Assembly: GCA_937949545.1 (NCBI GenBank) | Contig: CALEDR010000003.1 | Coordinates: 1 to 64,000 of the forward strand | Direction of reading: 5' to 3' | Source of the DNA: an uncultured Phycisphaerae bacterium | GTDB taxonomy: Bacteria; Planctomycetota; Phycisphaerae; Sedimentisphaerales; Anaerohalosphaeraceae | DNA: 64,000 nt | The notes under the pieces: model-generated | The model's database searches: none | Told to the model about the DNA's origin: nothing | The model's input: the letters and a program-made list of their open reading frames with translations, nothing else | In this document: positions 1 to 64,000 of the stretch, piece by piece | How positions within the stretch are numbered: position 1 is the first letter of the stretch | How the letters are laid out: the number at the start of each line of letters is the position of its first letter | Translations under genes and position numbers: made by a program

Positions 1-699
<699 letters not shown>

Positions 700-797
700 G
701 ATAACTTAGACTCGGTCGCGGCAATCCTGCTTTTTGAACGACCGTGAATAAGTCAGGCGATCCTCGCTGCTTACGGTATCAACTGTTGGTCTTTCAA

Positions 798-827
798 AGC
801 CCTGTCAATTCCGACAGGGCTTTTTTT
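798..827 (+). terminator. Intrinsic terminator after 16S rRNA
   Basis: A perfect 9-bp stem (AGCCCTGTC 798-806 with GACAGGGCT 813-821) has a 6-base loop and is followed by a T run. It ends the 16S transcript before the convergent typA gene, which supports the absence of a linked 23S gene. Confidence 0.85.
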
Positions 828-885
828 GTTGGTTCAATCGAATCGGGGCTCAGACGGAAAGGGAACGAAGGGGCAGGAATTCCGG

Positions 886-2742
886 TTATTTTTTTCGGGC
901 GTGGCGGCGGCGGTCGGCTTCTTTCAGGAGGCGTTTGCGCAGGCGGACGGCGGTCGGAGTAATTTCCATGAGTTCATCATCCTGAATGTATTCGAGTGCG
1001 GCTTCGAGAGAGAGAATCCGCGGGGGTTTGACCCGGGCGGCATCGTCTTTGGAGGAGGCACGGATGTTGGTTAGATTTTTGGTCTTGGTCGGGTTGACCG
1101 GGATGTCATTGTCTTTGCAGTGTTCGCCGACAATTTGGCCTTCATAGACCTGATCACCGGGTTTGACAAAAAAAGTGCCGCGGTCAAAGAGTGCATCAAG
1201 TGCATAGGCGGTCACGGTTCCTGGTTCTGTGGCAATCATTACGCCGGCCTGCCGCTGAGGGATGGTGCCCCGCATCGGCTCATAGCCGTCAAAGCTGTGG
1301 TGCACGGAGGCCCGTCCCTGTGTGGCGGTCATCAAACGCGGATGGAGCCCGAAAAGCCCGCGGGAAGGAATCTTAAAACGCATCTGAATATAATCGCTGG
1401 TGCCGGTTTTCCCTTCCACCGTCAGCAGTTCGGCCCGGCGTTCGCCCAGCAGGGCCATCACGGTATTCTGGCAGTCGATCGGGCAGTCGATAAACAGCTG
1501 CTCCATCGGTTCCTGATGGATGCCGTCGATGACGCGGATGATGACTTCGGGCTTTCCGACGCACAGTTCATAACCTTCCCGTCTCATATTCTCCAAGAGG
1601 ATGCCCAGATGCATCAGTCCGCGTCCGGAGATTTTGAATTCATCCGGAGTTTCCCCAGGTTCGACGCGCAGGGCGACATTGGTCTGCAGTTCCTTCTCCA
1701 GTCGCTCTTTGAGGTGGCGTGTGGTCACGTATTTGCCTTCGCGTCCGGCAAAGGGGCCGTCGTTGATGCGGAAGGTCATGTGCATCGTGGGTTCATCCAC
1801 GGCGATGACCGGCAGGGCGGCGGGGCGATCCGGACAGGCGATGGTGTTGCCGATTTCGACCGGGTCCAGCCCGGCGATTGCGCAGATATCGCCGGCGCTG
1901 ACTTCCAGGCACGGCTTTTTCCCCAGGCCGCTGAACGTATAAAGCTGGACAATTTTCTGCTGGGTATGTCTGCCTTCGTTGTCAATGACTGTGACCATAC
2001 CGGCCTGTACCGCTCGTCCGGCAAAGAGACGTCCGATGGCGATGCGTCCCACATAGTCTGAGTAATCGACAGCCGTTACAAGCATTTGAAGCGGAGCTCC
2101 CGGGTCGCCCTTTGGAGCCGGGAGCTGTTCGATGATGGTCCGGAAAATCGGCTCCATGTTTTGCCGGGGCTGGTCGAGTTCTCCGACAGCCCAGCCGTAT
2201 CGGGCGGAGGCATACAGGACGGGAAAGTCGAGGGCCTCGTTATCGGCATTCAGAGAGACGAACAAATCAAACACTTCATTGAGAACATCGTTCGGCCGGG
2301 CATCGGGACGGTCCACCTTGTTGATGACGACGATGGGTTTGAGTTTGTGAGCCAGGGCTTTGGAAAGAACGAACCGTGTCTGCGGCATCGGGCCGTCGAA
2401 GGCATCGACCAGCAGCAGAACGCCGTCGGCCATTTTCAGCACCCGCTCGACTTCCCCGCCGAAGTCGGCGTGCCCGGGTGTATCCATAATGTTGATTTTG
2501 TATTCTTTTCCTTCAGGGTCGGTATATTCGATAGCGCAGTTTTTGCTGAAGATCGTAATGCCCCGTTCCCGCTCAAGCGGGTTGGAGTCCATAATCAGAC
2601 CGTGCTGGCCGCCGGCCAGTTTGTCCAGTTCGCTTTCGCGGAACATGCCGGACTGGTAGAGCAGCTGGTCCACCAGCGTGGTTTTGCCATGGTCCACATG
2701 GGCAATAATGGCAACATTTCGTATTTGTTCAGGAGACCACAT
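886..2742 (-). CDS. typA: Translational GTPase TypA/BipA
   Basis: This is a 618-residue elongation-factor-family GTPase that binds the ribosome and aids 50S assembly and stress adaptation. The G domain begins almost at the N-terminus: G1 AHVDHGKTT, the switch I region with RGITI, G3 DTPGHADF and G4 NKVDRP are all visible. Domain II, EF-G-like domains and the TypA-specific C-terminal part follow ([15 protein letters not shown], then [14 protein letters not shown]). Length and motif order are normal for the family (about 600 residues). The start has a GGAAAG ribosome site just upstream. It is convergent with the 16S gene and has its own leader of about 200 bases. Assignment is firm. Confidence 0.97.
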
Positions 2743-2862
2743 AACTTTCCTTAATTCTCCGAATTCTCTGAGGTTGAAAAAAGGGGCAGTGTACTGAGTA
2801 AGTCAAAGAAGTCAAGTTTTCTTTTGGTGAGAACAGGGCGAGTGAACCGGAGCGTAAACGTT

Positions 2863-2896
2863 TTCAAAAGACACATCCGACATAGTGTCTTTTGAA
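2863..2896. repeat. Perfect 12-bp inverted repeat upstream of typA
   Basis: TTCAAAAGACAC at 2863-2874 pairs with GTGTCTTTTGAA at 2885-2896 across a 10-base spacer, with imperfect extension (CGT and ACG outside). It lies between the end of the winged-helix gene and the typA start. Neither strand has a clear T run after it, so it may be an operator, a leader hairpin of typA or a Rho-assisted 3' end. Function is not shown. Confidence 0.5.
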
Positions 2897-2944
2897 CACG
2901 TTGAAAGGTTTTTGAAAAGGCAAAGAATATTCTGCCTTTAAGGC

Positions 2945-3163
2945 TCAGCTGATGTATTCGGCAGAGCAAAGAGCGACATAAATGGAGCGCCCTTTTTGCT
3001 GGTATTCGAGTTTTCCTTCTCGAGCCAGCCAGCCGAGTCCCTGAAAAGCAATCTGAGCGGGCAGTTTGGTCCGTTTGGGGATATCTGTGATGTTGACAGG
3101 GGCCTTGGCAGCGGCAAGCATTTTCCAGATTTGTCCGGCGGCAGAACCGATTTTATTCAGCAT
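2945..3163 (-). CDS. Small winged helix-turn-helix protein (DUF2582-like)
   Basis: This 72-residue protein is made up almost wholly of one winged-helix fold. It has an N-terminal helix (IGSAAGQIWKML), an ITDIPKRTKLPAQIAFQGLGWL helix-turn-helix region and a short wing (KLEYQQKGRSIYVAL). It matches the pattern of the small DUF2582-type winged-helix proteins of Bacteroidetes and other bacteria. I infer DNA binding from the fold, but no target is known. A GAGGGA ribosome site precedes the ATG. It stands alone between the phosphorylase gene (divergent) and typA (same strand, about 200 bases on). Confidence 0.7.
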   Translation of the reverse strand: MLNKIGSAAGQIWKMLAAAKAPVNITDIPKRTKLPAQIAFQGLGWLAREGKLEYQQKGRSIYVALCSAEYIS

Positions 3164-3433
3164 ACGTTCCCTCGCTTTTCCTCAGAAAGCAGTTCGACCG
3201 GTTTCCACTCTCTCGGACGGTTCCGGGCAAACCTGCTCCGAATGAATCCGATAAACTTCCTTGTCAATATAAGAATTGCATCTCCGCCCGTCAAGGCCTT
3301 TTGGCTGTTGGAAAGAAAATTCTTCTATGGGGTTTGACGCGATGGACGGCCGTCGGTAGGATGATGAGCGAACAGCTCCGAGTGCATGCAAGTAAAGACC
3401 CGAACGGCAAAAAGACAGAGTAAGGAGGTTCCC

Positions 3434-5125
3434 TTGATTCAGGACCGGAAGATTGCCTATTTTTCCATGGAAATCGGAATTGAAGAAGCGATGCCGACCT
3501 ACAGCGGGGGTTTGGGCGTATTGGCCGGAGATACCATTCTGGCGGCGGCGGATGCCGAAGTGCCGATGGCGGCGGTTTCGCTGGTTCACCGAAAGGGTTA
3601 TTTTTTCCAGAAATTGACGGAGGACGGCCAGCAGATTGAGGAACCGGTCATCTGGACTGTTGAGGATTTTCTGGAGGAAATGCCGCCCCGAGTGAGTGTG
3701 GTGATTGAAGGGCGGACGGTTCAGATTCGCTGCTGGAAATATCAAGCCAGGGGAATCGGCGGGTATATTGTGCCGGTTTATTTTCTGGATACGGACTTGG
3801 AAGCCAACGCGCCGCAGGACCGTGAACTGACGGATTACCTGTATGGAAAAGACAAAAGATACCGGCTCTGTCAGGAGGTTGTACTGGGCATCGGCGGCGT
3901 TCGGATGCTGCGGGCCCTCGGGTATGAGCGGCTCGAGCGTTTTCATATGAATGAAGGACATGCCAGTCTTCTGACGCTGGAGCTGCTGGAGGAGCAGAAG
4001 CGGAAACGGAACGGACAGACAATCAGCGAGGAAGATATTGCTGCGGTGCGTCGGCAGTGTGTGTTTACAACGCACACGCCCGTCGCGGCCGGTCACGACC
4101 AGTTCCCGATGGATTTGGTTCGGCAGGTGCTCGGTCAGCAGGAAGCGTTTTCGCTGAACAATGTTTTCTGCTGCGGCGATATGCTGAATATGACGTATTT
4201 GGCGCTGAATCTGAGCCATTATGTCAACGGCGTGGCGAAAAAACACGGCGAGGTCTCCCGCCATATGTTCGGGGGCTATGAGATTGATGCGATTACCAAC
4301 GGGGTTCATGCGGCTCGATGGACTTCGGAGCCGTTTGCCGAATTGTTTGATAAATACATTCCGGGCTGGCGGGAAGACAATTTCAGTCTGCGGTATGCCT
4401 TGAGCGTTTCTTCGGAAGAGGCGTGGGAAGCGCACCTTCAGAACAAACGGCGGCTGATGTCTTTTGTGAATCGGGAAACGAATGCCGGAATGGATGCGGA
4501 GACGCTGACGCTGGGGTTTGCGCGGCGGGCGACCAGTTATAAGCGTGCGGATTTGATTTTCAGCGACCGACGCCGGTTGAAGTTGCTGTGCCGCAAGGGC
4601 GGACGGCTGCAAATTATTTTTGCCGGCAAGGCCCATCCGAACGATTTTGAGGGCAAGGAGCTGATTCGCCGGATTTTTGCCGCCCGCGGAGATCTGATGC
4701 CGGAAGTGCGGACAGCCTATCTGCCTAATTACGATATGGCCATGGGCCGACTGATTACGGCGGGAGTGGATGTCTGGCTGAATACGCCGCAGCCGCCGCT
4801 GGAGGCCTCCGGCACCAGCGGGATGAAAGCTGCCTTAAACGGCGTGCCTTCCCTGAGTGTGCTGGATGGATGGTGGATTGAGGGTTGTATCGAAGGGGTG
4901 ACGGGCTGGGCAATCGGAGAAAATCATCGGCAGGCGGAGGTGCCGGGGGACCGCCAAAAAGATGCCGAATCGCTCTATGAAAAACTGGAGAAGGTCTTGT
5001 ACGTCTATTACAAAACACCGCTTCAGTTCCGCAAAGTGATGCTGCATGCCATCGCCCTGAACGGTTCGTTCTTTAATACCCAGCGGATGATGCAGCAGTA
5101 TGTGCTGAAGGCCTATTTCAGCTGA
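3434..5125 (+). CDS. glgP: Alpha-glucan (glycogen) phosphorylase, GT35
   Basis: This enzyme cleaves alpha-1,4-glucan with phosphate to give glucose-1-phosphate, using pyridoxal phosphate. Family features are the N-terminal [20 protein letters not shown] segment, [20 protein letters not shown] and, near the C-terminus, [15 protein letters not shown]. The Lys of that last motif is the expected PLP-binding residue. Its 563 residues put it in the short, divergent class rather than the ~800-residue glycogen phosphorylases. The likely start is TTG 3434, five bases after AAGGAGG at 3422-3428. An ATG at 3386 in frame would add 16 residues that do not look conserved. It ends nine bases before the convergent YacP-like gene. 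Confidence 0.93.
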
Positions 5126-5134
5126 AGATGCTGT

Positions 5135-5611
5135 TTACGAATCGAGATTGAACAAATCGAGCCACTGCTGGGTTTCAGCTTGGCTTATGCCCTGTCTTTT
5201 TTCTTTGGGTTCGGGGCGGGGCGGTTCTTTTTCGAGAAGTTTGGCGACCATCTCCCAAAATGTTTCCGAGCGGACCGCGGCGGCTTTTCGCCGTTTTGCG
5301 GCGGCAATCAGCCGAAGGTCGCTGCTGATGACAACCAGCGAGCGGGGGGCGCTGCAGGTCTGTATTTTTTCTTCAATGAAAGTGTCGGCATCCCGAAAAG
5401 AACCGGAGAAGAAAACCTCAATGTTGCTGAAGCCGGACAAACCGGTTTTGTCCGGAGGCCCGATGCCGTCAAAGACAATCTGGCCTTGATTGCGGGTGCG
5501 GCGAAGGTATTCGGTCAGGATGTGAATCAGACCGGCTTCGTCCAGACCGGCCATCGTTTCCTGACGCTGAATCACCCGCAGCAGGTTGTAGCCGTCAATC
5601 AGCAGCGGCAT
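5135..5611 (-). CDS. yacP: NYN-domain protein, YacP-like ribonuclease
   Basis: This 158-residue protein starts [12 protein letters not shown], the classic NYN/PIN-like YacP signature (IDGYN), followed by IVFDGIG, ADTFIEEKI and VVISSDLRL acidic motifs that would form the metal site. YacP/Rae1 family members are ribosome-associated or mRNA-cleaving endoribonucleases. Its start overlaps the end of pyrC by 13 bases, so it is the last gene of the pyr operon and probably translationally coupled. The link with pyrimidine synthesis may only be positional. Confidence 0.8.
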   Translation of the reverse strand: MPLLIDGYNLLRVIQRQETMAGLDEAGLIHILTEYLRRTRNQGQIVFDGIGPPDKTGLSGFSNIEVFFSGSFRDADTFIEEKIQTCSAPRSLVVISSDLRLIAAAKRRKAAAVRSETFWEMVAKLLEKEPPRPEPKEKRQGISQAETQQWLDLFNLDS

Positions 5612-6909
5612 AGAGAATACCCGTCGGCACAGTAGCGGATTTCACCGGCTACGATGGTATAGAGAACTTTGCCTTTGACTGTCCAGCCGGCATAGGGACA
5701 ATTGTGGCTTTTGGAGAAGAATCGGTTGGGGTCAATCGTCCATTCGGCATCCGGGTCGATGACGGCAATGTCCGCCCGATCGCCGATACCGAGGGTGCCT
5801 TTGCTGATGTTCAGAATTCGAGCGGGTCGATAGGTGAGCATGGCAAGCAGTTCAGGCCAGTCAATGACACCCGGGTCGATCAGGGCCTTGCGGTACAAGG
5901 GCAGGGCGCATTCGAGCGAGGCAATGCCGAAGGGCGCCGCCAGAAATTCGAGTTCTTTTTCGCTTTTCAAATGGGGGGCATGGTCCGTAGCCAGCGCATC
6001 AACGAGTCCCTCCTGAATGGCTCTGCGCAGAGCCTCTACGTCGGCCAGGGTTCTCAGCGGCGGATTGACTTTATAGTTTGTATCGTAGTCTTTCAGGAGT
6101 TCTTCCGTCAGCAGCAGATGATGGGGGGTGACCTCGCAGGTGACAGGCAGTCCTTCCTGTTTGGCCTGGCGAATCAGCTGCACAGAGCCGGCGGTGGAGA
6201 TGTGCTGGGCATGATAGCGAGTTCTGGTTTTTTTGACCAGCTGAATGTCCCGCCAGAGCATCATTTCCTCGGCGAGCGGGTCCATGCCCGGCAGGCCGAG
6301 GAGGGTGGCGTTGTAGCCGGCGTTCATCACGCCGCCGCGTGCCAGCGAATCATCCTGACAATGCTGGGCCACCACCTGGTTGAACATGGAGGCATATTTG
6401 AGGGCCCGCAGCATTACAGCGGTGTTCTGTACGCCGCTGCCGTCATCGGTAAAGCCGATAGCGCCGGCCTGGGCCATCAGCCCCATTTCGGACAATTCCT
6501 CTCCGGCTCGTCCTTTGGTGAGGGTTCCCATCACGTAAATGAACGTTTTTCGGGCTTGCCGTCCCATTCGATGGACATACTCCACGCTGGTGGCATTGTC
6601 GATGGGCGGATTGGTGTTGGGCATGCAGACAACAGATGTAAATCCGCCTGCTACGGCGGCGGCGGAGCCGGAGGCAATGGTTTCTTCTTCCTCATCGCCC
6701 GGTTCACGAAAGTGCACATGCAGGTCAATCAGACCGGGGGAAACAATTTTGCCGGAGGCATCAATGATGATGTCGGCTTTGGCGGGAAGGCGTCCGATTT
6801 GACTGACTTTCCCTTCCGCGACAAGCAGGTCGGCAATTCTGTCCACGCTGTTGGCCGGATCAATGAGGCGTCCGTTTCGAATCAGAATGGAGGGCGCGGT
6901 TTCTTTCAT
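5599..6909 (-). CDS. pyrC: Dihydroorotase (class I)
   Basis: This is a 436-residue amidohydrolase that closes carbamoyl-aspartate to dihydroorotate, the third step of UMP synthesis. The metal-binding [15 protein letters not shown] signature is near residue 60, the substrate-region MPNTNPP follows, and later motifs include AQHISTAGS and the ATDHAPH metal Asp motif. The length fits class I bacterial dihydroorotases (about 430). Its ATG overlaps the pyrB stop by 4 bases, so it is translationally coupled to pyrB. Confidence 0.96.
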
Positions 6910-7877
6910 GGGTGTGAATCCTTCGCTTCAAGAACAGCGGCTTGATTGACCAGAAACAGCACGGCCATTCGAATCGCCAGGCCGTTGGAGACCTGACGCA
7001 GAATGACACTGTTGGGACCGTCGGCTACTTCCGATTCGATTTCCAGCCCGCGGTTCAGCGGACCGGGGTGCATAACCAGAATGTCCGGTTTGGCTTTTTT
7101 GAGCCGCTCGACGGTCAGACCGTAAAAGTGGGAATATTCCCGCACAGTGGGAAAGAGGTTTCCGCCGAGCCGCTCAAATTGAATGCGGAGCATGTTAATG
7201 ACATCCAGTTTGTCAATGACGGCATCCAGACTGTAGGAGACCTGAACGGGCAGATTCTGCACCTGAGCGGGCATCAGGGTCGGAGGGCCGACCAGGATGA
7301 CCTCCGCCCCCAGTTTGGTCAGAGCGTGGATATTGCTGCGGGCGACTCTGGAATGGGCGATATCGCCGACAATGCCGATTTTCAGGCCTTCCAAGGTTCC
7401 TTTGATTTGGCGGATGGTATAGGCGTCCAGCAGGGCCTGCGTTGGATGTTCGTGAAATCCGTCGCCGGCGTTGATGACACAGGCCTTAATCGAGCGGCTG
7501 AGCAGATGGGCCGCTCCGCCTGCACCGTGCCGAATGACCACAATATCGACCCCCATCGCCTCCAGATTGCGGGCGGTGTCAATCAGGGTTTCTCCTTTAT
7601 TGACGGAACTGGAGGTCTTGGTGAACTCGATGACGTCAGCGCTGAGTCGGCTGGCGGCGAGGGTAAAACTGTTTCGGGTGCGCGTGCTGTCTTCGAAAAA
7701 CATGTTGACCACGACTTTGCCGCGCAGAGCCGGGGCTTTTTTGATGGAGCGAGTGCTGAATTCTTCAAAACCGCGGGCGGTATCCAGGATAAATTCGATT
7801 TCTTTTCGGCTGAGCTCCCGCAAGCCGATGAGGTGCTTTCGCCGCCACTGAAAGTCCGTTTTCGTTGTCTGCGTCAC
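6906..7877 (-). CDS. pyrB: Aspartate carbamoyltransferase catalytic subunit
   Basis: This 323-residue transcarbamylase joins carbamoyl phosphate and aspartate. The carbamoyl-phosphate site [11 protein letters not shown] and the [12 protein letters not shown] motif are present, and HPGPLNRG near the C-terminus is typical of ATCases. The gene starts with GTG four bases after pyrR. No pyrI regulatory subunit lies in the operon, so this is probably the PyrI-independent type found with PyrR. Confidence 0.96.
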
Positions 7878-7881
7878 AGAA

Positions 7882-8409
7882 TTACTCGACTAATACCTGC
7901 TCAATTTGATCGGTTTCTTTTAAGAGAACTCGAACCCGTTCCTGCGGGCTGACCTCGGCGCGAAAACCGATGTAATCGGCCCGAATCGGCAGCTCCCGGC
8001 TGCCGCGCTCGACCAGGACCGCCAGCCGAATGGCCTTGGGGCGGCCCAAATCCGTCAGCGCATCCATCGCCGCCCGGACGGAACGTCCGGTATGAAGAAC
8101 ATCATCCACCAGAAGGATGGTGGTCTGGTGGATGTCAAAGGGGATTTCTGTTGTCCGAACCTGCGAAGAGACGGCCGTTTGGGGGTCGTGGATGTCATCC
8201 CGGTAAAGAGTGATATCCAGGGTTCCGCAGGGGATTTCCTTGCCAAGCCGTTCGCTCAAACGCTTCTGAAGACGCTGAGCGAGGATTTCTCCGCGGCTTC
8301 GAATGCCGATGATGACCAGATTGTTATCGGTGCCGAGGTCAGAAGCAATATCTTGACTGAGGGCATCCAGAATTTCGTTGATCTGGGTTTCGTTCAGCAG
8401 TACTTTCAT
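7882..8409 (-). CDS. pyrR: Bifunctional pyr operon regulator / uracil phosphoribosyltransferase
   Basis: This 175-residue type I phosphoribosyltransferase has the PRPP loop [19 protein letters not shown] and the N-terminal [13 protein letters not shown] region. In Firmicutes and others PyrR binds pyr mRNA to promote attenuation when UMP is high and also has weak UPRTase activity. It is the first gene of a pyrR-pyrB-pyrC-yacP operon. An AAAGGGA ribosome site precedes the ATG. The leader between the likely promoter and pyrR is only about 55 bases, too short for a classical attenuator plus antiterminator. Confidence 0.93.
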
Positions 8410-8463
8410 CGGATCCCTTTTTCAATCAGGGACAATGCCTTTTCTTTTTTTCTATCGGACGCA

Positions 8464-8492
8464 AATATATCAAAGAAAGGTTTGCAAGGCAA
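8464..8492 (-). promoter_or_regulatory. Sigma-70-type promoter of the pyr operon
   Basis: On the minus strand TTGCCT (8492-8487), a 17-base spacer and TATATT (8469-8464) precede pyrR. The predicted 5' leader is about 50 bases and contains a minor GTCCC/GGGAT stem overlapping the ribosome site. Confidence 0.6.
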
Positions 8493-8644
8493 GGATTTCC
8501 CAGAATTTGGAAATAAGCCCCGGTTTTATCGGATGCAGGGTGTCGAGGATGGAAAGAATGAACCTGTTGCGGTTTTGGTGTCGATTGTGGTAAAATGAAA
8601 GATTGTGTATGGGTTATGATTTCAAAAAAGGTTTCGGAAAAAGG

Positions 8645-10399
8645 ATGTCCGGAAAAAATCAACCATCGATGAGTCTGTGCGTCCTCTTTATACTGGGGTG
8701 GGTTTTTTCAGCGTATGCATCGGAAGGATTGTCAAGCGTTTCTCTCCAGCCGGCCTTTCTGTCTTCCTGCGGAATCCGGGAACTGCAGGAGGCCGAGCCG
8801 AATCTGACAGGGATGGATGTCACCCTTGCCGCCGTCTGTCGCTCTATGGTGTATGTGAACGGACTGCCGCAGGATGATTATCGATTGAATATGGCCCATC
8901 AGAGCCTGCGCGGGGGCCGTGTCTTTTTTGAAGACGGCTCGGATGGATTGTACGGTCTTTCGTCTCACGAAACGGCTGTCGGCGGAATTTTGATTGGTCT
9001 GGATTTTCAGGGAAATCATCCTCTGACGGGGCCTTTTGTTTACAAAGGCGTCTGCCCGGATGCAACGGTGGAGGTTTTTGAATTTTGGCGGTTTGTGAGC
9101 TTAACGGTCTTCGGCGGCAAACCGTTTTCGGCCGATGTGCTCACGCTCAGTTTGGGGGATTTTTACGAAGATTGGTGGACGCGGGGGATTGAGCGGCTGG
9201 CCTGGAAGACGGGGGTTTTGGTGGCGGCTTCGGCGGGAAACGGACTTCGGGTTTCCGACCGTCTTTTGTATCCGGCCGGCGGGGCGAATGTTCTGGCGGT
9301 GGGGGTTGTTCCGTCCCAGGTAGAGCCGGACGGCACACCGAGTTTGCGGTTTTTCTCGATGCCGCATCGGCAGGTTTCCAGTTTCGGCCCCACGGCGGAC
9401 GGCCGCAGCAAGCCGGACCTTGTGGCGCCGGGGCGAGCCCTGGTGCCGTCGGCCTATGATGCCTCAAGCTACGAAATCGCCGGCGACTACTCCAGTCTGG
9501 CAACCCCGCTGGTTTCCGGCACGGCAGTCCTGTTGCTTCAAAAAGTTTATCAGACGCCGGTACTGGCGGAACGGATAAGACCGGAGACCAGAAACTGTGT
9601 TCTGCGGGCCCTTTTAATGACCTCGGCGAGGAAACTGCCGTGGTGGCATAAAGGACGCCCCGGACGGGAAGATGATGTTTGGGTGCCGCTGGATTGGCTG
9701 CAGGGGGCCGGTCTGTTGGATGCCAAAGAGGCCTACGCACTTTTAACGGAAGGCGCCCGTCCGGAAGAGGGGGGCTTGAAAGGCTGGGACAATCCAATTT
9801 TGGATGCGGACCATCCGGAGGCGGTTTATTCCGTTTCCGTTCCGGCGGGACAAGACATTTTCTTGACTGCCACGGCAGTTTGGAATCGTGCGTTCGAGGA
9901 CCGGTTTCCGTTTCGGCCTTTGCCCGAAGAGGACGGAGACTTGAGGCTGGAATTGTGGAGGATTGACCCCAATCAGGCGGAGAAGAGTTTGGTGGATGTC
10001 AGCGACAGCCCCGTGGATACGGTTGAGCATCTTTACGTTTGCCTTCCGGAGGAAGCGGCGTTATATGAATTGGTGGTCCGCTTCAGTCAGCCGCAGGCGG
10101 CCCAGAGAAGTGCGGGACGTCCGGTCGGTTTGGCGTGGTCTGTTGGACCGGACCGCTCCAGAGACAATCCGTGGTGGTATGATTTGAACGAGGACGGCCG
10201 GATTGACCAGACGGATAAAGTGATTTATCGGATTTTTGAGAACGAACGGCCTGATATCCTGTCGGAACCCTCTTTGTCGGAGGCCCTCGGGCTCCGTCCG
10301 GACCGAATCGAACTGCTCGATCGGCAGTGGACGGATTGGCGCTCGTATTTGACTTTGTGGACAGTGGAAGACGATCCGCTGACGCCGTCTAATCTCTGA
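8645..10399 (+). CDS. Secreted subtilisin-like (S8) protein with altered catalytic Asp and EF-hand-like C-terminal motif
   Basis: From ATG 8645 (AAAGG just upstream; ATG 8603 is possible) this is a 584-residue protein with a signal peptide (LCVLFILGWVFSAYA). An S8 fold is visible. H108 lies in SSHETAVGG (family HGTHVAG), oxyanion N199 in AASAGN, KPDLVAPG at about 256-263, and S284 in SSLATPLVSG (family GTSMATPHVSG). The first triad residue seems lost: VTLAAVCRS at about 59-67 aligns with VxVAVIDTG and puts Cys where Asp is expected. A dockerin- or EF-hand-like loop, DLNEDGRIDQTD, lies near the C-terminus. Its 3' end overlaps convergent speB by 11 bases. It may be a modified protease or an inactive homologue. 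Confidence 0.7.
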   Translation: MSGKNQPSMSLCVLFILGWVFSAYASEGLSSVSLQPAFLSSCGIRELQEAEPNLTGMDVTLAAVCRSMVYVNGLPQDDYRLNMAHQSLRGGRVFFEDGSDGLYGLSSHETAVGGILIGLDFQGNHPLTGPFVYKGVCPDATVEVFEFWRFVSLTVFGGKPFSADVLTLSLGDFYEDWWTRGIERLAWKTGVLVAASAGNGLRVSDRLLYPAGGANVLAVGVVPSQVEPDGTPSLRFFSMPHRQVSSFGPTADGRSKPDLVAPGRALVPSAYDASSYEIAGDYSSLATPLVSGTAVLLLQKVYQTPVLAERIRPETRNCVLRALLMTSARKLPWWHKGRPGREDDVWVPLDWLQGAGLLDAKEAYALLTEGARPEEGGLKGWDNPILDADHPEAVYSVSVPAGQDIFLTATAVWNRAFEDRFPFRPLPEEDGDLRLELWRIDPNQAEKSLVDVSDSPVDTVEHLYVCLPEEAALYELVVRFSQPQAAQRSAGRPVGLAWSVGPDRSRDNPWWYDLNEDGRIDQTDKVIYRIFENERPDILSEPSLSEALGLRPDRIELLDRQWTDWRSYLTLWTVEDDPLTPSNL

Positions 10400-11249
10400 A
10401 ACGAAAGCTGAGGGTTTGATAAATCAGCTTGGCGGCCAGAAAATCGCCGGCCCACAGATGTTCCCGCGGACAAAGCTCAACGACATCCATTCCGATTATA
10501 TTCCGGTTTCTGCAGACCTGTTCGATTAATGAGATTACCTCGTACCATCCCAACCCGCCCGGTTCGGGAGTGCCGGTAGCGGGCATCAGGGACGGGTCAA
10601 AGACATCCAGGTCGATGGTCAGATAGACATTGTCCGTCAGCAAAGAAAGCAGGGCGTCAATCCAGCGGCGATGCGGGTCGGCGGCGATTTGATGGGCAAA
10701 GAAAACTCTAGTTTTGTCCAAAGCCGGTTTTTCGCAGGAGTCCATGCTCCGGATGCCTGCCTGAACAATCGGGCAAAGCTCCCTGGCTCGAGCCATGACA
10801 CAGGCGTGATTGTAACTGGACCCTTCGTATTCTTCGCGGGTGTCGGCGTGGGCATCCAGCTGCAGAACGGTCAGGTTGGAGAATGATTGAGCGGCGGCCT
10901 GAAACGCGCCGATGGAAACAGAATGTTCCCCGCCTAAAACAACCGGAAATTTGCCTTTTTGAAAATAGCCGAGCATTCTTTGGCGAACCTGTGTGACCAT
11001 TTCATCGGGGGTTCGACAACCCTGAACAGGTGCATCCGTGGCAATACCCTTGCGAAAAACCTCCGTGTCGGTAAGGATGTCGTAAAACTCCAGATTTTTC
11101 GATGCTTTCAAAACCGCTTCAGGTCCTTTGTTGGCCCCTTTTATCCAGGTGCTGGTTTGGTCATACGGAACCGGCAGGATGACGATTTGAGCAGTCCGGA
11201 AATCGGTATAGCGCGATTCGAAATCTCCAAAGGAGAAACCATTTGTCAT
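10389..11249 (-). CDS. speB: Agmatinase (ureohydrolase family)
   Basis: This 286-residue ureohydrolase hydrolyses agmatine to putrescine and urea with a two-manganese centre. The metal motifs are GGEHSVS, LDAHADTR and DLDVFDP, and TGTPEPGG follows as in agmatinases. GGGAGA lies seven bases before the ATG. It lies downstream of an arginine decarboxylase that makes agmatine, so the pair gives arginine to putrescine, although an intrinsic terminator separates the genes. Substrate is inferred from family and context. Confidence 0.92.
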   Translation of the reverse strand: MTNGFSFGDFESRYTDFRTAQIVILPVPYDQTSTWIKGANKGPEAVLKASKNLEFYDILTDTEVFRKGIATDAPVQGCRTPDEMVTQVRQRMLGYFQKGKFPVVLGGEHSVSIGAFQAAAQSFSNLTVLQLDAHADTREEYEGSSYNHACVMARARELCPIVQAGIRSMDSCEKPALDKTRVFFAHQIAADPHRRWIDALLSLLTDNVYLTIDLDVFDPSLMPATGTPEPGGLGWYEVISLIEQVCRNRNIIGMDVVELCPREHLWAGDFLAAKLIYQTLSFRFRD

Positions 11250-11268
11250 TGTTGGTCTCCCGACAAGG

Positions 11269-11303
11269 AAAAAGGGATTTTTGGACGGCTGCCCAAAAAT
11301 CCC
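11269..11303 (-). terminator. Intrinsic terminator between pdaD and speB
   Basis: A perfect 11-bp stem (GGGATTTTTGG 11274-11284 with CCAAAAATCCC 11293-11303) has an 8-base loop and five T on the minus strand directly after. It would end the arginine decarboxylase transcript, or attenuate read-through into speB. Confidence 0.8.
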
Positions 11304-11329
11304 TGATTTTTGACGTCCTTATTTGTTTT

Positions 11330-11881
11330 TTAATCGAAGAGAAAGACCGCGATGGCGACCGTGGTCGTCCAAAGGTCTTTCACGCCCCGAGCGGTCTGTG
11401 TGATATTGGTTGTTTTAATAAACAGGCCGCTGGATTTGTAGGCTTGCTCTTTTTCTGACCAGGCCTTATCGGGATCTACTTCATAACCGAGCGTTGTTCC
11501 GAGCATTCCGGCTGCCAGGTCTTCGGCCATATCTTCCGCTTCGCGTTTGTTCATTCCGTGGCCGTGCACTTCGCTTAAGTAGCCCCAGTTGCTCTTTTGC
11601 TTGGGGACAGCGACGCCGACGGAGGAGGCAATCAGACGGCCGTGTTCATTGGTATCGCAGCGGGCCAGAACGCAGAAGCTGATGGCTCCGGGGACGAGAA
11701 GTTTGAGTCCTTCGTTTCGGCTGATAATCCGGCAATAGGGAGGCAAAATCGACGAAACCTGTACGAGGTTCTGCTGGGCTACGCCTGCATCTCGAAGCGC
11801 TTCTTCGAAGGATTTCAGTCGGTATTTGTGCCGGCCGACTCCTTTTGTTAAAAACATCCGCGTCGGTACAAGATTGAGCAT
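11330..11881 (-). CDS. pdaD: Pyruvoyl-dependent arginine decarboxylase
   Basis: This 183-residue proenzyme decarboxylates arginine to agmatine. Family members self-cleave between two serines to create the pyruvoyl group; here S43-S44 in VQVSSILPP fits that site. The YLSEVHGHG region and the C-terminal FIKTTNITQTA segment are also typical. ATG 11881 is chosen because AGGAGA lies about eight bases upstream and the family starts here; upstream in-frame codons back to 12001 are not conserved in type. With speB it forms a polyamine route. Confidence 0.92.
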   Translation of the reverse strand: MLNLVPTRMFLTKGVGRHKYRLKSFEEALRDAGVAQQNLVQVSSILPPYCRIISRNEGLKLLVPGAISFCVLARCDTNEHGRLIASSVGVAVPKQKSNWGYLSEVHGHGMNKREAEDMAEDLAAGMLGTTLGYEVDPDKAWSEKEQAYKSSGLFIKTTNITQTARGVKDLWTTTVAIAVFLFD

Positions 11882-11939
11882 TCCCGTACTCTCCTGGAAA
11901 AGAGACTTCTTCTGTTCCGATTCCCTTTTTAACGGAGAA

Positions 11940-11967
11940 ATTTTATCCCCCTTCAGGAGGGGGGCAA
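11940..11967 (-). promoter_or_regulatory. Possible sigma-70 promoter of pdaD
   Basis: On the minus strand TTGCCC (11967-11962), a 16-base spacer and TAAAAT (11945-11940) occur about 60 bases before the ATG. The spacer itself is a C5/G5 inverted repeat, which is unusual for a promoter spacer and could be regulatory. Confidence 0.4.
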
Positions 11968-12076
11968 GAAAAAATTTGAAAAAATCATCCAGAGTGTCCA
12001 AAAGTGGACTTATTCAGGAGACAATGGGCCGATAGAACCAAACATGTTGAAATGGAGAAGTTTTTTATAAAACCAG

Positions 12077-12104
12077 TTGCGAATTTCGGGGAACATTCTA
12101 TAAT
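12077..12104 (+). promoter_or_regulatory. Sigma-70-type promoter of the dksA-like gene
   Basis: TTGCGA (12077-12082), a 16-base spacer and a perfect TATAAT (12099-12104) lie about 105 bases before the start codon of the dksA-like gene. Confidence 0.6.
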
Positions 12105-12208
12105 TTTCCCCCGTTTCTTTTTGAAGAGAAAGGCCCTCAAAGGCCGAAAAGATTGAGACTGGCAAGGGCTGACAAACCTGCTGTTTGAACCAATCGAGAA
12201 AGGACGCT

Positions 12209-12757
12209 ATGGGAAAAAAGAAAGCCAAAAGGCTGAGTGAACGCGAGCTGGAGCGCTATAAACAGCTGCTGCTGGAAAAGCAGAAGGAAGTCTTGGCGGA
12301 CCTGCAAAGCATTGAGCAGAATATGTTTCAGGACGGAGGAGAGATTTCGAGCATGCCGGTTCATCTGGCCGATATCGGAACAGACAATTTCGAGCAGGAG
12401 TTTACGCTCGAATTGGTGGAGGAAGCCAAACGGACTCTGCGCGAAATCCAGCAGGCACTGAACCGGATTGAAGACGGGACTTTCGGGATTTGTGAGGGAC
12501 TGGGGATTCCGATTGAGAAGGAGCGGCTGGATGCGATTCCGTGGACCCGATACAGTCTAGAGTATGCCCGTCAGAAGGAAAAAGAGAACGGACCGAGTTT
12601 TATCCGGCGTCGTCCGATTGACATTGAGCGGGGAAGCGAGTACGAGGACGAGGAGGTCCTGGAAGACGAGGATGCGGGCGGCTTCGACGAGGATGTGGAG
12701 ATGGAGCCGCTGGAAGATGCCGAAGAAATCGAAGAGCCGGATGAAGAGTTCGAATAA
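12209..12757 (+). CDS. DksA/TraR-family protein with degenerate zinc finger and acidic tail
   Basis: This 182-residue protein has the DksA-type order: an N-terminal coiled coil with tip motif HLADIGTDNFEQEF, then IEDGTFGICEGLGIPI and KERLDAIPWTRY. DksA binds RNA polymerase through the secondary channel. The usual four-cysteine zinc finger is reduced to one Cys (GICEG). The last ~50 residues are almost all Asp/Glu, which is not normal for DksA. GAAAGGA before ATG 12209 supports this start. Role is probably transcriptional but unproven. Confidence 0.75.
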   Translation: MGKKKAKRLSERELERYKQLLLEKQKEVLADLQSIEQNMFQDGGEISSMPVHLADIGTDNFEQEFTLELVEEAKRTLREIQQALNRIEDGTFGICEGLGIPIEKERLDAIPWTRYSLEYARQKEKENGPSFIRRRPIDIERGSEYEDEEVLEDEDAGGFDEDVEMEPLEDAEEIEEPDEEFE

Positions 12758-12775
12758 CCCGGTTGTTTCTGCAGG

Positions 12776-15583
12776 TTAAGGAGAAGGCGGTTCTTTCGGC
12801 TGACCGGTACAGTTCAAAGGAGCAATCGGTTCAAGAGACGGTTTCAGAATTTGGGCATCTCCGGCAACGATGATAACCATCTTGTCAGGGCGTAAGGTCT
12901 TTTGGGCCAAAGCCAGGCAATCCTCCGCCGTGGCTGTCCGAATGGTTTCGAACAGGCGGTCCAGATAATCCCGTCCGAGGTTTTGAGACTCCATCAGCCA
13001 CAGGTCCTCGGCAATCTGCTGCGGCGTTTCCCTTCGCAGCAGAAAGGTCCCGGCAATATAGATTTTGGTGTCCTCCAGTTCGGCGGGAGTCGGCGGGCGG
13101 GTTCGAAGGTCCTCAATCAGCTCAAAGATGGTTTGAATGGTTTGCAGAACCGAATCATTTTTTGTGAACGTCTGGATTGTAAACATCCCGGCCTGATGAA
13201 AGGCCAGATAGGTGCTCCAGATGCCGTAGGTGAGCCCTTTTTCGACGCGAACCACACGATTCAGGCGGCTGTTGAAGGAGCCGCCGAAATAACTGCCGAC
13301 AATCCGGCTGAGAAAGTACTCCGGCTGATCGTGCCGGGTCAGGCCGAGCTGGCCGATTCGGATTTGGGCCTGGGAGCTGCCCGGCATATCCACCAGGCAA
13401 AGCCGCTGGGATGACATCGGCGGGACAGGGGACAGGGTAATATCAGGAAGAGGATGGGGATTTTTCCAGCTTCCCAGATATGTTTTTGCCAGGGTGAATG
13501 CCCGTTCGGGCTGAATATCTCCGGCAAAAATCAGAACGGCCTTTTCCGGTCGGGCAAACTGTTCCCAAAAAGCGGCCAAATCCGGCGGACTTAGTTGGTT
13601 TAGGTCTTTGGTTTCTCCTTCCGGTGTCCGTGCGTACGGGTGGCCGGCAAAGAGTTCTTTTCGAAGCTGTCGGTCGGCCTGGTAATCAGGGGATTGTTCC
13701 TGCACGGACAGAGAAGCGGTTTGCTGTCGGCGGAGTTTTTCAAATTCCCTGGGGTCAAAGGCGGGGTATTGAACCATTTCCGCCAGGAGCCGAACCGCCT
13801 CTTGGGCCTGCTCGGCCGGGCAGTTCATGGAAACAATGCCGTCATCCAGAGAGGCCTGCCCGCTTACTGCAATCGCGCGGCGTTCGAGTTCTTCGGCCAG
13901 TTCTGCTTCCGTATAATGGGCGGTGCCCTTAGGGAGCATGGCAAACGCCATCGAAGCTGCAGCCGGTTTGCTTTCACACCAGCTTCCGTAAGGCAGACCC
14001 AGCATGATGCTCAGAAACGGCACTTCGTGATTGGGCACCACCAGAATTTTCAGGCCGTTATCGAGAATCTGCTCGGCGTAATGCGGACTGAGTCGGGCCG
14101 GCTGAATCGGTTTGATGGGCGGCTTATTGGGAAAGGACGGCGGACGTTTTTCGCCGGGACGTCCGGGAGGCGGAGACACTTCCTCCCGCAGAGCCGTCAG
14201 GGGAGCGGTTTCATCCTCTTTTTGGCCGACGGGATTCTGCAGAACGCGGACCGTTAACCGGCGGGATTCCGTCAAATAGGTTTTTGCGACCCGGCGAATA
14301 TCCTCTGCGGTGACAGTCTGTATCCGATGCAGGATATCGTTGGCTTTGGATGTATCGCCGAGGATCATGGAAGCGGTTCCGAGCAGTTCCGCCTTGCTCT
14401 CGATGGTCAGGTTTTCCGCGACGGCTTTTTTTAAGGCATTGTTGCGGGCTTTTTCGAGTTCTTCCGGACGGGTGCCTTCGGCAGCGATGCGGGCCAGTTC
14501 GGACCGGATGACGTCGAGGACTTGATTGGGGTCGCCTTTTTCCTGAAGCATTCCGCCGGCGACAAACACCCCGTCGTGTTCCAGATTGTACGTCCAGGCG
14601 GTCACGTGGACGGCGGTTTGGGTCTCAGCGACCAGCTGACGATAAAGGCGGCTGCTGCGGCCTTCTCCGAGAATAGCGGCCAGAAAATCCAGCGGCACCT
14701 CATCGGGATGGCCGAGGGGAACGGTTCGCCAGACGATGCCCGCCAGCGGAGCCGGGGCAATTTCGTCCGGAATAACCAGTTCGCGGGGGCCTTCCGGCTG
14801 GGGCTCGCGGACGGCGACTTTGGGCGGCTCCGGACGTTTCTGAATCCAGCCGAAATAGCGATGCGCCAGCCGCTGGGCATCGGCGTGTTTTACGGCCCCG
14901 ACAATCAGCAGGACGGCATTGTTCGGTACATAATATCGGCTCCAGAATTCCCGCATTTCAGCGGCGCCGGATGCCCGGAGATGGGCGAGATTGCCGATCG
15001 GGACCCAGCGGTACGGATGCTCTGTAAACAGAGCCGCTGCGACTTTCTTGTACACGCTGCCGTAGGGCTCATTTTCCCGCATGCGCAGTTCTTCTTCTAC
15101 CACTTTCCGTTCCGTATCCACGGCATCCTGATCGATTTTCAGGAAAGCCATTCGTTCCGCCTCGAGCCAGAGGGCCAGCTCGATCTGGTCGGCGGGAAGC
15201 GTCTGCAGGTAAACGGTTTTGTCGAAGCTTGTGTAGCCGTTGGTCCGGGCTCCAACGCGCTTGAGCAGTTCGAAATGCTCGGAAGGGCCGACGCGGTCTG
15301 TACCTTTGAACATCATATGCTCAAACATATGGGCAAAGCCCTGACGAGCCGGGTCTTCGTTTTTGGAGCCGACATGATACCAGACCTGGACTGTGACAAT
15401 CGGGGCGGAGAAATCTTCGAGTGTAATCACCTTCAGACCGTTGGAAAGCATGATTTCCCGAAAATCAAAGAGTTGCTCCGAACCGCAGGCAGGCCGCTTC
15501 GCAACCCAGGCCGAACGGCAGGCGGAGAATCCGAATCCCATTCCGAGGAGGCAAACAGCCAGCCCAATCATTCGCTTTGTCAT
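12776..15583 (-). CDS. M16 family zinc metallopeptidase, two-lobe fusion, probable lipoprotein
   Basis: This 935-residue protein contains two M16 lobes in one chain, like pitrilysin. The first has the inverted zinc motif HMFEH at 85-89 with the distal VVEEELRM glutamate motif. The second, beginning around residue 520 (ILDNGLKILVVPN), lacks HxxEH and is probably structural. The N-terminus has a signal sequence ending FSAC, a plausible lipobox. ATG 15583 follows AAGGA; the upstream in-frame codons are not coding-like. It probably degrades peptides outside the cytoplasm. Confidence 0.9.
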   Translation of the reverse strand: MTKRMIGLAVCLLGMGFGFSACRSAWVAKRPACGSEQLFDFREIMLSNGLKVITLEDFSAPIVTVQVWYHVGSKNEDPARQGFAHMFEHMMFKGTDRVGPSEHFELLKRVGARTNGYTSFDKTVYLQTLPADQIELALWLEAERMAFLKIDQDAVDTERKVVEEELRMRENEPYGSVYKKVAAALFTEHPYRWVPIGNLAHLRASGAAEMREFWSRYYVPNNAVLLIVGAVKHADAQRLAHRYFGWIQKRPEPPKVAVREPQPEGPRELVIPDEIAPAPLAGIVWRTVPLGHPDEVPLDFLAAILGEGRSSRLYRQLVAETQTAVHVTAWTYNLEHDGVFVAGGMLQEKGDPNQVLDVIRSELARIAAEGTRPEELEKARNNALKKAVAENLTIESKAELLGTASMILGDTSKANDILHRIQTVTAEDIRRVAKTYLTESRRLTVRVLQNPVGQKEDETAPLTALREEVSPPPGRPGEKRPPSFPNKPPIKPIQPARLSPHYAEQILDNGLKILVVPNHEVPFLSIMLGLPYGSWCESKPAAASMAFAMLPKGTAHYTEAELAEELERRAIAVSGQASLDDGIVSMNCPAEQAQEAVRLLAEMVQYPAFDPREFEKLRRQQTASLSVQEQSPDYQADRQLRKELFAGHPYARTPEGETKDLNQLSPPDLAAFWEQFARPEKAVLIFAGDIQPERAFTLAKTYLGSWKNPHPLPDITLSPVPPMSSQRLCLVDMPGSSQAQIRIGQLGLTRHDQPEYFLSRIVGSYFGGSFNSRLNRVVRVEKGLTYGIWSTYLAFHQAGMFTIQTFTKNDSVLQTIQTIFELIEDLRTRPPTPAELEDTKIYIAGTFLLRRETPQQIAEDLWLMESQNLGRDYLDRLFETIRTATAEDCLALAQKTLRPDKMVIIVAGDAQILKPSLEPIAPLNCTGQPKEPPSP

Positions 15584-15675
15584 TTTTTGTCCTTCCGAAC
15601 AATTGTTGTGCGGTCTGTTTATATCTGATTTGGGGACATAGGTCAATCCGGCTTTTTCGGCGGGTCGGCGCAAGA

Positions 15676-15705
15676 AAAAACCGGATAAACGATTATCCGG
15701 TTTTT
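15676..15705 (-). terminator. Terminator of the flagellin-fliS transcript
   Basis: AAAAACCGGATAA pairs with TTATCCGGTTTTT around a 4-base loop, giving a 13-bp stem with U-rich end on either strand. It lies just after fliS and before the M16 gene. Confidence 0.8.
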
Positions 15706-15739
15706 CAGGTCAGAGTGTTCCAAAGGCAAAGAGAGACTG

Positions 15740-16099
15740 TCAGGAGCAGATTTTTCGCCATGCCGAGGTAAGATCTTCAAGGATGTATATGCTTTTGTCA
15801 ATCATTTCGATGTTGTTCTGAATTCCGGCCTGTCCGATATACCGCCAGAGAAAATTGTAAAGGCCGCGCAGATTTTGCGCCAGCGTGCCGCCCTGTTCGA
15901 TGTTGAGAGATTGGTTGAGCTCGAAAATGATGTCGCGGGCTTTCGCTATCGAGGTTGTTTTTTGAGTGTAGTTTCCGTTCTCAATGGCTGTGCGGGCCTG
16001 CGCCAGAAACCGAATCGCCCCTTCGTAGAGCAGGACAATCAGGCGTCCTTTATTCTGGGTTGTTACGGCGGCTTCCTGATAGATTTCTGCGATACTCAT
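15740..16099 (-). CDS. fliS: Flagellar export chaperone FliS
   Basis: This 119-residue helical chaperone binds the C-terminus of flagellin in the cytoplasm and prevents premature polymerisation. Typical features are the N-terminal YQEAAVTTQNKGRLIVLLYEGAIRFL segment (split by family-conserved positions) and the LRGLYNFLWRY motif. GGAGG lies six bases before the ATG. It follows flagellin after a strong hairpin, so the two are probably co-transcribed. Confidence 0.93.
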   Translation of the reverse strand: MSIAEIYQEAAVTTQNKGRLIVLLYEGAIRFLAQARTAIENGNYTQKTTSIAKARDIIFELNQSLNIEQGGTLAQNLRGLYNFLWRYIGQAGIQNNIEMIDKSIYILEDLTSAWRKICS

Positions 16100-16156
16100 G
16101 AGATACCTCCATCAGTATTTGGGTGAGCCTGAAGCGGATTGTCGGGGGACCATGCC

Positions 16157-16190
16157 GGCCGACAGGGTCCGGATCAGAACCCTGTCGGCC
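16157..16190 (-). repeat. Strong hairpin between flagellin and fliS
   Basis: GGCCGACAGGGT (16157-16168) and ACCCTGTCGGCC (16179-16190) form a perfect GC-rich 12-bp stem with a 10-base loop. No T run follows on the minus strand. It may stabilise flagellin mRNA and partially reduce fliS transcription. Confidence 0.65.
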
Positions 16191-16216
16191 GCTCATCATG
16201 GTAAGAAGCTCCCATA

Positions 16217-17035
16217 TTATCCGCGCAGCAGTGTCAATGCCATCTGGGGCATCGTATTGGCCTGGGCCAGCATTGCTACACCGGCCTGGGCCAGCACCTG
16301 GTTGCGAGTGAGGGCTGCCATTTCCGTGGCCACGTCCGCATCCGAGATTCGCGATTCAGCGGCCATCAGGTTTTCCGCCTGGATATTGAGCACTTCATTG
16401 GTGCTTTCCAGACGGTTCATCATATATCCGAAGCTGGCTCGAGCGCTGTCTTTGATTTCAATAGCGGCGGTAACCAAAGCCAGAGCGGCCTGGGCGCTGG
16501 CCCCTGTGGAGCCGGCAATCGAAATAGCGGAATTGCCGAACAAGGCGGAAGCTCGTACATCTACAGAGTTGACATCAATATAGGAATTTTCTCCAAAATG
16601 AATCCGGATTGCCGCAGAATCATTCAGCATATTGATGCTGTTGAAGTTGGTGGTATTGGCGATTCGGTCAATTTCCGCCATCATCTGCTGGAACTCATTG
16701 TTCATAATGTTCCGCTGCTGGGCGGAATAGGAACCAGTGGCGGCCTGCTCGGCCAGCTCTTTCATCCGGATGAGAACGGCATCGATGGACCCCATGGCTC
16801 CTTCCATTGTCTGGAGCATGCTGATGGCATCCATGGCGTTTCGAGAGCCCTGTTTGATGACGGCGATGTCCGCCCGCATCAGCTCCCGGACGGCCAGCCC
16901 GGCCGCATCATCCTTGGCACTGTTGATCCGCAGGCCGGAGGAAAGACGTTCGACGGAGCTGGCGAGGGCATCGTAACTCCTTCCCAGGTGTCGTGCCGCG
17001 CCTTCCGCCATTAGGTTGTTTTTAATTGCCAACAT
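16217..17035 (-). CDS. fliC: Flagellin
   Basis: This 272-residue flagellin consists of little more than the D0/D1 core. The N-terminal domain contains SSVERLSSGLRINSAKDDAAG and the QRNIMNNEFQQMMAEIDRIA segment; the C-terminal one contains AESRISDADVATEMAALTRNQVL (broken here for brevity) and ends in TLLRG. The variable D2/D3 region is nearly absent. A sigma-28 promoter lies 84 bases upstream and the Shine-Dalgarno AAGGAG contains a GGA that CsrA could bind. It is secreted by the flagellar export system. Confidence 0.96.
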   Translation of the reverse strand: MLAIKNNLMAEGAARHLGRSYDALASSVERLSSGLRINSAKDDAAGLAVRELMRADIAVIKQGSRNAMDAISMLQTMEGAMGSIDAVLIRMKELAEQAATGSYSAQQRNIMNNEFQQMMAEIDRIANTTNFNSINMLNDSAAIRIHFGENSYIDVNSVDVRASALFGNSAISIAGSTGASAQAALALVTAAIEIKDSARASFGYMMNRLESTNEVLNIQAENLMAAESRISDADVATEMAALTRNQVLAQAGVAMLAQANTMPQMALTLLRG

Positions 17036-17118
17036 GGGTACTTCTCCTTACCAGATTTTGAGTTAAAGCTCTGACAATCTCCTATAAAGAGTTTAATTTT
17101 TCACTTTTGACAAAGGTA

Positions 17119-17145
17119 TTATCGGAAACTTTTTGGGGTTCTTTA
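17119..17145 (-). promoter_or_regulatory. Sigma-28 promoter of flagellin
   Basis: On the minus strand TAAA (17145-17142), exactly 15 bases and TCCGATAA (17126-17119) match the FliA consensus TAAA-N15-GCCGATAA at all but one position. The predicted leader is about 75 bases. Confidence 0.85.
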
Positions 17146-17201
17146 GACCTATAAATTAAGTTCCGAAAAAAAACTTTTGTTTTGGGGAAAAGAAGCGGCT
17201 T

Positions 17202-17219
17202 GTCCGATTTTTATCGGAC
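17202..17219. repeat. 7-bp inverted repeat upstream of flagellin
   Basis: GTCCGAT and ATCGGAC flank TTTT. It lies between the flgM-like gene and the flagellin promoter and resembles a second -10 half, but no matching -35 is present. It may be a weak 3' hairpin for the flgM-like transcript. Confidence 0.35.
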
Positions 17220-17306
17220 GTTGGAACGTTTCAGAAAAATCAAAGACGGATTTTTAGAGCAAAAAGGAATTCTTCGTAATGGATTTGGAAAGCAGAACGG
17301 ATGGGT

Positions 17307-17597
17307 TTATATGCCGAAACGAAGGATGGCCTGTGCAGCAGCTCGGGCGGCCTGGGGGCTGTCGAATTCTCCTTGTTCGAGGGCCTTTTTGGCCTCGAGG
17401 ACAGCGTCGGAATCGGTTGTTTGCAGGCTGCTTAGAGCCTTTTGCACAAAAGGATGGTAATCGGCTCCCAGTTTCAGATGAACAGACCGGTCTGTTTTCG
17501 ACGGTTTGGATGGGTCCAAAGCGGCAGGCTTCCGGTCTCCGGATGGGTAAATCGGCGGATTGATGTCGAATTGTACCGGGTCGATAGAATTCATCAT
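17307..17597 (-). CDS. FlgM-like candidate anti-sigma-28 factor
   Basis: This 96-residue protein has a disordered, proline-rich N-terminal half and a helical C-terminus (DAVLEAKKALEQGEFDS, then AARAAAQAILRFGI). The pattern of a short disordered protein with a C-terminal helical pair ending near the C-terminus resembles FlgM. It sits between fliK and flagellin and has a sigma-28-like promoter, as flgM often does. Sequence similarity to FlgM is weak and cannot be settled by eye. The first codons are ATGATG with no Shine-Dalgarno. Confidence 0.45.
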   Translation of the reverse strand: MMNSIDPVQFDINPPIYPSGDRKPAALDPSKPSKTDRSVHLKLGADYHPFVQKALSSLQTTDSDAVLEAKKALEQGEFDSPQAARAAAQAILRFGI

Positions 17598-17604
17598 GTT
17601 CTTA

Positions 17605-17631
17605 TTGTCGGAAAAACCTTGAAAAACTTAA
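17605..17631 (-). promoter_or_regulatory. Sigma-28-like promoter of the flgM-like gene
   Basis: On the minus strand TTAAGTTT, 11 bases and TCCGACAA (17612-17605) give the correct TAAA-N15 spacing with three or so mismatches to the FliA consensus. The -10 lies only about 8 bases before the ATG, which would make the mRNA leaderless. Confidence 0.5.
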
Positions 17632-17688
17632 GGAAAAAATTGAAAAAAAGATTAAAGAGAGTCTTTTTTATGACGATAATATACATCT

Positions 17689-19176
17689 TTAAATAAACAG
17701 GTTCAGGTTTTTTGAATCAGGGTGTGTTGAATAACCTGTTTCGGGGTCGGGAGTTACCGCAGTTTCCGGTGCGGTGGTCCTCCGGGACGGTCCATTCGGG
17801 CTTTGAGGACGCCGAGAACGCTCCTCGTGCATTTCGTATCGCAGGTTCCAGTCGGAGGGACTGTCAGAATTGGCGTGTTTGTGTTCCTGACTGGGCATCT
17901 GACTGACTTCAATTTTCCGGACGGAAATGCCCTGACTTTCAAGAGAAGCCAGGATGTTGGGCAGAGATTTCTCGATTTCCTGACGGATTTGTTCTTTCTG
18001 GACCTCCAGCAAACCGGTGATTTCGTCTCCGTGTTTGTCAAATTTTATTCGAACGATTCCTAAGCCCTCCGGAGAAAGGGTGATTTGAATGGTTTGCATG
18101 TTGTTTTGTACAGCGGTTTGGAGGTTTCGGAGGACTTGCTGTGAAGCAGAAAGCGGGGCATCTGCTTCTGCAGAAATTTTTAAGGGCTCTGGGGTGGCTG
18201 TTCCGGGGCGGCTTACTATCCCGGCTTCTGTATTTTGCGGGAGGCGGCTCGAGACGGAAATGGTATTAAACAAATCTGCATTAAGGGGATTTTTGTCTTT
18301 CGATTCCTGATTGGGGGTTGAGCCAAAAGCGCCGGAAAGGTTTAGAGAGCGTTTCACCTTCGCTCTGTCCGAGGGAATTTCCGCCGCCGCTTCAAGCTCT
18401 GATTCATTGGGTTTATCGGAAACCGCCTGCTGAGGTCCCGCTATCGAAAGCAGCGGCTTGGGCGGCAGATTGGGGGCGGCGGCCGAAGAGTTTTTCGGAA
18501 GGTTTTGAATAATGAGATGTTGTTTATTGACAGATACAACAGAGGGTTCCTGTGAAGCAGGGCTTGTTTTTTGTCCGGCGGACGAGGGTGTTGGGATGGT
18601 TTCCGTTATGGCGGGTTCATTTTTGACTTTGGATATATTGTTTGGCTGAAAAGTCAGGGTGGGTTTCAGCGGCGGTTTTTCAACTTGGGGATTGAGCGGA
18701 TTGGGAACCGATGATGCCTCCAAGGAAGGCTTAAGTGTGGATTTGGGCGAACTGGGCAACGGCGGCAGGTTTTTTTCGGATGTTTGAGAGCTGTTTAGCG
18801 TGGTCGGCCGTCCCAGATTTTTTAGCAAACCTTTTTCCGGGAGGACGAGAGCTTCACTCAGTTTTGCAAGAAGGGCCTCTGCGGACGATTCGTTCTGTTT
18901 ATCTTCTTGTTTCTTAGGGTTCTTTGGAATTTGGGGCTCTGCCTGTTTTTTACTGAGTTTGCTGTTTAAAACCTTCAAAAAAGAATTCTCTGAAGCTTCC
19001 CCGGTTGTCAATGGCAGTGATGGATTGGATTTGTCAGTGAGACCGGCCGGTTCAGAATGCTGCTGCGTCTTTTTTCTGGATGCCGTTTCGCTCAAGGATG
19101 CTTCTGTTGGGGCCGTACGTGTGGACTGTTCAATCGGTGCAGTCAGAATAGTTGCAATCCCTGCTGTTTGTGTCAT
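17689..19176 (-). CDS. fliK: Flagellar hook-length control protein FliK-like
   Basis: This 495-residue protein is low-complexity and rich in Pro, Ser, Lys and Gln over the first ~360 residues. A Flg_hook-type C-terminal domain follows, with IQITLSPEGLGIVRIKF and EKSLPNILASLESQGISVRKIEV. In FliK this domain switches the export gate (FlhB) from hook to filament substrates, while the disordered part acts as a ruler. A sigma-54 promoter lies upstream and GGAG lies 11 bases before the ATG. The gene heads a minus-strand flagellar cluster. Confidence 0.88.
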   Translation of the reverse strand: MTQTAGIATILTAPIEQSTRTAPTEASLSETASRKKTQQHSEPAGLTDKSNPSLPLTTGEASENSFLKVLNSKLSKKQAEPQIPKNPKKQEDKQNESSAEALLAKLSEALVLPEKGLLKNLGRPTTLNSSQTSEKNLPPLPSSPKSTLKPSLEASSVPNPLNPQVEKPPLKPTLTFQPNNISKVKNEPAITETIPTPSSAGQKTSPASQEPSVVSVNKQHLIIQNLPKNSSAAAPNLPPKPLLSIAGPQQAVSDKPNESELEAAAEIPSDRAKVKRSLNLSGAFGSTPNQESKDKNPLNADLFNTISVSSRLPQNTEAGIVSRPGTATPEPLKISAEADAPLSASQQVLRNLQTAVQNNMQTIQITLSPEGLGIVRIKFDKHGDEITGLLEVQKEQIRQEIEKSLPNILASLESQGISVRKIEVSQMPSQEHKHANSDSPSDWNLRYEMHEERSRRPQSPNGPSRRTTAPETAVTPDPETGYSTHPDSKNLNLFI

Positions 19177-19218
19177 GGCAATACATTCTCCGTTCCAAAA
19201 AAGTTTTTTAGAAAACGG

Positions 19219-19234
19219 AGCAATTTATATGCCA
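19219..19234 (-). promoter_or_regulatory. Sigma-54 (-24/-12) promoter of fliK
   Basis: On the minus strand TGGCATATAAATTGCT has GG and GC separated by exactly 10 bases, matching TGGCAC-N5-TTGCW at nearly all positions. The transcription start would be about 30 bases before the fliK ATG. Confidence 0.8.
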
Positions 19235-19400
19235 GCACGACCCTCCGCCGCATCTGATTTCGTAAGGCATTATAAAACATAGAGATAGAATTGCCAGGCA
19301 ATAGGGCTTTAGGGGCTTTTTGCATCCGAACTTCGGAAAAAATTTCCTGTCTGTGTGAAAAAAATGAACGAGCAGGCCTGCTTTGCAGGGTGTATTAGGA

Positions 19401-19430
19401 TTGACAAAGAAAGACAGAAAGAAGTATTCT
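19401..19430 (+). promoter_or_regulatory. Sigma-70-type promoter of the GlcD-GlcF fusion gene
   Basis: TTGACA (19401-19406), 18 bases and TATTCT (19425-19430) lie about 40 bases before the start of the oxidase gene. Confidence 0.55.
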
Positions 19431-19469
19431 TGTGTCCAAAATCGTTGAATCAATCCAAAACGGAGATTT

Positions 19470-22337
19470 TTGATATTGAAAATGACGCCGGAAACCATCG
19501 GGGTCCAGCTGGCAGCTCTTGTAAAGGGGGACGTTCATATTGATATTTTTAATCGAACGGCCTTCAGTACAGATGCGAGTATTTACCAAATCTTTCCGCA
19601 ATGTGTGGTGTCTGTTCGAGACGAGGAGGATATCCGCCGGGTTATTCAGTACGCCAGAGAGAACAGATTGTCTGTGGCGGCAAGGGGGGCCGGCAGCGGC
19701 GTGGCAGGCGAATCGCTGACAAACGGAATTGTGATTGATGTCCGGCGGTATATGGATCAAATTTTGTCTGTAAGCCAAGACAGGGAGCTGGTGACAGTAC
19801 AGCCAGGGGTGGTTCTGGATGATTTGAATCGGTTTCTTTCTCCCTATGGGCGGATGATTGGTCCGGACCCTTCGAGTTCGAACCGTGCCGTCGTCGGGGG
19901 GTGTCTGGCCAACAATGCCACGGGGGCTCATTCCTTGGTTTATGGTCATTTTGACCGCTGGGTCCAGCGGGTTCGGGTTGTCCAGGCCGATGGGACTGTG
20001 GTTGAGCTGGTCAATGGAGTAAAGCCCAATGAAAACAGCAGGCCGGAATCGAAAATCGCCGGGCAGTGTTTTGAGCTGCTTTCGGGGAAAGAGTCGGTGA
20101 TTCGAGCGGCTCGACCCAAAACAGAAAGAAATCGAAGCGGGTATGCCATTGACGGAATCGTTCACGACGGAGTGGCGGATTTGGCCCGTTTGACGGCCGG
20201 TTCAGAGGGGACGTTGGCTGTTTTTACGGAAATTACGCTCCGGACGGTCCCTATTCCCCCATGCAAGGGGCTGGTTCAGCTGGAGTTTCCGTCATTTGAA
20301 GCGATGGCCCGGGCGATTCCTCTGATTTTGCAGTGTAGGCCGGCGGCCTGTGAAATGATGGACCAGACCCTGATGACGATGGCGCGTCAGGCCTATCCGA
20401 AATACCGCGATGTGCTGCCGGAAGGGTGCAGTGCCTCGCTGCTGGTGGAGATGACCGGGGCGGACGAAAATGAAGTGCGGGAGAAGCTCGGGCGTGTGCG
20501 TCTGGCGGCGGCGGATTTGGCTGTTCGGGCGGAGAATGTTCTGGAAGAGAACAGACAGCAGCGTCTTTGGAAGGCCCGAAAGGATGCCGTTCCTTTGCTG
20601 AATCGGCAAAAAGGACCGTCTCATCCGATTCCGTTTATTGAAGATGTGTCTGTGGACCCTGTGCGGCTGGATGAATACATCGCCGGACTGGAGAAAATCG
20701 GGCGCAAATACGGCATTACAATGGCCTATTACGGACACGCCGGCGACGGCGGACTGCATATTCGCCCGTACATCGATTTGTCGAAGGAAGAAGGGGTTCA
20801 GCAGATGCGGGCCATGGCCCAGGAGGTGTTTGAACTGGCCTGGTCTCTGGGCGGCTCTGTGAGCGGAGAGCATGCGGACGGTCTGGTGCGGGCAGCCTTT
20901 ATTCGAAGGCAATACGGGGATGACTATTATAAACTGCTCAAGGGCGTCAAGCGGATTTTTGACCCGGACGGTCTGCTGAATCCCGGCAAGATTCTGAATG
21001 AGGACCCTGATGTAATGGTTCGCCGTTTGCGTCTTCCGGGAGGAAATTTGGAAGAGAAGACCGCTTTGCTGCTGGGGCCGGAGGAGTTTCGATTTGAGGC
21101 CGAACAATGCAGCGGATGCGGGGTTTGCCTGGCTCGCACAGAAGGGGCGAGAATGTGTCCGGTTTTTCGAGCTGTGAATGAAGAGCTGGCTTCCAGCCGA
21201 GCCAAAGCCAATCTGCTTCGGTCTGCGGCGGGACTTCCTGCTGAAGTCGGGACATATGACGCACAGGGTCTGCGAGAGGTTTTGTCTCTTTGCGTGAACT
21301 GCAAGATGTGTTCGATCCAATGTCCGGCGGGGGTGGATGTATCCAAACTAATAATAGAAGCAAGGGCGCAGCTTGCTCGCAAGAGCGGTTTTTCGGCGGC
21401 GGAGACGGTGCTTTCACACAATCGTTTTGTCAGTACGCTGGCGTCCGCTTTCTCGCCGCTGAGCAATTGGATTCTTCAAATCCCGCTGAGCCGCCTGCTG
21501 ATGGAAAAGACGATAGGACTGGACCGGCATCGGCCCTTTCCGAAGTTTGAGAGGGGAAGTTTTATTCGAAAGGTGCGGCGGTTTCGCAAGCCGAATGCTT
21601 CGGCGGGTTTCTCTCAAAAAGCGGCCTATTTTGTGGACAGTTTTGCCAACTGGAATGACCATTCCCTCGGATTTGCGGTTGTGGGGGTTCTGGAGAAACT
21701 GGGGGTGCAGGTGGAGGTTCCTTTGCAACGGCCTGCACCGCTGCCGGCGTATGTGTACGGAAATCTCAAAACCGCCCGCCAGGATTTGGCATACAATCTG
21801 AAACAGTTTGTCCCGCTGGTTCAAAAGGGCTATGAAGTGGTTTGTTCAGAGCCGAGTGCGGCCCTTTGTCTAAAAGAGGAGATGAAATATCTTGTCCATA
21901 CACAGGAATCTATGTTGCTGACTGACCATACGTGGGAGCTGATGGACTATATCCATGGAATTCTGGAGCGTCGAGGATGGGGAAAGATTCATCTGTCGGA
22001 TGCCTGCCGGACGACTCGATATGCTTACCATGCACCTTGTCATCTGCAGGCCCTGCGGCAGCCGTCGGATACGGTGGATTTATTGGACCGGCTGGGGCTG
22101 AACGTTATCAATCTCAACGGGGGCTGCTGCGGACTGGCGGGGACGGCCGGAATGCAGAGGCAGAAGGCGAAGCTGTCCGAAGCCATTGGTGAATCATTGA
22201 AAAAGAAAATTGAGCAGGTCAATCCGGATATTGTTTTGACGGAATGTGCCGCCTGTGCGATGCAGATCGAACATCTCACGGGACGCAAAACCCTGCACCC
22301 CATAAAACTGCTTTGGGAATACGGAAGGATAGACTGA
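19470..22337 (+). CDS. FAD-linked oxidase fused to Fe-S/CCG domains (GlcD-GlcF / D-lactate dehydrogenase type)
   Basis: This 955-residue protein joins two activities. Residues ~40-470 form a BBE/GlcD-type FAD oxidase (VAARGAGSGVAGESL, then YYGHAGDGGLHIRP). At ~550-640 come two [4Fe-4S] cysteine clusters (CSGCGVC and CVNCKMCSIQC). The C-terminus has CCG-type motifs (APCHLQAL, GGCCGLAG, ECAACAMQIEHL). This layout fits membrane-associated 2-hydroxyacid (D-lactate or glycolate) dehydrogenases. TTG 19470 lies four bases after GGAG; ATG 19482 is the alternative start. Exact substrate is not determinable. Confidence 0.88.
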   Translation: MILKMTPETIGVQLAALVKGDVHIDIFNRTAFSTDASIYQIFPQCVVSVRDEEDIRRVIQYARENRLSVAARGAGSGVAGESLTNGIVIDVRRYMDQILSVSQDRELVTVQPGVVLDDLNRFLSPYGRMIGPDPSSSNRAVVGGCLANNATGAHSLVYGHFDRWVQRVRVVQADGTVVELVNGVKPNENSRPESKIAGQCFELLSGKESVIRAARPKTERNRSGYAIDGIVHDGVADLARLTAGSEGTLAVFTEITLRTVPIPPCKGLVQLEFPSFEAMARAIPLILQCRPAACEMMDQTLMTMARQAYPKYRDVLPEGCSASLLVEMTGADENEVREKLGRVRLAAADLAVRAENVLEENRQQRLWKARKDAVPLLNRQKGPSHPIPFIEDVSVDPVRLDEYIAGLEKIGRKYGITMAYYGHAGDGGLHIRPYIDLSKEEGVQQMRAMAQEVFELAWSLGGSVSGEHADGLVRAAFIRRQYGDDYYKLLKGVKRIFDPDGLLNPGKILNEDPDVMVRRLRLPGGNLEEKTALLLGPEEFRFEAEQCSGCGVCLARTEGARMCPVFRAVNEELASSRAKANLLRSAAGLPAEVGTYDAQGLREVLSLCVNCKMCSIQCPAGVDVSKLIIEARAQLARKSGFSAAETVLSHNRFVSTLASAFSPLSNWILQIPLSRLLMEKTIGLDRHRPFPKFERGSFIRKVRRFRKPNASAGFSQKAAYFVDSFANWNDHSLGFAVVGVLEKLGVQVEVPLQRPAPLPAYVYGNLKTARQDLAYNLKQFVPLVQKGYEVVCSEPSAALCLKEEMKYLVHTQESMLLTDHTWELMDYIHGILERRGWGKIHLSDACRTTRYAYHAPCHLQALRQPSDTVDLLDRLGLNVINLNGGCCGLAGTAGMQRQKAKLSEAIGESLKKKIEQVNPDIVLTECAACAMQIEHLTGRKTLHPIKLLWEYGRID

Positions 22338-22426
22338 ATTCTTTTGACCGAAAACACGTTTGCACTATCCGGAAAAATCCCTAAAATGAAGGGGGAATAA
22401 TCAGGAAGCCCGGAAAGGGGCACGAT

Positions 22427-23461
22427 ATGGAGCACCATCAGGAATTGTACAAGCGTGCGGTGTTGTGGGAGGGGGAAGCCGGCGGGGCGGTTCAGTGTCG
22501 GCTTTGTGCGTGGCAATGTCGGATTCCCATCGGCCAGACGGGGCGATGCCGAGTCCGCAAAAATATCGATGGGGTGCTCGTGTCCCTGAATTATGACAAA
22601 CTTTGCGCCGCCAATCCAGACCCGATTGAGAAGAAGCCGCTTTTTCATTTTCAGCCGGGTTCAAAAAGTTTTTCGATTGCAGCTCCCGGATGCAATTTTC
22701 AATGTGTTTTTTGTCAGAACTGGCAAATCAGCCAGATGCCGCAAATCGGAACGATTGAAGGGTCTTATTATTCTCCAAAGACGATTGTGGATGCGGCGGT
22801 TCGAAACCGTTGTTCGAGCATTGCCTACACCTATACGGAACCGACGGTGTTTATGGAGCTGTGTGCAGAAACCGCTCAGCTGGCCAAACAGATGGGGCTG
22901 GCGAATGTCTTTGTGAGCAATGGTTTTTTGAGTCCGGAGGCGATTGAGTTTGTCCGTCCGTGGCTGGATGGAATCAACATTGACCTGAAAGCGTTTACGG
23001 AAGATTTCTACCGGGATTTGTGCAAGGCGCGGCTGGAGCCGGTCAAGGAGACGATTCGGACGATTGCCCGCCAGACGGATATCTGGATGGAGATTACGAC
23101 TCTGGTGATTCCGGGCAAGAATGATTCGGAAGCGGAGCTGCGGGCGATTGCGGAGTTTATTGCTCGTGAGGCCTCTGTGGATGTCCCCTGGCATGTGAGC
23201 CGCTTTTACCCGCAGTATCGAATGGAAGACCGTGCGGCCACGCCGCAGAAGACGCTGGAGCGGGCGTATGATATCGGGCGTCAGGCGGGGCTGCGGTATG
23301 TCTATATCGGCAATATTTCGGGGATTCGAGCGGAATCAACCTATTGCTACAGATGTCAGACCCTCCTGATTGACCGAGTTGGTTTTACGGTGAAAAGCAA
23401 TATTATCGAGGATGGGATCTGTCCGCAGTGCGGGGCGGTGATTGCGGGCTTTGGACTTTGA
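22427..23461 (+). CDS. amrS: Radical SAM protein, AmrS type (AmmeMemoRadiSam system)
   Basis: This 344-residue protein has the radical SAM motif as C89, C93 and C96 (CNFQCVFC). A four-cysteine N-terminal region (CRLCAWQC and CRV) precedes it, and a C-terminal zinc-like pair follows (CYRCQ, CPQCG). This is the COG1180 pattern of AmrS, related to PflA-type activases. The partner AMMECR1- and MEMO1-like genes are not next to it here. GGAAAGGGG precedes the ATG. The specific reaction of this family is not established by sequence alone. Confidence 0.88.
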   Translation: MEHHQELYKRAVLWEGEAGGAVQCRLCAWQCRIPIGQTGRCRVRKNIDGVLVSLNYDKLCAANPDPIEKKPLFHFQPGSKSFSIAAPGCNFQCVFCQNWQISQMPQIGTIEGSYYSPKTIVDAAVRNRCSSIAYTYTEPTVFMELCAETAQLAKQMGLANVFVSNGFLSPEAIEFVRPWLDGINIDLKAFTEDFYRDLCKARLEPVKETIRTIARQTDIWMEITTLVIPGKNDSEAELRAIAEFIAREASVDVPWHVSRFYPQYRMEDRAATPQKTLERAYDIGRQAGLRYVYIGNISGIRAESTYCYRCQTLLIDRVGFTVKSNIIEDGICPQCGAVIAGFGL

Positions 23462-23485
23462 GCTCTCTTTGGGAAAGTTTTTCCT

Positions 23486-24019
23486 ATGGACTGGATGATT
23501 GCTTATGAGAATCGGAATGTCTTTTTGTATTGTCCGCTGTGCAGTGCTCGGGCACTGAAGGTGCATAAAAAAAGCGCTTATGTGTGTACGGAATGCGGGC
23601 TGGAGTTTTATCTGAACACGGCGGCGGCTGTGGTAGCCCTGATCGAAGACGAAGAGGGCCGGCTGCTGGTGACGGTTCGTGACCATAAGCCCAAAGAGGG
23701 GATGCTGGATTTGCCGGGCGGTTTTGTGGACCCGGGGGAGTCGGCGGAAGAGGCCGTTCGGCGCGAAGTTCAGGAGGAAACAGGGTTAAAGGTAGAACAG
23801 CTGGAATATTTCGGGTCCGCTCCGAATCGGTATTTGTACAAGGGGATTCATTACGCCACGGAAGACTTGGCGTTTCTCTGCCGCGTTTCCGATTGGTCTG
23901 GTCTGGAGGTTCGGGAGGAAATCCGAGGTCTTTTGCGTCTGAAGCGGGAGGAGATTGATTTGGAGCGGTTTGCTTTTGATTCGGTTCGGCATTTTCTCCG
24001 GCTTTACCTGAATCGATAA
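23486..24019 (+). CDS. Nudix hydrolase with N-terminal zinc ribbon
   Basis: This 177-residue protein has a zinc ribbon (YCPLC then VCTEC) over residues ~11-36. A Nudix fold follows with the full box GFVDPGESAEEAVRREVQEETG. The ribbon-plus-Nudix layout resembles NudC-like and ADP-ribose or NADH pyrophosphatases, but the NudC SQPWPFPxS motif is not present. Substrate is unknown. It lies 24 bases after amrS and probably shares its transcript. Confidence 0.85.
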   Translation: MDWMIAYENRNVFLYCPLCSARALKVHKKSAYVCTECGLEFYLNTAAAVVALIEDEEGRLLVTVRDHKPKEGMLDLPGGFVDPGESAEEAVRREVQEETGLKVEQLEYFGSAPNRYLYKGIHYATEDLAFLCRVSDWSGLEVREEIRGLLRLKREEIDLERFAFDSVRHFLRLYLNR

Positions 24020-24090
24020 GGGGCGGATTTTCTGCTGGAGATTTTCGGAAAAGTCCTTACAATGACGCCCAGAAAGAGTGAGGAAACGGA

Positions 24091-24960
24091 ATGAGCATAG
24101 AACGGCTTCGCATTTATCATAATCCGGACTTAACAACCCCGACCCTGATTCTCGGCTTTGACGGCTGGATGGACGGGGGAGAGGTTTCCACAGGGCTGGT
24201 GGATTATCTGCGGGTCACGCTGGGGGCAGTTCCGTTTGCCTCGATTGACCCGGAGCCGTTTTATGTGTTTCAAATGCCGGGTACTATGGAAGTGGCGGGT
24301 GTGTTTCGCCCCCATGTCAAGATTGAGGAGGGTCTGATTGAGGATTTTTCCTTCGCAAACAATACATTTTTTGCTGAACCCCGGCACAATCTGATTTTAT
24401 TTTCCGGGAAAGAGCCAAACCTTTGGTGGGAATGTTTTGCAGACTGCATTTTCCATTTGTGTGAACGGTTTGACGTCAAACAGATTTTCTTTGTCGGCAG
24501 CGTGGCGGGTCTGACGCCTCACAGCCGGGAGCCGAAATTTATGGCTTCGGTCTCTCAACCCGCCCTTCGAGCCAAAATGCAGCGTATCGGCATTCGGTTA
24601 AGCCGTTATGAAGGGCCGGCGGGGTTCGCCACGTATCTGACCTGGCGGGCTTCCAAAGCAGATTTGGATATGTTTGTTCTGATGGCGGAGATACCGGCTT
24701 ATCTGCAGGGGTATAATCCGCGGGCGGTGGAGGCGGCGGTCCGATGCATTTCCGGTTTGCTTGAACTGCATCTGCCCTGTGAGGATTTACGAACGCTCAG
24801 CGATGAGTTTGAACGGAAGGTGGGAGAACTGATCCAGCAGCAGCCCGAGCTGGCTGAACGGATTCAGCAGCTGGAAGAAATTTATGATAATGAACTTTTT
24901 GATACGGAACTGAGTGATTTAAAGAACTGGCTGCATCAGCGGGGCATTCGATTGGACTAA
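24091..24960 (+). CDS. PAC2 family protein
   Basis: This 289-residue protein matches the PAC2 (proteasome-assembly-chaperone-like) fold, with LILGFDGWMDGGEVSTG at the N-terminus and GSVAGLTPHSREP in the middle, ending in a helical tail (ERIQQLEEIYDNELF). Bacterial PAC2 proteins are of uncertain role, often in actinobacteria and archaea; no proteasome genes are visible here. It is the third gene of a run with amrS and the Nudix gene, and its stop overlaps the end of convergent panE. Confidence 0.85.
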   Translation: MSIERLRIYHNPDLTTPTLILGFDGWMDGGEVSTGLVDYLRVTLGAVPFASIDPEPFYVFQMPGTMEVAGVFRPHVKIEEGLIEDFSFANNTFFAEPRHNLILFSGKEPNLWWECFADCIFHLCERFDVKQIFFVGSVAGLTPHSREPKFMASVSQPALRAKMQRIGIRLSRYEGPAGFATYLTWRASKADLDMFVLMAEIPAYLQGYNPRAVEAAVRCISGLLELHLPCEDLRTLSDEFERKVGELIQQQPELAERIQQLEEIYDNELFDTELSDLKNWLHQRGIRLD

Positions 24961-25949
24961 TCGTTTTGAGGATTCCGGTTTCTCTGGGATTCAATGAAGT
25001 GAATCAGTTGATATAGAACGGCGATGCAGGGGACGGGGCGTTGGTGTTTTTGGGCGAGCTGGAGGACGGCACCGGTTAAGGCGTCGATTTCTGTTTTTTT
25101 GCCGGCTTTGAGGTCCTGGAGGGTCGAGGAGCGGTGGGCTGCGGTGGAGGGGACCATCTGATTGTAGAAAGCGGATTTGAAATCTTCAGCGTTCTTCCAA
25201 TGCGTGCGGTATCCGTCTGCCAGCATTACCTCAAACGTTTCTTCAATTACCCGGTCCATAATGTACCGAGTCGAAGGATGTTCGGCTAATTTGCCGTAGG
25301 GAAGATCAAGGACAGCCCCCAGCGGGTTGAGAGCGCAATTGTAAAGCATTTTGGCCCAAAGGTCTTCGCCAATTTTGGTTGTTGTTTGGCAGGGGATTCC
25401 GCCGGCGGAAACGGCCTGACAAAGGGGGATGAGCGGCTCGGGCGATTTGCCGAACAGAGAACCGATATGAACGGCATCGGCATGGACGGTAATTTCGACC
25501 ACGTTCGGTTTGGGACGAATGAAGCCGGTAATTACCCGGGCATTGTAAATCGTTTCCTTTGGGAAAAAGTTGGCGAAGATTTCCGCATTGCCCCAGCCGT
25601 TCTGGAAGAGGATGATTTGTCCGTTTGGTTTGAGGAGTGCGGAGTGACTGGAAAGATTTTTGGCGGAAGCGAGGGTGTCGCTGGATTTGGTGCACACGAG
25701 AATAAAATCGTACTGCCTGTCCGATATTTCTTCGAGGGATTCATAGACGCGGAAAGCGGACGCCGGGAAAAAGACCTCTCCGAAAATTCCTTTTCGAAAC
25801 AGGCCTTCCTGTCTCAGTGGGCCGGCGGTATGAGGACGAGCCAGCAGGGCGGTTGGAGTGTCGGCCTTGAGCAGGCAGGAGGCAATCCCCAACCCCACGG
25901 CACCTGCACCGTAGATAAGGACAGAGAAATCTTGTTGTTTTGCGGCCAT
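24957..25949 (-). CDS. panE: 2-dehydropantoate 2-reductase (ketopantoate reductase) family
   Basis: This 330-residue NADPH-binding reductase has the N-terminal Rossmann motif IYGAGAVGLGIAS, the HTAGPLR segment and the conserved KMLYNCALNPLGAVLDLPYG catalytic-lysine region (family K of KxxxNxxxN). The C-terminal domain contains the LQDLKAGKKTEIDALTG motif. PanE reduces ketopantoate to pantoate for pantothenate and CoA synthesis. Paralogues of this family exist, so the substrate is probable rather than certain. No Shine-Dalgarno is visible. Confidence 0.88.
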   Translation of the reverse strand: MAAKQQDFSVLIYGAGAVGLGIASCLLKADTPTALLARPHTAGPLRQEGLFRKGIFGEVFFPASAFRVYESLEEISDRQYDFILVCTKSSDTLASAKNLSSHSALLKPNGQIILFQNGWGNAEIFANFFPKETIYNARVITGFIRPKPNVVEITVHADAVHIGSLFGKSPEPLIPLCQAVSAGGIPCQTTTKIGEDLWAKMLYNCALNPLGAVLDLPYGKLAEHPSTRYIMDRVIEETFEVMLADGYRTHWKNAEDFKSAFYNQMVPSTAAHRSSTLQDLKAGKKTEIDALTGAVLQLAQKHQRPVPCIAVLYQLIHFIESQRNRNPQND

Positions 25950-26062
25950 TTTTTTGATTAAACCATATTATAGACGAGCCGACAAGCCGTTACCGCCGGA
26001 GAAGCGCAAGCAGGCTTTGCCCCGTCAGCCGGCTGGTTGGCTGGAAGGCAGATGAGCGAGGT

Positions 26063-26944
26063 ATGAGTCAAAACAGACCCATTTTTGTTGTGAGCGATTT
26101 GCATATGGGGGATGGAGGCCCGCGGGATAATTTTGCGGCGGACCATAAAGCCGAGCAGTTCAGTCGTTTTTTAGATTATGTGGAGCAAGAGGGTGGAGAA
26201 TTGTTCATTTTGGGGGATTTGTTTGAGTTCTGGCAGGCCAATGTAGGGCGTGTGATTGTCCGTCGGATGGATTTTCTGGAGCGGTTTGCCCGGATGGGGG
26301 CAATCTATGTTGTCGGCAATCACGATGCAGATTTGGAGGATTTGATCGGCACGGGGCTTCTGGCCCATCCGTTCTTTGAGCGGATGACGCGTCCGTTTGA
26401 GCGGACGATTGGATCACGCCGGTTTAAGTTTATGCATGGGCATGAACTGGACCCGTTTAATCGGGATGGGACACCCCGGTGGGGGCGTGTGCTGGCGATT
26501 TTGTGCGGGATGATAGAAGACCGGAAAGGTTCACCGCTGCTTTCAGCAGGGGGGCTGAGTGAAAGGACTTTGTTGCGGATGGGGCGAAGTTTTATGTGGA
26601 TGTGGAATAATTCGGTTAATCTGCTGGAACGGAGTCGTGTTCGTCAGCCGCGGCATCGGATGAGGGAGTCTTTGACGCCGGCTCAGGACCCGGCCAGAGA
26701 AAAGGGAATTTTAGCTTTGTACCAGCGGGACCGGCTTGAAAGCGGCTACGATGTGCTGGTGGCGGGGCATACGCATCATGCGGTTTTGATAAACGGCTGG
26801 TACTGCAACAGCGGCTGCTGGGTTGGGCTTCGAAACAGTTTTCTCCAGATTGAGCCGGACGGGTCTGTTCGGCTGTGGGTCTGGAAAGACAATCAGCCGG
26901 TTGAGCCGCGAAAGAAATCTCGGCAGATTCCCTGTTTTGTTTAA
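26063..26944 (+). CDS. LpxH-like calcineurin-type metallophosphoesterase (UDP-2,3-diacylglucosamine diphosphatase family)
   Basis: This 293-residue protein carries the full metallophosphoesterase set: VVSDLHMGD, GDLFEFW, VGNHDADL, MHGHELDPFN and AGHTHHAV. The combination DLHMGDG...GDLFEFW and GHELDP is typical of LpxH-type enzymes, which cleave UDP-2,3-diacylglucosamine to lipid X in lipid A synthesis. The chain is longer than E. coli LpxH (about 240). Function as LpxH is likely but not certain. The following NrnA-like gene is 15 bases away. Confidence 0.8.
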   Translation: MSQNRPIFVVSDLHMGDGGPRDNFAADHKAEQFSRFLDYVEQEGGELFILGDLFEFWQANVGRVIVRRMDFLERFARMGAIYVVGNHDADLEDLIGTGLLAHPFFERMTRPFERTIGSRRFKFMHGHELDPFNRDGTPRWGRVLAILCGMIEDRKGSPLLSAGGLSERTLLRMGRSFMWMWNNSVNLLERSRVRQPRHRMRESLTPAQDPAREKGILALYQRDRLESGYDVLVAGHTHHAVLINGWYCNSGCWVGLRNSFLQIEPDGSVRLWVWKDNQPVEPRKKSRQIPCFV

Positions 26945-26959
26945 GGAGACCTTTGGTTC

Positions 26960-28006
26960 ATGGGCACCTGTTCATCCGCTATTCGGAAAACGCGCAGAAA
27001 ACTTGCCGGCCTTCGGGATATTTTCAAGGGCAATCAGACCCTTTTGATTGTGCTTCAGAATTCTCCGGACCCCGATTCGATTGCTTCTGCGATGGCGCTG
27101 CGAAAACTGGCCAATTCGCTGGCGGATATCCAGTGTTCGCTGGTTTATGGAGGGCGAATCGGGCGAGCGGAGAATCGGGCGCTGGTTCGCTATTTATCAG
27201 TCAATCTGCGGACGGCGTCGGAGGTTGATTTCAACAGCTACGATTTGATAGCGATGGTGGATACCCAGCCGTGGACAGGGAATAATTGTCTGCCGGCGGA
27301 GATGGAGCCGGATATTGTGATTGACCATCACAAGTGCCGGCGGCGCACGCGGCAGTGCCGCTTTACGGATATTCGCAACCGGTACGGGGCGACGGTTACA
27401 ATCCTGTATGAGTATCTTCAGGAGGCGGGGATTGAAATCGACAGTGCGCTGGCCACGGCGATTTTGTATGCGATTCGCTCGGATACCCAGGATTTCGGAC
27501 GGGACACCACGCAGGCGGACTTGGATGCGGTGATGGCGGTGTATCCGCTGGTCAACAAACGGATTCTCGGGCAGATTCAGCGAGGCCGGGTGGAACGAAG
27601 CTATTTTCAGATGCTCAGTGATGGCCTGCGGAATGCGCGGGTGTATGGTCCGGCTGTGGTGACCGCTCTGGGGAAGGTGGACAATCCGGATATGATAGGG
27701 GAGATTGCGGATTTGCTGCTGCGGGACGATGAGACAGACTGGTCGGTCTGCTACGGTCTTTTTGAGCAGCGGTTTTTGATCTCGATTCGGACCAGTGCGG
27801 AGCCCCCCCGGGCCGATAAAGTCATTCGGCATATAATCGGCCGCAAAGGCACCGGTGGAGGGCATTCGAGTTATGCAGGCGGTCAGATTCCGCTGGAATC
27901 CGACGGACCGAGGCAGATTCGCCGGCTGGAGCGGAGGGTCCTGAAACGCTTTCTGGAATCCATCGGTGCGGCAGGAGCCAAAGAGGAGAAATTGATTCGG
28001 TCCTGA
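26960..28006 (+). CDS. nrnA: DHH/DHHA1 phosphoesterase, NrnA-like (nanoRNase/pAp phosphatase)
   Basis: This 348-residue protein has the DHH family set: SPDPDSIASAMAL, MVDTQP, VIDHHKC and, in the DHHA1 domain, GTGGGHSSYAGGQI. This fits bifunctional oligoribonuclease/pAp phosphatases. The third Asp motif sits in a region (LYAIRSDTQDFGRD) typical of the family. AAGGAGA precedes the ATG by ten bases. It forms a pair with the LpxH-like gene. Confidence 0.85.
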   Translation: MGTCSSAIRKTRRKLAGLRDIFKGNQTLLIVLQNSPDPDSIASAMALRKLANSLADIQCSLVYGGRIGRAENRALVRYLSVNLRTASEVDFNSYDLIAMVDTQPWTGNNCLPAEMEPDIVIDHHKCRRRTRQCRFTDIRNRYGATVTILYEYLQEAGIEIDSALATAILYAIRSDTQDFGRDTTQADLDAVMAVYPLVNKRILGQIQRGRVERSYFQMLSDGLRNARVYGPAVVTALGKVDNPDMIGEIADLLLRDDETDWSVCYGLFEQRFLISIRTSAEPPRADKVIRHIIGRKGTGGGHSSYAGGQIPLESDGPRQIRRLERRVLKRFLESIGAAGAKEEKLIRS

Positions 28007-28016
28007 CGGGAATCGG

Positions 28017-29015
28017 TCAGGTGCTTTTCAGCACGGCATCGATGTCGGCCAATTCAGTCTGGGTCAGGGGAGGGGCTGTCAGGGCTTTTAGATTTTCAAG
28101 AATCTGCTCCGGTCGGCTGGCTCCGATGAGGGCGGAGGTAATGCGGCTGTCGCGGAGGACCCAAGAAAGCGACATTTGGGCCAGCGATTGTCCGCGGCGT
28201 CGGGCCAATTCATTCAGATTGACCAGTTTTGTCCGAAGGGCCTCGGTAATCTGTTCTTTCTTCAGAAAACCGTGCGGTTTGGCGGCGCGGGAGTCGGCGG
28301 GGATATCTTTGAGATATTTGTCGGTCAAAAGCCCCTGAGCCAGAGGACAGAATGCAATGCAGCCGACGCCCAAAGTGCCGAGAGTATCGAGCAGGCCGTT
28401 GGTTTCGATATCCCGTACGAGCATTGAGTATTTGGGCTGATGAATCAGGAGTCGGTGACCGCAGGATTGCAGCCATTCAAAGGCCTTGCGGGTCTGGTCG
28501 GCGGGATAATTGGATAAGCCGACGTACAGGGCCTTTCCCCGGCGAAGGATGTGGTCGAGAGCGGCGCAGGTTTCCTCCAGAGGGGTTTTGGGGTCGGGGC
28601 GATGGGAGTAGAAGATATCTATATAGTTCAGTCCCATTCGTTTGAGAGACTGGTCTAAACTGGCAATCAGGTATTTTCGTGAGCCGCCGTCGCCGTAGGG
28701 TCCCGGCCACATATAGTAGCCCGCTTTGGTGGATATGATTAGTTCATCCCGCCAGGCGGCCAGGTCTTCTTTGAGGATTTTGCCGAAGTTTCGTTCGGCG
28801 GAGCCGGGGGGCGGGCCGTAATTGTTGGCCAGGTCAAAATGGGCGATGCCGTTGTCGAAGGCCGTCAGAATCATTCGGCGTGCGGTTTGAAAGTCGTCCA
28901 CGTCGCCGAAATTGTGCCACAATCCCAGCGACAGTGCCGGCAGCCGCAGACCGCTTGCACCGGAGGGTCTGTATTCCATTTTTGCATATCGGTTTTCAGC
29001 GGGCTGATGCGGCAT
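28017..29015 (-). CDS. Aldo/keto reductase
   Basis: This 332-residue TIM-barrel oxidoreductase has the AKR tetrad: Asp and Tyr in HFDLANNYGPPPGSAE, Lys in ISTKAGY and His in YSHRPDP. Its length, start MEYRPSGASGLRLP and the HRPDPKTPLEET region resemble the YghZ/GpmM-like L-glyceraldehyde-3-phosphate reductase group. AAAAGGA lies upstream of the chosen ATG. Substrate is inferred only at the family level. It is convergent with nrnA. Confidence 0.9.
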   Translation of the reverse strand: MPHQPAENRYAKMEYRPSGASGLRLPALSLGLWHNFGDVDDFQTARRMILTAFDNGIAHFDLANNYGPPPGSAERNFGKILKEDLAAWRDELIISTKAGYYMWPGPYGDGGSRKYLIASLDQSLKRMGLNYIDIFYSHRPDPKTPLEETCAALDHILRRGKALYVGLSNYPADQTRKAFEWLQSCGHRLLIHQPKYSMLVRDIETNGLLDTLGTLGVGCIAFCPLAQGLLTDKYLKDIPADSRAAKPHGFLKKEQITEALRTKLVNLNELARRRGQSLAQMSLSWVLRDSRITSALIGASRPEQILENLKALTAPPLTQTELADIDAVLKST

Positions 29016-29029
29016 AAGGCAAATCCTTT

Positions 29030-29947
29030 TTACGATGGAGCACGGGTTTGTTTTCGCCGGTTTCTTTTTTCCTGTTCGCGCTGGTTTTCAAGCCGGCGGT
29101 ATTTTCGTATTTTTCGAATGATTTGTTTTTCAAGCCAGCTCCAAAGGCCCAGCGATTTGAAGGTTATCGCAAAGGCGGCATCTTTCCCGATGATGTAATG
29201 GGCTTTGGGTTTTTCGCAGGAGATGATGCGGACAATCAGGTCTGCCACCTGCTGCGGGTCGCCGGCACGGGGCAGAATCTCCTCAAACATTGCCTTCAGG
29301 AAGCCGCGGTTCCATTCAAACATCGGGCTGGTTCGGTCATAGAAACGCTCGGCCTGATTGGCATTGGCTCCGATGATTTCGGTTTTGTGATAACCGGGCT
29401 CGACGGAGACGACGTCGATGCCGAAGGGGGCCAGTTCGACGCGGATAGACTGGGTAAAACCGATGAGGGCATGTTTGCTGGCGGCGTAGGCGGAGTTAAA
29501 GGGGTGGCCGATGAGACCTGCCAGAGAGGCAATGTTGACGATGCGGCCGCTTTTTCGCTGAATCATTTGCCCAACGACGGCCCGGGTCAGACGAACCGGA
29601 CCGAAGTAGTTGGTTTGAAAGATTTTGTCGCATTCCTGCTCGGTGAGATCCAGAAAAGAGCCGGCAATCAGAATTCCTGCGTTGTTAATCAGGACATCTA
29701 TTGGCGAGAATTTTTGTACTATCTTTTCAATAGAGACTGGGTCCGTGACATCCAACCGCTCAATTTTTGCTGTAAGATTCGCTTTTTCAAGGGCTTGCTG
29801 AAGCGGGCCTGCCTTATCGAGATTCCGCATGGTGGCCACAACGTCGAATCCCTCTCGGGCGGCTTCGACGGCGGTCAGAAGGCCGAATCCGCTGGAGCAG
29901 CCGGTTATCAGGACTCTTTTGGGCTTATCAATTGCTTCGTTCTGCAT
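29030..29947 (-). CDS. Short-chain dehydrogenase/reductase
   Basis: This classical SDR has the cofactor motif TGCSSGFG, NNAG in LINNAGILIAG and the YAASK catalytic pair. Near-C-terminal residues (SLGLWSWLEKQIIRKIRK) form an amphipathic tail that may touch membrane. ATG 29947 gives 305 residues; a TTG at 29983 in frame is less likely. It lies 14 bases upstream of the aldo/keto reductase, so they may be co-transcribed. Substrate unknown. Confidence 0.88.
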   Translation of the reverse strand: MQNEAIDKPKRVLITGCSSGFGLLTAVEAAREGFDVVATMRNLDKAGPLQQALEKANLTAKIERLDVTDPVSIEKIVQKFSPIDVLINNAGILIAGSFLDLTEQECDKIFQTNYFGPVRLTRAVVGQMIQRKSGRIVNIASLAGLIGHPFNSAYAASKHALIGFTQSIRVELAPFGIDVVSVEPGYHKTEIIGANANQAERFYDRTSPMFEWNRGFLKAMFEEILPRAGDPQQVADLIVRIISCEKPKAHYIIGKDAAFAITFKSLGLWSWLEKQIIRKIRKYRRLENQREQEKRNRRKQTRAPS

Positions 29948-30042
29948 ACTCGGGAAGGGTAAAGATTCCGATACGGAAATCAAGCAAAAAGACTGTCGGA
30001 AAAGAATCTGTGATTTGTTTTCGAAAAAATGGTGAAAAATAC

Positions 30043-30070
30043 TTGCAAAAAAACCGGGAAATCCTATATT
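30043..30070 (+). promoter_or_regulatory. Sigma-70-type promoter of rpmB
   Basis: TTGCAA (30043-30048), a 16-base spacer and TATATT (30065-30070) precede rpmB by about 80 bases. Confidence 0.6.
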
Positions 30071-30148
30071 TGTAGGGCTTTACCGGAAGCAGTGAAAAGA
30101 TAAAAACCGTCCGGGCCGACCGGACAAGTGATTTTCGGGAGCAAAGAT

Positions 30149-30421
30149 ATGGGTAGAGAATGTTTCTTTCTGGGCAAGAAGACCCGTACCGGGCAAAGCA
30201 TTGCTCGTCGCGGTAAGGCCAAATATCTGGGCGGCGTCGGTCGGAAAATCACCGGCATTACCAAGCGGAAATTCAAACCGAATACACAAAAGGTTCGCGC
30301 GGTTGTCAACGGCAAGGTCTGCCGGATTACAGTATCGGCCAAGGCGATTCGTCAGGGGCTGGTTGTCAAGCCGCTGAAGCGTAAATATAAACCGGCGGAA
30401 AAGACGGAAGCTGCAAAATAA
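30149..30421 (+). CDS. rpmB: 50S ribosomal protein bL28
   Basis: This 90-residue basic protein starts MGRECFFLGKKTRTGQ and contains GITKRKFKPNTQKVRAVVNGKVCRI (split here by family positions) and ITVSAKAIRQG, the bL28 pattern. ATG 30149 follows CGGGAGCAAAGAT; an upstream in-frame ATG is not conserved. The monocistronic gene has its own promoter and terminator. Confidence 0.92.
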   Translation: MGRECFFLGKKTRTGQSIARRGKAKYLGGVGRKITGITKRKFKPNTQKVRAVVNGKVCRITVSAKAIRQGLVVKPLKRKYKPAEKTEAAK

Positions 30422-30444
30422 AGATGAGCGAATCCAGAGAAATC

Positions 30445-30478
30445 AAAAGGCAAGGGAATGTTAACTCTTGCCTTTTTT
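30445..30478 (+). terminator. Terminator of rpmB
   Basis: AAAAGGCAAG (30445-30454) pairs with CTTGCCTTTT (30467-30476) and a T run follows. It also lies at the 3' end of the convergent M20 gene. Confidence 0.85.
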
Positions 30479-31592
30479 ATTGCGCAACGGCGCGGATGAT
30501 TTTCATGTACATTTGCCGGGCGGCGGCTAAATCGTCTATTTTGACGGATTCGTCGGGTTTATGGCAGGAAGTCGGGTTGCCGGGACCTAAGATAATGATG
30601 TCCGGACAGAGCGGGAGGAAATGCGGACCGTCGGTTGTGAAGACCGCTACGTCAGTTTGGGCGGTTTGAAGGGCTCGGCAGACGGTTTGGACAAAGGGAC
30701 TGTTCGGCGGGGTCTCCAATGCCTCGCATTGTCGAAGGATAGAAATTTCCGCACGGAAGTTTGGGTCGTGGGCCTTTTGCTCATCGAGGAAGGTTTGGAT
30801 TTGTTCGATAACAGACCGTTGCGGCTGCCCCGGCAGGGTGCGGATATCTAAATGAAGCCGGCAGGTGTCGGGAACAATGTTTGGGGCTGTTCCGGCGTGG
30901 AGCTGGTTGATGCTTATCGTGCAGGGCCCCAGGCGGGGATGAGGGAATTGGGGGATTGACCAGCCGAAAAGCCGATTGAGCAGCGGAAGCATTTTTTCGA
31001 TAGCGTTGATGCCCTGTTTGGGCATCGAGCCGTGGGCGCTGCGGCCGTATGTGGTGATTTGCAGCCAGAGAAGCCCGCGGTGGGCGGTGAGGATTTTCAA
31101 GTTTGTCGGTTCGGGCAGGATGATGCCGGCCAGCGGGCCGATTGTTTGTGCGTCGGATTGAACAAATTGGTTGGCTCCGCAGCTGTCGGTTTCCTCGCCG
31201 GCGGTTGCGGCCAGGACGACATCGCCCAGCAAGGGGAGGCCGGCGGAGGCAATTTCAATGACTGCGGCGGCAGCAGCGGCCAGACCGCCGAGCATATCGA
31301 CGGCGCCGCGGCCCAAGATGTGTCCGTTTTGTTCAATGCCCGCAAACGGTTCGAAGTGCCATTGGGATGGGTCGGCAGGGACCACGTCCAGATGGGCGGC
31401 CAGAAGCAGACCGGGTTTTTGTCTGGAAGAGGGCAGGCGGGCAATCACATTGGCTCGGTTTTCGTTCCAGATGTCTGCAGCGGCCTCGATGCCGTGACTG
31501 CGGAAATAGTTTACGAGAACCTCAGCGGCTCTGCGTTCCCCGTTGTCGGCCGTCGGTGCGGCCTGAATCAATTGTTTGAGCAGTTCGTTCAT
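30477..31592 (-). CDS. M20 family metallopeptidase/deacylase (ArgE/DapE type)
   Basis: This 371-residue dinuclear zinc hydrolase has AAHLDVVPADPSQW (His, Asp ligands), GEETDSCGA (catalytic Glu, Glu ligand) and, at the lid domain, HGSMPKQGINAIEKM. The ArgE/DapE/CPG2 fold is clear but the acyl-amino acid substrate is not. It has no Shine-Dalgarno that stands out and is not in an operon with arginine or lysine genes. Confidence 0.85.
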   Translation of the reverse strand: MNELLKQLIQAAPTADNGERRAAEVLVNYFRSHGIEAAADIWNENRANVIARLPSSRQKPGLLLAAHLDVVPADPSQWHFEPFAGIEQNGHILGRGAVDMLGGLAAAAAAVIEIASAGLPLLGDVVLAATAGEETDSCGANQFVQSDAQTIGPLAGIILPEPTNLKILTAHRGLLWLQITTYGRSAHGSMPKQGINAIEKMLPLLNRLFGWSIPQFPHPRLGPCTISINQLHAGTAPNIVPDTCRLHLDIRTLPGQPQRSVIEQIQTFLDEQKAHDPNFRAEISILRQCEALETPPNSPFVQTVCRALQTAQTDVAVFTTDGPHFLPLCPDIIILGPGNPTSCHKPDESVKIDDLAAARQMYMKIIRAVAQ

Positions 31593-31700
31593 AGGCTTTG
31601 TACTATACCGGCGGAAAGAAAAAGTTCCAGTCTGAAGGACGAATGCGTATGAGAAATTGTTGATTTTGGGCTGGAAATGCGGATTGCGGAGTTTTTAACC

Positions 31701-31763
31701 ACGGACTTACACGGATGAACACGGATTAAAGAAATGAAGAATTACGAATTAAGAATGAAGAAA
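31701..31763 (+). repeat. ACGGAnnnAC decamer repeat with AATTAAGAATGAAGAA tail
   Basis: Three adjacent 10-mers (ACGGACTTAC, ACGGATGAAC, ACGGATTAAA) are followed by an AT-rich GAATTACGAATTAAGAATG tract. Such ACACGGAT-type short repeats occur as interspersed junk in several bacterial genomes; I saw no second copy in this window. Confidence 0.5.
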
Positions 31764-31842
31764 GAACAGCCGGGGGCTCGGAAGCCGGATTCCGACGAAA
31801 GGGGAGGGGAAAAGGAGAGCAAGAAAATCGGGAAAAATTTTA

Positions 31843-31871
31843 TTGCGGAAGGGGTTTGGAGAGGGCATAAT
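31843..31871 (+). promoter_or_regulatory. Possible promoter of the zinc-ribbon/coiled-coil gene
   Basis: TTGCGG (31843-31848), 17 bases and CATAAT (31866-31871) lie 53 bases before the ATG. Confidence 0.35.
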
Positions 31872-31923
31872 GCTTCGTTTAATTTGGTGAGGGGAACTTT
31901 TACAATTTCAGAGAGGACTTTCG

Positions 31924-32661
31924 ATGGGACCGATTTTAGAGGGGTTAATTAAACTCCAGCGGATCGAAAATCGTCTGCGGGCGGTCAAAACGAAGCTGGC
32001 CCGCTGCCGACGGAGTGTGCTCTTTCAGGAAAACCAGCTGCGGACCCTGCAGAGCGGGCTGGAGGCCAAGCAGGAAGAGATTAAAATGACCCGGATTCAG
32101 GCGGACCGTCTGGAACTGGAACTGAAAGAGCGTGACGCCTATATCTCCAAACTTCGTTCTCAACTCAATTTAGCCCGCACGAATAAAGAATATTCTGCTA
32201 TTCTCACTGAACTGAACACCGCCAAGGCCGATGATGCGAAACTCGAAAATCAGGTTCTCGAATTGATGAAGAATCTGGAAGCCGACCAAGCGGCCTGTGC
32301 AGAGATTCAAAAACAAATTGAGGAACAGAAAGCGCGTGTGGAGCAGGTTCGGACAGAAGCGGAAGTAAAGGCCGCGGAGTATCAGAAGGATATTGATGCA
32401 ATTCAGGCGGAGTGGGACGAGGCGGCCAAGCAGATTCCGTCGGAGGTTTTGAATTTGTTTGTCCGCGTAGCGGAAACGTATGACGGGGAAGCGATGGCGG
32501 CGATTGAAAAATCGGATGAACATTCGACTTCCTACAGCTGCGGGGGGTGTTTTATGGGGCTGCCGGCGGAGATGGTCAATATCCTGACGACCAAAGATGA
32601 GATTTTACGCTGTACGAACTGCACGCGAATCCTCTATCTGAAGGAAAGCGGTTCGGATTAA
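31924..32661 (+). CDS. Coiled-coil protein with C-terminal zinc ribbon
   Basis: This 245-residue protein is a long coiled coil (residues ~1-165, many Gln/Glu/Lys heptads). It ends in a four-cysteine ribbon: CGGC in YSCGGCFMGLP and CTNC in LRCTNCTRILY. This matches the zf-RING_7/C4-type zinc-ribbon proteins (Rv2229c-like), which are often next to or near RNase H genes. The following gene indeed contains an RNase H domain. Function is unknown; nucleic-acid binding is possible. Confidence 0.82.
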   Translation: MGPILEGLIKLQRIENRLRAVKTKLARCRRSVLFQENQLRTLQSGLEAKQEEIKMTRIQADRLELELKERDAYISKLRSQLNLARTNKEYSAILTELNTAKADDAKLENQVLELMKNLEADQAACAEIQKQIEEQKARVEQVRTEAEVKAAEYQKDIDAIQAEWDEAAKQIPSEVLNLFVRVAETYDGEAMAAIEKSDEHSTSYSCGGCFMGLPAEMVNILTTKDEILRCTNCTRILYLKESGSD

Positions 32662-32690
32662 CCGCTTTTTTTGTTTTAAAGGATGCGCAG

Positions 32691-33761
32691 ATGGGGTGTT
32701 CCAGAGGCGAAATGAGCGTACATCTTTATACGGACGGGGGCAGCCGAGGCAATCCGGGGCCGGGAGCGGGGGCGTATCTTCTTCAGACTCCGGCAGGTGA
32801 GCTGATTGAAAGCCGGGCGATTTACCAGCGGGAAACCACGAATAACATTGCGGAGTACACGGCGGTTCTGGAGGGGCTGCGGGCGGCTCAGAAGCGGGGG
32901 GCGAAAGAGGTTGTGCTGTTCAGCGACAGCGAACTGCTGATTCGACAGCTCAACGGGCAGTACAAGGTCAAGAGTGAGAATCTCCTGCCCTTGTATGAGG
33001 CGTGCCGGGAGATTCTGGCCGGTTTTGACCGCTGGAAGGCGGTGCATATTCCGAGAGAGAAAAACGCGGGGGCGGATAAACTGGCCAATGAGGCGATGGA
33101 TTTGCAGCGAGACATTTACCGGGAGGGCTCATGGAGGGATATCCAGCCGATTCGGCTGGGAATTCTGCTCAGCGGGGGCGGGCGGACGATGGTGAATCTT
33201 CACCAGGAGATCCAGGCGGGACGTCTGCCGGCCCAGATTGTGCTGGTGATTAGTTCCCGTTCGACAGTTGCTGGGGTGCAGCGGGCTCGGGAAATCGGCC
33301 TGGAGCCGGTGATTATCCGCCGAAAGGATTTTGCGGATATTCATTCGTTCAGCGAGCGGATTGCGGAGGAACTGGACAAGGCCCGTGTGGATTTGGCTGT
33401 GCAGGCGGGGTGGCTGTGTCTTTGGGAGGTTCCGAAGCGGTATGAAAATCGGGTGATGAATATTCATCCGGCGCTTTTGCCGAGTTTCGGGGGGCAGGGA
33501 ATGTGGGGGCATCATGTTCACGAGGCGGTACTAAGGGCAGGCTGCAAGGTAAGCGGCTGCACGGTGCATTTCTGCACGAATGACTATGATGCCGGGCCGA
33601 TTATTGTGCAGCGGTGCTGTCCGGTGCTGGAGGGCGACGATGCAGATACACTGGCCGCCCGGGTTTTCCGGGAGGAATGCATTGCCTATCCGGAAGCGAT
33701 CCGCTTGTTTGCCGCCGGCCGTTTAACTGTTGAAAATGGTGTTGTTCATATCCGCGACTGA
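32691..33761 (+). CDS. RNase HI fused to phosphoribosylglycinamide formyltransferase (PurN)
   Basis: This 356-residue protein has two complete domains. Residues ~9-140 are RNase HI: D15 in YTDGGSRGNPGPG, E55 in NNIAEYTAVL, D79 in LFSDSELLI and D129 in GADKLANEAMD. Residues ~153-356 are GAR transformylase: GILLSGGGRTM, N257 and H259 in NIHPALLPSFGG, and D300 in NDYDAGPII. RNase HI degrades RNA-DNA hybrids; PurN makes formyl-GAR in purine synthesis. Both active sites look intact. ATG 32691 follows AAAGGA; ATG 32712 is an alternative. The gene is 30 bases after the zinc-ribbon protein. Confidence 0.92.
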   Translation: MGCSRGEMSVHLYTDGGSRGNPGPGAGAYLLQTPAGELIESRAIYQRETTNNIAEYTAVLEGLRAAQKRGAKEVVLFSDSELLIRQLNGQYKVKSENLLPLYEACREILAGFDRWKAVHIPREKNAGADKLANEAMDLQRDIYREGSWRDIQPIRLGILLSGGGRTMVNLHQEIQAGRLPAQIVLVISSRSTVAGVQRAREIGLEPVIIRRKDFADIHSFSERIAEELDKARVDLAVQAGWLCLWEVPKRYENRVMNIHPALLPSFGGQGMWGHHVHEAVLRAGCKVSGCTVHFCTNDYDAGPIIVQRCCPVLEGDDADTLAARVFREECIAYPEAIRLFAAGRLTVENGVVHIRD

Positions 33762-33785
33762 GTGTCCGAGGCGATGGGGAGCTTT

Positions 33786-35039
33786 TCAAAAGCCGAATTC
33801 GCAATCGGGCTGGTCTGGTGTTGTGCAGGTGAGCCAGTTCTGAGCCAGGCAGGCCAAATCCGCCAGATTGACCAGACAGTCTTTGTTGATGTCACCGGGT
33901 TTGTAGCCCCAGTCTCCGCATTCAAGTTCGAGTGAACCCTTATACAGTTCGATTTGCTCCCACGGGCCCATGGACCAGACAATTTGTCGGCCAGAAATGT
34001 CTGCGGCGAAAATTTGGTCCGGGGCGGAGGCGGTCAGAAGGGTGGAAACGCTTACACTGCTGTTGAGCAGATAAGCGGCTTTGAGCTGTGAAATGGGCTC
34101 ATTCTGGAGTGTGCCGATGTCGGCAGCGGCCGGAGCTCGGGTCGTAACCACCCAAAGAACAATTGGACCGTCAATCTTGGGACCGCTCACCAGATATTCA
34201 TCACTGCCTGCTTCCCTCCAGAAGGTCAGGATGTTCCATTCTTCTGTGCTGCGGTAGTTTTTGACGGCATATAAGCAGGGACGCCAATTCTGGCTTCCCC
34301 GAGCGGCAAGGTTGTTTTCGGAGACCTCGATTCCATCAAAGGTGATTCCATCCGGCAGCTGGACAGAGGCCATCTGCGGCTGAGCGGGATTGGTTAAATC
34401 TGCGATTTTCACAAAGGACGGACCTTCTCTATGGATTTCGTTCCAGACCGCGAAGGGGCCGTCGAGGGCTATTGTGGAGATGTAGGCGTCTGAGGGAGCG
34501 GTGTCAATCACAAAGTGCTGAAGATTGTTCGGATCATTGAAGTCAACAGCCAAAACCGTATACAGATACTCATTTTGGGAATCCGGACCGCAATAGACAA
34601 TCAGATTGTCTGCGATGTCAAAGTCGTAAATGTCATTGATGAGGGGAGTGATTTGGGTCAGAACCGGTGCGCTGGGAACTTGAATATCTGCGACTTTCAG
34701 CAGGAGCGGAGACGGATATCCTTCTGTGAAGGTGTATAGAACGAAAGGATCAGAGAAGGCGACTGCATAGGTCCCCAGGGCATTGGTGTCAATACTGAAC
34801 TCTGTGAAGTTTGGGTCATCCAGACAGACTCCGAATAATTGCGGAGTACCGGATGGGTCACGGTAGTCAACCCAAACCGTTTTTTGCCCGGAGACAGCAA
34901 ACGAATCCGGGGAGCCGTAAAGAAAACATTCTTCACTCGTTGTGATTTGGGCCGTGTTGTAGAGAACCATTCCTGCGGCCGGATGGATGCTGGCGGCAAT
35001 CAGAACAAACCCAAGAAGAATTGACATGCTCTTTTTCAT
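33786..35039 (-). CDS. Secreted beta-propeller-like protein with C-terminal dockerin domain
   Basis: This 417-residue protein has a signal peptide (SILLGFVLIAASIHPAAG). Repeated units such as VSGQKTVWVDYRD and ISGRQIVWSMGPW suggest a TolB-like beta-propeller of unknown ligand. The C-terminus carries a dockerin type I unit (PGDINKDCLVNLADLA then WLTC), a type frequent in Phycisphaerae. In cellulosomes dockerins bind cohesins; here only the module is visible. TTAGGAGGA precedes the ATG. Confidence 0.75.
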   Translation of the reverse strand: MKKSMSILLGFVLIAASIHPAAGMVLYNTAQITTSEECFLYGSPDSFAVSGQKTVWVDYRDPSGTPQLFGVCLDDPNFTEFSIDTNALGTYAVAFSDPFVLYTFTEGYPSPLLLKVADIQVPSAPVLTQITPLINDIYDFDIADNLIVYCGPDSQNEYLYTVLAVDFNDPNNLQHFVIDTAPSDAYISTIALDGPFAVWNEIHREGPSFVKIADLTNPAQPQMASVQLPDGITFDGIEVSENNLAARGSQNWRPCLYAVKNYRSTEEWNILTFWREAGSDEYLVSGPKIDGPIVLWVVTTRAPAAADIGTLQNEPISQLKAAYLLNSSVSVSTLLTASAPDQIFAADISGRQIVWSMGPWEQIELYKGSLELECGDWGYKPGDINKDCLVNLADLACLAQNWLTCTTPDQPDCEFGF

Positions 35040-35201
35040 AAAAGTGTCCTCCTAAGAAAATTTTCTTTTATGTGTGCCGAACTTCGAGGATGTATTCTTT
35101 TACCGAAAATGCTGGCAGCTTCGAATGATGAAAAACTCCTTACATTTCAAAAGATACTGCAAAAGGAGGAGAAAGTCAATATTTTTGAAAAGAAATCAAG
35201 A

Positions 35202-35230
35202 TTGCCTATTTTGGATTTAAGGGGTAGAAT
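35202..35230 (+). promoter_or_regulatory. Sigma-70-type promoter of clpX
   Basis: TTGCCT (35202-35207), a 17-base spacer and TAGAAT (35225-35230) lie about 50 bases before the clpX start. Confidence 0.5.
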
Positions 35231-35278
35231 AATCAGAACTGTTCAGAATTGGGAAAAACCGGTAAAACGGAGTCGATA

Positions 35279-36547
35279 ATGGCCAAGACAAATAATTCCG
35301 GAAGAACGCGTGAGGTTTGCAGTTTTTGCGGGCGAAGCAAGCATCCTACGGATGCTTTCGTAGCAGGTCCGGGCGGGGTGTATATATGCGCGGATTGTGT
35401 AGAACTTTGCTATAACATTGTTCGGCAGGAAAAGCGGCGGCAGAGCCCATCTTCGGAACTGATCCGGGATGTACCGAAACCGCGGGAGATTAAGGAGTTT
35501 CTGGACCAATATGTGATTGGTCAGGAAAAGGCCAAGAAGGCCCTTTCGGTGGCTGTTCACAATCATTACAAACGGCTTCTGCATACGGACAGCCGGGATG
35601 AAGATGTCGAGATTGATAAGTCGAATATCCTTTTGATAGGTCCGACGGGTTCCGGAAAGACCCTGCTGGCAAGGACACTGGCTCGGGTACTGAATGTTCC
35701 GTTTGCGATTTGTGATGCGACGACCGTGACGGAAGCGGGCTATGTGGGGGAGGATGTGGAAAACTTTCTGTTGCGGCTTCTTCAGTCGGCGGATTTTGAT
35801 ATTGAGGCGGCCCAGCGGGGGATTGTGTATGTCGATGAAATCGACAAAATCGGGAAAACCACACAAAATATCTCCATTACCCGTGATGTGTCGGGGGAGG
35901 GGGTCCAGCAGGCCCTTCTGAAGATGCTGGAAGGGACGATTGCAAATGTTCCGCCGCAGGGTGGGCGGAAGCATCCGGAGCAGGCCTATATTCAGGTGGA
36001 TACCACGCATATTCTTTTCATCTGCGGCGGGACTTTTGTAGGGTTGGACAACATAATCAAGAAACGTCTGGGGAAAAAACTGATTGGCTTCAGTTCAGAA
36101 TACGAGGGGCGGCACGACAAGAAGGCGGACTATTCGGAGATTATCTCTCAAGTAACTCCGGAAGATATTATCGAATTTGGAATGATTCCGGAGTTTGTGG
36201 GGAGACTCCCTATAATTGCCACGCTTACAGCGCTGGATGAAGAAGCCCTTGTGGATATCCTGACCAAGCCCAAAAATGCCTTGGTTAAACAGTATCAGAA
36301 ACTCTTTGAGATGGAGAATGCGGAGCTGAAATTTACGGATGAGGCCCTTCGACTTTTGGCTAAAAAGGCGATGCAGCGGGATACGGGGGCGAGGGCATTG
36401 CGGGCTATTGTGGAGGATTTAATGCTGGATTTGATGTATCGCCTGCCGGAAGAGCCCAAGCCGGGCCGATATGTGGTGACGCCGGAGGTGGTTGAGGGGA
36501 AGGTGGATTTGTTTGCAGCTGCCAGGCAGAAACGAGAGTCTGCTTAA
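35279..36547 (+). CDS. clpX: ATP-dependent Clp protease ATP-binding subunit ClpX
   Basis: This 422-residue AAA+ unfoldase delivers substrates to ClpP. An N-terminal zinc domain (CSFCGRSK and CADCVELC) is followed by Walker [12 protein letters not shown], the GYVG pore loop in GYVGEDVE, Walker [11 protein letters not shown] and sensor regions with EFVGRLP. ATG 35279 is chosen because it gives the usual ClpX N-terminus and GGAG lies upstream. clpP and tig are not adjacent, and the gene has its own terminator. Confidence 0.97.
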
Positions 36548-36611
36548 TCAGTTCCGGCTGAATAAGATTTCGCACCAGAGACAGCGGTCAAAAACCAGGA
36601 TGAACAACGAG

Positions 36612-36644
36612 GGAATCTCGGTTTGTGTCGAGATTCCTTTTTTT
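36612..36644 (+). terminator. Terminator of clpX
   Basis: GGAATCTCG (36612-36620) pairs with CGAGATTCC (36629-36637), followed by seven T. Confidence 0.9.
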
Positions 36645-36755
36645 GTATGGAAAACAGACAGGCGGGGAGAGATCTGCAGATTTTTTTGATTAATTGGGGG
36701 CGATTTTTCACTTAAAAATCTCATTTTCCTAATAAAAAACACTGTTTTGATTGGA

Positions 36756-36771
36756 TGGCACATTTCTTGCA
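36756..36771 (+). promoter_or_regulatory. Sigma-54 (-24/-12) promoter of the long flagellar operon
   Basis: TGGCACATTTCTTGCA matches TGGCAC-N5-TTGCW, with GG (36757-36758) and GC (36769-36770) separated by exactly 10 bases. It lies about 66 bases before the first gene of the operon, which also encodes a sigma-54 activator. Confidence 0.9.
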
Positions 36772-36836
36772 CATTTCGGAAGCAGTGTATTTTGCGCTTA
36801 CAGTGTGAATAGTGGATGTGCAATATAGGGAATTAA

Positions 36837-39308
36837 ATGGCCGAAAAAAAGACTCCTTTCGAACTGTTTGCCAGCCCGATTTCCCCGGAAGTGCGGGAAC
36901 AGGAGCTTTTTGTCGGCAAACCGCCTCGTAAGGAAAGTCCGAAACCTGAAGCCAAAGCCGCCGTTGTTTTGCCGGAATCCCCATCTGTTCGTTCGGCAGC
37001 ATCCTGGGACCGCCGCTGGTTTTGGGTTCTGTTTTTGCTGGCCGTCAATACCCTGATGGCGGGAGGGGTGGTTTGTTATCTGGTTTTGTCCGGGTCTTTG
37101 CGGAGGCCCGTTGAATCGGTGGAGGAACCGGCTTCGGTCCAATCTAATTTGCCGGCGGAAACGGTTCCTGAGTTGCCTAAATTAACAGACCTGAAGAGGG
37201 CAATGGACCCCTCTGTTTTGATGCGAAGCGTTCAGCTCAGTCCGCTGACGCGGAAGGTTTTGGATGAGTCGGTATCGCTTCGTTCGGCGGAGGAGCTGTA
37301 TCAGGCCCGGGACTATTTTAAGGCTTGCTATGTTTTCGGGCGTCTTCGGGAAAATCTGATGAAGAACAATCCGGCCGACGCCTGTCTGGATGATTATCTG
37401 ACGCTGAAGATGGCCCTTTGTCTGCAGAGGACGCAGGAGCAGGAGATTTTGACGGCCTTGTTTGCGCAGGCGATTGAAAGCCGTTCGCCGGTTGTGCGGG
37501 CTCTGGCTTATTATCATCTGTGTTTTCTGCAGATGCACAATCAGCAGTTTCTGGAGGCCCGAAAGAGCGCCTATCGGGCGTTGTCACTGATGCCGGTTTT
37601 TGATGCGACCATGCCGGCTACGATGGAATCAGACACCTATTTTGCTGCGGCAGAGGCGCTGCTGAGGATGGCGCTGAAACTGAACCGGGAATCGGATCTG
37701 CTGCCGGGGCCGTTGTGGTCTGATACGGTGCCGATTGCGGAGATTCCGCTGGAGGATGCGGCGGCGCTGAAGGCGTTTTTAATGCGGGGGTTTGAAGAAA
37801 TCAATGAAGGGGCGGTGGGACCGAAGATTGTCTATCGGCCGCAGGCGGAAACAGGGTCTCAATGGACAGCGGTTTGTCTGCGAAGTCCGCTGGAGGAGAT
37901 TTTGTGGAAGTACAGTACCGCTTCGGGGATCAATGTGCTGTGGGAAGTTTCAGAGGAAACGACGCGTCGGCGTCCGGTGACGCTGTATCTGCCGTCTGCG
38001 GCGGGGACTTATCTGGCGGAGCTGGCGGTCGGCAGTACCGGCCTGCTATGGTGGTTTGACGGGGTATCGGCTCGGGTATATGACCCGGAGACCTACAAAG
38101 ATTTGGAGGAGTACAGGACAGTGCTTCTGGCGGAGGCTGTTGCAATGTGGCAGCGTTTTCTGCTTTGGTATCGGGGCGAACACCGAGCCCCGAATGCCCA
38201 TTATGCCCTGGGGATTTTGTATGCGCTTCAGGGGCAGCCGATTCCGTCGCTCAGTGAGTTTAAGCTGGTCAGTTCCCGCTATCCTCATCACCCGCTGGCT
38301 CCCTATGCGCTGGCGTATTCGAGCCGACTGAAGGCGCAGCTGGGGGATTTTGAAGGAGCCCGTTCGGACTTGAACGAGCTGGTGATGCAGTATCCGGAAA
38401 ATCGGGCTGTCGATGAGGCGCATCTGTATTTGGCGGAGGCGTCGGCGGAGAAGAGCCTGTATGAGACGGCTAGGCGGCTTTTTGAAAAGGTTTATCGGCT
38501 GAATTTTTCCTCATCGGTTCGAGCTCGTGCGGCGTATGGACTGGGACAGTGTGCGTATGAAAGCGGCGACTATGAGCAGGCCCAGCGCTGGCTGAATGAG
38601 GCGTTGGAACTGATGGAGCAGGACAAAAACAGCCAGACAGGGTCTGTTCTTCATCTGCTGGGCCGGGTTTGTCTGAAAAGAGGGGATTATGAAACAGCCG
38701 GCAGCATTCTGAAGGCATTGCTGCGTCAGCATCTGACGGAGGAGGAGGCGTTTGAGGTGAATCTGGAGTTGATAGAAATCAAAATCGCCCAGCGGCGCTA
38801 TATTGAAGCGATAGAGATTCTGGAAGGGATTTCCGAAGCGCGTCTGAACCAGAAACAGATGTGTGAACTGCTTCTGCGGCGGAGCCGGATTTTGCGGGAG
38901 ACGGATTTGGCGGAAACGGCGGTTTCGCTGCTGCGGCGCCGGCGGGAGTTTATTGCCGATGCCGGGCTGCGGGCCCAGGTAGGAGTTGAATTGGCCCGCT
39001 GTTATGTTCAGATGCAGGATTTTTCGTCGGCAGAGAAGGAACTGACGGAGGCCGTGTATGACCTGCGGGAGCAGGCAGAGATCGAAGAAGCGATGTATTT
39101 GCTGGCGGAGACGGCCTATCGAAGAGGCCGATTGGACACGGCTCGGGCTCTCTGTGAGCAGATTTTGTCGATGGAAGGGGTGTCGGAGCCGATGCGTCAG
39201 AAGGCCTTTGTGCTGCTGGGCCGTGTTTATGAAGGGCAGCAGCGGTATGTGGATGCAGCAATGGCATATGGAGGCATCGTCCCGATGCAGGAGGGAAGCG
39301 TGCCGTGA
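36837..39308 (+). CDS. Membrane-anchored TPR protein, flagellar operon
   Basis: This 823-residue protein has a cytoplasmic, charged N-terminus, one membrane segment at about 61-84 (WFWVLFLLAVNTLMAGGVVCYLVL) and a long extracytoplasmic part. Tandem tetratricopeptide-like helices run from about 415 to the end. A DUF-like block at about 290-410 is not recognised. It heads the sigma-54-driven operon, so it is probably an accessory flagellar structural or assembly protein. Homologues of known role are not apparent to me. The next gene overlaps its stop codon. Confidence 0.7.
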   Translation: MAEKKTPFELFASPISPEVREQELFVGKPPRKESPKPEAKAAVVLPESPSVRSAASWDRRWFWVLFLLAVNTLMAGGVVCYLVLSGSLRRPVESVEEPASVQSNLPAETVPELPKLTDLKRAMDPSVLMRSVQLSPLTRKVLDESVSLRSAEELYQARDYFKACYVFGRLRENLMKNNPADACLDDYLTLKMALCLQRTQEQEILTALFAQAIESRSPVVRALAYYHLCFLQMHNQQFLEARKSAYRALSLMPVFDATMPATMESDTYFAAAEALLRMALKLNRESDLLPGPLWSDTVPIAEIPLEDAAALKAFLMRGFEEINEGAVGPKIVYRPQAETGSQWTAVCLRSPLEEILWKYSTASGINVLWEVSEETTRRRPVTLYLPSAAGTYLAELAVGSTGLLWWFDGVSARVYDPETYKDLEEYRTVLLAEAVAMWQRFLLWYRGEHRAPNAHYALGILYALQGQPIPSLSEFKLVSSRYPHHPLAPYALAYSSRLKAQLGDFEGARSDLNELVMQYPENRAVDEAHLYLAEASAEKSLYETARRLFEKVYRLNFSSSVRARAAYGLGQCAYESGDYEQAQRWLNEALELMEQDKNSQTGSVLHLLGRVCLKRGDYETAGSILKALLRQHLTEEEAFEVNLELIEIKIAQRRYIEAIEILEGISEARLNQKQMCELLLRRSRILRETDLAETAVSLLRRRREFIADAGLRAQVGVELARCYVQMQDFSSAEKELTEAVYDLREQAEIEEAMYLLAETAYRRGRLDTARALCEQILSMEGVSEPMRQKAFVLLGRVYEGQQRYVDAAMAYGGIVPMQEGSVP

Positions 39309-40054
39309 ACAATCGCCGGATTTTCTTCATTCTGGTTTGGGCTGCGGTTTTTGCCGGGATTTCCACGGCGGCTTTCGGCCCGGGGGACCCGAATATTCCA
39401 AGCCGCACGGATGAACTTCGGCGGCAGATTCTTCAGGAGCAGATTCAGCCGGTCTATTTGTCGCTGACGTCGGTGAGCCCGGTGGACTTGGATTTGCTGA
39501 TTGCCGGGCTGGAGCGGCTGACCGTTCCGGTTCGGTCTCCAAAAGAGAATTTGCAAAAAAAGGCTTCCGATACAGAATCCTCGTTGCAGCCGGCGGCGGA
39601 GACGGCCAGTCAACCGATGTCTGAAGCGGAAAAAACAGAGATTCCGAAACCTGAAGGACCGCAGCCGGAAGCTGTCCGCGTGTCCGTCGTTCCCCGCGGT
39701 CTGGAGCAGCTGGATTCGGTTGAGCAGCCGATTGATGCGATGGGGGCGGCGGATGCCTTGTTTCGGTGCGGGGATTTTGAGCGGGCGGAGCGGTTTTACC
39801 GGCTGGCCGCCGAGCGGGCCGGTTCACCGAGTGAGCCGGACTGGCAGTGGGCTGTTTTCCAGCGGGCCAATTGTCTTCGTCATTCTCGGCCGGAAGCGGC
39901 GCGACAGCTTTATCAGGAGCTGCTGCAGCAAACCCCCGGGAGCTGCTGGAAAGAGGCCGCCAGGGCCTCTCTGGAGCTGCTGGATTTGGCGGATAGTCTG
40001 CAGGCGTCAACCCTGAAAGGATTGGTTCGTGAATCCGACCGTTCATCTCAATGA
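39305..40054 (+). CDS. Secreted TPR-like protein of unknown function
   Basis: This 249-residue protein begins at GTG 39305, overlapping the previous stop (GTGA), and has a signal peptide (FFILVWAAVFAGISTAAFG). The middle is Pro/Glu-rich and the C-terminal ~100 residues resemble TPR helices (DALFRCGDFERAERFYRLAAERAG). It may work with the preceding TPR protein outside the cytoplasm. Its end overlaps the start of the activator gene by 26 bases. Confidence 0.65.
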   Translation: MNNRRIFFILVWAAVFAGISTAAFGPGDPNIPSRTDELRRQILQEQIQPVYLSLTSVSPVDLDLLIAGLERLTVPVRSPKENLQKKASDTESSLQPAAETASQPMSEAEKTEIPKPEGPQPEAVRVSVVPRGLEQLDSVEQPIDAMGAADALFRCGDFERAERFYRLAAERAGSPSEPDWQWAVFQRANCLRHSRPEAARQLYQELLQQTPGSCWKEAARASLELLDLADSLQASTLKGLVRESDRSSQ

Positions 40055-41420
40055 GTTTCGGCAGGTTTTGATTCTGGACGGAGAAGCGGAGTTTAACCGG
40101 CTTGTGCTGGAATCTCTGGCTCAGCGCGGGATTCGCGGAACGGTTGCCGGAACGGAGCGGACGGCGCGGCGTCTGCTGGGTGAATACGTCTGGACGCTGA
40201 TTTTTTACAATCCGTCGATTGAGGAAAGTCCGTCGGGATCCGCAATGGAACTGCTTTGTCAGATTCGCCGGCAGTTTCCGGAGACGCCGGTTGTGGCTGT
40301 CGGGCGGGATTCGTCCGAAGAGGCCCTTCGGGCGATACGGTCCGGCTGTGCGGATTATCTGGTCAAACCGATCTGTCCGAAGCGTCTGGCGGCGGTTCTG
40401 GACCGGTATCTTCCGGTTTATGATGCGGATGCGTGGTTCTGTTTTGAATCGATGGAACGCCGGCAGGTGATGGTCGGGCGCAGCCGGCGTCTGGAGGAGG
40501 TTTTGGAGGCGGCCGAGAAGGCAGCGGGCAGTTCTGTTTCGGTTCTGTTGTGCGGAGAAAGCGGCACAGGCAAAGAGCTACTGGCTCATTTCATTCACAG
40601 CCGGAGCCGCCGTGCGGAAGGGCCGTTTGTTCGGGTGAACTGTGCGGCCCTGTCGGAGACGCTTCTGGAGAGCGAACTGTTCGGGCATGAAAAAGGGGCT
40701 TTTACCGGAGCTCTGTTCAGCCATCGAGGGCGTTTTGAACGGGCGGACGGGGGCACTTTGCTGCTGGATGAGATTACGGAGACGCCGCCGGCGTTTCAGG
40801 CCAAACTGCTTCGCGTGTTGGAAGAGATGTGCTTTGAGCGGGTCGGAGGGAGCGAAAGCATTCGGGTGAATGTGCGGATTCTCAGTACGACCAATCAGGA
40901 TATTCTCCGGCGGGTGAGGGAAGGCGCATTTCGTGCCGACCTGTATTATCGTCTGGCCGGGGTGCGTCTGACGCTGCCGCCGCTTCGGGAGCGCAAGGAA
41001 GACCTGCCGGCTCTGATTTGGTTTTTTGTCAGCCAGTATGCGGCGGAAACCGGCCGTCAGATTCAGGGGATTGAACGGGAGACGCTGGATTTGTTTGAGC
41101 AGTACTCCTGGCCCGGGAATATTCGGCAGCTTCGGAATGTGGTGCGGACGGCGCTGATTCTTGGGGAAGGACCGCTGCTGTCAGTGACAGGGCTGCCGAG
41201 TCTGATGGAGGAACTGGCGGAGGAGTCCGCGGAGACGGAAGAGCGGTTTTCGGAAAAAGGGGCTTCGCTGGAAGAGGTGGAACGGCAGGCGATTCTGGCG
41301 GCCCTGAAGCGTGCCGGCGGGAATCAGACGCAGGCGGCCCGTGAACTGGGAATCAGCGATCGGACGCTTCGGGAGCGGATTCGACGATATCGACATCAGG
41401 AGATATTGGCAGCACAGTAA
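40029..41420 (+). CDS. Sigma-54-dependent transcriptional activator with degenerate receiver (FleQ/FlrC-like)
   Basis: This 463-residue NtrC-family protein has three domains. The receiver-like domain (~10-128) has Asn61 where the phospho-acceptor Asp is expected (LIFYNPSI), but K113 is kept. The AAA+ domain has Walker A GESGTGK at 176-182, the sigma-54 contact loop GAFTGA at 223-228 and Walker B LLLDEI. The C-terminus is a Fis-type helix-turn-helix (NQTQAARELGISDRTL). The Asn suggests control not based on aspartate phosphorylation, as in FleQ. GTG 40029 follows AAAGGA. It probably activates the two -24/-12 promoters in this window. Confidence 0.9.
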   Translation: MNPTVHLNEFRQVLILDGEAEFNRLVLESLAQRGIRGTVAGTERTARRLLGEYVWTLIFYNPSIEESPSGSAMELLCQIRRQFPETPVVAVGRDSSEEALRAIRSGCADYLVKPICPKRLAAVLDRYLPVYDADAWFCFESMERRQVMVGRSRRLEEVLEAAEKAAGSSVSVLLCGESGTGKELLAHFIHSRSRRAEGPFVRVNCAALSETLLESELFGHEKGAFTGALFSHRGRFERADGGTLLLDEITETPPAFQAKLLRVLEEMCFERVGGSESIRVNVRILSTTNQDILRRVREGAFRADLYYRLAGVRLTLPPLRERKEDLPALIWFFVSQYAAETGRQIQGIERETLDLFEQYSWPGNIRQLRNVVRTALILGEGPLLSVTGLPSLMEELAEESAETEERFSEKGASLEEVERQAILAALKRAGGNQTQAARELGISDRTLRERIRRYRHQEILAAQ

Positions 41421-41441
41421 GAGAATCAGAGGAAGACGAAT

Positions 41442-42017
41442 ATGGCGTCGGATAAAGGACAGGACAAGCAGACATCGAAAAGTACACCAGCGCCGACGGA
41501 AGGCGGGAAAACCGGCTGGATGTTTTGGGTGATGCTGGTGGCTGTGGCGGCGGGGGCTTTGAGCGGCGGATTTGCCCTCTCGCAGCTGCTGGGCGGAACG
41601 GATTCGGAATGTCCGGCGGCTCAAACGGGCGAGCCGGTCAAGGTGGAGAAAAACTTTGATGAGTTTCTTCTGAAAAACAGCCAGAATCAGCCGGCATGGA
41701 TTTACGAGGGGCTGGAGGCGATTGTGTCCAATCTGGATGAGCCGGGGGTGACACGCTATGTTCGGGTGACGGTATCGCTGGAAATGAGTCCGGAGATGGA
41801 CCGCACGAAAGGGGAAGCGTACCTGAACGAGCGGAAGCTGGTTTTGCGGGACTGGCTGACGACCTATTTTGCAGGTTTAAGTCTGGAGGATGTGCGGGGC
41901 AGCCGCAATTTGGAAAAGATTAAGCGGCACATCCGCGAGCAGTTTAATGAGCTTTTGTTTCCGAACGGCCGTCCGTATATTCAGCGGGTTTTGTTCCGGG
42001 AGTTTGCCGTCCAGTGA
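41442..42017 (+). CDS. fliL: Flagellar basal body-associated protein FliL
   Basis: This 191-residue protein has a short Lys/Thr-rich N-terminus, one membrane segment (WMFWVMLVAVAAGALSGGFAL) and the FliL periplasmic fold (TRYVRVTVSLEMSPEMD, then LRDWLTTYFAGLSLEDV). FliL rings the stators and supports torque. It overlaps the next gene's start by four bases, as in other fliL-fliM pairs. Confidence 0.88.
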   Translation: MASDKGQDKQTSKSTPAPTEGGKTGWMFWVMLVAVAAGALSGGFALSQLLGGTDSECPAAQTGEPVKVEKNFDEFLLKNSQNQPAWIYEGLEAIVSNLDEPGVTRYVRVTVSLEMSPEMDRTKGEAYLNERKLVLRDWLTTYFAGLSLEDVRGSRNLEKIKRHIREQFNELLFPNGRPYIQRVLFREFAVQ

Positions 42018-42973
42018 GCGGTGCAGAGACGACAATGGTTCTTCCGCGTGAGAAGCTGATGCGTCTGGTGGAGCGGGCTCGACAGACGGCGGTGCCGGAG
42101 CCGGAGCCGCCGGCGGAGGAGTTTGACTGGACACGTCCTCATCGGTTTGGTTCCGAGGCGCGGGTCCTGCTGGAGGGGCTGGGCAGGCGGATGATTTTGT
42201 CCATTCAGAAAGGACTCAGCGAGCAGACGAACACTTCGGTGGAGGGGGCGCTGAAGGGGGTTCGGGAGCATTTTGCGTATCGTCTGGCACAGACGGTCGG
42301 CGTGGGCAAAGAGGGGCCGTATGTAGTCGGGCTGCGGGATGAGAGCAAGCAGTGTGTGGGCTGTCTTTTATTTACGTTTGAGAACGCCCGGCTTCTGGTG
42401 GCGCAGATGCTGAACGACCCGGAGGCGGCAGTCGGTCAGAACGGAGAATTTTCGGCGCTGGAAGAGTCGATTCTGATGGATACTTCCACGGTTCTGGCGG
42501 GCTTTTTGAGCGAAGTTCTCCAGGAACAGATCCGTCTGAAGATTCAGCCCTCGGGCCAGCCGGTGCGCGGGGACTGGCTGATGCGTTCCCGGATTCTGGA
42601 GGATTTGTTTGAGTGGACGCTGGAGGTTCAGTACGGCTCGTGCGCGATGGAATTTTCGCTGGTGCTTGAATCGACCCTTCTGGATGCGTTTGCGGGAGTT
42701 CCTACGCCGGCGGCGCTGAATCCGAGCCAGTGTTCGGCCCGGATTCTGGAGCGGCTGCGTCAGGTTCCGGTTTCGGTTTGTGCCACGCTGGAGACCAATT
42801 TGATCGGGCTGGGCGATTTGGCGGGACTGGAGCGGGGGGATGTTCTGGTGCTGGGACAGAAGATACGGCGTCCGTGGAGGGTTCTTCTGAACGGGCAGCC
42901 GTGCTTTTTTGCGTATCCGGCACAGCAGAACGGAAAGATTGTGCTGGTCATCAGCGAAGCGGAAAGCGAGTAA
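42014..42973 (+). CDS. fliM: Flagellar motor switch protein FliM
   Basis: This 319-residue C-ring protein has the FliM N-terminal FDWTRPHRF motif at 37-45, a CheC-like middle (EESILMDTSTVLAGFLSEVL) and a C-terminal SpoA domain (LRQVPVSVCATLETN to VLVI). The sequence is divergent from E. coli FliM, and the extreme N-terminal CheY-binding LSQxEIDALL motif is not evident, so the response to CheY may differ. Order fliL-fliM-fliN supports the call. Confidence 0.85.
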   Translation: MSGAETTMVLPREKLMRLVERARQTAVPEPEPPAEEFDWTRPHRFGSEARVLLEGLGRRMILSIQKGLSEQTNTSVEGALKGVREHFAYRLAQTVGVGKEGPYVVGLRDESKQCVGCLLFTFENARLLVAQMLNDPEAAVGQNGEFSALEESILMDTSTVLAGFLSEVLQEQIRLKIQPSGQPVRGDWLMRSRILEDLFEWTLEVQYGSCAMEFSLVLESTLLDAFAGVPTPAALNPSQCSARILERLRQVPVSVCATLETNLIGLGDLAGLERGDVLVLGQKIRRPWRVLLNGQPCFFAYPAQQNGKIVLVISEAESE

Positions 42974-43001
42974 AAGAAAGCAGAGAACAGGGAGAGTGTG
43001 T

Positions 43002-43394
43002 ATGGCGGATGCAGAACAGACAGCGGCTCCGGAGGCCTCCGTTGTTTCCGGTTCCAACAGCACGGCGGCGGTTCAGGAAGCGGACTTTGCATCGGCAGAG
43101 GGTCAGGATGTTCGCGGCGGTCAGGAACATCTGGATATGCTGCTGGATATCCGGCTGCCGGTGACGGTTTCACTGGGCAAGACGGATATTCCGCTTCGCC
43201 GTCTGCTTCAGCTGCAGCCGGGCTCCATTCTGTCGCTGGAGAAGCGAATCGGCGAGCCGGTGGATTTGATTGTGCAGGGGGTGCCGTTTGCCACAGGGGA
43301 TATTGTGGTGGTGGAAGACTGCTACGGCGTTCGAATTCGCGAGATTCTGAATGCGGCGGCAGGACTGTCCGGCGGCGTTGTCAAATCGAGCTGA
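43002..43394 (+). CDS. fliN: Flagellar motor switch protein FliN
   Basis: This 130-residue protein has a low-complexity N-terminus (~1-45) and a SpoA domain (LDMLLDIRLPVTVSLGKTDI to YGVRIREI). FliN forms the base of the C-ring with FliM and helps dock FliH-FliI. GGGAGA lies before ATG 43002. It sits between fliM and flhA, as is common. Confidence 0.93.
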   Translation: MADAEQTAAPEASVVSGSNSTAAVQEADFASAEGQDVRGGQEHLDMLLDIRLPVTVSLGKTDIPLRRLLQLQPGSILSLEKRIGEPVDLIVQGVPFATGDIVVVEDCYGVRIREILNAAAGLSGGVVKSS

Positions 43395-43409
43395 GAAAGG
43401 GTCTTTTGA

Positions 43410-45551
43410 ATGACCGGGCGTTCTGCAGCATCAACAGAGAAAACATTCGGCAGCCGACCCATCGCCAAACTGGCTGCCAACAGTGATTTTCTGTTTGCGG
43501 CGGGGCTGGTGGGTGTCCTGACGATGCTGCTGATCCCGCTGCCGACTTTTCTGCTGGATATCGGACTGGCCTGCAGCATTTCGCTGGCGGTGGCAGTTCT
43601 GATTATTGTTCTGGCGGCTCAGGAGCCGCTGGAACTGTCCACGTTTCCGTCGCTTCTGCTGATTACGACGCTGTTCCGCCTGTCGCTGAATGTAGCCTCC
43701 ACGCGTCTGATTCTGCTGCAGGGCAATGCCGGAACGATTATTCACACCTTCGGGAATTTCGTGGCGGGGGGCAATCTGATTGTGGGACTGGTGATGTTCC
43801 TGATTCTGGTGGTGATTCAGTTTGTGGTGATTACCAAAGGAGCGGGGCGCATCAGTGAAGTCAGTGCACGGTTTATTCTGGATGCGATGCCGGGCAAGCA
43901 GATGTCGATTGATGCGGATTTGAACGCCGGCATTATTACGGACAAAGAGGCCAAGCAGCGTCGGGACGCCATCGTCAAGGAAAGCGAGTTTTACGGGGCG
44001 ATGGATGGGGCAAGCAAGTTCATTTCGGGGGATGCCAAGGCAGGCCTGATTATTACAGCAATTAACCTGATCGGCGGGATTCTGCTGGGGTGGATGAAAG
44101 GGATGCCGATTGAGGCGGCGCTGCGGCATTATTCGGTTCTGACCATCGGCGACGGCCTGGTCAGTCAGATTCCATCCCTGATTATTGCGGTCAGCAGCGG
44201 TTTTCTGGTGACGAAAATCCGTTCGGAGAATACGGTAGGCTTTGATATGACCCAGCAGATGTTCCGCCAGCCCCAGGCGCTGCTGATTGCCTCGGGAATT
44301 ATCGGAGCCTTTGCACTGGTTCCGGGGTTTCCCAAAATTCCGTTCCTGCTGATTTCGGGCGTGATTGGGTTTTTGGGCTGGGGGGCCAGGAAGCAGATCT
44401 CGCTGGAGAAACCGTCTGAAAAGAGCAAACCGGAAACCTCGCCGGCCGCGTTGTCGGATGAGCCGCCGGCAGAGGAGCTTCTGCAGGCGGATGTTCTGTC
44501 GATTCTGGTGGGGGTTCGTCTGATTAATCTGGTGGACCCCCGCCGTCAAAGCAGCGTGTTTGAGCGGATTGGGGCTTTGCGGAGGAAAATTGCTCAGAAG
44601 CTGGGGTTTGTCTTTCCGCTGGTTCGGCTGCGGGATGATATCAATCTGGAGCCGTCGTCCTATGAGATTCGGCTGTATGACCATGTAATTGCCGCCGGGC
44701 GGATTGAGCCGGACAAGTATCTGGCGATGGATTCCGGGGCAGTTCAGAAGCCGGTGCGCGGAATCCCGACGAAAGAACCGGTGTACGGTCTGCCGGCTTT
44801 GTGGATTTCTGCGGCGGATAAGGAAACGGCGGAACTGAACGGCTATACGGTGATTGACCCGGAGTCGGTTCTGATTACGCATTTGTCAGAAACGATTATG
44901 CGGCATGCCCACGAGCTGCTCAGCCGGGAGGATGTCCAGCAGCTGCTGGAGCGGCTGCGGAAGGTGCAGCCGTCGCTGGTTGGGGAGGTGGTGCCGGAGG
45001 TGGTGTCCATCGGGCTGGTTCAGCGGGTTCTGCAGAATCTGCTCAAAGAGGGAATTTCGATTCGGGATTTGCCGCTGATTCTGGAGGCGCTCGGAGAGCA
45101 CGGCGGGCGGACCAAGAATGCCGTGCTGCTGACGGAGTGTGCCCGCAAGGCGCTGGCCCGCACGATTACGGAGCGGTTCAAGGGTCCGGACGGGAAAATC
45201 AATGCGATGGTTCTGGAACCGTCGCTGGAGCATCAGCTGCTGGGCTGTGTGCAGCAGGGAGCGGATTCCATTACGCTGGCGGTTCCGCCGGAGGCCGCTT
45301 CTCATCTGAATCAGGCGATTGCGCAAGCGTGGAAGGCGATGCTGGACAAAGGGATTGAAGAGCCGGTTCTTCTGTGCGATGCGCGGATTCGGCCGGGTCT
45401 GGTGAATCTGATTTCGCGGTCTCTGCAGCGTCTGCCTGTGGTCGCCTACGATGAGATTTGTTCGGGAACTTCGGTGAATCCGGCTGAAACGGTTTCGCTG
45501 CCGGAGGTTTCGTCGGTGCTGAATCCGGCGGGCGAGGCGGTTGGAGTCTGA
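43410..45551 (+). CDS. flhA: Flagellar export gate protein FlhA
   Basis: This 713-residue type III export protein has eight predicted membrane segments over the first ~320 residues. Recognisable FHIPEP-family segments are PLELSTFPSLLLI and RLSLNVASTRLILL; the cytosolic domain contains the export-receptor parts with DLPLILEALGEH. It forms the nonameric export platform. No flhB, fliP, fliQ or fliR lies in the window, and flhF/flhG, often downstream of flhA, are absent here. Confidence 0.96.
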   Translation: MTGRSAASTEKTFGSRPIAKLAANSDFLFAAGLVGVLTMLLIPLPTFLLDIGLACSISLAVAVLIIVLAAQEPLELSTFPSLLLITTLFRLSLNVASTRLILLQGNAGTIIHTFGNFVAGGNLIVGLVMFLILVVIQFVVITKGAGRISEVSARFILDAMPGKQMSIDADLNAGIITDKEAKQRRDAIVKESEFYGAMDGASKFISGDAKAGLIITAINLIGGILLGWMKGMPIEAALRHYSVLTIGDGLVSQIPSLIIAVSSGFLVTKIRSENTVGFDMTQQMFRQPQALLIASGIIGAFALVPGFPKIPFLLISGVIGFLGWGARKQISLEKPSEKSKPETSPAALSDEPPAEELLQADVLSILVGVRLINLVDPRRQSSVFERIGALRRKIAQKLGFVFPLVRLRDDINLEPSSYEIRLYDHVIAAGRIEPDKYLAMDSGAVQKPVRGIPTKEPVYGLPALWISAADKETAELNGYTVIDPESVLITHLSETIMRHAHELLSREDVQQLLERLRKVQPSLVGEVVPEVVSIGLVQRVLQNLLKEGISIRDLPLILEALGEHGGRTKNAVLLTECARKALARTITERFKGPDGKINAMVLEPSLEHQLLGCVQQGADSITLAVPPEAASHLNQAIAQAWKAMLDKGIEEPVLLCDARIRPGLVNLISRSLQRLPVVAYDEICSGTSVNPAETVSLPEVSSVLNPAGEAVGV

Positions 45552-45575
45552 CCAGGCGGTTGTTGAGGATTCTTT

Positions 45576-45812
45576 GTGGAACAGAAAGTCAAAAATCTGG
45601 CGGTTTATTCGGCGGTTTTTGTCTTTTTTCTGATGGCGGCGGCGGGGTGGCTGTTCGGATGCAGTCCGGCCGTCTGCGGCAGCCGGGCTCTGGCGGGAGC
45701 GGTTGTGATGTATGCGGTGGTTCAAATCTGCGGACGGATGGTGATACGAATTTTGCTGGATGCGATTGTCGAAAGTCAGCTGCGCAAACAAACCGACAGG
45801 GATAGGCAATGA
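45576..45812 (+). CDS. Small two-TM membrane protein of the flagellar operon
   Basis: This 78-residue protein has two likely membrane segments (NLAVYSAVFVFFLMAAAGWLF, then SRALAGAVVMYAVVQICG) and a charged C-terminus. GTG 45576 follows GAGGA. It overlaps fliA by 4 bases and lies 24 bases after flhA. It is not recognised; by position it could serve export or stator assembly. Confidence 0.6.
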   Translation: MEQKVKNLAVYSAVFVFFLMAAAGWLFGCSPAVCGSRALAGAVVMYAVVQICGRMVIRILLDAIVESQLRKQTDRDRQ

Positions 45813-46654
45813 CAGAACCGTTTGTTTTCACTGCACCGGCACAGCCGGAGGTTGGTCCGGAAGTTCGGATGGCCCGGGAATTTCTGGAGGAAATGCCCGC
45901 GGTTTCCGCCGGACAGGCCCTTCGTGCCTACGGCTCCCAGGTTCGAGAAAGCCAGACGGACCAGCAGATTCTGCAGTATCTGCCGCTGGTTCATCGGATT
46001 GTCAGTCAGGTGGTTTCGTATCTGCATCCGCCGCTGAGCCGGGAGGATTTGGTTTCGGCAGGGACGATTGGCCTGGTGAAGGCGGCTCATGATTATGACC
46101 CGTCGAAAGATGCGGAGTTTAAGACCTATGCGTATATCCGGATACGCGGTGCGGTGATTGATGAACTTCGGCAGTGGTCGTTTGCTCCGCCGTCCCTGTC
46201 CAAGCAGTTTGAGCGGGTTCAGGATGTCTCCGCCCGGCTGCTGGAGGAAAAGGGACAGCCGCCGACGGATGAGGAACTGGCCGAAGAGGTTCAGATGCCG
46301 GTGGACAAGCTGTATCAGCTGCTGGAGGCGGCGCGGGCCCGGCATTTTCTGTCGATTCACGGGCTGAATGATGAGGCCCCGACGCTGGGCGAGTATCTGG
46401 CGGATGCGGGCGAGCCGGAACCCTCCCATCGTCTGGAGCGGGAGGAGCTGGTGGAGCATTTGGCGCGGGCGATTCAGAATCTGCCGAAGAAGCAGCGGCG
46501 GATTGTGGTGCTGTATTATCAGCGGGAATTGACGATGAAGCAGATTGCCGAGGTGCTCGGGATTACGGAATCCCGGGTCAGCCAGCTGCATGCGGCGGCT
46601 TTGTTTGCTCTCTCAACGATGCTTCAGAAGTGGAAAGCGGAGGGAGGAGTCTGA
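45809..46654 (+). CDS. fliA: Flagellar sigma factor sigma-28 (FliA/WhiG family)
   Basis: This 281-residue sigma-70-family factor has region 2 (LVHRIVSQVVSYLHPPLSREDLVSAGTIGLVKA, with the -10 recognition part following), region 3 (SLSKQFERVQDVSARLLEE) and region 4 (LPKKQRRIVVLYYQRELT then ESRVSQLHAA). FliA directs late flagellar genes. Matching promoters lie upstream of flagellin and of two FlgM-like genes in this window. It is translationally coupled to the small membrane gene. Confidence 0.94.
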   Translation: MTEPFVFTAPAQPEVGPEVRMAREFLEEMPAVSAGQALRAYGSQVRESQTDQQILQYLPLVHRIVSQVVSYLHPPLSREDLVSAGTIGLVKAAHDYDPSKDAEFKTYAYIRIRGAVIDELRQWSFAPPSLSKQFERVQDVSARLLEEKGQPPTDEELAEEVQMPVDKLYQLLEAARARHFLSIHGLNDEAPTLGEYLADAGEPEPSHRLEREELVEHLARAIQNLPKKQRRIVVLYYQRELTMKQIAEVLGITESRVSQLHAAALFALSTMLQKWKAEGGV

Positions 46655-46693
46655 ACGAAAAGGCCCTGAAAAGACTGAGGAAAGGGAACCGTT

Positions 46694-46918
46694 ATGGCGG
46701 ACAGACCGGACAGAAGCCTGGGACCTGTGGAGTCGATGCCTCCGGTGGAACAGACTTCGCTGATCGGCGATCGGGTCAATCGAAAACAAGACTCTTCCTC
46801 ACGCCGGCGGGAACGACATCGCCGAACGGCGGGGCTCCAGGAAGCCCTGGAGGAGGAGCGGGAGCAGATTGAAAAAGGCGGAGGGATTCAGGACGGACAT
46901 GTGGACTATCGGGCTTAA
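46694..46918 (+). CDS. Hypothetical charged small protein
   Basis: This 74-residue hydrophilic protein is rich in Arg and Glu (RRERHRRTAGLQEALEEE). An AAAGGGAACC ribosome site precedes the ATG and codon use is like its neighbours, so I think it is real. It sits in the operon between fliA and the next small gene. No known family is recognised. Confidence 0.5.
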   Translation: MADRPDRSLGPVESMPPVEQTSLIGDRVNRKQDSSSRRRERHRRTAGLQEALEEEREQIEKGGGIQDGHVDYRA

Positions 46919-46972
46919 AGAGACTTAAAAGAAGAACGTGCATCGTTGGGAAGACCCGGCAAAGGGACTGTT

Positions 46973-47248
46973 ATGAACGGGATTCAGCAGAAGGTACGTG
47001 TGCTCAAAAAGAGTCAGATTCGTCCGGGCTCGGCAGTGCTGCTGCCGTGTTCGCGTCTTGGGGCGGCGGAGCCGTTTCGAAAAGTCAGCTCGGCCGGTCC
47101 CTCCGGAGCGGCGCAGGCCAGGATTGTGGAAAGCAACAGCGACTATGTGATTCTGGAGGTAGTCTGCGGCTGCGGACAGAAGCATTTTATTCAGTGCAAT
47201 TATGGAAATGTTGCCGGTTCGCCGGCTCAGCAGGAGAATCAGTCATGA
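46973..47248 (+). CDS. Hypothetical small protein, flagellar operon
   Basis: This 91-residue protein starts at ATG 46973 after AAAGGG. It is basic at the N-terminus (KVRVLKKSQIRPGS) and has a CGCGQ motif in LEVVCGCGQKHFIQC, giving three cysteines. It overlaps the next gene (ATGA). No family is recognised; it may bind metal. Confidence 0.5.
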   Translation: MNGIQQKVRVLKKSQIRPGSAVLLPCSRLGAAEPFRKVSSAGPSGAAQARIVESNSDYVILEVVCGCGQKHFIQCNYGNVAGSPAQQENQS

Positions 47249-47763
47249 AGCGAAAGGGGATCCACTGGATGCTGACCGCGGCGTTGACGGTGTGCCTGGG
47301 TTGTCAGTTTCTTGAACCGCCGGTTCCGCCGGCGCCGCTGCAGGAGAGTCCTTCCGGGCGGGCGCCGGAGGGGTCGCCGGCCGGTTCCGCGGCTCTGGAA
47401 CACCGTTTTGCGGAGGGCCCCTCCGGTCCGGATGCGGTGCAGACAGCCCTGATGTGGTCGGAAAAATATCAGCAGCTTTCCGAAACCGCCAACCAGCTGC
47501 GGGAGAAAAATATTCAGCTGTTTGAGGAAAACGCCCGTCTGAAGAAGGAGGTGGAGACCTTGAACAGCCAGCTGCGTCAGACCCAGAAGGAACTGGACGA
47601 GGCCAACGAATTCCTTCAGAAAATGCATGCAGAGCTGAATCAGTGGAAAGCGGATGTGCTGGGGTTCCGGGAGGAGATGCGGAAGGCCCAGGCCGCTCAG
47701 CTCCAGGCACTGGCCAAGATTCTTCGGATATTAGGGGCGGAGCCGGCGGACAGCGGCGGATGA
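47245..47763 (+). CDS. Lipoprotein with coiled coil, flagellar operon
   Basis: This 172-residue protein has a signal peptide with lipobox (LTVCLGC), a Pro-rich linker and a coiled coil at ~75-145 (REKNIQLFEENARLKKEVETL). It begins inside the stop of the previous gene. It may form a periplasmic filament or ring with the next lipoprotein. Not recognised in known flagellar sets. Confidence 0.65.
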   Translation: MKRKGIHWMLTAALTVCLGCQFLEPPVPPAPLQESPSGRAPEGSPAGSAALEHRFAEGPSGPDAVQTALMWSEKYQQLSETANQLREKNIQLFEENARLKKEVETLNSQLRQTQKELDEANEFLQKMHAELNQWKADVLGFREEMRKAQAAQLQALAKILRILGAEPADSGG

Positions 47764-47786
47764 CATCGTCCCGAGGAGTTCCGTTT

Positions 47787-48428
47787 ATGAAGAGCAGGTG
47801 TTGTTGGGTTCTGGCGGGAATGTTTCTGGTGTGCGGTTGCCGGGTTCAGGAGCCGGTGGAGCGTTCCTCCGGGTATTATTATCTGAATCCGAGGGCGGAT
47901 TTCAGCCAGATCGGCAAGGTGGTGCTGCTGGAGCTGGACAACCCGACGCTGTATCCGGAGCAGGGACGAGCCTTTTCTGAGCTTCTGGCGGACGGTCTGG
48001 GCAAAAGGCATCTGTTCAGCGTTCGGCTGATTCGGCGAAGTGAAGCATTCTGGCGGCAGTATGATTTGGATACCATTCGTCAGAATACGCCGCAGCAGCT
48101 GGCGGAGATTCGGCAGAATCTGGGCGCCGATGCGCTGGTGTATGGAGCGATTCAGCGGTACACCTCGTATCCGCATCTGCTGCTGAGCGTTCATCTGAAG
48201 ATGCTGGATTTGCGGACCGCCCGAATCGTCTGGGCGATTGAAGATGTCTGGGACAGCACGGATCGGTCGGTTCAGCAGCGGATTCGGCGCTATTTTGAGA
48301 CCCAGATGCGGACGGGCTATGAACCGATGAACTGGAAGCTGCTGGAAAACAGTCCGCTGTATTTCAACAAGTTTGTCGTGTTTGAAATTACAGAGACTCT
48401 TCCGAACTATCCGCGAGGGTCCGAGTAA
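47787..48428 (+). CDS. Lipoprotein, CsgG/GNA1162-like candidate, flagellar operon
   Basis: This 213-residue protein has a lipobox (FLVCGC) and GAGGAG nine bases upstream of ATG 47787. The body, with LLADGLGKRHLFSV and LGADALVYGAIQRY then HLKMLDLRTARIVWA, resembles the fold pattern of CsgG/FlgO/GNA1162-type outer-membrane lipoproteins. FlgO-type proteins accompany sheathed polar flagella in Vibrio. The link is by pattern and position only. Confidence 0.55.
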   Translation: MKSRCCWVLAGMFLVCGCRVQEPVERSSGYYYLNPRADFSQIGKVVLLELDNPTLYPEQGRAFSELLADGLGKRHLFSVRLIRRSEAFWRQYDLDTIRQNTPQQLAEIRQNLGADALVYGAIQRYTSYPHLLLSVHLKMLDLRTARIVWAIEDVWDSTDRSVQQRIRRYFETQMRTGYEPMNWKLLENSPLYFNKFVVFEITETLPNYPRGSE

Positions 48429-48500
48429 GCAAGAACGTCCGAGAAGAACACCGTTCAAAGACCGGTTTGGAAAAAGCAGATGTTTTTTGGGAAAAAATGC

Positions 48501-48527
48501 TAAAGTTCAGCCCGAAGAAAGCGACAA
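48501..48527 (+). promoter_or_regulatory. Sigma-28-like promoter of the 48571 gene
   Basis: TAAAGTTC (48501-48508), then AGCGACAA (48520-48527) gives TAAA-N15 spacing. The -35 is strong and the -10 matches about 5 of 8 bases of GCCGATAA. Confidence 0.4.
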
Positions 48528-48570
48528 TGGGGGCAGATATCAAGGCAAATGGGTGAGAGATATTTGAAAA

Positions 48571-48846
48571 ATGAGTACGGTTGAGCCTACAAATTCATCG
48601 CAGATAGCCGGTGCTGTCGGAGCGGCTTCACTGGCCGGAGCCGCCGGAGCGAAAAGACCGTCTCGGCGGAAAGACGAATCGGAACTGCGGCTTGGATATG
48701 CCGGACTGCTGGAGCGGGTGATGCAGATGCAGGGGGAGGATCCGGAAATTATCAGGCAAGCACAGGAGCTGGTGATGTCGGGCCGAGCGGATACAATGGA
48801 GGCGGCATTGGAAACGGCCCGAAAGATGCTGCAATACGGTATCTGA
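48571..48846 (+). CDS. Small FlgM-like or hypothetical protein
   Basis: This 91-residue protein has an Ala-rich N-terminus and a helical C-terminus that ends TARKMLQYGI, similar to the end of the flgM-like protein near 17.3 kb (AAAQAILRFGI). It may be a second member of the same family. It is the last gene of the flagellar region and has its own sigma-28-like promoter. Function as anti-sigma factor is a guess. Confidence 0.45.
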   Translation: MSTVEPTNSSQIAGAVGAASLAGAAGAKRPSRRKDESELRLGYAGLLERVMQMQGEDPEIIRQAQELVMSGRADTMEAALETARKMLQYGI

Positions 48847-49400
48847 CAATCTGGATTGATTTTTGGTTGGAGAAGAAAACGGATACAATCTTCAGACAGG
48901 GACGTCTGGAGAATAGGCCGCAGGGAAAGCGAGCAGAACCTACATGGCTTTGAATCCTCCGGGTGATTCAAAGCCATGTTTGTTTATCGGGTGTTCTTTA
49001 TGCCCAACAGTCAATCCAGATTCCTCTTGGGGCCTTTGTCCGAAACGGATTTTGGATCGTCCAATGACGGACAATTTGACGATTTTGTCCGTGCGGCGGC
49101 ACTGCCGTCGGCGGGTACGGGTCTGCTTCGGGCCGTGTCTGCGAGGTCTGAAGAGGACGCGATCGAATGACACGACATACTACCGGTTTATTCATCATCA
49201 CCCCCAACTCAAATCATGCCTTACTCTGAATGTATTATATCGAAAGCCGGGATTCCAAACAAGCCGGATAGGGTTTAGGGATGATTGGGTCTTATAAAAA
49301 AGGGGGCAGATTCGGCGAAAAAAAGGGTTTTTTAAAAAAATGATTGTATGGAGATTAAAAATAAGAGAGAAAAGCAAACAGGTTTGTAAAGGGATAAACG
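48847..49400. other. Intergenic region with terminator and no convincing gene
   Basis: This stretch holds hairpins at 48893-48908 and 48942-48979 and then AT-rich sequence. Frames over 60 codons exist on both strands but overlap each other, have no good ribosome site and show no protein-like pattern. It may include a processed RNA. Confidence 0.5.
48942..48979 (+). terminator. Terminator closing the flagellar region
   Basis: ACATGGCTTTGAATC (48942-48956) pairs perfectly with GATTCAAAGCCATGT (48965-48979), a 15-bp stem with 8-base loop and T-rich sequence after it. Confidence 0.8.
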
Positions 49401-49601
49401 ATGCGGCTTTTGGCTCGATGCCCGGACTGCGGAGTGATTATGCGGCTTTCGTTAGAGGATGCCGACAAGCGAAAACGATGCAAGTATTGCGGTCGATTAT
49501 TTAAAGTGCCTGCCTTGGAGCAAATGCAGAAGGCATTAGAGCGAATTGGACAAGCCCAATCGGGGGTTTATGTGGATGAAAAAGGAAATGTTTATGGGTA
49601 A
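49401..49601 (+). CDS. Small zinc-ribbon protein
   Basis: This 66-residue protein has two CxxC pairs in CPDCGV and CKYCGR, spaced like a zinc ribbon, followed by an amphipathic helix (ALEQMQKALERIG). AAAGGGA precedes the ATG. It resembles the short FmdB/zinc-ribbon leaders of planctomycete proteins but is free-standing. Role unknown. Confidence 0.65.
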   Translation: MRLLARCPDCGVIMRLSLEDADKRKRCKYCGRLFKVPALEQMQKALERIGQAQSGVYVDEKGNVYG

Positions 49602-49648
49602 AATGGAAAAGAGGCAAAACCGTCAAAGGAGTCTGGCGGAAATTCTAT

Positions 49649-49894
49649 TCAGGAGTTTTTGACGGGAGTGGGATTTGAATTTTCTTTGGAGGATTTTTCT
49701 GAAGATTTCTCATCGGAATGCTGCTGGGCTTTCTCCTTCTGAATAAGCAGATAAATTTCCTTGCGATGTACCTGCACATTCCTGGGTGCGTTGATCCCTA
49801 AACGAACTTTATCGCCGCGAACATCCACGATTGTGATCTCGACATCGTCACCGATCATAATGGATTCATCTTTTTGTCTGCTGAGGACCAACAT
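49649..49894 (-). CDS. csrA: Carbon storage regulator CsrA
   Basis: This 81-residue post-transcriptional regulator has the complete CsrA body ([34 protein letters not shown]) plus a Ser/Glu-rich tail of about 20 residues. CsrA dimers bind GGA-containing hairpins, often blocking ribosome binding, and in Bacillus control flagellin. AAAGGAG precedes the ATG. Its place next to the flagellar region agrees with a motility role; no fliW is seen. Confidence 0.96.
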
Positions 49895-50189
49895 ATTAAA
49901 CTCCTTTATGGATGCTGGTCATAATTTGTAAGTATCTGTTTTTCAAAGCATTCCGTTCCTATAGTTTTTTACGCCGCCGGTTCGGTTTCGGTCGTTTCTA
50001 CCTGCTGAAAAACCTCATATTAGGTATAGATATTTTCGGCTATTTGGTCAGGCTGAGACAGCAGTTTTCTCAGAAGGATGAAAAAAAATTGGGCACAGAG
50101 AGGGTGTGCGTGTATAAGATGTTTTTTTATAATAACTTACAATTATTTTTTTCCGGAGTCCAGAAAAAGACTGCCGGGAAGCACAACGG

Positions 50190-51176
50190 TTATGGGACGT
50201 TGTTGAGGTATTTAGCCATCTTATACTTGACTACAATCCATTCGCCCGCTAAAGCGCCGATGGCCGAAAAAGGAATAAATTGGATAGGCAATATAGCAGA
50301 TATGGTATTTGGGAAAAAAGTAACCGCCCAGGTTTCTGTCATATATTGCAGCATTTTGGGACTGCAGGAAGCAGAAACAGCGATGAAATACAGGATAGGG
50401 CCAGCCAAAACCGCCCAATAGTGTTCGCAGTCCAGAAGGTATTTAATGGCGGCTGCGGCTAAGGCAAAGGAGGCCAGCACGGCAAAGGCAATCTGACGGT
50501 TGCCCGGCTGGCCGGTTACGGAACCGATTTGGGCGTCAGGATAGCGAACATCTTGCGCAAAAAGACCGACGGTCGACTGAACGGTTACGATGGAGATAAC
50601 GACGGCCGCAAGGATGGAGACAGTGCGATTGGGCTTCTTTTTTTTCGAAGAAGTCCCGGGAATTTTAGGGATTTTGGCCGGCGGAAGGAATCGGCTGACC
50701 AGCCGGATTCCGGCGGCACCGCACAGAAGAAGGCTCAGCCAGAAGAGTGTTTCCACTCGGAGAAATTGATACACAGCCAGACGCTGTTCAAAGGAGGCAT
50801 GGGTCAGCAGCAGAGAGCGGACGGACCCGCTTTGGAAGGTCCAGACGGCCAGACCGGTAGGTACAGCCAAAAGACCGACGGTTTTTCCATACGGGTAGGC
50901 CAGCAGACAGCCGCCGGCTCCTGCAATGAGAGATGCCAGGAGGCAAAGGAGAATGTCCGCAGTGGAAAAATCTCCCCCGTAGAGTGTGACGGCTCCGAGC
51001 GGATCGGCGGGGGCGATTTTGGGCCAGAGCAGAAAACCGATGAGAAAGGCCCCGACTCCCATGGCCGCCAGGATACGCAGACGCATCAGCCAATGGACAT
51101 TAAAAAGACTGAGCAGAATGTAAAGAAAGCCGACAAACGCGGCGGTTTTCAGTGTCCATTCGAGTGTTATGTGCAT
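50190..51176 (-). CDS. Polytopic membrane protein of unknown function
   Basis: This 328-residue protein has about eight to nine hydrophobic segments, for example at ~10-28, ~32-52, ~75-95, ~98-120, ~143-160 and ~186-207. A Lys-rich loop (SSKKKKPNR) lies near residue 180. No known family is recognised. It is followed at the 3' side by the csrA gene and lies tail-away from the M48 gene. Transporter or channel role cannot be said from sequence. Confidence 0.65.
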   Translation of the reverse strand: MHITLEWTLKTAAFVGFLYILLSLFNVHWLMRLRILAAMGVGAFLIGFLLWPKIAPADPLGAVTLYGGDFSTADILLCLLASLIAGAGGCLLAYPYGKTVGLLAVPTGLAVWTFQSGSVRSLLLTHASFEQRLAVYQFLRVETLFWLSLLLCGAAGIRLVSRFLPPAKIPKIPGTSSKKKKPNRTVSILAAVVISIVTVQSTVGLFAQDVRYPDAQIGSVTGQPGNRQIAFAVLASFALAAAAIKYLLDCEHYWAVLAGPILYFIAVSASCSPKMLQYMTETWAVTFFPNTISAILPIQFIPFSAIGALAGEWIVVKYKMAKYLNNVP

Positions 51177-51342
51177 TCCGGATTCCCTTTCTACAGAACA
51201 GACAGATTATCACGAATCGCCGGGACGGTCAAGAACGCAGAATGGAAAATGGCCGGCCGGACCTCTTGCAGGAAAGATTTGCGGTCTGCCGGGAGGGTGA
51301 TATAATAGAGACAGCAAAGTCAGGTGTTGTAAGGAGATTTTT

Positions 51343-52194
51343 ATGAAGCGTTTTTGGAAGGAGATATGGTTTTCCTGCCTGGCGGTTTTGGGTGTCGGAT
51401 GTGCGGAGGTTCCGATTACCGGACGCAGCCAGCTGAATCTGGTTCCGGATTCGATGATTCATTCGATGGCGATGCAGGAATATCAGTCGTTTCTGAAGGA
51501 GAACAAACTGAGTACGGACCCGCAGAAGACGGCGATGGTGCGGGAGGTGGGCACCCGGATTGCCAAAGCCGTGGAGGCGTATTTTAAGGAACAGGGGATG
51601 TCCGAGCAGCTGCGCGGGTTTGACTGGGAATTTAATTTGGTGGAAAGCAAGGAGAAAAACGCCTGGTGTATGCCGGGGGGCAAAGTGGTGGTTTATACGG
51701 GTTTGCTGCCGATTACGCAGGATGAGAACGGACTGGCGGTTGTGATGTCGCACGAGATTGCGCATGCGGTCGCAAAGCATGGAAGTGAACGGATGAGTCA
51801 GGCGCTTCTGTATCAGATGGGCGGGATGGCCCTTTCGGAAGCGGTTCAAAATCATCCGGCAGCAACCCAGCGGCTGTTTATGCAGTCGTATGGGCTGGGG
51901 GCGCAGATTGGAGTCCTTCTGCCGTACAGCCGTCTGCATGAAAAGGAAGCGGACCGGCTGGGGCTGATTTTTATGGGAATGGCGGGCTATAATCCGCAGA
52001 CGGCCGTGGATTTCTGGAAGCGGATGGCGGCCGACAAATCGGCCAGTCCGCCGGAGTTTTTGAGCACCCATCCTTCTGACCAGACCCGTATTCAGGGAAT
52101 TCAGGAGGCCCTTCCGGAGGCGATGTACTACTATAATCGGGCTACCGGTCAAACTCCGAAAGAGTATCAATATCCGTTTGGGGGAAGGTCGTAG
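51343..52194 (+). CDS. M48 family metalloprotease, lipoprotein (LoiP/YggG-like)
   Basis: This 283-residue protein has a lipobox (LGVGC), then the zinc motif HEIAH in MSHEIAHAVAKHGSER and the downstream Glu ligand motif EKEADRLG. Family members such as LoiP or BepA act on outer-membrane proteins. GGAG lies before the ATG. Its 3' end overlaps convergent pseudouridine synthase by 53 bases. Confidence 0.9.
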   Translation: MKRFWKEIWFSCLAVLGVGCAEVPITGRSQLNLVPDSMIHSMAMQEYQSFLKENKLSTDPQKTAMVREVGTRIAKAVEAYFKEQGMSEQLRGFDWEFNLVESKEKNAWCMPGGKVVVYTGLLPITQDENGLAVVMSHEIAHAVAKHGSERMSQALLYQMGGMALSEAVQNHPAATQRLFMQSYGLGAQIGVLLPYSRLHEKEADRLGLIFMGMAGYNPQTAVDFWKRMAADKSASPPEFLSTHPSDQTRIQGIQEALPEAMYYYNRATGQTPKEYQYPFGGRS

Positions 52195-53017
52195 GCTCCT
52201 CACCGGAGAAGAACGGAAGCGGCTGAGCCGCCAAAATGGTCTGCAGAAGTTCGGCCTCCTGATTTTCCGCCGTTCGGCAAGAGCGGGCGTGTTTGAAAAG
52301 CATTTTGAGCGTGGCGGAAAACTTTTTGTCTAAAGGAGCGACAAACATGCAAACCGTTTGCGGTTTGGTCGGCAGCGGCGGGATTTGGAGTTGATATGCG
52401 TGAAGCGTAAGCCGGCTGATGAGCGGGGATTCCGGGGTATCTCTTTTGGGGCGGTAGTCTTTTTTGTAATCTGAAAGCATCAGGGGATGCGGGCTGGCAT
52501 AGAGCGGGTCCAGGGCCAATGGGATGCCTCGGTGGGCCAAATGCACTCGGATTTGGTGGGTTCTTCCGGTCGGGGGCTGAACGGCCAGAAGGGCAAACGG
52601 CCCCAACTCCATCAATTTGAGCCAGTCGGTGACGGCTTCCTTTCCTTTCCAGGGCTGGACGTGCATGGTTTGCGGATTCTGCCGGCTCCGCAGAAGCGGG
52701 GCCTTGATGCGTCCGCGGTTTTGCGGCAGGGGGCCCTGAACCAGCGCCAGATACAGTTTCGCAAAACGCTGTTTGGAAAACCCGGAGGTGTAGAAGGTTT
52801 GGGCGGGCTTGTTTTTGGCCAGAAGGAGGACACCTGAGGTCTCTTTATCAATCCGGTGAACCAGCCGCAGCGGCTCCGGTGTCGGAAATTCCTTTTGGAG
52901 GATTTCCATCAGCCAGGGGGCTCCGGAGCGGTCTTTGGTGACGGAAATGCCGGATGGCTTGTTGAGAATCAGAATATCCTGATTTTCATATAAAACAGGT
53001 ACAGAAAGCTTCTTCAT
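52142..53017 (-). CDS. RluA-family RNA pseudouridine synthase
   Basis: This 291-residue protein has the RluA signature HRIDKETSG, whose Asp is catalytic, and RTHQIRVHLAHRG. There is no N-terminal S4 domain, so it is an RluA- or TruC-type rather than RluD-type enzyme. The target RNA position cannot be read from sequence. Confidence 0.9.
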   Translation of the reverse strand: MKKLSVPVLYENQDILILNKPSGISVTKDRSGAPWLMEILQKEFPTPEPLRLVHRIDKETSGVLLLAKNKPAQTFYTSGFSKQRFAKLYLALVQGPLPQNRGRIKAPLLRSRQNPQTMHVQPWKGKEAVTDWLKLMELGPFALLAVQPPTGRTHQIRVHLAHRGIPLALDPLYASPHPLMLSDYKKDYRPKRDTPESPLISRLTLHAYQLQIPPLPTKPQTVCMFVAPLDKKFSATLKMLFKHARSCRTAENQEAELLQTILAAQPLPFFSGEEPTTFPQTDIDTLSEFDR

Positions 53018-53090
53018 TGTTTGTCTCCCGGTTCAACCTGTCCGCTATGAAGTTTGGAGTCAAAGTGCAGTCGGCCTGCGGAAAAGAAGG

Positions 53091-53726
53091 TCAGGTTAAT
53101 TCAACAGACCAGTATGCGTGGTCGAGGAACTGCTTCCAGCTGTGGTAGCGTTCATGGCTGAGATGAATGTGGATAACAGGATTCCGTTTTGGCTTGACGG
53201 GTTTTTGAATCAGTTTCATGTTGGCCTGCTGGGGGGTTCGTCCGCCTTTTTTGATGTTGCACTGCAGGCAGGCGCAGACCACATTTTCCCAGGTGCTTTG
53301 TCCGCCGAGCCGCCGCGGAATGACGTGGTCCAAAGACAGTTCGGAGGTGGGAAATTTTTTGCCACAGTACTGGCAGCGGTTTCCGTCGCGTGCGAACAGA
53401 TTTCGGCGGTTGAATTTGACGGTTTGCCGGGGCAGGCGGTCATAAAACAGCAGGCGGATGATTCGCGGGACAGCCAGGTCAAAATTGACGGTGGAAATCC
53501 AGTCCTGCGGATGCACTTTAAACTGGTCTTTCATCCGGCTGATTTGCTGCCAGGTTTGAAAGTCATAGTTGGCATAGGTGCCGTCATCACAGGAAATCAC
53601 CTCAGCGAGGTTTCGGCAAAGCAGCGAAAAGGCACGTCTTGCACTGATGACCCGCAGGGCCATATAGTGCTTATTCAGCACCAAAACACGGCAGTCCATT
53701 GCCGAATGAGATGTTGCAGAAATCAT
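53091..53726 (-). CDS. HNH endonuclease
   Basis: This 211-residue protein has a C-terminal HNH domain: zinc CQYCGKKF, then [13 protein letters not shown] and the [11 protein letters not shown] segment. The N-terminal ~100 residues form a region typical of the planctomycete/cyanobacterial standalone HNH family whose role is not known. GGAGG lies close before the ATG. It is monocistronic and not linked to restriction genes. Confidence 0.85.
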
Positions 53727-53924
53727 GAACTCCTCCGCAAAATCCCTTCAATCTCCCTAAAGGATACTTTATCGGTCCTTCTTGTACAAGATAAATTTCG
53801 ATAAAACCCTTGCATGTCGAGGGATTTGAGAGGTGAGAAAAAACTGACCTTGCGATATCCTGAATTTGGGTCTGTCTGCCAAAAAAGATACCGGCAGTTT
53901 TTTTGTGAAAAAATCACATCTGAA

Positions 53925-54230
53925 TCAATTCTTTTTGGCCGGCGCCGGAACGGACAGTTTCTCCCGCATCAGACGGCCCATTTTGAATTTGACGCTTCGC
54001 TTGGACGGAACCTGGACTCGTTCGAGGGTTTTGGGGTTTTGGGCGATTCTCGAGGAGCGTGTTCGTGTTTCGAACACCCCGAAATCCCGAAATTCGAGCC
54101 GATTGTCCTTTGCCAATTCATCGATGACTTCATCGAGGAATGTTTGGATTATTTTTTTGACGATGACTCGTTTGGCCTGTGTGGATTCTGAAATCCGATC
54201 AATCAGTTCTTTCTTGGTAATTGTTGCCAT
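53925..54230 (-). CDS. HU/IHF family DNA-binding protein
   Basis: This 101-residue protein has the HU start (MATITKKELIDRISEST), the helical dimer part and the beta-arm with RDFGVFETRTRSSRIAQNPKT. It bends DNA and compacts the nucleoid. ATG 54230 gives the conserved N-terminus. HU and IHF are not separable from sequence alone here. Confidence 0.93.
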   Translation of the reverse strand: MATITKKELIDRISESTQAKRVIVKKIIQTFLDEVIDELAKDNRLEFRDFGVFETRTRSSRIAQNPKTLERVQVPSKRSVKFKMGRLMREKLSVPAPAKKN

Positions 54231-54408
54231 CGGCCACCCTCTTGTATATTCTGGAATCAAGACACACTTTTTTCGTCCGATGCCGTTGGGAAAACTCCTC
54301 GACCTCGGAAACCGCAAATCACTATACACAAACGACTTCGAAACGGCAAGTTTTTTTTCGGATTTTTCACGGGTTCGAGAGGATGGGCTGTAGCGGACAG
54401 AAGAGGTC

Positions 54409-54417
54409 TGGTATAAT
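54409..54417 (+). promoter_or_regulatory. Extended -10 promoter of the signal peptidase pair
   Basis: TGGTATAAT is an extended -10 (TGnTATAAT) with no good -35. It lies about 100 bases before the first signal peptidase start. Confidence 0.45.
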
Positions 54418-54518
54418 CGTATTTGGTTTTTTCTGTATCTTCCCCTTGACCCGTTTTTCGAGGATAGTCATAATGAAACATCTTTTAGAAAATTTTAGAA
54501 AAACACAGCGAAGGTTCG

Positions 54519-56111
54519 ATGACGTCAGGAAAAAAGAGCGACAATTCATCTTGTGAGTCTTCCGGTTTTACCGCAGAGGGCATTTACCATTTTCTGGAAT
54601 GGCTGGTTACGGCGCTGGCGTCCACGCTGGTTTTCATTGTCTTTATTATGCAGGTGTACCGCATTCCGACCGGCAGTATGGCCGATACCCTCAAGGGGGC
54701 ACATTTTCGGCTTCGCTGTGAGCAGTGCGGGTATCGGTATGAGTATGATTTTTCTCCACGTCAGTACGGGCTGGGGGAAAATGTAATTCCAAAGCGGGAT
54801 TTGCCGATTTTGAAGGAATGCCGCTGTCCGAGCTGCGGGTATGCGTATCGGGTCTGGATGCGGGACAAGGACCCGCGGTATTATCGTCGGGTGTATAAGG
54901 GGGATCAGATTTTTGTCCTGAAGTGCGTTTATCAGTTCTGGGAGCCGAGCCGGTGGGATGTAGTGGTGTTTAAGAATCCGCTGGAGCCGCATATTAATTA
55001 TATCAAGCGGCTGATCGGCAGGCCGGGGGAAAAGGTGGAAATCATCGACGGAGATATTTATATCAACGACCGGATTGTGCGCAAGCCGCCGTCGGTTCAG
55101 GACGAATTATGGATGCCGATTTATGAGAATGATTATCAGCCGGCTCGTCCGGAAGAAGAGCGGTTCAACCGCCGTTCGTGGAGACAGCCGTTTGAAAATT
55201 TAGGTTCGAGCCGGTGGGATTTGGGCGGTTTCGGACGGCCGTATTTTCTCTTGGCGGAGGACGGAACGCAGGTTCATCGAATTCAGTATAATCCGCAGAT
55301 TGGAAATGATTTTCGGGCAGTCTATGCCTATGACCCGCCGGACTTTCAGGCGAATATGCCGATTTGCAGCGATTTGATGCTTCGCAGTGTGCCCCATCTT
55401 GAACCCGGCGGCGGCGTGGGGTATGAGCTGGGCAAATACGGCCGACGCTATCAGGGCTGGCTTCACGGGGACGGGCGGCTGGAGATTTTCCAGGTGGACT
55501 CCGGGGAACAGAAGAGACTTTTGGCCAGCGGGACGGCGGATTTGAAGGGAGCTGTTCAGCGGCAGGAATTCCGCTTTTCGAATGTGGATCATCAGCTGAT
55601 TCTGGAGTACGGCCGGAACCGTCTGGAGTATGATTTGGGACGCGGAGCGGAGGATGCCGGGACCTGGTCTCATATCCAGCCGGAGGCGGCCATCCTCGGG
55701 TACGGCAAAGTACAGTTGGCTCATATCGGGCTGTTTCGGGACATTTACTATATGAATACGGATGTGTCCAATCCGAGAAATCCGATTCTGCAGGGCGGGG
55801 CGGGCAATCCGATTGTGTTGGGAGAGGATGAGTTTTTTGTCTGCGGGGACAACAGCCCGTACAGTCTGGATTCCCGCTGGTGGAATAAACCGGGACGGGG
55901 AAATCACGGGCGGACGTTTGCTCAAGGGGTTGTTCCGAGGGACTATTTTGTGGGGAAAGCGTTTTTCGTTCACTGGCCGGGCGGAGATTCGGTCCTTCCG
56001 GGCTTTATCCGTTTTGTTCCGTATGTAGAGGGAATGAAAATCATCTATGGGGGCAGCCGGAGTTGGGATAAGGCGGAGTCTCTGACGGCAGAAGCGGAGA
56101 AGAAACCGTGA
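54519..56111 (+). CDS. lepB: Signal peptidase I with zinc ribbon and large insertion (first copy)
   Basis: This 530-residue protein keeps the S26 catalytic dyad: S53 in IPTGSMADT after one membrane segment (~28-46), and K163 in YIKRLIG. Box E is GDNSPYSLDSR near the C-terminus. Between Ser and Lys are zinc-like cysteine pairs (CEQC at 67-70, CRCPSC at 101-106). Between Lys and box E is a ~230-residue insertion with jelly-roll/LamG-like patterning. Usual SPase I is 200-325 residues. It releases secreted proteins at the membrane. It overlaps the next gene by four bases. Confidence 0.9.
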   Translation: MTSGKKSDNSSCESSGFTAEGIYHFLEWLVTALASTLVFIVFIMQVYRIPTGSMADTLKGAHFRLRCEQCGYRYEYDFSPRQYGLGENVIPKRDLPILKECRCPSCGYAYRVWMRDKDPRYYRRVYKGDQIFVLKCVYQFWEPSRWDVVVFKNPLEPHINYIKRLIGRPGEKVEIIDGDIYINDRIVRKPPSVQDELWMPIYENDYQPARPEEERFNRRSWRQPFENLGSSRWDLGGFGRPYFLLAEDGTQVHRIQYNPQIGNDFRAVYAYDPPDFQANMPICSDLMLRSVPHLEPGGGVGYELGKYGRRYQGWLHGDGRLEIFQVDSGEQKRLLASGTADLKGAVQRQEFRFSNVDHQLILEYGRNRLEYDLGRGAEDAGTWSHIQPEAAILGYGKVQLAHIGLFRDIYYMNTDVSNPRNPILQGGAGNPIVLGEDEFFVCGDNSPYSLDSRWWNKPGRGNHGRTFAQGVVPRDYFVGKAFFVHWPGGDSVLPGFIRFVPYVEGMKIIYGGSRSWDKAESLTAEAEKKP

Positions 56112-57610
56112 GATTGGCTAGTCCTTCGGATGGTTTGGCACCGGATTATCCGCGCCTGCGGCGCAGCCGGACGGTGGAGTCGGTTGTCAATGCCCTGGAT
56201 GGGCTGCTGGTGGCGTTTATTTTGGCGCTGCTGTTTCGGGCGTTTGTGCTAGAGGCGTTTCAGATACCGACGGGGAGTATGGCGGAGACGCTCAAAGGAG
56301 CCCACTGGTCTCTTCGCTGCCTTCGATGCGGCATTCCATATGACTTTGGGGCGGATGCGAGCTGGTCCGGACAGCCGATCTGTCCGAACTGCGGGTATGA
56401 ACAGCCGCGGGCGGCCATGGGGGTGCTGGCAAACGGCGACCGGATTTTTGTGAATAAGTGCATTTACCAGTTTTCGGAGCCGAAACGGTGGGATGTGGTT
56501 GTGTTCAAGAATCCGCCGAATCCGCAGGAAAATTATATCAAGCGTCTGATTGGGCTGCCGGGAGAGTCCGTGGAGATTGTTGACGGCGATGTGTATATCA
56601 ACGGACAGATTATTCGCAAACCGCGGAAGATTCAGGAAGAGCTCTGGACGTGTCTGTACCATAATGATTATCAGGCGGGGTTTGCCGGCGGCCGTTTTTC
56701 GTCGCCTTCGGAGGAGTCTTCTTCATCCTGGCCTTTGGAGCCGCGGTTTGAGCCGGAAGGACAGAGTGCCTGGGAACTGAATCCGGAAGGGGACGCCGTT
56801 TTCCTTTTGCGGGGAGACGGGGCCGATGAGCATGCCGTTCGTTTTGTCCCCAAGCGGCCGGATGCCTTTCGGGTTTCGTATGCCTATAACGGGCCGGAGG
56901 GCGGCCCGAATCGTCCGATTTGTTCGGATTTAATGATTCGATTCTGGGTGCAGCCGACGGGGGAACAGGGGCAGGTTGGGGCTCTGCTGAGCAAGAACGG
57001 GGTCGGGTACATCGGACGATTGGATTTTGCCGGCCAGCTGGTTTTTGAAAAACAGACGGAGGATGGGCAGCGCAGCGAGCTGAGAAGGCTGGTTTTCTCG
57101 CCGGAATGGTCCCGGAAGGGGCTGTGGTTTGAGTTTGCCAATGTGGACCGCCGCCTGGTGATTCGCTGCAGAGATTATCGGTTTTCCTATGATTTGAAGG
57201 AGGAGGATTTGGGAGAACGCACCGGCCGCCGGCAGAACCCGGAGGTGAAGATTTTGGGGCAGGGAGGGATGCGGCTTTTTCATATCGGGGTGTATCGGGA
57301 TATTTATTATCTTTCGACGGATTCGCTTCGGGCGCGGCGGGGGCGTCCGTTTCAGCTGGGGCCGGATGAATTTTTTGTTTGCGGAGACAATACGCCAAAC
57401 AGTTATGACAGCCGGCAGTGGGCCGCGGAGGGGCTGGGCAACAACGGAAAGCGGTATCGGGAGGGAGTGGTCCCGCGTGATTTTATGATGGGCAAGGCCT
57501 TTTTTATCTATTGGTCGGATGCGTTTCGGCCCCGGGAGTATATGCTGCCGGTCATCCCGAATCTGGAGCGTCTGCGGGTGATTTACGGGGGCTCGGAGGA
57601 GATTTATTAA
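56108..57610 (+). CDS. lepB: Signal peptidase I with zinc ribbon and large insertion (second copy)
   Basis: This 500-residue paralogue begins at GTG 56108 (GTGA overlap). S57 (PTGSMAET) and K145 (YIKRLIG) give the dyad, with zinc-like pairs at 71-74 and 92-95 and box E GDNTPNSYDSR. The same inserted region lies before box E. The two copies are tandem duplicates; differing zinc and insertion lengths suggest different substrates or sites. Confidence 0.9.
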   Translation: MRLASPSDGLAPDYPRLRRSRTVESVVNALDGLLVAFILALLFRAFVLEAFQIPTGSMAETLKGAHWSLRCLRCGIPYDFGADASWSGQPICPNCGYEQPRAAMGVLANGDRIFVNKCIYQFSEPKRWDVVVFKNPPNPQENYIKRLIGLPGESVEIVDGDVYINGQIIRKPRKIQEELWTCLYHNDYQAGFAGGRFSSPSEESSSSWPLEPRFEPEGQSAWELNPEGDAVFLLRGDGADEHAVRFVPKRPDAFRVSYAYNGPEGGPNRPICSDLMIRFWVQPTGEQGQVGALLSKNGVGYIGRLDFAGQLVFEKQTEDGQRSELRRLVFSPEWSRKGLWFEFANVDRRLVIRCRDYRFSYDLKEEDLGERTGRRQNPEVKILGQGGMRLFHIGVYRDIYYLSTDSLRARRGRPFQLGPDEFFVCGDNTPNSYDSRQWAAEGLGNNGKRYREGVVPRDFMMGKAFFIYWSDAFRPREYMLPVIPNLERLRVIYGGSEEIY

Positions 57611-57616
57611 TCAAAA

Positions 57617-57640
57617 CAGTTATCAGTCATCAGTTATCAG
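57617..57640 (+). repeat. TATCAGT(C/T)ATCAG-type short repeat
   Basis: Several CAG(T/C)TATCAG-like units run in tandem. A related copy lies at 60494-60524 after the HAD gene. They may be slippage products of a short interspersed element. Confidence 0.5.
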
Positions 57641-57682
57641 GGGGCGGCTGTTTGGCATTCAGAGTGTTTGTCGGATGAAAAA

Positions 57683-57715
57683 AAACGCCGGATGCAAAGG
57701 GCACATCCGGCGTTT
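57683..57715. terminator. Bidirectional terminator between lepB and the FtsZ-like gene
   Basis: AAACGCCGGATG (57683-57694) pairs with CATCCGGCGTTT (57704-57715). A long T run follows on the minus strand and a T-rich stretch on the plus strand. Confidence 0.85.
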
Positions 57716-57736
57716 GTTATTGTTTTAGTCTGAAGC

Positions 57737-59059
57737 TTACGCTGTGACCATCTGAGTGGCCAGGAGTTCTTCGACGCGTTGGGTCGGGAAGTCCAGTCCG
57801 CCGATGATGGTATAGACCCGAAGAGCCTCGCGTCCGTCCTCATAGATGCCGCGGTGGATGGTGGCTTTTCCGGTCAGGTCGGCCAGGACGTCAAAGGCGA
57901 AGTTGATGTTGTCCTGCAGGTTGGGTGTGTTGGCCATCATCCGCCTGCCGCCGACGACGATGCAGCCGGCGACCTTGGCGGTGCTCAGATCGAAGCCGTT
58001 GCTCAAGAGCGTCTTTTCGAGGTTCTGCTTGACGGCGCTGCTGAGGGCGAACCGGTCTTTGTATTTTTCGACGCGTGTGAGGCCCATAATCGCGCAGCCG
58101 CCGGCCTTCAGGATGCTCTGGTAATCGACCGGGTCCAGAGTGGTGTAGGGGCTGCTGAGCGAGCTGAGCCGGTTGAAGATGTCGAACATGCCGGCCACGG
58201 TGTTGTTGACGCTGGGCCAGAACTCGCGAACCGTCTTGCCCGGGTACATCCGGCTGATTTTCTCATTGTCAATGATAATCAGCGGAGAGATTTGCCCTTT
58301 GGAGGCCATCTTTCCCAGTTCGGCGGCCACCTGATAGGCATTTTCAGCCACCTGCGGCGAGTTGGCTTCGCCGTTGGTCGGCAGGGTCATAATGACGCCG
58401 ACGTGCTTGTGGGGCTCGGTTTTCCCGATGGAATAGACATAATCCTTGGCGATGCTGACCAGTTCGGCCGCACTGCCGCCGCCGGTTCCGCCGCCGGCCC
58501 CGAAGCAGACCATCACATGGTCCACTTCCGTTCCGAAGGTCTTGCGGGTCAGGTGCAGGATGTCCTGCCGCCACTGGGCGGCGGCCTGCTGTCCGCGGCC
58601 CATGTCTTTGCCGGCCCCTTTTTCGCCGATGTCCATCAGAAACTTCTGAGAGGGCGGCAGCCCCAGCAAGTCGAGGTCGTGGTAGGTGGTGTTGACGGCA
58701 ACGGCCTTTTTGTAGCCGAGGTCATAAAAGGCCTTCACGATCCGTCCGCCGCACTGGCCGCTTCCAATCCAGGCAAAGCGGGTGGAGCCGACGAAATTGT
58801 CCTTCACGCCTGTTTCACAGACGGTTTTGACCTCATACCGTTCCAGGTCCAGAACGGGGATCATCTCTTTTTTGGCTTTGGCGGGCTTGGGAGCGGATGT
58901 TTTGACCTGTGCGGAAACGTTTTTCTTCGCGACCGGCTTTGGTCTGGCGGTCTTGACCTTTTTAATAGGGGTTGTTTTTGAGGTTTTCCGCACGGAGGTT
59001 TTGGCGACTTTTTTTACGGATTTGCGGACGCCCTTTTTGGAGTTTTTTTTTGCTGTCAT
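57737..59059 (-). CDS. FtsZ/tubulin-superfamily GTPase with lysine-rich N-terminal tail
   Basis: This 440-residue protein is a divergent member of the FtsZ/tubulin family. T1 is GSGQCGG at 99-105, the T4 G-box is GAGGGTGGG at 187-195 (family GGGTGTG), and the T7 region is TTLDPVDY at 307-313. T7 keeps both acidic residues (D309, D312) needed for hydrolysis, although the FtsZ Asn is Thr. Residues 1-64 contain 24 Lys/Arg and no Asp/Glu, with KKVAKTSVRKTSKTT-like H1/SR patterning. The usual FtsZ C-terminal tail is not recognisable. It probably forms filaments; the tail may bind DNA or membrane. Confidence 0.85.
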   Translation of the reverse strand: MTAKKNSKKGVRKSVKKVAKTSVRKTSKTTPIKKVKTARPKPVAKKNVSAQVKTSAPKPAKAKKEMIPVLDLERYEVKTVCETGVKDNFVGSTRFAWIGSGQCGGRIVKAFYDLGYKKAVAVNTTYHDLDLLGLPPSQKFLMDIGEKGAGKDMGRGQQAAAQWRQDILHLTRKTFGTEVDHVMVCFGAGGGTGGGSAAELVSIAKDYVYSIGKTEPHKHVGVIMTLPTNGEANSPQVAENAYQVAAELGKMASKGQISPLIIIDNEKISRMYPGKTVREFWPSVNNTVAGMFDIFNRLSSLSSPYTTLDPVDYQSILKAGGCAIMGLTRVEKYKDRFALSSAVKQNLEKTLLSNGFDLSTAKVAGCIVVGGRRMMANTPNLQDNINFAFDVLADLTGKATIHRGIYEDGREALRVYTIIGGLDFPTQRVEELLATQMVTA

Positions 59060-59365
59060 TCTTTTTCTCCTATATTATTTTTTCATCCCTAAGAATACTT
59101 CTGCCGGTAACCCTGTTTTCCTGGCTGTAGAGTCTGTGCTGCCTTTGCTGTTGAGTTCGGTTTTTTGAGGACTGGGATTAAGGAGACTGTTTGAAAAAAA
59201 GAAAAATGAAAGCAATTTGCCCCGAGAAGAGCTTGAAATGGGAATCTGCGGGGTCTCCGGAAGAAGTCCGATAAACAGGATGAAATGTTATCGGGCCTTC
59301 GAGAAGGAAAAGCGGTTCTTGTGCGTTGCCGCAGGAGCGGGTATAAAAAAACGGAGTCAGATGAG
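59060..59365. other. Intergenic region with no convincing gene
   Basis: This 306-base stretch between the FtsZ-like gene (upstream region on the minus strand) and the CYTH gene has AT-rich tracts and no clear promoter, terminator or small gene that I can support. Confidence 0.4.
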
Positions 59366-59887
59366 ATGAAGCATTTCAATATCGAAATCAAGGCGCACTG
59401 CCGGCATCCGGAAAGGGTTCGGCGGGTTCTGGAGGAAGCGGGGGCAGTTCTTCGCGGAACGGATGAGCAGACGGATGTGTATTTTCAGGTGCCGAAGGGG
59501 CGGCTGAAGCTTCGGCAAGGGACGATTGAGAATGCACTGATTTTTTATGAGCGGCCCAACCAGGCGGGGCCGAAGCGGTCGGATGTGTTTTTGTATCCGG
59601 CGGCGGAAAGCGGTTTGCTTCGAGAGGTGCTGGAAAAAGCCCTGAGGATTTTGGCGGTTGTCCGCAAGAGACGGGAGATTTATTTTCTGGGGAATATCAA
59701 GTTTCATCTGGACTGCGTGGAGGGGTTGGGGGATTTTGCGGAAATTGAGGTGATGGACATGGAAGGAAGCGGCGATTGTGAAGGACTTCGGCGGCAGTGT
59801 GAGGACTTTATGAGGCGGTTTGGAATCGAAACGAAAGACCTTCTGGAGTGTTCGTACAGTGATATGATTTTGGAGAAGGGGCAATGA
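59366..59887 (+). CDS. CYTH domain protein
   Basis: This 173-residue protein starts MKHFNIEIKAH and follows the CYTH beta-barrel pattern (DVYFQVPKGRLKLRQG, then GLGDFAEIEVM and CSYSDMIL). CYTH proteins bind triphosphates in the barrel and include class IV adenylate cyclases and thiamine or inorganic triphosphatases. The first Glu of the ExExK motif is Asn here, so activity is uncertain. GGAG lies upstream. It is coupled to the HAD gene by an ATGA overlap. Confidence 0.8.
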   Translation: MKHFNIEIKAHCRHPERVRRVLEEAGAVLRGTDEQTDVYFQVPKGRLKLRQGTIENALIFYERPNQAGPKRSDVFLYPAAESGLLREVLEKALRILAVVRKRREIYFLGNIKFHLDCVEGLGDFAEIEVMDMEGSGDCEGLRRQCEDFMRRFGIETKDLLECSYSDMILEKGQ

Positions 59888-60486
59888 GGCCGGAAAAGAT
59901 CGAGGCGGTTATTTTTGATTTGGGCGGGGTTCTGATTGGGATTGATTTGGAGCAGCTTCAGAAGGAGCCGGAAACAAAAGACTGGGCCCGGCTTATTCCG
60001 GAGATGCGCCGGCAGCCGGAAACGGTGCTGCTGAACCGGGGGAAGATGCTGCCGGATGAGTTTTATCAGGTGATGCGTGGGCGGTTTTCTCTGAGCGGCT
60101 CGTTCGAGGATTTTCGACGGGCCTGGTGCGGAATTTTTACGCCGCGTCCGCAGATGGAAGATTTGGTGCGGCGTCTGGCGGGCCGAGTGCCGCTGGGACT
60201 TTTATCGGATACAGAGCCGATGCATTGGGATTATCTTCGTCGGCAGTACGGGTTTCTGGAACTGTTTCAAAAGCCGGTGCTCAGTTTTAAGGCGGGGGCG
60301 GTCAAGCCGGTGCCGAACATGTATCAGCTGGCGGCCGAGTCGGTCGGCGTGCCGGCGGAGCGGTGCTTTTATGTAGATGACTTGCCGGAGAATGTAGAAG
60401 GAGCCCGGCGGGCTGGGATGAGGGCGGAGGTATTTGAGAGTGCAGAGCAGATTCAGACGGTCTTGAAAGACGCCGGAATCGAGTAG
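59884..60486 (+). CDS. HAD-superfamily hydrolase
   Basis: This 200-residue protein has HAD motif I IFDLGGVL, motif II LLSDTE, motif III Lys in FKAGAVKP and motif IV YVDDLPENV. This is the YihX-like subgroup of sugar-phosphate phosphatases. Its start overlaps the stop of the CYTH gene (ATGA). Substrate unknown. Confidence 0.88.
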   Translation: MRPEKIEAVIFDLGGVLIGIDLEQLQKEPETKDWARLIPEMRRQPETVLLNRGKMLPDEFYQVMRGRFSLSGSFEDFRRAWCGIFTPRPQMEDLVRRLAGRVPLGLLSDTEPMHWDYLRRQYGFLELFQKPVLSFKAGAVKPVPNMYQLAAESVGVPAERCFYVDDLPENVEGARRAGMRAEVFESAEQIQTVLKDAGIE

Positions 60487-60493
60487 GACGATT

Positions 60494-60524
60494 CAGTCAT
60501 CAGCTATCAGTCATCAGTTAGCAG
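60494..60524 (+). repeat. TATCAGT(C/T)ATCAG-type short repeat, second copy
   Basis: The sequence of CAGTCATCAGCTATCAGTCA-like units resembles the copy at 57617-57640. Both copies lie shortly after a coding stop. Confidence 0.5.
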
Positions 60525-60558
60525 AGGGCGGGATGGGGGGAAGCGGTCTGTGCAAAAT

Positions 60559-60585
60559 AAAAAAAGCCGGCATAAAGACCGGCTT
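60559..60585 (-). terminator. Terminator of the ilvC-lipoprotein transcript
   Basis: AAGCCGG and CCGGCTT flank an 8-base loop; on the minus strand a run of T follows. It lies downstream of the lipoprotein gene. Confidence 0.75.
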
Positions 60586-60606
60586 CAAAAAACCAGAGGT
60601 TCGAGA

Positions 60607-61344
60607 TTACATATACATTACGTCAGGGTGTTTCTCAAAGGGTTTGTGCCGGAACCAGGCCGGAGAGGCCTTGATTTTGATTTTGACGGTGTCGTTGAGA
60701 ATCAGCATTCGGATGCGGCTTTGGCCGAGCGTCGGATGTTCGAACTCCAGTCCCTCCAGCCAGCTGAGATGTGAGGCCAATGCGGGAGATTGTTCGAGTT
60801 TGACCAAAACCGACTGGAAAAGCTGATTGACCATCATGGCAGAACTCTGCAGTGTCTGGCTGTCGGCAGTGACCTGAAGGGCATCGTTGTTAAACTGCTT
60901 CTGCGCTTCCTTCAGGACGGCGATAAATCGAGCATTCTGGGAGGGGTAGGCCGCATTGAGGACCTGTTCATCGAGGACTAATTCTGCATCCAGCCGGACT
61001 TTGGGGCGCGGCGGAGCGTTGGGTCCCAGACGCTGTTCGACGCAGGAGAATGCGTATTTGCGGACAGCCAGAAGGGAGTCTTCGTCAAAGGCGGCCATCT
61101 TAAACCAGTGGGTGCGGCCTTTATCCCGTTCATTCCAGGAGGCCGCAACGCTTTCACTCTGACTGAGGTATTCGGAGAGGGGATCGAAGATGGATGAAAG
61201 GACCTGAGCGGAGGCGCTTTGCCGAAGAATCATGCTGTCGTATTTTTCGAAGACGACTTTTTCTTCGCTGAAGGTCTGAACACAGCCGCCCAGCAGCAGG
61301 AAAGCCGGCAGTGCGGCCCATGCGAGAAGGCCCGTTCGATTCAC
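60607..61344 (-). CDS. Lipoprotein of unknown function
   Basis: From GTG 61344 (AAAGGGG six bases upstream) this is a 245-residue lipoprotein with lipobox LLLGGC. The rest is alpha-helical with no recognised family: LSSIFDPLSEYLSQSES and NAAYPSQNARFIAVLKEAQKQF. It lies 23 bases after ilvC on the same strand and may share its transcript. Confidence 0.6.
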   Translation of the reverse strand: MNRTGLLAWAALPAFLLLGGCVQTFSEEKVVFEKYDSMILRQSASAQVLSSIFDPLSEYLSQSESVAASWNERDKGRTHWFKMAAFDEDSLLAVRKYAFSCVEQRLGPNAPPRPKVRLDAELVLDEQVLNAAYPSQNARFIAVLKEAQKQFNNDALQVTADSQTLQSSAMMVNQLFQSVLVKLEQSPALASHLSWLEGLEFEHPTLGQSRIRMLILNDTVKIKIKASPAWFRHKPFEKHPDVMYM

Positions 61345-61367
61345 AGTGTGCCCCTTTCGTTTGTCAG

Positions 61368-62369
61368 TTAGATTTCCTTGGCGTGAATCCATTTCATCAT
61401 TTTCCGCAGTTTTCGTCCGACCTGTTCGAGCTGGGAGTTGTAGTCTTTCTGATAGAGTTCGTTGAACTTTTTGAGGCCGGACTGATATTCAGCGACCCAC
61501 TCTTTGGCGAAAGCGCCGGAAGTAATTTCGCCGAGAATCTTTTTCATTTCGGCTTTGGTCTGTTCGGTGATGATGCGCGGGCCGCGGGTGAGATCGCCGT
61601 ATTCGGCGGTATTGGAGATGCTGTATCGCATATAACTCATGCCGCCCTGATACATCAGGTCCACAATGAGTTTGACCTCGTGCATACATTCAAAATAGGC
61701 GATTTCGGGCTGATAGCCGGCTTCGACGAGGGTTTCAAATCCGGCTTTAATCAGGGCTGTCAGGCCGCCGCAGAGGACGACTTGTTCGCCAAAGAGGTCG
61801 GTTTCGGTTTCTTCTTTAAAGGTGGTCTGGAGGATGCCGGCGCGGGCGCCGCCGATGCCGCAACCCCAGGCCAGAGCAATCTGAAGAGCGGTTCCTGTGG
61901 CATCCTGCTGGACGGCCACAAGGCAGGGGACTCCGCCGCCTTTCTCAAACTCGCTTCGGACCAGATGACCGGGGCCTTTGGGGGCGATCATGACGACGTT
62001 GATATCCGCCGGGGGCTTGATGTATCCGAAGTGGATATTGAACCCGTGGCAGAAGCCCAGTGTCTGGCCGGCCTTGAGATTGGGGGCGATTTCCGTTTGA
62101 TAAACCTTGGCCTGGATTTCATCCGGGAGGGTGATGATAATCAGGGAGGCTCCTTTGACAGCCTCAGCAATCGGCCCCGGCTTGAATCCGTGTTCGACGG
62201 CCAGTTTGTAATTGTCAGTGCCTTTTAATTCGGCAACGGCGACCTCAATGCCGCTGTCGCGGAGGTTCTGGCTGTGGGCGTGGCCCTGACTGCCGTAGCC
62301 GATGACCGCAACTTTCTTGCCTTTCAGGGCGTCAATCGGAGCATCCTGTTCGTAATAAATCTTAGCCAT
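61368..62369 (-). CDS. ilvC: Ketol-acid reductoisomerase, class I
   Basis: This 333-residue enzyme of isoleucine-valine synthesis has the Rossmann motif [13 protein letters not shown] and the KARI motifs with [20 protein letters not shown] and, in the knotted domain, [20 protein letters not shown]. In the cofactor-specificity loop the usual NADPH-binding GSxS is replaced by GTDN (ELKGTDN), which may shift preference to NADH. ATG 62369 gives the standard N-terminus. The ilvB/N or leu genes are not adjacent. Confidence 0.96.
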
Positions 62370-62542
62370 GATCGTTTGGTCTCCTCGTGTAATTCTTGAC
62401 TGGTTTTGCAGGTATAAAGGCTGTAAAATACTCGAAGAACCGAAGGGTTTCAACTATTTTCCTTTCGATTCCAAGTTATTTACAAATGAAGGGGTTGGGG
62501 GAAAGGTCTGATGATTTTTTTCCGGGGTATCTGGAAACTTTC

Positions 62543-62580
62543 TTGATTTTTGGGGATTCTTGTCTATAATGTTTATAGAC
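62543..62580 (+). promoter_or_regulatory. Promoter with overlapping palindromic operator of the Rrf2 gene
   Basis: TTGATT (62543-62548), a 16-base spacer and TATAAT (62565-62570) form a sigma-70 promoter. A perfect palindrome GTCTATAA-TGT-TTATAGAC (62562-62580) overlaps its -10, an arrangement typical of autoregulation. Confidence 0.7.
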
Positions 62581-62608
62581 TTGCAATAGTATTGTGGGGA
62601 CAATTAGG

Positions 62609-63010
62609 ATGCGTCTGACCACAAAAAGCGAATACACCATTTTGGCACTGATTTATCTGGCCCGGCAGCCGGAGGGCGCTTTTGTAAAAATAGAGGAGAT
62701 TTGCCGGCATTTTGAGATTCCCAAAAAGTACCTCGAGCTTCTTTTTATGACGTTGCGTCAGAATCGCTATCTTCAGACGCGTCGGGGTACAAACGGGGGG
62801 TATCGGCTGATGCGGCCGGCCAGAGAAATCACGATTGCGGAGATTGTGCGGCTGATGGACGGGCCGCTGGCTCCGACGGAATCGGTCAGCAAGTATTTCT
62901 TTGCTGATACGCCGCTGAGCAAGGAGCCCAAAATGCTGGCGGTGTGTAAAGAAATTCGGGATTTCATCGCGGAGCGTCTGGAGCGGCTAACGTTAGCGGA
63001 TTTGGCCTGA
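62609..63010 (+). CDS. Rrf2 family transcriptional regulator without the Fe-S cysteine triad
   Basis: This 133-residue winged-helix protein has the Rrf2 signature LTTKSEYTILALIYLA, the recognition helix RRGTNGGYRL and the dimerisation helix. Iron-sulfur members have three clustered Cys; here only C32 and C113 exist, so the protein is probably cluster-free, as in CymR. An operator palindrome lies over its promoter, which suggests autorepression. The PstS-like gene follows 14 bases later. Confidence 0.9.
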   Translation: MRLTTKSEYTILALIYLARQPEGAFVKIEEICRHFEIPKKYLELLFMTLRQNRYLQTRRGTNGGYRLMRPAREITIAEIVRLMDGPLAPTESVSKYFFADTPLSKEPKMLAVCKEIRDFIAERLERLTLADLA

Positions 63011-63024
63011 TAAGGAGACGGAGT

Positions 63025-63984
63025 ATGAAACGAATTGTGTTGGGACTGTGTTTGACGGGGGTGTTTGTTTCATCGGGCTGCGGAAAAAGAACGGGAGCCT
63101 CTTTGGAAGGGGAATTGAACGGGACCATCTCGATTTCCGGGGCGTGGGCCTTGTATCCGATGGCGGTGCGGTGGGCGGAGGAATTTGGGAAGGTTCATCC
63201 GGGCGTACGGTTTGATATTTCTGCAGGCGGTGCCGGCAAGGGGATGGCCGATTGTCTGTCGGGTGCGGCGGATTTGGGGATGCTGTCGAGGGAAATTCAC
63301 AACTCGGAGCTGGAGAAAGGGGCCTGGCCGGTGGCGGTGGTGAAAGATGCCGTTGTGGCCGTGGCCAATCGAAATCATCCGGCCGCACAGACGCTTTTGA
63401 GCCGCGGTTTGACGCGTCAGGAATGCATCGATTTATGGACCGCCGGGCGATTGAAAATGTGGGGGCAGCTGGCCGGATTTTCGCTGAATGAGCCGGTTCA
63501 TGTTTACACCCGCTCCGATGCCTGCGGGGCGGCGGAGACCTGGGCGAAGTATCTGGGAAAAAATCAGGAAGATTTGCAGGGAATCGGTGTGTTTGGAGAC
63601 CCGGGACTGGCGGAAGCCGTGCGGAAAGACCCGCTGGGCGTTGGATACAACAATGTCAATTATGCCTATGATGCGGCCACGAAGAAACCGATGGACGGAC
63701 TGACAATCGTGCCGCTGGATTTGAACGAAAACGGCCGGATTGACCCGGAGGAATCGTTCTACGGAGACCGAGATGCGGTGACCCGGGCGATTGGCGAGGG
63801 ACGGTATCCTTCGCCGCCGGCGCGTTTGCTGTATCTGGTTTCGAATGGCAAACCCGCCCGACCGGAAGTCCTGGCTTTTTTGGAATGGATTCTTCGGGAC
63901 GGGCAGGTGTTTGCGGACGAGGCCGGATATGTGCCGCTTTCCAAAGAGGCGGCGATGAAAGAACTGGAAAAACTCGCCAGATGA
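63025..63984 (+). CDS. PstS-like phosphate/anion-binding lipoprotein
   Basis: This 319-residue substrate-binding protein has a lipobox (VSSGC), then GAWALYPMAVRWAEEF, GAGKGMADCLSGAADLGMLSRE (split by family positions) and YTRSDACGAAETWA. These are PstS-family anion-binding parts. An EF-hand-like loop DLNENGRIDPEE follows near residue 240. It is co-directional with the Rrf2 gene. The window ends just after it, so the permease genes that often follow cannot be seen. Confidence 0.82.
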   Translation: MKRIVLGLCLTGVFVSSGCGKRTGASLEGELNGTISISGAWALYPMAVRWAEEFGKVHPGVRFDISAGGAGKGMADCLSGAADLGMLSREIHNSELEKGAWPVAVVKDAVVAVANRNHPAAQTLLSRGLTRQECIDLWTAGRLKMWGQLAGFSLNEPVHVYTRSDACGAAETWAKYLGKNQEDLQGIGVFGDPGLAEAVRKDPLGVGYNNVNYAYDAATKKPMDGLTIVPLDLNENGRIDPEESFYGDRDAVTRAIGEGRYPSPPARLLYLVSNGKPARPEVLAFLEWILRDGQVFADEAGYVPLSKEAAMKELEKLAR

Positions 63985-64000
63985 GGCCGGTGGATGGGGC

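Follow-up and report, generated by a model that had tools for sequence, protein, structure and literature searches.

Members of the Phycisphaerales divide by binary fission although planctomycetes lack FtsZ (PMC5147048), and any tubulin in such FtsZ-less hosts informs on division and segregation. In the 64,000 nucleotides of DNA from an uncultured Phycisphaerae bacterium that were analyzed here (the window), the minus strand holds a tubulin-like GTPase frame with an ATG start (57737-59059), raising the question of what a tubulin with a lysine-rich N-terminal tail might do in such a cell. The frame encodes 440 amino acids (CDS 57740..59059, stop codon 57737-57739) and was assigned from the open reading frame, a Pfam match and orthologues. 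A preliminary description of this interval had the particulars of the gene right but omitted its strand; the plus-strand reading is an unrelated antisense frame. A Shine-Dalgarno-like AGGAG read from the sequence (59067..59071, minus strand) lies 7 bases before the ATG, and relatives are arranged alike. Since the tail is also kept in relatives, we regard the start as real. A mis-called start, which the preliminary description had named as the finding that would remove the tail, was ruled out by the ribosome-binding site, the tails of at least 22 orthologues and a tail dN/dS below 1.

The motifs of the GTPase core, all encoded on the minus strand, comprise the T1 loop WIGSGQCGGR (residues 97-106, 58742..58771, from the motif alignment), the T4 signature GGGTGGG (residues 189-195, 58475..58495, from sequence and motif alignment) and the T7 loop D309-P-V-D312 (58124..58135, from alignments). 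The G-box and both acidic T7 residues are thus present as had been described, and D309 and D312 are invariant in all aligned planctomycete and phage relatives, pseudo-GTPases included. The window protein scored 39 bits against Pfam Tubulin (PF00091; cut-off 33), while it stayed below the cut-offs of Tubulin_2 (PF13809; 20.6 versus 27 bits), the model relevant to FtsZl-type proteins, and of TubZ-like_C (20.7 versus 26 bits), which a phage homologue (L123) passes with 27.9 bits. Its score against the FtsZ equivalog TIGR00065 of NCBIfam was 49.9 bits, far under the cut-off of 295.2, in agreement with the suggested divergence from canonical FtsZ. The AlphaFold2 model of residues 65-440, built with an alignment of 29 sequences, reached a pLDDT of 90 and a pTM of 0.89, whereas the full-length protein folded without an alignment gave an unusable model (pLDDT 41). 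The core model matched TubZ, CetZ and FtsZ at Z 29-39, with Bacillus cereus TubZ first (Z 38.6 over 332 residues, rmsd 2.3 Å), followed by B. thuringiensis TubZ, CetZ (Z 35.9) and FtsZ (Z about 31); Foldseek agreed, with B. thuringiensis TubZ as best match (E-value 4e-22). On the model and the TubZ match, the tubulin/TubZ-fold core is assigned to residues 97-440 (57740..58771, minus strand), with a C-terminal helix at its end. Profile score, G-box and predicted fold together identify the window protein as a tubulin-superfamily GTPase other than FtsZ, with GTPase activity predicted.

The tail (residues 1-64, 58868..59059, minus strand) contains 21 lysines and 3 arginines, neither aspartate nor glutamate, and 2 residues of the FILMWY set. 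Its net charge of +24 was unmatched by any other 64-residue stretch in 60 non-overlapping open reading frames of the window (the runner-up, in a frame of 98 codons, reached +21), and in 20,000 shuffles of the tubulin-like protein no stretch of this length exceeded +18. The tails of the orthologues (at least 22) range from 48 to 271 residues and vary in sequence while keeping their composition. When pooled, 22 of them amount to 2,938 residues with 1,126 Lys/Arg, 37 Asp/Glu and almost no large hydrophobic residues; the longest are made up of repeated units like KKRTTTKAKAK or KRTTAKRHATPKAK. The dN/dS of the tail alone was 0.25-0.38, compared with 0.03-0.04 for the nearly frozen core, which together with its retention in relatives indicates that the tail is translated and under selection. 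Count, shuffles and orthologues bear out the initial view of a histone H1-type tail, and the drift of sequence under a constant composition would correspond to the way histone H1-like tails evolve. Lysine repeats in TopA are reported to increase processivity on DNA (PMC7398561). Between tail and core lies a linear motif found in the alignments, IPVLDLERYE (residues 67-76, 58832..58861, minus strand), which is conserved also in the phage family, in variants such as IPTLDIEDYD.

A location of the gene on a plasmid or phage was rejected, as its neighbors are housekeeping genes of chromosomal character. No neighboring gene recurs across the whole set of tubulin loci compared. In other families of the order, a gapdh-pgk-rpe-tubulin-accD-like neighborhood is conserved (L041, L198, L202, L203, L206 and L207; gene names by inspection); it is fixed across two families and contrasts with the window genus. 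The preliminary description placed the gene directly after a tandem pair of signal peptidases. These are indeed adjacent but convergent with the tubulin gene and in a different operon, and the meaning attached to them finds no support, their proximity being kept only in the closest relatives, near genus level; a functional link was rejected on both grounds. The pair itself (54519-57610, plus strand) encodes two adjoining signal peptidases of the S26 family (530 and 500 amino acids, much above the usual size) that contain CxxC pairs resembling a zinc ribbon and whose catalytic domain has a long insert; both are kept in the nearest relatives. The window also holds an HU-type DNA-binding protein with a short basic end (53925-54329, minus strand), 3.4 kb from the tubulin gene.

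Scans of viral contigs returned at least 232 relatives among 600 candidate stretches, the best 80 of which showed 48-53% identity. Among the matches listed, the closest relatives outside the order come from uncultured T4-like marine phages (IMG/VR), with 47-53% identity over the whole core. Their contigs are up to 190 kb long; a T4-type portal family was found in 10 and a terminase family in 9 of 20 tested. In one phage clade the tubulin gene precedes the terminase gene by about 1.3 kb in 48 loci, which account for almost every locus of the set where this terminase was detected; examples of phage tubulin genes are L123:5992-7125, L141:5992-7128 and L094:5992-7125. Among cultured phages, nothing closer than gp138 of Bacillus phage G was found, and this sole relative is about 22% identical. 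PHROGs contained no family for the L123 protein, and a related phage protein (L072) matched an unnamed PHROG weakly; the BFVD entry A0A6J5RW92, named FtsZ Cell division GTPase, is 30% identical. In a tree of 57 rows, a single branch with support of 100/100 separates phages from planctomycetes, and in a quick rooted tree the branch lengths of FtsZ, TubZ and phage G exceed 6; with one separating branch and outgroup branches this long, the trees give no direction of transfer. The window protein adjoins the marine T4-like phage clade, far from FtsZ, TubZ and phage G, and by tree position and full-length similarity it can be placed in the tubulin family of these phages. In 20 representatives, the phage N-termini are short and acidic (9-24 Asp/Glu, 0-6 Lys/Arg).

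Some family members lack the tail. In a sister family within the order (f7), three catalytic proteins (G358, G360 and G361) begin with MAQIPTLDLEQYEP or nearly so, leaving a 3-residue N-terminus before the core and no tail. The next gene downstream in G358 and G360 encodes a tubulin-like protein whose fused extension comprises AAA_lid_14 (E about 1e-17) and HTH_8, which exceeds its cut-off of 22 bits in G358 (27.3 bits) and falls short of it in G360. The extension corresponds to the terminal part of an NtrC-type regulator from which the ATPase core is missing, with a phmmer match to ZraR at 1.5e-16. In G361 the catalytic gene lies at a contig end, and another contig starts with a partner that has this extension. 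Each catalytic protein with a 3-residue N-terminus is thereby tied to such a partner; G382 has a 48-residue tail together with an HTH-type partner. That a partner bearing a Fis-type helix-turn-helix stands in for the tail points to DNA as the target of the family, and these fused partners, judged from their domains, provide the best evidence that it works on DNA; the complementarity of missing tail and helix-turn-helix is drawn from three or four related genomes. Fusions of a tubulin-like protein to an NtrC-type lid without the AAA+ ATPase core lie at L199:6726-8519 (minus strand), L205:8878-10578, L197:6708-8285 and L061:1-864, and most of these carry the Fis-type helix-turn-helix as well.

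The reading we favor, in which we place about even confidence, is a TubZ-like, GTP-driven filament tethered to DNA by its own histone H1-like tail. The core would bind GTP and stack head to tail, with the T7 aspartates completing the GTPase site of the neighboring subunit. The disordered tail, up to 271 residues long in orthologues, would bind DNA electrostatically and without sequence specificity, such that tails along a filament could make many weak DNA contacts. In family f7, the DNA link would have shifted from the tail to the partner with the Fis-type helix-turn-helix. The outcome would be accessory DNA positioning, compaction or segregation, and our best reading is that the filament system may serve such accessory positioning rather than general division, as its patchy distribution suggests. 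TubZ itself moves DNA and contacts its partners via a flexible tail (PMC5322520).

The preliminary description left open whether the tail links the filament to DNA or to membrane. The tailless versions beside a Fis-type partner speak for DNA; the membrane half finds no support, the tail offering hardly any amphipathic or hydrophobic residues for insertion (2 of FILMWY in 64). A broader alternative is that the tail binds another polyanion, namely acidic lipid heads, RNA, ribosomes or, causing bundling, the filament's own acidic surfaces. Composition alone cannot separate these targets, and RNA, acidic lipids and acidic proteins would be equally possible partners of a lysine-rich tail. Moreover, the phage relatives carry acidic N-termini at the same place, which makes charge-based contacts within the polymer conceivable and means that DNA binding via the N-terminus need not be ancestral. 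However, the helix-turn-helix partner found in place of the tail points to DNA, and we consider another polyanion unlikely as the target.

The genome contains a second, divergent gene of 347 amino acids (G000:C21:34610-35623), elsewhere from the window gene, which matches over both halves and is too divergent for detection by PF00091. Genes of this type were found in 11 genomes, always together with the tailed gene. In the paralogues of G000, G001, G003, G004 and G005, and independently in that of G007, the T3, T4, T5 and T6 nucleotide loops are lost or broken, whereas D309 and D312 of T7 persist in all loop-less paralogues (4 of 4 in the column count). Of the columns that are invariant elsewhere, the nucleotide loops retained 48 of 136, compared with 97 of 136 across H7, T7 and the C-terminal domain (p 4e-9 by Fisher's test, a value that overstates independence because the rows are related). 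The dN/dS of 0.15-0.23 indicates that the paralogue is under selection. From these alignments, the GTP-less paralogue is likely either to cap the filament or to take turns in it with the catalytic subunit, like alpha-tubulin; either arrangement would fit into the DNA-tethered filament proposed above. A more elaborate form of that proposal, which we put forward tentatively, is a two-subunit DNA-tethered tubulin in which a tailed catalytic subunit is joined by a GTP-less subunit whose T7 fires the GTP of its neighbor. It is possible, though we lean against it, that this represents a division of labor like that of alpha/beta-tubulin, of independent origin, in a family common to T4-like phages. 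Equally tentative is its further element that the basic tail and the Fis-type partner would be two alternative links to DNA.

Could the tailed tubulin instead be the FtsZ substitute of these bacteria and form their division ring? It is the sole PF00091 gene in a genome that is 99.7% complete, the same search found no canonical FtsZ elsewhere, its GTPase motifs are complete, and binary fission proceeds in the Phycisphaerales although planctomycetes lack FtsZ (see above). On the other hand, 44 of 59 relatives, many of which exceed 95% completeness, gave no PF00091 match, and the matches listed among the 59 were all the tailed gene or its paralogue; a general division ring of the order is thus unlikely from the gene content, at least as one needed by every cell. 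No more than 28 of 161 genomes in the order carry the family, and a division ring should not be optional inside one family, which leaves this alternative with little credence. A draw of 294 genomes across the phylum contained the family in 6, 3 of the window genus and 3 distant; a pattern scan of genome contigs for relatives was swamped by FtsZ and gave 3 matches. Two distant planctomycete relatives (L032:715-2601 in G240 and L033:739-2499 in G212) combine an N-terminal FHA domain and a coiled-coil-looking middle with a C-terminal half that resembles tubulin and has a degraded G-box.

We hold it similarly improbable that a phage tubulin was domesticated for conflict between phage and host, with the host protein or its GTP-less paralogue poisoning or hijacking the filaments of an infecting phage: the sister-group relationship at about 50% identity, the patchy distribution and a paralogue that, lacking the GTP pocket yet retaining T7, would be well suited to poison filaments are in its favor, but PADLOC gave no match, the neighbors of the window gene are housekeeping genes, the gapdh-pgk-rpe-tubulin-accD-like locus fixed in two families looks vertically inherited, and the split from phages gives no direction of transfer.

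The DNA-tethered filament we propose would be of a known kind, the cytomotive bacterial tubulins; neither its tailed architecture nor its link to phages nor the GTP-less partner was described in the literature searched. That search, with most subscription journals outside it, returned no report of this Sedimentisphaerales tubulin or of such a tail. The phage sister family is common among uncultured marine T4-like phages, with nothing close to it in cultured ones, and with the GTP-less paralogue one can ask directly whether heterotypic tubulin polymers arose more than once.

Compared with known systems, the window protein shares the superfamily motifs T1, T4 and T7 with FtsZ but differs in its basic N-terminal tail, its patchy distribution and its profile score (49.9 versus 295.2 bits). 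FtsZ carries a conserved C-terminal peptide that binds FtsA, ZipA or SepF; by inspection this peptide and its linker are missing from the window protein, which stops at its last helix (EELLATQMVTA). FtsZl1/Tubulin_2 proteins, likewise divergent superfamily members, are known from planctomycetes as well (Makarova and Koonin, 2010; PMC2875224). FtsZl1 lacks a recognizable T6-H7, whereas the window protein has T6-H7, is below the PF13809 cut-off and lies in no operon with vWA or OmpA. CetZ resembles the core model in fold (Z 35.9). PhuZ, the spindle tubulin of jumbo phages, shares the tubulin fold and the phage link, but viral models named PhuZ or tubulin-like are only 12-15% identical to the window protein. 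PhuZ polymerization needs an acidic C-terminal knuckle (PMC3678025), which is missing here, as no acidic tail follows the last helix. The marine T4-like phage tubulins are much closer, with 47-53% core identity and a shared IPxLxLE-type motif before the core, but they have a short acidic N-terminus instead of the basic tail and reside in phages rather than on a chromosome.

The nearest solved fold is that of TubZ, which mediates type III plasmid partition on Bacillus and Clostridium plasmids and in phage c-st, in an operon with TubR and with tubC iterons. Likenesses include the T4 and T7 motifs, a C-terminal helix, which the structure alignment matches by reaching model residue 376, and a plausible role in moving DNA. 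Unlike TubZ, the window protein is chromosomal and only about 20% identical to it, and no TubR-like gene or tubC-like centromere repeat was seen in the surroundings of the gene. The tail of TubZ is C-terminal, whereas that of the window protein is N-terminal and basic. The known bacterial DNA-moving tubulins, TubZ and PhuZ, work through adaptors or shells; in the system proposed here, by contrast, DNA would be held directly by the protein that forms the filament.
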